Shown here piece after piece: positions 1 to 23,124 of a stretch of DNA of 23,124 nucleotides. The translations under genes were made by a program, and so were the position numbers. How positions within the stretch are numbered: position 1 is the first letter of the stretch; each line of letters begins with the position of its first letter. The notes beneath the pieces were generated by a model. It had not been told where the DNA came from. It was given only the letters and a program-made list of their open reading frames with translations, and made no database searches. The stretch spans positions 1 through 23,124 of IMG/VR virus record IMGVR_UViG_3300044855_000325; one strand, given 5' to 3'. The DNA is from a virus.

Positions 1-853
1 TGGGCATCAATTGCCGGTTGAGCAACCGATCGGCCATGTCCCCCTCGCGGATCACGGTCACGGCGGCAAACCCCGAGATCCGTTTTCCCGGTCCGGCGAG
101 ACCCAGGATCGCGCCGCCGACCACCTTCTCCCGTTTGGCGCATTCGGGATCGGACAGTGCCGAGGTGTCCGTCTGCGGATCGTTGACGATCACGAAATCC
201 GGTCGCAGGGTTTTGCCGTCGGCGAGTGTTTTCATCATGCCTCGGATCCGGCCCAGGATCCCAGCGACGCGGATCGTCGCACCGGAAGATTTGCTCCCGG
301 CGATGGTCGGAAAAATCAATTCCTTTCGCTTCCATCCGATCAGTGTCCTCGCTCCCTCAGTGGTCTGTGCGTTGCCCCGTTGGGTGATCCCCTCGAGGCA
401 TCGGATCGGATAAGCGATCTCGGGGAAATCCTCGAGGAGCAGCGGGTTGGTTTCCCACTCGATTTTGATCGTGTCCAGCGATTCCTCGGCGGCCCCTTCA
501 TCGGCCTCGACCAGGACGCCGAATCGACGGTGAGCGTAGGCCAAAACCCAGCAGAGGGCCCGCAGCAAGATGGTTGTCTTGCCCGATCCGCGCGACATCG
601 CGATCGCCTTGAGCCCGCCCTCGATGGCTCGCTGCTCGATGTCCTTCAGGATCCGCAGGTGGTCGTCCGAAAACGGCAGAGGGAAGGACTCGGGAAAGTA
701 GGTAAGCAAGAATTTTTTGAGGTCCCGTTCACAGGCCGCGCGGCGTTTGGCGTTTTTGATTTTTGGGATCGGGCCGATGTCCCGCGCCTCGGTCGATTGC
801 TCGGCCGATTTGGCGGCTTGTCGGTTGCGGTGTTTGGTGTAGGCGTCGGTCAT
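1..853 (-). CDS. Phage terminase large subunit (partial, C-terminus beyond window)
   Basis: This is the ATPase half of the DNA-packaging motor, which docks on the portal and pumps DNA into the prohead. Reading the minus strand from the ATG at 853 gives 284 open residues to the window edge. A Walker A motif SRGSGKT lies at residues 87-93 and is followed by a hydrophobic strand (about 101-116). A Walker B-like strand FVIVNDP lies at 220-226 with D225 as the candidate catalytic acid, and a GFAAVTVIREGD coupling-like segment at 261-272. The nuclease domain expected after residue 300 is outside the window. The start overlaps the stop of the upstream small gene (ATGA at 850-853), so it is the last visible gene of the operon. 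Finding the terminase downstream of the tail genes, rather than just before the portal, is unusual. The plus-strand frame over the same bases is a shadow. Confidence 0.92.
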   Translation of the reverse strand, partial: MTDAYTKHRNRQAAKSAEQSTEARDIGPIPKIKNAKRRAACERDLKKFLLTYFPESFPLPFSDDHLRILKDIEQRAIEGGLKAIAMSRGSGKTTILLRALCWVLAYAHRRFGVLVEADEGAAEESLDTIKIEWETNPLLLEDFPEIAYPIRCLEGITQRGNAQTTEGARTLIGWKRKELIFPTIAGSKSSGATIRVAGILGRIRGMMKTLADGKTLRPDFVIVNDPQTDTSALSDPECAKREKVVGGAILGLAGPGKRISGFAAVTVIREGDMADRLLNRQLMP

Positions 854-1062
854 GGGCGTTGCGGCCTCAATCGTACGATCCCCGATTTCGGTGCGCAATC
901 GCACGTCCGGTAATACCACGTGATCTGTTCCCGCGTGGATGCCGCGCGATACCGCGCGTCGCACGTGGGACATCGCGGCGCACGGTCAGCGGTCTGTCGT
1001 TCGTAGCGGCCAAACGATTTCGACGAGTGGGGTTTCAAATGCGTTGGGATGTCGCTAGTCAT
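850..1062 (-). CDS. Small zinc-ribbon-like hypothetical protein (70 aa)
   Basis: I do not recognise a named family. The 70-residue product has a C31-P-T-C34 knuckle and a C54-D-C56 pair, a spacing that could hold one zinc ion, and is rich in Arg and Lys. That would fit a small nucleic-acid-binding protein. It is coupled on both sides: its ATG overlaps the stop of the upstream gene (ATGA at 1059-1062) and its stop overlaps the terminase ATG (850-853). Its place directly before the large terminase, with that translational coupling, makes a role in packaging possible (a small terminase accessory), but this rests on position alone. Small terminase subunits are usually longer and carry a helix-turn-helix, which I cannot see here. 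Confidence 0.6.
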   Translation of the reverse strand: MTSDIPTHLKPHSSKSFGRYERQTADRAPRCPTCDARYRAASTREQITWYYRTCDCAPKSGIVRLRPQRP

Positions 1063-1511
1063 TTTTCCGCGTCCTCGATCGAATAGCCGTCGAAGAGAGC
1101 CGAGCCGGGGAGCGCCTGGTCACGCGTCGCGTGTTGCGATTGGACCAGGTACTCGTTGAGGGTTAGCTCGGGCGTGATCCACAGATAGCCCGGTTGCTTG
1201 CTGCACGGCTTGAGATTGCGAAACCATTCTCGGTCGTATTTCGAGACCGGCAGCCACATGCGCAGCCACTGCGGCGAGCGGTCCAGAATGTCGACCGCGG
1301 CTCGGTACGCGGCGATCCCGCGCGGGCATTCCGTTGCCCGCCCGGAATCGTCGGTGGTGTACAGCGGCGGCGGAAAACAATCGGCGAGGACCAAATCGAT
1401 TTCCGAGTCGCACGGCAAGAGGACTCGAATCAGATTCGTTTGCAGGACCTGCATCACGCGGGCGCGCGAAAACAGGCCCAAATGAGGCGGGCACTTCATC
1501 GCAGAATCCAT
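1059..1511 (-). CDS. Hypothetical protein, possibly a degenerate SNase-like (thermonuclease fold) domain
   Basis: The product is 150 aa. The order of motifs faintly recalls staphylococcal-nuclease-fold proteins found in phages. An N-terminal strand RVLLPCDSEIDL is followed by LADCF, where the family usually has a strand ending in D-x-P-E. Next come an Arg/Gly-Ile-Ala-Ala-Tyr helix (about 64-72), a strand LRMWLPV, and a C-terminal TLNEYLVQSQHAT segment like the LN-x-x-LV-x-x-G-x-A end of SNases. The catalytic Arg/Asp/Glu set is not clearly kept, so an active nuclease is doubtful. Start: ATG at 1511; an in-frame ATG at 1499 is an alternative. It follows the repeat cluster at 1527-1612 and overlaps the next gene by four bases. 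The existence of the gene is likely; the fold assignment is weak. Confidence 0.6.
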   Translation of the reverse strand: MDSAMKCPPHLGLFSRARVMQVLQTNLIRVLLPCDSEIDLVLADCFPPPLYTTDDSGRATECPRGIAAYRAAVDILDRSPQWLRMWLPVSKYDREWFRNLKPCSKQPGYLWITPELTLNEYLVQSQHATRDQALPGSALFDGYSIEDAEK

Positions 1512-1526
1512 CCATGTAAAAACTAT

Positions 1527-1612
1527 CCGCAGCCTAGGCGGCAGCGGCTACACGTAGCTGCGTCCGCCTAGGACGCAGACTGAACATCCGCAGCCTAGGC
1601 GGCCGCGGCTAC
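1527..1612. repeat. Cluster of three GTAG-headed REP palindromes (family 1)
   Basis: Three 25-base units lie at 1527-1551 (minus), 1554-1578 (plus) and 1588-1612 (minus). Each begins GTAG and then forms an 8-base stem with a 5-base loop GCCTA. The last two units form a tail-to-tail pair whose 9-base spacer (ACTGAACAT) is the reverse complement of the spacer in the pair at 7277-7335. The cluster fills the gap between the glycosyltransferase-like gene and the 150-aa gene. The GTAG head plus hairpin is the hallmark of REP elements moved by RAYT (TnpA-REP) transposases. Transcribed, the hairpins could also slow 3' exonucleases or weakly terminate. Confidence 0.85.
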
Positions 1613-1658
1613 GGTCCCACATCTTGCGGGACGATTCAAAATTGTACCACAAAATTGA

Positions 1659-2780
1659 TTAGACACCAAACGATGCGCGGTCGCTGTGCGGACGGGCGAA
1701 CCGCCATCGTTCCCAAGATGGGTGATCGGCGGGCATGCCGTACGCGTCGGCCAGGATCGACCGGCCGATCGCCAGCCCACTGTTGTCCCAATGGAGCGAA
1801 TGTTTGCGATGGTACAAAAACGGTTCGGCGATGGTTTCAATCGAGACACCTGCCAAATCGAGATGGACCGGGAGCCACCAATCCCACATCGGTTGGCCGA
1901 TCCCGAAATCCAAATTGGGCAGCGTGGTCAAATCCTCCGGGTAGAGCAGAAAGACATCGTAGCCCCAGCGTTCAAGCGTGGCGTCGATGCGGCGCAAATT
2001 GGCGGGTAGCCGCGGCCGCGTAGGCTGCGGATGGTCAACTGCGTCCTCGGCGGACGCAGCTACGGCGTCATCATCCCAATTGTGCCGGATGCCGATGGCG
2101 GTCTGGCGATCGTCGACCAGCTCGAGCAATCGCGACTGGGGGCCGAGGATCTCAATGTCGCTGTTCAGCAGCAGCATCGGACCGCTGCCGAGCTGCAGCA
2201 GATCGAACACGCGCGGGGTCGGGCGAGAAAATGCAACCGACGGCTGCACAACTGCGAATTCGACGTCGTACTGATCCCTGAGCGAGTCGATCTCGTCGGC
2301 CGTATTGCCTGAGACAACGCGACGCAATCCGAAGTCCCGCCACGATTGCAGACATTGCTGTTGCACCTCGCGATGGTGCGGCAGCGGCGACAGGGACGTG
2401 ATCGCGACAACGTGATCGATGGGCGGTTGAATCCACGGCTCGCCACGCCACAAGGCTCGCGCCTGACCCAGCGGCATGGCGGGCTTGTTCAGTTTGGCGT
2501 TGACCAAATTGTGGTATTCGACGGTCCAATCGAACCAGGCGTCTAACGAATCGTAACGCGGGGGACACAGGGTCAGCAGATTGTTGGCACTCTGCCGGCA
2601 TCCGCAGCCGGTCGGGATCAGTTTCTGCCACCGGGCAAACCATTCGGGCGTGCCCAACGGTTCGCTGTGCAATGCCCTCCAGGCGGCTCGGCCGTGTGCG
2701 TCGATTTCGATCGGCGACATCGGCGTGGTCATTCCCAGTCGGCGAAAATACGCAATCTGTTCCGGCGCGAGCGGAATCAT
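1659..2780 (-). CDS. Erv1/ALR-like N-terminal domain fused to GT-A-type glycosyltransferase-like domain
   Basis: The 373-aa protein has two parts. Residues about 45-110 resemble the four-helix Erv1/ALR thiol-oxidase fold: W-x-x-L-I-P-T-x-C-x-C at 51-61, then W82, W85 and YHNLVNAKLNKP at 89-100. The redox pair is C59-G-C61 rather than C-x-x-C, so catalysis is uncertain. Residues about 122-350 look like a GT-A glycosyltransferase: a strand VVAITSLS, LLLNSDIEI with N206-S-D208 in the place of the DxD metal motif, VFLLYPE, and DFGIGQPMWDWWLPV from 291. It would transfer a sugar from a nucleotide-sugar, perhaps to virion or host surface, but the substrate cannot be told. It overlaps the cysteine-rich gene by ATGA (2777-2780). 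Residues 240-258 are encoded by a REP pair (2006-2063), between the NSD strand and the DFGIG motif. Confidence 0.75.
   Translation of the reverse strand: MIPLAPEQIAYFRRLGMTTPMSPIEIDAHGRAAWRALHSEPLGTPEWFARWQKLIPTGCGCRQSANNLLTLCPPRYDSLDAWFDWTVEYHNLVNAKLNKPAMPLGQARALWRGEPWIQPPIDHVVAITSLSPLPHHREVQQQCLQSWRDFGLRRVVSGNTADEIDSLRDQYDVEFAVVQPSVAFSRPTPRVFDLLQLGSGPMLLLNSDIEILGPQSRLLELVDDRQTAIGIRHNWDDDAVAASAEDAVDHPQPTRPRLPANLRRIDATLERWGYDVFLLYPEDLTTLPNLDFGIGQPMWDWWLPVHLDLAGVSIETIAEPFLYHRKHSLHWDNSGLAIGRSILADAYGMPADHPSWERWRFARPHSDRASFGV
2006..2063. repeat. REP inverted pair (family 1) lying inside a coding sequence
   Basis: Two 25-base GTAG-headed units, plus at 2006-2030 and minus at 2039-2063, form a 58-base tail-to-tail pair with the spacer ATGGTCAA. 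Both stems are intact apart from a G-T wobble. The pair is read straight through by the glycosyltransferase-like frame and encodes residues 240-258 (Ala/Val/Asp/Pro/Arg-rich). The other copies of this family lie between genes. Confidence 0.88.
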
Positions 2781-3646
2781 TCACATGTCCCAATCTCAAT
2801 CGACCACGAATCGGGATTCGAAAAACAAAGCGGCGGGATTTCGACGTAACCGGGAGTTGCGCTGTTACAAAAAAGTTCCGCCCACAGTTCGCAGTTGCAA
2901 GATCCAGTAATGTACGGCGATATGGCGCCACAGCATCGCGTTGTAGTATTGAAATGCGCCAGCTTGCCAGACTCGGGAAATCCCGGAACCCTGTCGGGCA
3001 CACAGCGTAGAAAATCTAAATCGCACGGATCGTTGTCTGTTGGACCGAACGTAACGGTTCCAGTCGGCAACTGGCGAAAATGTCGAATGCGCCACCAATC
3101 GGTGTTGCACGTGCATTGCCGGCACCTGTATTGAACATCTCCGGTCGTCCACTCGCACTGATCCTCGCTGAAACAATTTCCAATTGGGCAGGTGCTCAAA
3201 AAATCAGGGACAGGATTATTCAGCACAGTCCTCATCTGCTGCCATTCAATAATTTTTGCGTAGTCGACCCACCGCGTCAGAATGAAATAGCTGCAACCCA
3301 ATTGATCGTTGCAGTCGAGAATTGAATTTTCAGTGGCCCAATAGCGGCTGTAAAAATCGCGCCAGATCCAGACCTCGCGCAAGCAACCGCGGTACAGGTA
3401 GTATTCAACGCCCCGCTTGGAGGTGATTGTATTATCCCCAAATCCGGCGATATTGCACGGCGTTTCATAGCAGAATGGACCGGTGTACTGACAATTGTCA
3501 GCGCCAAAAAAACCGCGCCAGCAGCAACCGGTGTAGGGTGTCAAATTGATCCAATCCCCGATGCGCGAAAAACCCTCGATCGTGATCGCGTCGCATTCGA
3601 TCAATGCATTGAGATTGTTACAGGTGCAACAGCAACACGCAGCCAT
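2777..3646 (-). CDS. Cysteine-rich phage tail-region protein (29 Cys in 289 aa)
   Basis: No family is recognised. The protein starts M-A-A and then C-C-C-C-T-C, and has 29 cysteines in 289 residues (about 10%). These include CC pairs (residues 4-7, about 41-42 and about 239-240) and C-x-C/C-x-x-C spacings around 175-182. It is also rich in Trp, Tyr and Phe, with no signal peptide or membrane segment. Such a density suggests a disulphide- or metal-stabilised extracellular part, for example a receptor-facing tail tip, but this is inference. It lies after two minor tail genes with a 6-base gap, and its stop overlaps the start of the Erv1/ALR-glycosyltransferase fusion (ATGA). A cysteine-rich client beside a thiol-oxidase-fold protein is suggestive. 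Base use is more AT-rich than its neighbours (28 of 60 G+C in 3241-3300). Confidence 0.8.
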   Translation of the reverse strand: MAACCCCTCNNLNALIECDAITIEGFSRIGDWINLTPYTGCCWRGFFGADNCQYTGPFCYETPCNIAGFGDNTITSKRGVEYYLYRGCLREVWIWRDFYSRYWATENSILDCNDQLGCSYFILTRWVDYAKIIEWQQMRTVLNNPVPDFLSTCPIGNCFSEDQCEWTTGDVQYRCRQCTCNTDWWRIRHFRQLPTGTVTFGPTDNDPCDLDFLRCVPDRVPGFPESGKLAHFNTTTRCCGAISPYITGSCNCELWAELFCNSATPGYVEIPPLCFSNPDSWSIEIGTCE

Positions 3647-3652
3647 GATTGC

Positions 3653-4432
3653 TCAGCAGTAGGGAATAACGACATGCCACGCGCCGACATCGGCGCTTCC
3701 GACGACCGTACCGCGAACGTAGCGGGCGATCCCTTGGAACGGGGCGCTGGGGTTGTACGGTGTTTGGTACACCCACGCGCCGCTGTTGTAGCCATCGCGG
3801 AGCGTTGTGGTGTGGCCGCTTAACGATCCGAACAACCCGCCAATGGTCGCCGTCGCGGTCGGGTTCGGTGGTGCGGACCAACTCGACGCGAGCGCGTAGG
3901 GTGCCATCAGCTGCACCTCGGACAAATCGACGATCGCGCCGCTATCGTGCCCTTGGACGACTCGACCCAATCCGTAGTCTGCGACGCCAAACTGTGTAGA
4001 GCCAGGGCAAATATACATGCCAACAGAAATACCGCCGGCCGGCTCGTCGATCCATAACGCCAGCCCCGATACGGCGACTAGCCCAAATTCGTTTTGCTTG
4101 ATCGGCTCGAGCGTCAACGCGACGCCGCCCACGGTGTCCCCGTCCCGCAGCGGGTTGCGCGGGATAAGAGTGTAGTAGCCCTTGCGAGGGTCCCAATCCT
4201 TGCGCGCAAACGCGGGCCCTGCTTTGTGCGTAAACGTGTAATTGTAGAGAGCCGGTTTACCGACGGCCAAATCGGCGCCGGTCGTGTTTTTCGCCAGTGC
4301 GTGGCCGAGCGACATTGGTTCGCGATCGTTGGCTGTGTACGACAATCGGCCGGCTCGCGCGTCGCGCAGCAAACGATCGATCTCGTTTTCGCGAGATGCG
4401 GAGGGAACGAATTTTTGACCGGCGTGGTACAT
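3653..4432 (-). CDS. Putative minor tail protein (259 aa)
   Basis: I recognise no named domain. The N-terminus (MYHAGQKFVPSASRENEIDRLL) has a short amphipathic helix rich in Arg, Glu and Leu. Most of the rest is strand-forming, Gly/Thr/Val/Tyr-rich sequence with a small basic stretch at about 77-85 (residues ARKDWDPRK), typical of beta-sandwich tail or baseplate parts. There is no signal peptide or membrane span. It sits between the 289-aa post-tape-measure protein (1-base gap) and the cysteine-rich protein, a position held by distal tail or hub-linked proteins in siphophages. The start at 4432 is the only good ATG near the upstream stop. The function is inferred from order and composition only. 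Confidence 0.75.
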   Translation of the reverse strand: MYHAGQKFVPSASRENEIDRLLRDARAGRLSYTANDREPMSLGHALAKNTTGADLAVGKPALYNYTFTHKAGPAFARKDWDPRKGYYTLIPRNPLRDGDTVGGVALTLEPIKQNEFGLVAVSGLALWIDEPAGGISVGMYICPGSTQFGVADYGLGRVVQGHDSGAIVDLSEVQLMAPYALASSWSAPPNPTATATIGGLFGSLSGHTTTLRDGYNSGAWVYQTPYNPSAPFQGIARYVRGTVVGSADVGAWHVVIPYC

Positions 4433-4433
4433 G

Positions 4434-5303
4434 CTAAATTTTCAACTGCGTGAAGTCCGCAAACTCGTACACGCGATGGACGTGGACCGTGCGCGGCGTA
4501 CGAATCACAAACCCAGCGTTTTCGGCGGCGATGTAATCGATCCACAAATAATCGTGGCCGAGTTTCTCGACGTTGCTGATCGTGCCAAAGGTCAGAGCGT
4601 TGCCGTTGGCAACCGAGCGGTTGGGAGACGCGACAAACTTGTGCGTAAATTGCACGTCGCCGCCACCCTTCACGCTGAAATCGACGCCGAGATACAGCAC
4701 CTCGCCGCGTGCAAACGGGCCAAACACTGCAGCGTTGACGGTGCCCGTCATCTTGGTCACGGTGAGCAGATAATCAAACCACAGCGTGCCAGCCTTGAGC
4801 ACCTTGTCAATTTGGAATTCCAGTTTCGGAATCACAATGTCAACGCCATCGACGCCACTGGAACTGACGTTGATCGCACCCTGGTAATCGGGACCGGTGC
4901 CATATTTTTGGTACGCGTAGCCCTGCGTGATGGTTTGCGTCGCGCCGCTGGTCGTGCCGCTGAATGTGTAGTCGACGGCGTTCCCCTGGTCGTCGCGCAC
5001 CAGCGATTTGTATTCGCCCGTGATGGTCCAGATTTCGGGCGAGTCGGTGGCCGTGGCGCGGATCGATTTGAGCAGCAGCGCCGGGTTGCCGGTCGCCAGA
5101 TCGAACGGTATGTACGTGGGGAGCCGGCCCTCGTGGTTGCTGGGCAGATTGAGGCAGTAGTTCAGCGCGGTCTCGGGTGTGGTAAACCCAGTGACCTGGA
5201 CCTCGCGCGTTTGATCCTTGGTCGCACCCTCGGCGGTCCAGGTGGTTTCGCGTGAGGTGGCGACCTCCCATGCGTCGGCAGATAAAATGGGGAATTGGCT
5301 CAT
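4434..5303 (-). CDS. Putative minor tail / distal tail protein (289 aa)
   Basis: This protein directly follows the tape measure gene (5-base gap between its ATG and the tape measure stop). That is where siphophages encode distal-tail and hub proteins. It is 289 residues, beta-rich, with N-terminal SQFPILSADAWEVAT, a Thr/Gly-rich middle, and a C-terminal half containing repeated F-x-V-x-x-x-x-G patterns (for example LGVDFSVKGGGDVQF near residue 210). No catalytic motif, signal or membrane segment is visible. Length and composition would also fit a second tube-like protein, but the main tube candidate is at 12148-12663. Reading is continuous with the next gene. The structural-protein call is moderately sure; the exact role is open. 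Confidence 0.75.
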   Translation of the reverse strand: MSQFPILSADAWEVATSRETTWTAEGATKDQTREVQVTGFTTPETALNYCLNLPSNHEGRLPTYIPFDLATGNPALLLKSIRATATDSPEIWTITGEYKSLVRDDQGNAVDYTFSGTTSGATQTITQGYAYQKYGTGPDYQGAINVSSSGVDGVDIVIPKLEFQIDKVLKAGTLWFDYLLTVTKMTGTVNAAVFGPFARGEVLYLGVDFSVKGGGDVQFTHKFVASPNRSVANGNALTFGTISNVEKLGHDYLWIDYIAAENAGFVIRTPRTVHVHRVYEFADFTQLKI

Positions 5304-5308
5304 GGGTT

Positions 5309-7261
5309 TTAGGCTCCAAACTCGACGCCGTCGCCGTCGTCCTCGGTGTTGTCAGCGATCTTGGTCAGCAATTGGTTCGCAGTGGCTTGGTTTTTGACCA
5401 TCGATTGCATGGCATTGTTGACACCGCCGCCGCCAGCTAGCCCCGCGCCGAATCCCGAGAACGTCCCGACCGCTTTTTGAGCGTCACCCATGGCGGTCTG
5501 CATTTGGGGCGCGGTCAATTCGGGCAGATTAAATTTTGGTTTTTCGATCGATTCGGATCGTTCGCGCGCGATTCGTCGCGTCTCGGCCTCGCGGTTGACA
5601 TCGATGATCGTGCTGGCGATCTCGTCGCCGATCTGTTGGATCCTCGCGTCAAACTCCGATTTGCGTGCGTTGGCCTGGTCGCGAATGCCGGCGGTCATTC
5701 CTTGAGCAATCTCGTTGCGTGCAGCGTTCGCCGCCATCAGCTCACGATTGCGTCGTTCGTTGGCGGCATCGAGCGATCGCTGGCGGTCGGCAGCTCGTCG
5801 ATTCGCGTCGGCGTCCATCGATTTGGCGGTCGCTTCGTAGTCGATCGATTGGTCGAACAGCGAATACAAGTAAAGCAGTTTCTTGGCGATGTAGTTGACC
5901 GTCTGGTCCCAGGTGCCGGTCAGCCACGTGATCGCCGTCCCGAACGCGTTCATGATCGTCGTCGGGATGCCAGCAAACGTGTTGGCCACCGCAGCCACCG
6001 CGTTGATGGCACCGATGGCGATCGTTGAATACAAATCGGTCCACAGGTCGTAGATGGGTTGCGTGCCGATGCGGATCGCTTGCTCGAGCCCCAGCATGGC
6101 GATCTCACCTGCCGCAGCCCATTGACCGCTCATGAGTGCCGTGGCCACCGCGTCGAGAATGGGCATAACCCAGTCGATCAGCGCACCAAATTGGTCGCTG
6201 ATGTATTGGATGGCTGCGGATCCGGTGCCGGAGAAATACAAAAACGCGCCTGCAGCAGCGACCACACCACCGATGACCAAACCGATGGGGCTCAGGAGAA
6301 ACGTGACCGCTGCGGCGATGCCGCCCAGGACGGTTACCAATGCGCCGCTGATCGCGGCCAGGCCCGTCATCACACCGCTCAACACCAACCCCGCGCCACC
6401 GAGTGCAGCGACACCTGCTAGGACGCCGGCACCGACCGCGGCCCATTGGGCGAGGGTGACGACCAGATCGCGGTTGTCGTTGATGAAATCGGAGACGGTG
6501 ATCACGACATCGGTCATCCGGTTGGCCAGATCAATCAGCATCGGCGCCAGCGTCGCGCCGATCCGGTTGGTGACGCCACCGAGGGACATCATCAGGTTGT
6601 CCATCGCGTCCCCAAGTTCTGCACCTGCGACGGCATCCTCAGTTGACATGACCAACCCGAGATCCGCGGCCTGGTCCGCCATGTCTTGCAGACCCTGCGA
6701 GCCGTTGGCCAGCATCGGCAGCAGCATGGCGCCGGACTTGCCGAACAGCTTGATCGCCATTTCGGCCCGTTTCGCGGGGTCGGGGATAGCGGCGATTTGG
6801 TCGGCGTAAGCGATAAGCGATTGCGTCGCGGTCATGCCGGAGAGGACCTTGCCCGATTGCTGCAGTTTGCGGAGCGCCTTCTCCACCGCTCCCATGTCCG
6901 AGCCGCTCATTTTGGCCGCGTAGCCCAGCGCGCTTAATTCCTCGGTCGTTGCACCGGTGCGTTGTGCCATGTCGTCGATGTTTCCGGCCGCGTCCGCAAA
7001 CTGCTTGATGAACATGGTGAGCCCGGCGCCGCCGAGTGCGGTGGCGAGCAGGGTCTTGGTGTTCAGCAGACCACCGGCCATCGTTTTCAACGCGCCGTTA
7101 GCGGCGCCGAATCCCGATGAAAGCGTACGGCCGATGGTTGCTGCACTCGCGGACAGTCGTTGCATGGATGCGCGCACGGCCTTGACGCCACGATCAAACA
7201 GAGTTTTATCGGTGCCGATCTCGACAAATGCGCGTCCTGCGCGGGCGCCTTTTGCGGACAT
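5309..7261 (-). CDS. Phage tail tape measure protein
   Basis: The tape measure sets tail length and is threaded inside the tube. The chosen start, ATG at 7261 (MSAKGARAGRAFVEIG), gives 650 aa; the same frame runs upstream only through the REP cluster, so the longer form is rejected. Typical features are an N-terminal helical region with the family-like stretch AQRTGATTEELSALGYAAKMSG near residue 105. Hydrophobic Gly/Ala-rich segments lie at about 265-350, likely membrane-inserting on ejection. Then comes a long Ala/Arg/Glu/Asp-rich coiled coil at about 470-580 and a Gly-rich C-terminus. At 650 aa it predicts a fairly short siphophage-type tail. It lies downstream of the gp10/gpZ-like gene, separated by the REP cluster at 7277-7387. 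Confidence 0.93.
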   Translation of the reverse strand: MSAKGARAGRAFVEIGTDKTLFDRGVKAVRASMQRLSASAATIGRTLSSGFGAANGALKTMAGGLLNTKTLLATALGGAGLTMFIKQFADAAGNIDDMAQRTGATTEELSALGYAAKMSGSDMGAVEKALRKLQQSGKVLSGMTATQSLIAYADQIAAIPDPAKRAEMAIKLFGKSGAMLLPMLANGSQGLQDMADQAADLGLVMSTEDAVAGAELGDAMDNLMMSLGGVTNRIGATLAPMLIDLANRMTDVVITVSDFINDNRDLVVTLAQWAAVGAGVLAGVAALGGAGLVLSGVMTGLAAISGALVTVLGGIAAAVTFLLSPIGLVIGGVVAAAGAFLYFSGTGSAAIQYISDQFGALIDWVMPILDAVATALMSGQWAAAGEIAMLGLEQAIRIGTQPIYDLWTDLYSTIAIGAINAVAAVANTFAGIPTTIMNAFGTAITWLTGTWDQTVNYIAKKLLYLYSLFDQSIDYEATAKSMDADANRRAADRQRSLDAANERRNRELMAANAARNEIAQGMTAGIRDQANARKSEFDARIQQIGDEIASTIIDVNREAETRRIARERSESIEKPKFNLPELTAPQMQTAMGDAQKAVGTFSGFGAGLAGGGGVNNAMQSMVKNQATANQLLTKIADNTEDDGDGVEFGA

Positions 7262-7276
7262 GCTACGGTTCCTTGT

Positions 7277-7387
7277 GTAGCCGCAGCCGCGTAGGCTGCG
7301 GATGTTCAGTCTGCGTCCTACGCGGACGCAGCTACGTGTAGCCGCGGCCGCGTAGGCTGCGGTCAACTGCGTCCTGGACGCAGCTAC
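7277..7387. repeat. Cluster of four GTAG-headed REP palindromes (two inverted pairs, family 1)
   Basis: Units lie at 7277-7301 (plus), 7311-7335 (minus), 7338-7362 (plus) and 7367-7387 (minus). The first pair is a 59-base tail-to-tail unit almost identical to the reverse complement of 1554-1612. The second pair has a shortened 4-base spacer, and its last unit has lost four loop bases. Perfect 8-base stems CCGCAGCC/GGCTGCGG and CTGCGTCC/GGACGCAG share the loop GCGTA. The last unit's GTAG provides the TAG stop codon of the gene ending at 7384. Confidence 0.9.
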
Positions 7388-7950
7388 TTCATACTGTTCT
7401 CGAACAGGTCGGGGAATTTAGGGGCCTCGGCAGCAAGCGCCGGAGCCATGAAGGGACGTGGCGGATATTTTGCGGTGCGGCGACGGTATTCGTAACGCGC
7501 ACCTGGTCGCGATTTTGTTTTCCCATGGACTTGTATCCAAGGCCCTGGCTTTTGCCACGATTTCGACGGCATCCATCTTCGCTCCGTGATAATCGCCGTC
7601 TGACCGTATTCGTGCAGAGCCGGGACGGTCGTTGAAGCGCGCACGCCATCGACGGAGGTGTTAAATTTTATTGGACCGACTATCACACCGTCGCTTTGTT
7701 GATCGTACCCGAACAAAATCGTTTTGAGTCCGAGTGTTCCCTTCGCAGTGTGTGCATTAGGTGGCCGTCCCGGCGCTGACGGCTGGTATTGTTTTTTCTT
7801 GCCTGGTCGCTTCATACTTTGCGAAGCTTTTGTCCTCACAAACGCACCAGCTTCAAGTAATCGCAAAATACGCGCTTTATTTAATGCGCGTTCGATCACC
7901 TCCGGGGTAAAAAAACCAACTTTGTTTTTAAATGCAAACGTGATACGCAT
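7384..7950 (-). CDS. Phage morphogenesis / tail completion protein (HK97 gp10 or gpZ-like)
   Basis: With the ATG at 7950 the product is 188 aa (MRITFAFKNKVGFFTPEVIE). The longer in-frame start at 8004 would run through a repeat element and is rejected. Residues about 36-70 have the pattern GAFVRTKASQSMKRPGKK followed by SAPGRPPNAHT, matching the basic helix and 'APGxPPxxHTG' loop of head-tail connector and tail completion proteins. A Lys/Arg-rich C-terminus ends in PPRPFMAPALA, also typical of that group. In the family the protein caps or joins the tail tube. Here it lies unusually late, between the adhesins and the tape measure, rather than next to the tail terminator. Its TAG stop codon falls inside the GTAG head of a REP unit. 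Confidence 0.72.
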   Translation of the reverse strand: MRITFAFKNKVGFFTPEVIERALNKARILRLLEAGAFVRTKASQSMKRPGKKKQYQPSAPGRPPNAHTAKGTLGLKTILFGYDQQSDGVIVGPIKFNTSVDGVRASTTVPALHEYGQTAIITERRWMPSKSWQKPGPWIQVHGKTKSRPGARYEYRRRTAKYPPRPFMAPALAAEAPKFPDLFENSMK

Positions 7951-7956
7951 AATTAG

Positions 7957-8046
7957 TAGCCGAGATGCGCGAGCATCCGGGTTGAAGCGTGGCAAACGTC
8001 GCATGGTCGCGAGCAGTTCAACCCGGGGGCTTGCGCCCCTCGGCTA
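7957..8046. repeat. Family-2 repeat: inverted TAGCCGAG hairpins with GNRA loops, copy A
   Basis: The left arm begins TAGCCGAG and folds as GATGC-GCGA-GCATC; the right arm, read on the minus strand, begins TAGCCGAG and folds as GGGGC-GCAA-GCCCC. Both arms continue into CCGGGTTGAA, and the interior contains GTGGCAAACGT. It starts about 7 bases after the stop of the 249-aa gene and fills the gap before the 188-aa gene. Copy B is at 12038-12144. The loops are GNRA tetraloops and the stems covary between arms. Confidence 0.88.
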
Positions 8047-8053
8047 TCATTGC

Positions 8054-8803
8054 TTACGAATACTTTTCCGCGACGGTCACACCGCGGCCGGAGCGGACGG
8101 GCGTGATCTCGGTCCCGCCGCTGTGGACGATCTCCACCGACCAATCGTATTGCTGCTGAGTCAGCGTCGCCGATTGCGTGCGGGTCATGTCGTGCGACGC
8201 GGTCCATGTCCCGTTGCCGTTGTCGGTCACGGTTCCATTGACGACCAGCGTTGTCGTCCCACTCTTGAACCCTAGCCGCGACGTGCAGGTCGCAGCGGTC
8301 AAACCAGTGATGGCGGTGATCGTCCAATTAAACGCGCGGCCGTTGGCGGCCAGGTAGTCGTCGCCGCGAATGATGGGCGAGGTGATTTTGCCCGTCGGGT
8401 CGACTGGTCCAGAGTAGGTGACGGTGCCCGTGGTGATCAATTGCGTCTTGGCATTGATGCCAGACAGTTGCGTATCGAGGTTTGCTGCAGCGAGTCCCAC
8501 CGCAGCACGCACACCCGCCGCGTCAATACCGCCCGCTGCCGCTTCGTCTCTCGGCTGAAACGTCGCCGTGCTCAACGTGAGGTCGTACACCTCGTTGGCA
8601 AATCCACCCGTCGCACCAACAAACGCATTGAGCCGATACGCACCGGCAGCAATGTCGGTAAATGCCACGCTGTAGCGGTTCTTGTCGTTTGTCTTTTCGC
8701 TTGCCGTCTGCGTGTCAACGACCGTATCGCTGCCCAATGCGAACAGTTTGCATGAAAGCGTTAAGCCAGTACCGGCACTAAACTCCAGCGTCTGCGTTGC
8801 CAT
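8054..8803 (-). CDS. Putative tail adhesin / fibre-associated structural protein (249 aa)
   Basis: The N-terminal region (residues 1-80, MATQTLEFSAGTGLTLSCKL onward) is strand-rich and reads like a small beta-sandwich with AGAYRLNAFVG. It is followed by a short helix with the AAGVRAAVGLAAANLDTQL pattern (about 94-115), common in phage fibre stalks. The C-terminal part (about 140-249) is another beta domain containing IIRGDDYLAANGRAFNW and NGNGTWTASHDMT. No enzyme motif is seen. Together with the upstream fibre and two small partners it forms a probable host-recognition cassette. Its start overlaps the 3' end of the 53-aa gene by 26 bases, which indicates coupling. It could also be a baseplate upper protein. 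Confidence 0.75.
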   Translation of the reverse strand: MATQTLEFSAGTGLTLSCKLFALGSDTVVDTQTASEKTNDKNRYSVAFTDIAAGAYRLNAFVGATGGFANEVYDLTLSTATFQPRDEAAAGGIDAAGVRAAVGLAAANLDTQLSGINAKTQLITTGTVTYSGPVDPTGKITSPIIRGDDYLAANGRAFNWTITAITGLTAATCTSRLGFKSGTTTLVVNGTVTDNGNGTWTASHDMTRTQSATLTQQQYDWSVEIVHSGGTEITPVRSGRGVTVAEKYS

Positions 8804-8939
8804 CTTCGTCCTTCAGTGCTTGGATCTTTGCGGCCAATGGCAGTAGCACACTTGCGGCTTGGAGTCCACCGTTCTTAACGGCCAAGTCCAAGCATGCCAT
8901 CAATTGCTGTTGTTCTTCTTTGGTGATGTCGAGTTGCAT
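8778..8939 (-). CDS. Small conserved-looking phage protein (53 aa)
   Basis: This gene is short but well supported. The ATG at 8939 lies two bases after the TAA of the preceding gene, and the frame runs 53 codons to a TAG at 8778, overlapping the next gene by 26 bases. The product (MQLDITKEEQQQLMACLDLA, then VKNGGLQAASVLLPLAAKIQ) is one amphipathic helical hairpin with a KIQ-type end. It is like the small helical proteins often encoded beside phage fibres, whose role is unknown. Chaperone or anti-host activity would be guesses. Confidence 0.72.
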   Translation of the reverse strand: MQLDITKEEQQQLMACLDLAVKNGGLQAASVLLPLAAKIQALKDEDGNADAGV

Positions 8940-8941
8940 GA

Positions 8942-9268
8942 TTACTCCGGTAAAACGTCAGGAATGTGCAACTGGGCTACGAGTGCCGCTTGTTGCTCTG
9001 GGGTAAGGGAATCAAACATTTGCAACGCCGACTTCTTCTTGAAATCGACGAGTTGCTTGTAGTAGCTATCGCAAGCCGACTTGATGACATGCTCAAGATA
9101 GCTTTGCGGTGTGAACAGTTCCTTGAGCGGCTTCTGCTCCGAGACTGGCAGACTCGCGTTAGACTGCGTGATCTGTTCGTTCTCGGTGACGATAGGCTTG
9201 TTCGCTTCGAGCGTTGCGAAGTCTACGCCCCATCGTTGTTCTTGTGTTAGCTGGTTCAGGTCGATCAT
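8942..9268 (-). CDS. Fibre-adjacent hypothetical protein (108 aa)
   Basis: The product is a soluble, mostly helical protein: MIDLNQLTQEQRWGVDFATL at the start, a loop rich in Asn, Ser and Pro (about 30-50), then LFTPQSYLEHVIKSACDSYY and FKKKSALQMFDSLTPEQQAALV. The repeated TPE/TQEQ caps and the Tyr-rich helix resemble small proteins coded just after tail fibres in siphophages and prophages. I cannot assign a named family. Start: ATG at 9268, 11 bases after the fibre stop. With the following 53-aa gene it may act as a fibre assembly chaperone, an idea based only on position. Confidence 0.72.
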   Translation of the reverse strand: MIDLNQLTQEQRWGVDFATLEANKPIVTENEQITQSNASLPVSEQKPLKELFTPQSYLEHVIKSACDSYYKQLVDFKKKSALQMFDSLTPEQQAALVAQLHIPDVLPE

Positions 9269-9279
9269 GGTTTGGGTTC

Positions 9280-10692
9280 CTATGTTGCTATAAGGCCGAG
9301 GTCACGCATCCGACTGAGGAGTGCGTTTAACTGTGTAATCACCGATGCCGCATCGGTTGCGTCTGCGACTGCGGTTGGCTGTACCACTGGCGTAGCGTTC
9401 CAAAATGCAAGTTTCTGCGTTGTGCCAGTGCCGATTTTGGTTCCAGTTGTTGTATCGGTGACGATGTTTTTCGTTGAGATCGTCAGATTGCCCGATAGCG
9501 TCAATGCACCAGTTTTATCAACGCTAACCCTACTCACCCCACCCACCTGCAAATCCATCAACAGACTAGAAGCGTTGCTCGCCGTGTCGGTGACGTTGGC
9601 TTTAATAAGTGTCGGTGTGCCCGTGGTGTTCCAGGTTTGGGCAATGTCTAGGGCGCTGGTTGCTGATGAGCCTGTGAGGGTGCTTGGTGAAACGCCTATT
9701 GAAGATGCTATTAAATTGATAGATCCAACTGCGCTTTGTATTGTAAAATTGCCAGTTCCGCCAGCATACAAAAACGGGCTTGTACCAATTATATAGATCG
9801 ATCCATCGGTTTGAAATTGCTGCCGTAATACACCATTGACTGCAAAGTTAATAGCGTTGGTTTGTCGGTATATTCCTGTATCGGTGTCGTTGCTGAATGA
9901 AATACTTGGAACTGAGTTAGTACCGTCACCAAATAGCAACTGGTTACCAATCGTCAGCGTATTCCCACTCGCCCCCGTTCCTGCGCCTTCTACGCCTAAC
10001 GTAAACGCCCCCGCTGTCGTCGATGAAAGGAACAGCCTGCGGTAGTTGCTCGCGTCGGTAAACGCGCCATAGAGGTTGAAACGCTGGGCATTTCCGGCGT
10101 TGCGTTGGGCGAGGATTCCGGCAGCATCGCGATAAAGACGTGTGTCAGCAGTAGCTGAAAACGCTGTTCCAGACGAAATACCGTAGTATTCATCTGAATT
10201 GATGTTTACTGTGCCAGCAACAGTTAAAGGTGCCTGAAATCCGAATACACCACCCCAGCTACACAGGTTTAAGTCGCCCCAGTTTGTTTTTAGCCTAATA
10301 TAGCTATGGGATGACGCTCCTCCAGATGCCCCATTACCAATTTCGATTCCGTATGTGCCGCCAGTGACTGCTGCGGCTTGCTTAATTTGCCCGTACTTAT
10401 CTATTACAACTTTACTGCTTCCACCGACCCGCAAATCCAGCAACGTCGACGCAGCAGCACTCGCCGTGTCGGTGACGTTAAGCAACAACCCATTGAACGT
10501 AACGCCACCGCTATTCCAGGTTTGCGTTGCATTGATTAGCGGCGCAGATGCCGTTACCGTGCCGCCGGTGAGACTTGCACCAAGAAACGTCGGTGTATTG
10601 CCAGTGCCTAGCCCAATCAACGTCCTAAACGACGATGCCGCCGACAGTGCATCGGTTTTGATTTGGCTGAGGTCAAGCGACGTTGCGGACAT
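9280..10692 (-). CDS. Tail fibre / receptor-binding protein with duplicated module (470 aa)
   Basis: The protein is long, Thr/Ser/Gly/Asn-rich and beta-helical in character. A module centred on Q-T-W-N (W59) followed by NVTDTASAAASTLLDLRVGG and a VDKxGxI/L end occurs at about residues 51-105. It recurs at about 346-400 (QTWN with W354, NVTDTASNASSLLMDLQVGG). The middle carries YRDAAGIL and DTGIYRQ repeats like those of trimeric fibres. The C-terminus (about 412-470) has GTKIGTGTTQKLAFWNATPV and then QLNALLSRMRDLGLIAT, a terminal motif common in phage fibres and probably the trimerisation or tip end. It binds the host surface. The gene is more AT-rich than the head genes, fitting a fast-exchanging adhesin. 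Confidence 0.85.
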   Translation of the reverse strand: MSATSLDLSQIKTDALSAASSFRTLIGLGTGNTPTFLGASLTGGTVTASAPLINATQTWNSGGVTFNGLLLNVTDTASAAASTLLDLRVGGSSKVVIDKYGQIKQAAAVTGGTYGIEIGNGASGGASSHSYIRLKTNWGDLNLCSWGGVFGFQAPLTVAGTVNINSDEYYGISSGTAFSATADTRLYRDAAGILAQRNAGNAQRFNLYGAFTDASNYRRLFLSSTTAGAFTLGVEGAGTGASGNTLTIGNQLLFGDGTNSVPSISFSNDTDTGIYRQTNAINFAVNGVLRQQFQTDGSIYIIGTSPFLYAGGTGNFTIQSAVGSINLIASSIGVSPSTLTGSSATSALDIAQTWNTTGTPTLIKANVTDTASNASSLLMDLQVGGVSRVSVDKTGALTLSGNLTISTKNIVTDTTTGTKIGTGTTQKLAFWNATPVVQPTAVADATDAASVITQLNALLSRMRDLGLIAT

Positions 10693-10701
10693 GGTTCACT
10701 A

Positions 10702-10920
10702 TCAATTCAGAGTAATAACCTGTTCGCGGAACAAACCGCGGAACGCGTGGAGGTCAGCGACACTCATGCCGCGAGATCGCTGCGGCGCGTCGCGATACGG
10801 ATGGAACCGATGGAACGGCAGCGGTCGCGACTTGGGATCGCGGTAGGTATTGGCCGCTTGACACAGCAGCGACGCCGTGTGGTCCCAGCGTTCGCAGCGG
10901 ACCGCGTCGACCATCCACAT
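10702..10920 (-). CDS. gpT-like second tail-assembly chaperone frame (minimal ORF)
   Basis: This is the downstream frame of a gpG/gpT-like pair. From the ATG at 10920, which shares TGATG with the stop of the upstream gene, it gives 72 aa: MWMVDAVRCERWDHTASLL, then ANTYRDPKSR and FHRFHPYRD, a pattern seen in small proteins before tape measures. The same frame is open upstream to 11181. Conserved-looking sequence (SLWEICYRLAAIVGL, SGPYSLREL) lies before the ATG, inside the overlap. The natural product may therefore be a fusion made by -1 frameshifting from the upstream gene, as in lambda gpG-T. No standard slippery heptamer is visible, so termination-reinitiation at TGATG remains possible. Confidence 0.68.
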   Translation of the reverse strand: MWMVDAVRCERWDHTASLLCQAANTYRDPKSRPLPFHRFHPYRDAPQRSRGMSVADLHAFRGLFREQVITLN

Positions 10921-11456
10921 CAGCTCGCGGAGACTGTAGGGACCGGACTCAAGTCCGACGATGGCGGCAAGTCGGTAGCAGATTTCCCAGAGGGACTTGG
11001 CTTGGTCAGCATCTGGTCCAGCGTCGCCAGCTGGGCCGCGATCCCCTGCTCGATCAGACCGTCCCGAATCGCGTTCTGGATCCGCATCACCGCTTGTTTC
11101 TGCGCCGCTCGGTTGCCGTCGATCAATTGACGCAGCACCGCGCGGCGATCGCGCTCCGGGAGGAAATCGACCACCGCACATTCAAACGCCAAAACCGCAC
11201 CCTCGAGCACATCACCGGCAAGCGATTCGCCGAACTGAATGTCGGTCACGTTGCGGGCGTCGGCTGCGGGTTTGACGATCGCGTAGAGGACGTCGACGAA
11301 TAGGATGATGTCATCGTGCAGCGATGCCAGCTGGCGCGGGTCGGCGAACAGCTTGCCCAGATCGATCGTGGTCAGATCCCGCACACGTCGCAGGGTTGCG
11401 ACGTCGAGACGCAGCGACCACTCGCGCCCCTCGGTGTCTCTGAATGTCGCGGCCAT
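10920..11456 (-). CDS. Tail assembly chaperone (gpG-like)
   Basis: The 178-aa protein begins MAATFRDTEGREWSLRLDV, followed by helices VATLRRVRDLTTIDLGKLF, LHDDIILFVDVLYAIV and a gap-free helical region to about 150. This 'short beta hairpin then helices' layout is typical of siphophage tail chaperones that coat the tape measure before the tube is built. The C-terminal 25 residues are Pro/Ser-rich and look unstructured, as expected where the biologically meaningful frame is the other one. The stop TGA overlaps the next ATG (TGATG at 10918-10922). The gene follows two small tail genes by one base. The role is inferred from position and the overlapping-frame arrangement. Confidence 0.8.
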   Translation of the reverse strand: MAATFRDTEGREWSLRLDVATLRRVRDLTTIDLGKLFADPRQLASLHDDIILFVDVLYAIVKPAADARNVTDIQFGESLAGDVLEGAVLAFECAVVDFLPERDRRAVLRQLIDGNRAAQKQAVMRIQNAIRDGLIEQGIAAQLATLDQMLTKPSPSGKSATDLPPSSDLSPVPTVSAS

Positions 11457-11457
11457 G

Positions 11458-11784
11458 TTATTCTCCGATCACTAGCGTGATGGTTCGCAGGGCTCCCTCG
11501 GACGAGCCGGAGACGACCTTGAGATACTTGCACGGTTCCATCACCTGGCGTTTCAGCGCGACGTATCGCGAAGTGCCGACGTTGACGCTGTACTGCGTTG
11601 CCTCGTCGTAGAGGGGCCGGAACGTCGAGCCGTCGATGGACCCCTCGAATGTAATCGCGGTGCCGGTGAGGGCGGCGGGGGTGACCAGGCCGAGACAGTA
11701 CATCGTCGCGGGCATGGTGGCGGAATCGGACGTGGTCCCCGCGTTGGGGATCGTTACCGTGAGCGATTGCAGAAATTTTGCCAT
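11458..11784 (-). CDS. Small structural hypothetical protein (108 aa)
   Basis: The 108-aa protein is strand-rich: MAKFLQSLTVTIPNAGTTSD, ALTGTAITFEGSIDGSTFRP, then YLKVVSGSSEGALRTITLVI. The 'FEGSxDGxTFxPLYD' to 'RYVALK' to 'YLKVVSGS' progression looks like a single small beta-sandwich, resembling carbohydrate-binding or decoration modules found in phage virions. No catalytic residues are evident. It lies one base before the tail chaperone gene and 12 bases after the 75-aa gene. It could decorate the tail tube or head. Confidence 0.72.
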   Translation of the reverse strand: MAKFLQSLTVTIPNAGTTSDSATMPATMYCLGLVTPAALTGTAITFEGSIDGSTFRPLYDEATQYSVNVGTSRYVALKRQVMEPCKYLKVVSGSSEGALRTITLVIGE

Positions 11785-11796
11785 GATAAAATTGGA

Positions 11797-12024
11797 TCAG
11801 AGGATCCGATAAGAGATGACCGCGTCGCGGGCGATCGTAAAGGTCTCGACGTTCGGGTCGTTGGCGATGGATCGTCGCTTGGGTGGTTTGGTGTAGTCCC
11901 AGACCGCTATCACGAGATCGGTTTTCGTACGCTTGACCAGACGGCCCCAGACGAAAAAAACGATGGTCTCGGCGCCGTGGGCGTGATCGCGGAATTCGAT
12001 CTCGAGAATGTCGCCGAGTCGCAT
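11797..12024 (-). CDS. Small hypothetical protein (75 aa)
   Basis: The product is a compact beta-type protein (MRLGDILEIEFRDHAHGAET, IVFFVWGRLVKRTKTDLVIA, then VWDYT) ending with ETFTIARDAVISYRIL. The strand pattern, with short turns and a basic patch KRTKTD, resembles small SH3/OB-like barrels. No family is recognised. It follows the family-2 repeat at 12038-12144 and precedes the 108-aa structural gene by 12 bases, within the tail tube module. The start at 12024 is the only ATG in frame and lies 13 bases from the repeat. Confidence 0.62.
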   Translation of the reverse strand: MRLGDILEIEFRDHAHGAETIVFFVWGRLVKRTKTDLVIAVWDYTKPPKRRSIANDPNVETFTIARDAVISYRIL

Positions 12025-12037
12025 GGTTGGTCTTTGC

Positions 12038-12144
12038 TAGCCGAGCGGCGCGAGCCGCCGGGTGGAAGTGTGGCAAACGTGGCGAGGTTGCGAGCGTGGC
12101 GAGGTGGCGAGCGGTTCAACCCGGGGGCTTGCGCCCCTCGGCTA
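12038..12144. repeat. Family-2 repeat: inverted TAGCCGAG hairpins with GNRA loops, copy B
   Basis: The left arm reads TAGCCGAG and folds GCGGC-GCGA-GCCGC. The right arm on the minus strand folds GGGGC-GCAA-GCCCC, identical to copy A. The interior shares GTGGCAAACGT with copy A and is lengthened by short GTGGCGAGG-type tandem units. It begins three bases after the tail tube gene's stop. Relative to copy A the left stem changes GATGC/GCATC to GCGGC/GCCGC with pairing kept. Confidence 0.88.
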
Positions 12145-12147
12145 TAA

Positions 12148-12663
12148 TTAGTTGGCGGCGACGGTCAACCACGCTGGCTCGACAATGGTGCCGCTCACCT
12201 TTACGCGAGCCAGGTCGACCTTGATGTCGACCTTGACCGCACCCTCGAGCGGTTGATCGACCACAAACTCGGTGATGATGCCGGGGAACGTCAAACCCTG
12301 CGATCCCTTGGGACCTGGAACTGCGGGTGGTCCGGCCGACGTTGTGTTGAGGTTGTCCATCACGGCCCAGTGCCACACGGTCCGCGCGAGAAACGCAGTA
12401 CGCAGCGCGGTGATTTGCGTGTCGCCGACATCGCCGTTCCACAAATAGCCGAACGTCAGCGACAGCTCGGTTAGGGTCGGGAGCTTGGCTTTGAAGGTGC
12501 TGATGCGGCTGGCAGCGTCGGTCGTGCCGGTGGTGACCGACAGATTGACGTCTTGCGCCTCGGTGATCAGCACGGAGTTGGAGATGGTAAACGTGGTTGC
12601 GAGTGTTGGCTGGTAATACAGTTTGCACTCGTTGCCAGCTAGTGGGCCGATGTTTGCGGGCAT
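12148..12663 (-). CDS. Putative major tail (tube) protein (171 aa)
   Basis: The protein is beta-rich, 171 residues, beginning MPANIGPLAGNECKLYYQ. It has a strand ISNSVLITEAQDVNLSVTTG, then LPTLTELSLTFGYLWNGD, and a C-terminal strand GAVKVDIKVDLARVKVSG. The opening 'G x x C K L Y Y' followed by 'E A Q D V N L S V' matches the N-terminal plan of TP901-1-like tail tube proteins, where the first strands line the tube. It directly follows the tail terminator candidate, separated only by a REP unit, and lies before the chaperones, as expected for the tube. Downstream is repeat copy B. A longer overlapping frame on the same strand (12116-12679) is a shadow. Confidence 0.78.
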   Translation of the reverse strand: MPANIGPLAGNECKLYYQPTLATTFTISNSVLITEAQDVNLSVTTGTTDAASRISTFKAKLPTLTELSLTFGYLWNGDVGDTQITALRTAFLARTVWHWAVMDNLNTTSAGPPAVPGPKGSQGLTFPGIITEFVVDQPLEGAVKVDIKVDLARVKVSGTIVEPAWLTVAAN

Positions 12664-12685
12664 GCGTGGGGCCTCTCAAAAAATG

Positions 12686-12709
12686 GTAGCTATCGTCGCC
12701 AGACGATGG
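12686..12709 (+). repeat. Single GTAG-headed REP unit (family 3)
   Basis: This 24-base unit reads GTAG and then forms an 8-base stem CTATCGTC/GACGATGG (one T-G wobble) around the loop GCCA. It has the same head, stem length and loop as the two units at 17347-17394, with stem changes that keep pairing. It fills the 47-base gap between the tail terminator and tube genes, just past the terminator gene's TAA. Confidence 0.82.
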
Positions 12710-12710
12710 T

Positions 12711-13169
12711 TTACGTAGTCATTCGGTAGGTGAGTGTGATCACGGAACGAAATACAGAATGCTGTTCGAGGGCGGCGACGTCGTACAACTGCGTCGACGC
12801 TTCGACGTAGGTGGCGCGGTAGGTCGCGCCGGTGATCACGGACGCTAGCGCCAACCGCTGCTCGATGTCGTTGGTCAGGTCGATCAGTGCCGTGAACCGA
12901 GCGGAGTCGGCGGTCGCCGATTGCATGATCGCGACCTGGATCTGCAGCTCGCGTTGCCGTGAGGCGCGGGATGCGATGGTCGTCGTTCGGGATCGCGGGG
13001 CAAGGACGATTTTCAAATCGTCCAAATCCGCGGGCTCGAAGCGGGGCAGGTAGTCGATGGTGACGTCATCAGCGACGATCGGGCCAAGGTTGTCCGGCTT
13101 GGCGATCGTGCCCGAGACGATGAGGGTTTTCATGTCGTCGAGGATCAGGCGGTCGACAGCGACGGGCAT
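12711..13169 (-). CDS. Putative tail terminator / completion protein (152 aa)
   Basis: The 152-aa protein has the size of siphophage tail terminator proteins (gpU-like), which stop tube growth and join the tail to the head. It begins MPVAVDRLILDDMKTLIVSG. It has a strand VTIDYLPRFEPADLDDLKIV, a helix near 100-110 (LTNDIEQRLA), and ends FRSVITLTYRMTT, typical of the closing strand of a ring-forming alpha/beta fold. It sits exactly between the head-tail connector and the tube gene. No sequence motif is decisive, so position carries much of the call. The start ATG at 13169 is six bases after the connector stop. Confidence 0.75.
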   Translation of the reverse strand: MPVAVDRLILDDMKTLIVSGTIAKPDNLGPIVADDVTIDYLPRFEPADLDDLKIVLAPRSRTTTIASRASRQRELQIQVAIMQSATADSARFTALIDLTNDIEQRLALASVITGATYRATYVEASTQLYDVAALEQHSVFRSVITLTYRMTT

Positions 13170-13175
13170 GGTGGG

Positions 13176-13526
13176 CTACGGTTGTTTCTTGGTGTGGATC
13201 CGCAGGATCGATTGGCCGGGATCGCTGTATCGCCATGGTCGCTCGCCAGTCATCGAGTGGACGAGGTAATGCTCGCCGTCGTCGCTGATGATGTCCCCGT
13301 CTCGCGGCATGTCGCTGAATGGAAACGTGTCGGCCTTCATCAAGTAATCGCGGGCGATGGTCCGATGGATGATCCCTTCGGCGTCGCTAGCTTCGTACGG
13401 GGTCGAGCCGCGGATCGCGGTTAGGCTGCTGATGGTGGTCATGCCTCGAGAGTAGCTGATCGGGACCGACGCGTGAGTGTCGAGGATCGACGCGAGGGCA
13501 GCGGTTGCGTTCTCGAGAATTCCCAT
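13176..13526 (-). CDS. Head-tail connector / joining protein (116 aa)
   Basis: The product begins MGILENATAALASILDTHAS, a helix. It is followed by strands SYSRGMTTISSLTAIRGSTP and IARDYLMKADTFPF, then PRDGDIISDDGEHYLVHSMT and a final YSDPGQSILRIHTKK. The 'P-x-x-GD-x-I-x-x-x-x-G-x-x-Y-x-V' loop and the final strand match small neck proteins of the lambda gpFII and head-tail adaptor type, which bridge portal ring and tail terminator. The start is ATG 13526 with an upstream TAGGA ribosome site. This start and the preceding gene's stop both lie inside a degenerate REP-like unit (13523-13557). It is six bases upstream of the terminator gene. Confidence 0.77.
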   Translation of the reverse strand: MGILENATAALASILDTHASVPISYSRGMTTISSLTAIRGSTPYEASDAEGIIHRTIARDYLMKADTFPFSDMPRDGDIISDDGEHYLVHSMTGERPWRYSDPGQSILRIHTKKQP

Positions 13527-13557
13527 CGTTGGTTTCCTACGACGATGCGATAGCTAC
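13523..13557 (-). repeat. Degenerate family-3 REP-like unit bridging two genes
   Basis: Read on the minus strand it starts GTAGCTATCG and ends CGATGG, the outer part of the family-3 stem, but the two stem arms are separated by 19 bases rather than the short GCCA loop. Its GTAG holds the TAG stop of the cysteine-rich gene, and its CGATGG holds the ATG of the connector gene. The short match leaves room for chance. Confidence 0.5.
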
Positions 13558-13769
13558 TTGCAAATACAATCGCAACAGGTGCAGCATTTGCCGAGCGAGT
13601 CGCTGGCATCTTTGCCGCAGTGCGTTAGGCAGTGCTCGCAACAATCGCATGGCATGGTTGTCTCGATGCACGGGCATCGATCGGGGTGGTTGCATCCGCC
13701 ACTGCAGAATGCAGCAGCGATGGCAACCGTGATCCATTGCGCGGGCGAGCAGATTCGTCGGCAAATCAT
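13554..13769 (-). CDS. Cysteine-rich small protein with N-terminal signal-like segment (71 aa)
   Basis: The ATG at 13769 lies one base after the TAA of the decoration gene, giving 71 residues, 17 of them cysteine. The N-terminus MICRRICSPAQ is basic and followed by the hydrophobic WITVAIAAAF and then CSGGC. That could be a lipoprotein or secretion signal, although the lipobox is not consensus. The mature part has C-x-C, CC and C-x-x-C clusters (CPC, CDCC, CCTCCDC). Such composition suggests metal binding or disulphide knots. Other frames here give Arg-rich shadows. Its place between decoration protein and head-tail connector fits a small virion or envelope protein. Its TAG stop lies in a REP-like head. 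Confidence 0.7.
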   Translation of the reverse strand: MICRRICSPAQWITVAIAAAFCSGGCNHPDRCPCIETTMPCDCCEHCLTHCGKDASDSLGKCCTCCDCICK

Positions 13770-13770
13770 G

Positions 13771-14529
13771 TTAGGCGACCTGTTCAACGTAGCTGAGCAG
13801 CACGTCGATGTGTGTTGCGGTGGCGAGGTTGGAACCATCCTTGATGATGGTAATCGCGGTGTTGACATCGTTTTCGACGAACGATGCACCGCCAGCCAAT
13901 ACTGCGATGTTGGTCGCACCGGCGCGGGCGACCGTATTTTGGGTCAAGCCAGCGACGGCAGCGGCGATCAGCTTGACCGAGGCAGCGGCTTGAGTCGCTA
14001 GGATGTCGACGCCGGTTGCAGTGGCAGCGTTGCCACCGACCGCAATCATAATGGCGTCAACCATGCGGTATTGGATACCGGCCTTGGCGGGCAGCAACGT
14101 CAGACCGGCGTTGATCTCGGCCACCGTGCAGCGTCGGCGGAAATGCTTGATGGTGCTGTTGGTGTCTTTGGTTTCGCCCTGGCTGTTGAGTTCAACGTCG
14201 ACCGTGGTCACACCGTTGCCGGACGCAGCGACCGCGAGACCGATCACGATCGAGCCCGAGGCAGGGTTGCCGGCATCGAGCACGGTCACGACCTTGGTGG
14301 AAGTGTTGTAGCTGATACGATCGCCAGCGGAGATAACTTCAGAGGCGCTGGACTTGCTGCAGCGGACGACACCGGCGACGCGGACGGTGCCGGTCTCGCC
14401 GTTGAGGATCCCGCGTTGGGCCTCGACGTAGCCGACCAGTCGATCGGGAGTGAGGACCAGGTCACCGCTGAGCAGATTGGAGCCTGCGGTCACGGTGCGG
14501 AGTTCGGCAGACTTTACATAATCGGGCAT
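13771..14529 (-). CDS. Capsid decoration protein with DUF2190-like N-terminus (252 aa)
   Basis: The N-terminal 115 residues (MPDYVKSAELRTVTAGSNLL, VGYVEAQRGILNGETGTVRV, then SAGDRISYNTSTKVVTVLD, GSIVIGLAVAA) match the DUF2190 plan. This is an alternating strand protein that decorates capsids much as lambda gpD does. An extra C-terminal domain (about 125-252) is Ala/Val-rich with repeated 'ATAxDIL/IDVLLSY' strands and could be a second beta domain. Family members are usually about 110 aa, so this is an extended form. It follows the Pro/Glu-rich gene, 30 bases downstream, in the head module. Confidence 0.85.
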   Translation of the reverse strand: MPDYVKSAELRTVTAGSNLLSGDLVLTPDRLVGYVEAQRGILNGETGTVRVAGVVRCSKSSASEVISAGDRISYNTSTKVVTVLDAGNPASGSIVIGLAVAASGNGVTTVDVELNSQGETKDTNSTIKHFRRRCTVAEINAGLTLLPAKAGIQYRMVDAIMIAVGGNAATATGVDILATQAAASVKLIAAAVAGLTQNTVARAGATNIAVLAGGASFVENDVNTAITIIKDGSNLATATHIDVLLSYVEQVA

Positions 14530-14559
14530 TGCTTGGAGTCCTTACAGCAAATACTTGGG

Positions 14560-14895
14560 TTACTTGGTCCGCTTGCGCCGCGGTGCTGGCGGTTCGGGAA
14601 CGGGTTCGGGGGTTGGTTCAGGGATTGAGGAAACGACGGGTGTTGCCGATACCTCTGGTACAGATTCTAAAACTGGCTCGACGATCGGCTCAGCAACGGG
14701 TTGCGCGAGTAGCTCGACGTCTGGCTCCGAGTAGACCGGTACGATGGCGACCGGCTCGTCGTCGTCGACGGGCTCGCCCCACATCCAATGCACGATCGCT
14801 TCGCCGTTGGCGCCGATCGCCTCGGGATCGATGATCGATCCCGACGGGTACGGTGTGCCGTCAAAGTAGACCGTGGTATTGAGTTTGATTTTCAT
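14560..14895 (-). CDS. Small head-module protein with Pro/Glu-rich tail (111 aa)
   Basis: The start is taken as ATG 14895, 19 bases after the capsid stop, giving MKIKLNTTVYFDGTPYPSGS. A longer frame from 15003 would overlap the capsid gene and is disfavoured. The first 40 residues form strands like small capsid-associated proteins ('Y-x-G-x-x-x-x-x-G-S-x-I-x-P'). From about residue 48 it becomes a disordered run of Glu, Pro, Val and Ser with repeated 'EPxPEP' units, ending in a basic RRKRTK. It resembles the short head proteins that often follow major capsid genes. Confidence 0.72.
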   Translation of the reverse strand: MKIKLNTTVYFDGTPYPSGSIIDPEAIGANGEAIVHWMWGEPVDDDEPVAIVPVYSEPDVELLAQPVAEPIVEPVLESVPEVSATPVVSSIPEPTPEPVPEPPAPRRKRTK

Positions 14896-14914
14896 GGGTC
14901 GCCTATGGGTCGCC

Positions 14915-17251
14915 TTACGCGTTGAAGCGATGGAATCCGCGCCAATCGAGGGCGGTCGCGCCGACGTAATGTCGGACATCGATCGCGAGTCCAAACTCGC
15001 CACCGGTCAAGGTCTCGGACCGAACCACAGGGGTTCGGCCGGCGCCTTGGAGGTAGGTGACTTCGATCGTTCGGGCCTTGTCGCTGACGCCGTAGTATTG
15101 CGTCGCGGATCCAGCGTGCGATGCACCGGTGATTGGGTTCAGGATGCCGGTCGACAATCGCGGCTCGCTGACAGGTGTGATCCCGTACTGCTTGATCGGG
15201 TTCATGTCACCGAGTCCACTGTCGTTGCTGATCACGACCGAGTAGCACAGCTGCACGGCCAGGTCGGCCAGGTCAGGCGGAACCAACAGGTGCGTCATCG
15301 GCAGATCGAGGTTGGCGTCGCCGTCCTTGCGCTTGCGGATGTTAGCGATCATCTCGGACAGGCTCGCACGGGCCAGCGCCTTCGACGACGCGCTGGTGTT
15401 GCCGTCGGTGACGTTGAACAGCGCGCGGCCGGTCACCAACAGGTTGGGATTGCTGAGCAGGACCATCGCGACCATCTCGGGGCGAACGCGACCAGCTGCG
15501 AGACCAAAGTCCCTTGGGGTGTCCTTAAACTTGCTGAAGTTGTCGCCAAGGACGTCGGCTTCGTCGATCTTCATCTGGCGGCTGAATCGATAGACCTGAG
15601 CCTTTTCCGAGGTGACCACGCGACCGGTGTGGGCCGCTTCGCCACCGACGGGATGATAGACCAGCGACTGGGCCGCTTGGGTCCGGTTGCGGTTGTGTTG
15701 CTCGAGGTCTGGGTTTTCATCTTCGGAGCACCAGCCTTGGGAGAAGTCGTCGACTTCGGCGTAGCTTTCCAGCATCTTTGCGCCGATCGTCGCACCGAAC
15801 AATGCGGCAGCGGAACCGGTGCTGAATGCTGCTTGGATCATGTCCATGCGACCGGCTGGGACGTCATGGCCGCGAGCCTTGAGACTCAATCGGCATGCGT
15901 CGACGAGCGACAGGTCGGCGACTGCGTGACCGTTGTCCATAGTCCGTTGACGGATCGGATCGTTGAGGCCGGCCTGCAACCACTTGGGTAGCTTGGCCTT
16001 GACCCATCGGTTTTCAAATTGCTTGGTGTCGAGATCGCAACCCGCGCGGAGCAGCATGCCGGCTTGCAGCACGTCGAGGCTCTGCCGCTCATCGCGCGAG
16101 TGAGAGTGGATGGCGGGCCCGCGAGGGCGTGAGTCGCGGGTCGCCTCGAGATCCAGATGGCGTCGGGCCTCGAGTTCGGTTTTGTCTTTGTCCCAGCCGT
16201 TGGCGATCGCATGCGCGGCCAGGTCGACGTTCTTGCCGTCGATAGAAATTTGCGGGCTGCCAAACTTGGCGCACAGGTCGCGGACCTGGTTGGATCGCTC
16301 GACCTCAGCCGCGAGGGCAGCGCGGTAGGTGGAGACTTCGGCGGCGGCGAGATCGATGGGCGAGTGGGCGTTTGCCATGACGGGCTTTTCCTTTTCGGCG
16401 TCAGACATTGGGGCGGGATCCGGCGCGCCGGACTTCATTGGGGAGGGACCGTACCCGCCGGCATCCATGCCTAGCGGGGACGGCGGAGGAGGTTCAGGAG
16501 AGTCGCTCGGCTCGATCGATTCGGCGTAAGCCATCTGCAGAGCCTGCAGCAGTTCGGGAGATGCGGCGGCGGGATCGACGCCGAGGGATTGGCAATAGGA
16601 TGCGAAGTCTGGGACCATGGGCGTGGCTTGGCTCGCGGCGATGGAGATGGTGGCGGAATCGTCGCCAGGGATGGTGACGAGGGAGATTTCTTTGAGGACC
16701 GATCGTTTGACCCAGAGTGCTGGACCTTCGACGATGCGTCCGTTGATGCTGGCTGTTTGGCCGGCTTGGAGCGTGGTGTAGGAAACGATCTTGACGCCAA
16801 CCGATGGGCGCCATGGGAATCCCTGCTTGGCCGACTCCACGATCTCGGAGGTATCGCTCGAGTTGACCGAAAAAACACCGGAGCAAACCAATCGCGTGCC
16901 GTCGTTGTCCACAGACACGGAATGACCGATTGGCTTCCCCTCGTCGTGGTCTCGGTGAATGGGATTCGTGCTCACCGAGTCCAGACCTGACAAATCGACG
17001 TACACCGGTCCGTTCCATGCGATGGCGAGCTTGGGGAACATCGGGCCACCCGTGTACGCAATCGCGTTGAAACGCGGCAGCGTTGGAGCGTCCGACCCAT
17101 CCATGGCACACAACGACAGAGGCTCACCGGTGGCTCGCAGGTCGAGCCCACGATCCTCGGCGGCGTGGAGCCGATCGCGATTTCGGGCGAGGCGCTTCTC
17201 GCGTCGTCGCCGGGTCCGCTCGAGGCGTTCCCGTGTGGTCGATTTGGTCAT
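14915..17251 (-). CDS. Prohead protease / scaffold / major capsid fusion polyprotein
   Basis: One 778-aa protein from ATG 17251 (MTKSTTRERLERTRRRRE) carries protease and capsid. A TTG at 17290 is possible but lacks a ribosome site; TAAGGT lies before the ATG. After a basic coiled start, residues about 55-210 look like a U35-type prohead protease. NPIHRDHDEGKPIGH gives candidate catalytic His99, WRPSVG gives candidate Ser150, and LKEISLVTIPGDD from 186 is the family's closing strand. Residues about 220-330 are a Pro-rich, helical scaffold-like linker. From about 380 comes a Mu/HK97-like major capsid part with MLLRAGC, LLVTGRALFN and LDLPMTHLLVPPDL. The protease should cut itself out during maturation. 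Fused protease-capsid genes are known in several phage groups; here it follows the integrase. Confidence 0.9.
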   Translation of the reverse strand: MTKSTTRERLERTRRRREKRLARNRDRLHAAEDRGLDLRATGEPLSLCAMDGSDAPTLPRFNAIAYTGGPMFPKLAIAWNGPVYVDLSGLDSVSTNPIHRDHDEGKPIGHSVSVDNDGTRLVCSGVFSVNSSDTSEIVESAKQGFPWRPSVGVKIVSYTTLQAGQTASINGRIVEGPALWVKRSVLKEISLVTIPGDDSATISIAASQATPMVPDFASYCQSLGVDPAAASPELLQALQMAYAESIEPSDSPEPPPPSPLGMDAGGYGPSPMKSGAPDPAPMSDAEKEKPVMANAHSPIDLAAAEVSTYRAALAAEVERSNQVRDLCAKFGSPQISIDGKNVDLAAHAIANGWDKDKTELEARRHLDLEATRDSRPRGPAIHSHSRDERQSLDVLQAGMLLRAGCDLDTKQFENRWVKAKLPKWLQAGLNDPIRQRTMDNGHAVADLSLVDACRLSLKARGHDVPAGRMDMIQAAFSTGSAAALFGATIGAKMLESYAEVDDFSQGWCSEDENPDLEQHNRNRTQAAQSLVYHPVGGEAAHTGRVVTSEKAQVYRFSRQMKIDEADVLGDNFSKFKDTPRDFGLAAGRVRPEMVAMVLLSNPNLLVTGRALFNVTDGNTSASSKALARASLSEMIANIRKRKDGDANLDLPMTHLLVPPDLADLAVQLCYSVVISNDSGLGDMNPIKQYGITPVSEPRLSTGILNPITGASHAGSATQYYGVSDKARTIEVTYLQGAGRTPVVRSETLTGGEFGLAIDVRHYVGATALDWRGFHRFNA

Positions 17252-17346
17252 GCAATCGACCTTACCACCACCGCCTAAAAACCCGCCCAACGGCTGTTAC
17301 AAATGGGGATCGCCATCTCTGAAGTAAACGCCGTTTATCTTTGGCA

Positions 17347-17394
17347 GTAGCTATCACCGCCAGGTGATGGCCATCGCTTGGCAGCGATAGCTAC
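17347..17394. repeat. REP inverted pair (family 3), perfect head-tail palindrome next to integrase
   Basis: A plus unit at 17347-17370 is followed with no spacer by a minus unit at 17371-17394. Each is GTAG plus an 8-base stem and loop GCCA: stems CTATCACC/GGTGATGG and CTATCGCT/AGCGATGG. Together they make a 48-base palindrome with imperfect centre. The right unit's GTAG gives the integrase its TAG stop (17391-17393). It lies between integrase and capsid, a plausible spot for attP, but no core sequence can be shown. Confidence 0.88.
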
Positions 17395-18437
17395 GTCGTG
17401 GCGCGGTGCCAATGGTCGTCCGTGACCATGGCATAGCTGCGCATCGCGACGGCGGCGCTGTTGCCGATCCATTGCGACGCGGTGGCGAGTCCATACCGCT
17501 CAATCAATTCCGTCTCGCGCGTGGCTCGCATCGAGTGCCACGGCGCACGCCATGGCGTGACGCCTGCGATCGCCATCAGGTTAAGCAGCCGACAGGCCAT
17601 GCCGGAATCGCTGCCGTCGATCAGATCACCGCACAGCGGCACATCGCGAGGATGACGCTCGAGGGCCGCGGCGATCTCGGGGAACAGCGGGATCGTGCGA
17701 GTGGTGTCTCGTTTGTGGTCACAGATAGCGATCCGTTTGCGGTCCCAGTCGATCGCGTCCCAGGTGAGGGATCGCAGCTCGGACGGGACGCGGATCCCAC
17801 CGAATCGGCTCATGGCGATTGCAACCGCCATCGAGGGCGTGGCGATCTCGATCAGTTTGGCCGCAACACCGATCGGGACAAAATGCTTTTCGCGGACGTT
17901 GATCTTGATCGATAGCTCCCGAGCGGGATTGTCGGTGATAAACTTGCGATCGATGCACCAATGGAAAAACGCGCGCCATCCTGCGGCGATCTTGCCTCGG
18001 GTCGATTCACCCACAGTGAGGGACTGGTGGCACTCGGTGACATCCTCGGTCGATACGCGATCGATGGGCCGCTGATCGAGTGCATCGCGGAGCAGTTCGA
18101 GGGACCGTTGCCGATCGTTCCAGGTGGCCATCGCCAACCGCTCACGCGTCTCATGCACGTAGGCATCGATCGCAGTCCCAACGGTGTGGGTCGCGCCGAG
18201 GATCGCGGAGAGTTTGCGGCGCAGTGCTGGACAGATTTGGTCCAGCCACCGCACGGTCTGACGCGGCAGCGGCAGATCGGCGGTCTGTGCGGCGAGGATC
18301 TCGTCGACATGACGCTGGACCGCGACCGCGTCGGCCTCGGGGATGTCCCCCAACCAAATCGATTTGCGACCGGTGGCCGTGTACGCTCGCAGCCGCCACC
18401 CGGTGCGTGACTTGGTCTCACGCGTCAGGGATGACAT
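17391..18437 (-). CDS. Tyrosine-family site-specific integrase
   Basis: The 348-aa recombinase catalyses strand exchange between attP and attB. A Trp/Arg-rich N-terminal arm-binding segment and a core-binding helical domain (about 85-170) come first. The catalytic domain carries R216 in FGGIRVPSELRSLTW, K242 in DHKRDTTRTIPL, H301 and R304 in WHSMRATRE, and the nucleophile Y335 in MRSYAMV. Nine residues before Y335, where most family members have G-H or G-W, this protein has I-G-N (N326); G-N forms occur in many bacterial recombinases, so activity is likely. It overlaps the 99-aa gene by 20 bases on the same strand, so it is embedded in the head operon rather than at a prophage edge. Its stop is in a REP head. 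Confidence 0.93.
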   Translation of the reverse strand: MSSLTRETKSRTGWRLRAYTATGRKSIWLGDIPEADAVAVQRHVDEILAAQTADLPLPRQTVRWLDQICPALRRKLSAILGATHTVGTAIDAYVHETRERLAMATWNDRQRSLELLRDALDQRPIDRVSTEDVTECHQSLTVGESTRGKIAAGWRAFFHWCIDRKFITDNPARELSIKINVREKHFVPIGVAAKLIEIATPSMAVAIAMSRFGGIRVPSELRSLTWDAIDWDRKRIAICDHKRDTTRTIPLFPEIAAALERHPRDVPLCGDLIDGSDSGMACRLLNLMAIAGVTPWRAPWHSMRATRETELIERYGLATASQWIGNSAAVAMRSYAMVTDDHWHRATT

Positions 18438-18717
18438 TGGCCGCGTCGGCTGGGGTGGCCATGCTAACAGAATGCGGTTCGGCTTTGTCGCTGGTTACGG
18501 TAACGGATTTGACCCAAGCTATTTTCTTGAGTTGATTTGCATAAAAGTGTTGCGCCTGCCCTAGCGCTTCGCTGTAGTCGTAAGCTATACGGGTGACTGC
18601 ATCCTGCACCCATTTCACAATCGTAGCATCGGGCCCAGATACGGTGCCGCGTCCAAGGTTCACAGCGTACTCTGCACCATCCACTACAACCGTTAAATCC
18701 GACTTCTGCGTTTTCAT
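18418..18717 (-). CDS. Hypothetical protein between portal and integrase (99 aa)
   Basis: No family is recognised. The product begins MKTQKSDLTVVVDGAEYAVN, a short beta region. It continues with a helix DATIVKWVQDAVTRIAYDYS and a second helix ALGQAQHFYANQLKKIAWVK, and ends in a flexible Ser/Ala/Pro tail. Soluble, with no signal. The start overlaps the portal stop (ATGA at 18714-18717) and the end overlaps the integrase start, so it is translated in the same operon. Its bases are AT-richer, like the adjacent zincin extension, suggesting that both came together. An immunity or regulatory partner for the portal's C-terminal zincin is a reasonable guess, but only by position. Confidence 0.68.
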   Translation of the reverse strand: MKTQKSDLTVVVDGAEYAVNLGRGTVSGPDATIVKWVQDAVTRIAYDYSEALGQAQHFYANQLKKIAWVKSVTVTSDKAEPHSVSMATPADAANVIPDA

Positions 18718-21700
18718 CGTTTGCGCGTTTCTCGTGTCTTGGTTAGCAATCGCCCGGTGGCTATTCCCGAAATTAAATTGAAAAATTCTGGGTCGGCTTG
18801 TGCAAACGCGACAGGATTATGGCCCATCATTTCCAAACCCATCGATAGCACTTCGGTAGATTGCAAGTAAGAAAACGAACGGGCAAGTTCGCCCTCGCCA
18901 TAACTATGGTAATTTTCGACACCCTCATACATTTTACCAATGTAATGCGCTCGCCGCGTCACAAACGTATCGTCCACGTCCTCACCATACACGGCGCGAA
19001 CTACTTTGTCAAACTTATCGGGAGAGCCTTTCTCCCCTGCGTTGTACCCTTGCCCCCAAGATTGATCGCGGAATTCCACCGGACTTTCTCCGCTGGTTCG
19101 ATTTGCTAAAAACGAATTGACTAGGTCGTTTGCTTCTAGGTTTCCGTTTTCAATGTGGTGTCCGTATTCGTGGATAATGGTGTGGGACTGTGTTAAGCTG
19201 GACGCACCAATGTATGGATTTGGTAGTTTATCAGACAGCCGCGTTTTGCCGTCTGCGTCCGTCATTACGTAACGCCCCCCAGACGCAAACGCTCGCGTGT
19301 GGTTTTCAGAATACTCGATAGGAGTCATCAAAGCGTCGGCATGTATTGTCGGATTCACAGCGTTCCGCAAAAACGCTTCTGCTTCTTGGCGATGATAAGT
19401 TGCGGAGACCTCCTTTGACATAGCTACGCTTTCGGGCATGTTTTTTTGATTTGCCCAATTTTCGATGTGACTGCCGGATTCATGCACTTGCTCAATTTGT
19501 TTCAGAGATTGTCGGCGGTCTGCCGCAGATACCCCGTCCTCTAAATCGACCGCTTTGCATTCGGCAGCAAACGCGTCCGATATAGCGTTTCGATTTTGCT
19601 GGACTGCTTTGAGGTACGCTTTTTCCGCTCGTTGGCGTTCAGCGTTAAGTTGATTGAGTTCGACGTTTTTTATTTCGAGAGAGAGCTTTGCGTTTTCTAA
19701 ACGTGAAATCAAAATTTCGTTAGTTGGATCGGCCGCAAGCCCTTGCTCGTACATCGCAACATTCTGTCGTGCATCCTGGATAGCTACCCGTTTTTCGTGG
19801 ACGACGTCGTCGGATTTATCCCACGCGTCTCGCGCTTTTTTTAGTCGTTGCTGAGCACGCGATTGCGCTTTGAGCAAGGTTTGGCGAAATTTTTCCTGCT
19901 TTGTATCGTGTTCGCTTAAAGCAGTCCTGTAGTCGGTGGCGTCGCGTCGTGTCGTCGCGCTTTGTTTTGGAACAGGCTTGGTTGCGTCGGATTGGTCAGT
20001 GTTTTTCGTCGAGGTATCATCACTCTGTTTTTTTTTTGGCAGCACCTTGCCGCCCGGTTTGGTTTTTAATTGATCATCTTCAATGTACAGTCGCTGATCC
20101 GTGTCTTTTCGAGTCACCCATCCATCTGCCAACACATCGAGCATCGGCGACGCCGCCGTAGTTAGCGTGCTTTGTTGGCCGTCGTCTGGCTCAAACTCGT
20201 CGAGCAGATTGTCGATGGTTTGTTGAGTGAGTCCGATGCTGCCGTAGAACACGCGAGCGCGCTGGACGGTCCACTCGCCGGACTTGACCTTGTTCAACCC
20301 GTCATCGATCGCGGCCATCTGACGCTTGAGCTGCTGGCGCGACAGGTTCGCAAACTCGCCAGGCGGTGGCTCGGCGCTTGGCACCGGTTCGCCATCGGGC
20401 CCGACGGGTGCATTGGCTGCGACCGGTGCGGCAGATGGCGTCGTCGCAGTCTGCGCAGGTGCGTTGGGATTGACCCACCCCTCCTCGTCGAGTTGCTGCG
20501 CGTGCGACTCGGGGTCGATGTTCTGCTCGATCAAGTATTGCTGCCGCGTCTTGAGTCCGGCATCGATCAAGCGGATGTTGGCGTCGGCGACCTCGCTGGG
20601 GTTCACGTCGCGGTTCGGTGGCCATCGCCACACGTGCGGTATCTCGTCCATAGGCTCGAGGGCCGGTAGATAACCGGTGAGCATCAACGCTTCATCGAGC
20701 CACCATTCGAAAATACGGTCGAGGCATTCGATTTCCCATTGGGACCGTTCAACCGAGATGGCTTCGTAGTAGGTCTGATGATCGAGGCGTCCCGAGCTGT
20801 AGTTGTACTTGGACGAGTCCGCCAGGGCCTTGTTGCTGGGCATGTGGACGCAGCGGGCGATCTCGTTGAGGATCGCATTGCGGAATCCTTCGTAGGTGGT
20901 CGTCGGTTGCTCGGGCTTAAATTGAGTGAGATCCCAACCGCGCGGCAATGAAACCATCATCCCGCGATCAATTTGCACGCCATCGAATGGATCGATGTCG
21001 TCGATCCCATCGGTCGATGAGTCGAACGCGTTGGATTGCGTTTTGAGAACCGCGCTGAAATCGGCGGCGTTCTCGGCGGCGGCGATGACGGCGAGGGTGT
21101 AGCGTCGCAGCTGAGCGAACAGAGGGAGGGCCGGAGTCATCTCGGGGATGCCACGTTGTTGACCAGGTCGCTCGCTGCGGAACAGATGGATCAGATCGTC
21201 CGGGTCAATGGTTTCGTAATCCCAAGCCTTCCACGGCCACACGTCGCCGGGGTGACCTTTCAAAACGTGGTACTCGATCGGCTGGCCGAACTCGTCGAAG
21301 ATGATCCCATCGACCTGGTTGGGGAACCCGTCCATGTAGTTCGGGGTCGCGAGCATGTCGGCCTCGATGACGCGGATGTCGAGTTGAACCGGATTGCGGG
21401 ATCGGCGATTGTTACCCTTGAGGATCACCGTCTCGCCATCAACCAGTTTGGCCAGGCGTGCGGTACGCAGTTTGTCGGCGAGCTTGACGTCCTTACACCA
21501 TTTGCGCCACCGCTGCTCGATGGCTCGCGAGGCCGCTGGGTCGGGTAGCATGCACTGCAGCGATGGCCCGGTGCTGATGGTATCGTTGGCAAGCGTAAGC
21601 GCGATCCCCTTGGCGAACGAATTCGATTCGAGGATCTCGTAGCGCGATCGCTGGCGCAGGGTTTTGCGGACGCTCGACGAATTGGCCGCAGCGGCAGAAT

Positions 21701-21863
21701 GATGGTCGGCCCATCGCCAATGCTTGGCGGAGTCCTTGGTCTCGGCGGCTGCGTCGTACGATGCGCTGAGCGAATCGCGGCGGGCGCGTTGCATCGCTAA
21801 TCGATTGGCGACATGGATCGCCGCGGTGTCGATGGTTTGGCCGTACTGGTCAAGGATTGGCAT
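18714..21863 (-). CDS. Phage portal protein fused to C-terminal zincin metalloprotease domain
   Basis: Residues 1 to about 480 form a lambda-type portal (gpB family), the dodecameric DNA gate. Landmarks are RYEILESNSFAKGIALTL, LVDGETVILK, IHLFRSERPGQQRGIPEM and SSGRLDHQTYYEAIS. Lambda gpB is 533 aa; this protein is 1049. A Pro/Ala linker (about 480-520), a helix-rich segment and KPGGKVLPKKKQ (about 603-613) lead to a long coiled coil (about 650-790). The C-terminal zincin has HEYGHH at 898-903 (H898, E899, H902) and likely third ligand E1004 in STEVLSMGLE. G+C falls from 40/60 (21121-21180) to 25/60 (19621-19680), so the extension looks acquired. It could be a co-ejected protease or toxin-like effector, or a capsid maturation protease. 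An A10 tract at 20028-20037 may give a short portal by -1 slippage. It overlaps the next gene by four bases. Confidence 0.92.
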   Translation of the reverse strand: MPILDQYGQTIDTAAIHVANRLAMQRARRDSLSASYDAAAETKDSAKHWRWADHHSAAAANSSSVRKTLRQRSRYEILESNSFAKGIALTLANDTISTGPSLQCMLPDPAASRAIEQRWRKWCKDVKLADKLRTARLAKLVDGETVILKGNNRRSRNPVQLDIRVIEADMLATPNYMDGFPNQVDGIIFDEFGQPIEYHVLKGHPGDVWPWKAWDYETIDPDDLIHLFRSERPGQQRGIPEMTPALPLFAQLRRYTLAVIAAAENAADFSAVLKTQSNAFDSSTDGIDDIDPFDGVQIDRGMMVSLPRGWDLTQFKPEQPTTTYEGFRNAILNEIARCVHMPSNKALADSSKYNYSSGRLDHQTYYEAISVERSQWEIECLDRIFEWWLDEALMLTGYLPALEPMDEIPHVWRWPPNRDVNPSEVADANIRLIDAGLKTRQQYLIEQNIDPESHAQQLDEEGWVNPNAPAQTATTPSAAPVAANAPVGPDGEPVPSAEPPPGEFANLSRQQLKRQMAAIDDGLNKVKSGEWTVQRARVFYGSIGLTQQTIDNLLDEFEPDDGQQSTLTTAASPMLDVLADGWVTRKDTDQRLYIEDDQLKTKPGGKVLPKKKQSDDTSTKNTDQSDATKPVPKQSATTRRDATDYRTALSEHDTKQEKFRQTLLKAQSRAQQRLKKARDAWDKSDDVVHEKRVAIQDARQNVAMYEQGLAADPTNEILISRLENAKLSLEIKNVELNQLNAERQRAEKAYLKAVQQNRNAISDAFAAECKAVDLEDGVSAADRRQSLKQIEQVHESGSHIENWANQKNMPESVAMSKEVSATYHRQEAEAFLRNAVNPTIHADALMTPIEYSENHTRAFASGGRYVMTDADGKTRLSDKLPNPYIGASSLTQSHTIIHEYGHHIENGNLEANDLVNSFLANRTSGESPVEFRDQSWGQGYNAGEKGSPDKFDKVVRAVYGEDVDDTFVTRRAHYIGKMYEGVENYHSYGEGELARSFSYLQSTEVLSMGLEMMGHNPVAFAQADPEFFNLISGIATGRLLTKTRETRKR
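20020..20037 (-). promoter_or_regulatory. Candidate programmed -1 frameshift / transcription slippage site (A10) in portal gene
   Basis: On the coding strand CCA AAA AAA AAA CAG AGT GAT reads P-K-K-K-Q-S-D. The A-AAA-AAA heptamer is in the correct phase. A -1 slip gives ACA GAG TGA, a stop after two codons (residue 614). E. coli dnaX has the same plan, with GAG TGA after its A-AAA-AAG. AAGGTG, a weak ribosome-like site, lies about 6-11 bases upstream, inside a small GGCA/TGCC hairpin. Function is unproven. Confidence 0.6.
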
Positions 21864-22038
21864 GTGGGCGACTCGCTAGAAAAAACAACAGAGCACCACC
21901 AAAGATGACGGCCGCGGTGGAACCGAACAGGATCCCCAGCAGGATGAGACCGAGGGACGCACCAATGGCAATTTGCCGGCCGGTCGATTTGCCGATCCAC
22001 TGAAGGGCAATCCCGACGATGGTGGCCCACCAGCTCAC
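21850..22038 (-). CDS. Small holin-like membrane protein (62 aa)
   Basis: The protein has two hydrophobic segments: WWATIVGIALQWIG (residues 3-16) and a long IAIGASLGLILLGILFGSTA onward (about 23-56), with a short basic loop between. It ends with RPHANP. Size and membrane content fit a small holin or a portal-adjacent membrane protein, but holins normally lie by an endolysin and none is seen here. It overlaps the portal start by 14 bases and its own start overlaps the gpW-like gene stop, so it is expressed with the head genes. The gene is likely; the role is uncertain. Confidence 0.62.
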   Translation of the reverse strand: MSWWATIVGIALQWIGKSTGRQIAIGASLGLILLGILFGSTAAVIFGGALLFFLASRPHANP

Positions 22039-22238
22039 GATTGGCCTCGAGCCGAGCCGGGGATCAAGCGAGAAAACAGCAGACCGCGCCGGGGCTTTTC
22101 AGCGTTGCGCTGCGATAGATCGTTCTGTGCGTCGGTCAATTCCTTGAGCGATCGCTGAGCAACGTTGACGCCGTCGACCGACATGGATTGCGGTTGAGCT
22201 GCAGCGTCGACGATTTGCTGGTCGGTTATGTCGGCCAT
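22035..22238 (-). CDS. gpW-like head-tail joining protein (67 aa)
   Basis: In lambda, gpW (68 aa) seals the portal after packaging and lets the tail attach. This 67-aa protein matches in length and place, two genes before the portal. It has helix ADITDQQIVDAAAQPQS, short strands around SVDGVNVAQRS and helix RSLKELTDAQNDLSQRNAE, then a basic tail (RRGLLFSRLIP). This is the order helix, beta hairpin, helix, basic end of gpW. The 'V-x-V-x-x-R-S-L-x-E-L' signature parallels related gpW-like proteins. Its start lies three bases after the upstream gene's stop and its end overlaps the holin-like gene. Confidence 0.8.
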   Translation of the reverse strand: MADITDQQIVDAAAQPQSMSVDGVNVAQRSLKELTDAQNDLSQRNAEKPRRGLLFSRLIPGSARGQS

Positions 22239-22241
22239 CGG

Positions 22242-22484
22242 TTATTCCTCCGCGATGAGATCGCGCAGACGTGCAATCGCTTCGGCCTTGCGCTTGGCCG
22301 CGTCACGTTCGCGCAAGGCTTGAGCGATAATTTCGATTTCCTGCTCGAGCGGAGTACTCGGGCGGGAAACGATGCGGTCCATCGCCGATTGGAGCGACGC
22401 TGGCGCGTTGGACTTGCTGGGTCGCCACCAGAGGGCGACTAAAAACACGGCGCAAAGCAACATAAGCAAAACGGCCCACATCAT
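22242..22484 (-). CDS. One-span membrane protein with coiled-coil tail (80 aa)
   Basis: The N-terminal MMWAVLLMLLCAVFLVALWW is one membrane segment. After a Ser/Pro loop, residues about 42-80 form an amphipathic charged helix (LEQEIEIIAQALRERDAAKR). This architecture, with a short N-terminal anchor and an outside or inside coiled coil, is seen in phage inner-membrane spanins and in small anchors of other kinds. No Rz1-like partner is obvious, so a spanin call would be premature. It overlaps the thioredoxin-like gene's stop by four bases (ATGA at 22481-22484), so the two are coupled. Confidence 0.65.
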   Translation of the reverse strand: MMWAVLLMLLCAVFLVALWWRPSKSNAPASLQSAMDRIVSRPSTPLEQEIEIIAQALRERDAAKRKAEAIARLRDLIAEE

Positions 22485-23124
22485 GTTTTCCAGACCTTAA
22501 TCGTGATGACGGTGAAAATGGCGACAAGCACAAACGCGCAACACAACGCGAGAACCGCCTCGCCAGGATTCCAGAGCCAGTACAGGATGGACTCGACCGA
22601 TGGCGGTCCGTCCGGTCGCAGTGCTGGGAACAGTGGCTTGCGTTCTGGATTGATAAATGGGACGCGATCAATCGGTCTACATGATCCATCGGGGCAATTG
22701 TCCGGCCCAGACTCCAACACAATCGACGAGTCCTGCGATTGCTCACGGACCTGCTGCTGTGTCTTGTATGCGGTTTGCATTGCCGAGTAGAGCGCCGCAG
22801 CGGATGTCGGCATCTGCGTTTTTCCCGCAACGTACACATGACCGCCATCAGGATCCGAAAACACAATCGCTGGAAAATCGTCTGGCGAGACGATGTTTGC
22901 GTACCGTTCCCGGTAGAGCGGGTTGTCTTTGGTGTAGACCTGGAAATTGCAATTGGTTTTTAGTTGCTGAAGACTGGCGTCTCGGTTCCACCATTCCAAA
23001 ACTTGAGACGATTTTGAATCGACACCAGCAAATAAACCGATGCTATAGCGGCGTGCAGTAGGTGTCGGCGTGACTTTGCTGGGTGTGTTCGCTGGTGCGG
23101 GTGCAGGTGGCGCGGCGTTGCTGA
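22481..23124 (-). CDS. Thioredoxin-fold protein with C-terminal membrane anchor (5' end beyond window)
   Basis: The frame is open to the right edge, so the N-terminus is missing; a TTG at 22999 could start a shorter form but is inside the fold. Visible order (213 codons): a Pro/Ala-rich linker (ending PTPTARR), then a thioredoxin-like domain from YSIGLFAGVDSKSSQ through VYTKDNPLYRERY, the cis-Pro-like DDFPAIVFSD, and helix TSAAALYSAMQ. It ends with a Cys/Pro loop and one membrane span (AVLALCCAFVLVAIFTVITI). No C-x-x-C is seen in the fold, so it is probably a structural or binding module, not an oxidoreductase. It is the first visible gene of the operon. Confidence 0.72.
   Translation of the reverse strand, partial: SNAAPPAPAPANTPSKVTPTPTARRYSIGLFAGVDSKSSQVLEWWNRDASLQQLKTNCNFQVYTKDNPLYRERYANIVSPDDFPAIVFSDPDGGHVYVAGKTQMPTSAAALYSAMQTAYKTQQQVREQSQDSSIVLESGPDNCPDGSCRPIDRVPFINPERKPLFPALRPDGPPSVESILYWLWNPGEAVLALCCAFVLVAIFTVITIKVWKT

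Follow-up and report, generated by a model that had tools for sequence, protein, structure and literature searches.

Why does a tailed phage carry, beside its tail genes, a protein in which one residue in ten is cysteine, and why is the gene for that protein coupled to one encoding an Erv/ALR-type domain joined to a glycosyltransferase? The locus lies in a 23,124-base stretch of DNA (the window) which is a whole IMG/VR virus record, possibly a fragment of the phage genome. The window encodes a lambda-type portal (Pfam E=2.9e-57), a protease/major head protein and a tape measure protein (5309..7366; PHROG E=1.4e-30), and thus comes from a tailed phage.

A cysteine-rich protein in the tail operon

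The tape measure gene and the genes that follow it lie on the minus strand, as do all of the domains and motifs located within them below. After the tape measure gene come, with tight spacing, a gene for a 289-residue protein with a counterpart in relatives (4434..5303), a gene for a 259-residue protein (3653..4432), the cysteine-rich protein gene (2777..3646), which begins 6 nt further on, and the gene for a 373-residue Erv-glycosyltransferase fusion (1659..2780). This order places the last two genes in the tail operon. They overlap in an ATGA, in which the stop of the one and the start of the other share positions 2777..2780, as the first-pass annotation of this locus had noted.

The cysteine-rich protein is also 289 residues long, and 29 of these (10.0%) are cysteine, the number that had drawn attention to it initially. 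The mean over the other 20 window proteins counted is 0.68%, a rate at which 29 or more cysteines in 289 residues would be expected with a probability of about 1e-24. Compared with two relatives, 23 of the 29 cysteines are invariant, as against 41% of all residues. The protein has no family match in Pfam or PHROG. The position of its gene, just after that of the tape measure, suggests a tail-region protein, probably part of the tail tip, an assignment made by gene order.

The Erv/ALR-type domain and its C-x-C site

Residues 22-115 of the fusion protein (2436..2717) form an Erv/ALR-type domain, as judged from sequence profiles and a structural model. The full protein matches PF04777 with E=2.7e-5 at 24.9 bits, just below the cut-off of 27.6, while the isolated domain exceeds that cut-off (E=3e-6, 27.9 bits). 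All 47 non-redundant members of the family that we assembled match PF04777 and no other family. A profile search of the PDB with these members returned sulphydryl oxidases only, the best being human ALR (E=5e-14), and both cysteines of the phage C-x-C align with the C-E-E-C pair of that enzyme. Most of the relatives were collected by scanning for the motif HNxVNxKLxKP, so that the residues of the motif are fixed by construction, and we therefore repeated the search with the domain cut before the motif. The cut-down profile found African swine fever virus (ASFV) pB119L first (E=3.8e-6), and its top thirteen matches were all Erv/ALR chains, which rules out the scan motif HNxVN as the sole source of the Erv signal.

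The AlphaFold model of the 373-residue protein, made from an alignment of 46 rows, has a pLDDT of 83, with about 89-96 across residues 31-90; an alignment of seven sequences had given 64. Residues 22-115 of the model superpose on Erv2p (Z 12.0, 2.4 A over 93 residues), on ASFV pB119L (Z 11.8, 2.1 A over 91) and on human ALR, the three giving Z of about 11.5-12 at 2.1-2.4 A, values that helical folds may reach by chance, while the sequence profiles indicate membership of the same family. The Erv-like fold proposed from the sequence alone is thus borne out by Pfam, the PDB profiles and the model alike.

The first-pass annotation also recorded a C59-G-C61 in place of the expected C-x-x-C, and took this as a hint that the domain may bind rather than oxidize. 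The cysteines of the 373-residue protein are indeed at positions 59, 61, 72 and 143, and the alignments put C59-G-C61 (2598..2606) at the position of the FAD-proximal pair. A cysteine pair occurs at this place in 47 of 47 non-redundant members, as C-x-C in 40 (CGC, CDC, CSC, CKC, CQC, CPC, CTC and others) and as C-x-x-C in the remaining seven. Having C-x-C, the window protein misses one canonical Erv feature, and we class it as a variant of the Erv family for this reason. Members with C-x-C and with C-x-x-C have the same gene context and the same kind of partner. A weakly supported tree of the two forms has at least three changes between them, though it is also compatible with a single origin.

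The remainder of the site resembles that of an Erv enzyme. Residues 90-100, HNLVNAKLNKP (2481..2513), are the Erv signature with the FAD-contacting His, Val and Lys positions (PMC4721541), and the full FAD-contact pattern G-R-x-x-W...H-N-x-V-N-x-x-L-x-K...W is found in the window protein as G30, R31 and W34, then H90, N91, V93, N94, L97 and K99, and finally W111. Eight positions (G30, R31, W34, C61, H90, V93, K99 and W111) align to residues that are reported to contribute to FAD binding in Erv1 (PMC4721541). Trp95 and Trp183 of yeast Erv1, which support FAD binding and function (PMC4721541), have W34 and W111 as their counterparts; Arg182 of Erv1 is not kept, the window protein having Leu110. 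Outside the search motif, W34, P56, C59 and C61 are invariant and H38, I55 and P74 nearly so. There is no second redox cysteine pair outside the core, as C72 and C143 are not conserved, and 21 of the 47 excerpted domains contain no cysteines besides the two of the motif. At one locus (L045 6976-7200), an additional zinc-ribbon-like cysteine motif lies ahead of the Erv domain.

Because the pair is conserved, is replaced only by C-x-x-C and is accompanied by the Erv/FAD signature, we do not regard the C-x-C as evidence for a binding-only role, and the suggestion to that effect is not upheld. For the same reasons we rejected the C-x-C as the likely mark of a dead enzyme. A C-x-C is redox-competent elsewhere, both as the CPC of Mia40 (PMC4019985) and where cellular Erv enzymes have one as their shuttle disulphide (PMC3509050), while we found no report in the literature searched of a C-x-C at the FAD-proximal site of any Erv enzyme. 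The shorter loop could alter the geometry of the site. A protein that has lost catalysis and binds the cysteine-rich protein specifically, to chaperone it or to form a structure with it, would be in keeping with the departure from C-x-x-C and also with the strict one-to-one pairing described below. A pure binder, however, would need neither the FAD-site tryptophan and histidine residues, which are retained, nor two invariant cysteines that are exchanged only for a C-x-x-C with no change in the kind of partner, and we consider such a role unlikely.

The conserved gene pair and its optional glycosyltransferase

Whether the high cysteine content of the neighbour is an accident of one phage can be judged from the relatives. 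Protein searches found six other contigs (L002/L006, L003/L004/L005, L007, L008, L009 and L010), in all of which a cysteine-rich gene immediately precedes the Erv gene. In one of them, from a close relative (L003 5138-7050), the Erv-glycosyltransferase gene is split between frames inside the glycosyltransferase part, and the cysteine-rich neighbour is apparently frame-shifted over about 35 residues, through sequencing error or decay. Scanning the collection for the motif gave at least 119 stretches, so the family is larger than the one counted here. Together with the loci from the protein searches, the matches listed comprise 86 loci, and an automatic rule identified the directly upstream gene in 79 of them. 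Among these matches listed, that gene encodes at least 4% cysteine at 75 of the 79 loci and, after removal of redundancy, at 40 of 43, with a median of 7.6%; other neighbouring positions have medians of about 0-2%. At two of the four exceptions (L075 and L090), the cysteine-rich gene is one position further upstream. The tight junction is general too, in that the nearest in-frame start is at most 21 nt from the upstream stop in 43 of 43 non-redundant loci, with a 4-nt overlap in 16.

We also searched in the reverse direction with a DNA pattern for the N-terminus of the partner, containing no Erv residue. An Erv domain (E<1e-5) follows 63 of the 63 complete cysteine-rich genes that have room downstream, and 30 of these 63 loci were absent from the first set. 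The pair is accordingly present in at least about a hundred other viral contigs, and its recovery in both search directions, which agrees with the expectation that the two genes travel together, rules out an accident of one phage.

Among the cultured phages of INPHARED (50,697 phage records) no match was found for either of the two window proteins or for any of four Erv domains that differ widely, and neither window protein matches PHROGs, against which one of 47 Erv domains gave a marginal match (E=0.0075). Two matches in bacterial genomes, to proC-like genes of Novosphingobium, were set aside as chance. The class and phylum of the Novosphingobium match gave no hits in 289 and 398 genomes, respectively, a search confined to that phylum and made without a known positive-control genome, and so saying little.

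The third element of the locus, the glycosyltransferase, is fused to the Erv domain as first described. Residues 119-361 (1698..2426) are modeled as a GT-A fold, similar to that of WrtF (Z 13.3) and polypeptide GalNAc-T2 (Z about 12), albeit with an identity of just 8-14% and, in the window, fusion to an Erv domain. The 373-residue protein has no match to a Pfam glycosyltransferase family. The NSDI of its NSDIEI motif, corresponding to the acidic metal/nucleotide motif of GT-A enzymes, is invariant in six homologues together with many other positions. Fused domains of this type A occur in the window and in L002, L010, L013, L045, L057, L065 and L071, with NSDI invariant, while a second, GT8-like type B is present in L007, L017, L018, L040, L048, L060, L067 and L091 (for L040, Pfam Glyco_transf_8 E=7e-6). 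The other 31 of the 47 non-redundant members, L009 and L029 among them, have no fused glycosyltransferase. At several stand-alone loci the next gene encodes a metallophosphoesterase and not a glycosyltransferase (e.g., L029 4572-5669; PHROG E=2.9e-37).

As the glycosyltransferase is optional and of two types, the conserved unit consists of the cysteine-rich protein and the Erv domain. Sugar transfer, put forward at first as a second modification within the module, is thus not part of its core, about two thirds of the relatives being without the fusion. That glycosylation of the cysteine-rich protein might be the main job of the locus, the Erv-like domain merely targeting the transferase, draws on the seemingly intact domain, with its NSDI and its many invariant positions, and on a fold near those of WrtF and the polypeptide GalNAc-transferases. 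We find this highly improbable, given the 31 members that lack the fusion, the two types among those that have it, and the stand-alone loci where a metallophosphoesterase or an unknown gene comes next.

A predicted oxidative-folding module

The partners are highly divergent, and most can be aligned at their ends only. They have about 250-550 residues, with cysteines scattered along the whole length, and are densest in cysteine at the N-terminus, where 45 of 46 non-redundant partners have at least four cysteines within the first 25 residues and the density is about three times that of the remaining sequence. The typical beginning is M-G-x-[FIL]-G-[KR]-C-x-C-x(0-3)-C-C, as in MGGIGRCCCTCECL; the window protein begins MAACCCCTC, and residues 4-9 (CCCCTC, 3620..3637) are its counterpart of the common cluster. 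Partners of C-x-C and of C-x-x-C enzymes have this cluster in common. It may be, and this is speculation, that the Erv cysteine pair meets its partner here.

The number of cysteines is odd in 36 of the 46 non-redundant partners, an excess with p of about 2e-4 on an assumption of independence that the partners do not satisfy, and with start codons assigned by script. An odd number means that at least one cysteine is unpaired within the chain, and the simplest reading is one free or interchain cysteine. Odd totals would also suit a metal or Fe-S protein, for which the dense N-terminal cluster looks like a site; the Erv-like protein would then not be an oxidase and would serve in thiol reduction, in isomerization or as an insertion factor. 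C-x-C peptides are described as mimics of disulphide isomerase (Woycechowsky and Raines 2003, as cited in PMC2672033). The cysteines are, however, spread along whole proteins of about 250-550 residues, and all of the relatives of solved structure that were returned for the Erv/ALR domain are sulphydryl oxidases, making such a role very unlikely.

We think it likely that in these two genes the phage encodes a module for the oxidative folding of a tail-region protein, with the Erv-like protein as its predicted catalyst. A phage-coded partnership of the kind first proposed, serving a disulphide-rich protein whose assignment to the tail region is one of gene order, stands as the best explanation of the pair. 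The upstream gene, close behind that of the tape measure, would supply the cysteine-rich protein, and the translationally coupled downstream gene an Erv/ALR-fold flavoprotein with a C-x-C as its FAD-proximal pair. This protein is predicted to bind FAD; the C59-C61 disulphide would accept electrons from the thiols of the newly made partner, and FAD would hand them on to O2 or another acceptor. The partner would in this manner acquire disulphides before the tail is assembled or while this is under way, in a cytoplasm that is otherwise reducing. Its N-terminal cluster might be the docking or entry site, replacing the shuttle disulphide without which compact viral Erv enzymes work, and the fused glycosyltransferase might add an optional second modification. 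The most far-reaching version, that uncultured tailed phages, a large group of them, use a two-gene pathway of their own to build a disulphide-armoured tail protein in the bacterial cytoplasm, with a C-x-C Erv enzyme and the cluster of the client as a shuttle in trans, is one we advance tentatively.

Erv-type disulphide catalysts are described as universal in eukaryotes and conserved in their large DNA viruses (PMC3509050, PMC10598087). Such enzymes are encoded by giant viruses, poxviruses, baculoviruses and ASFV, and many of them have no shuttle disulphide (PMC3509050). The compact viral forms (ASFV pB119L, baculovirus Ac92 and mimivirus R596) are the closest working parallel. These have the same fold and are virus-encoded, many lack a shuttle disulphide, and some have extra fused domains (PMC3509050). 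They differ in having eukaryotic hosts and a C-x-x-C, whereas the phage family belongs to tailed phages with C-x-C prevailing, and its gene, unlike theirs, is coupled to that of one cysteine-rich partner in a tail operon. Yeast Erv1 and Erv2p and human ALR share with the phage domain the fold (Z 11.4-12.0), the FAD-site Trp, His, Val and Lys positions and the HNxVNxxLxK signature, but they have separate shuttle pairs and a C-x-x-C beside FAD, where the phage domain has the proximal pair only, mostly as C-x-C. In the Mia40/Erv1 relay, too, a C-x-C (CPC) redox motif acts together with an Erv flavoprotein (PMC4019985), there in the carrier Mia40 and in the phages in the Erv protein itself. We found no separate carrier in the phage system; the N-terminal cluster of the partner might, speculatively, play that part.

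In the mainly open-access literature we found descriptions of eukaryotic viral and cellular enzymes only, and none of a phage Erv system. If our reading is correct, this would be the first described oxidative-folding system of a phage, and the Erv family would gain a new form of active site. The conserved pair, carried by many uncultured tailed phages, suggests that these phages bring their own disulphide-making machinery, used while still inside the bacterium. One Erv protein and one client would make a simple, testable two-part disulphide machine and possibly a tool for producing disulphide proteins in bacteria, with the natural set of C-x-C and C-x-x-C sites available for comparison. The pair would also offer a way into the function of an abundant family of phage proteins that PHROGs misses.

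The window has some further features. Copies of an 86-nt repeat lie at 1527-1612 and 7277-7362 (94% complementary). The initial codons of the tape measure open reading frame (7277-7366) fall inside this element, so the true start is probably further in. A partial copy within the glycosyltransferase coding region (2003-2064) corresponds to about 27 extra residues inserted in frame (about 236-262, of low pLDDT), which are absent from more distant relatives. A second, direct repeat of 63 nt is found at 7989-8051 and 12087-12149 (86% identical). The portal open reading frame (18714-21863) encodes 1049 residues. Its similarity to the lambda portal family is limited to residues 50-371, and the long C-terminal part is unassigned. 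A tyrosine-integrase-like gene (17391-18437; Phage_integrase E=8.6e-5, below the cut-off) is oddly placed, with the head gene on one side and the portal gene on the other.
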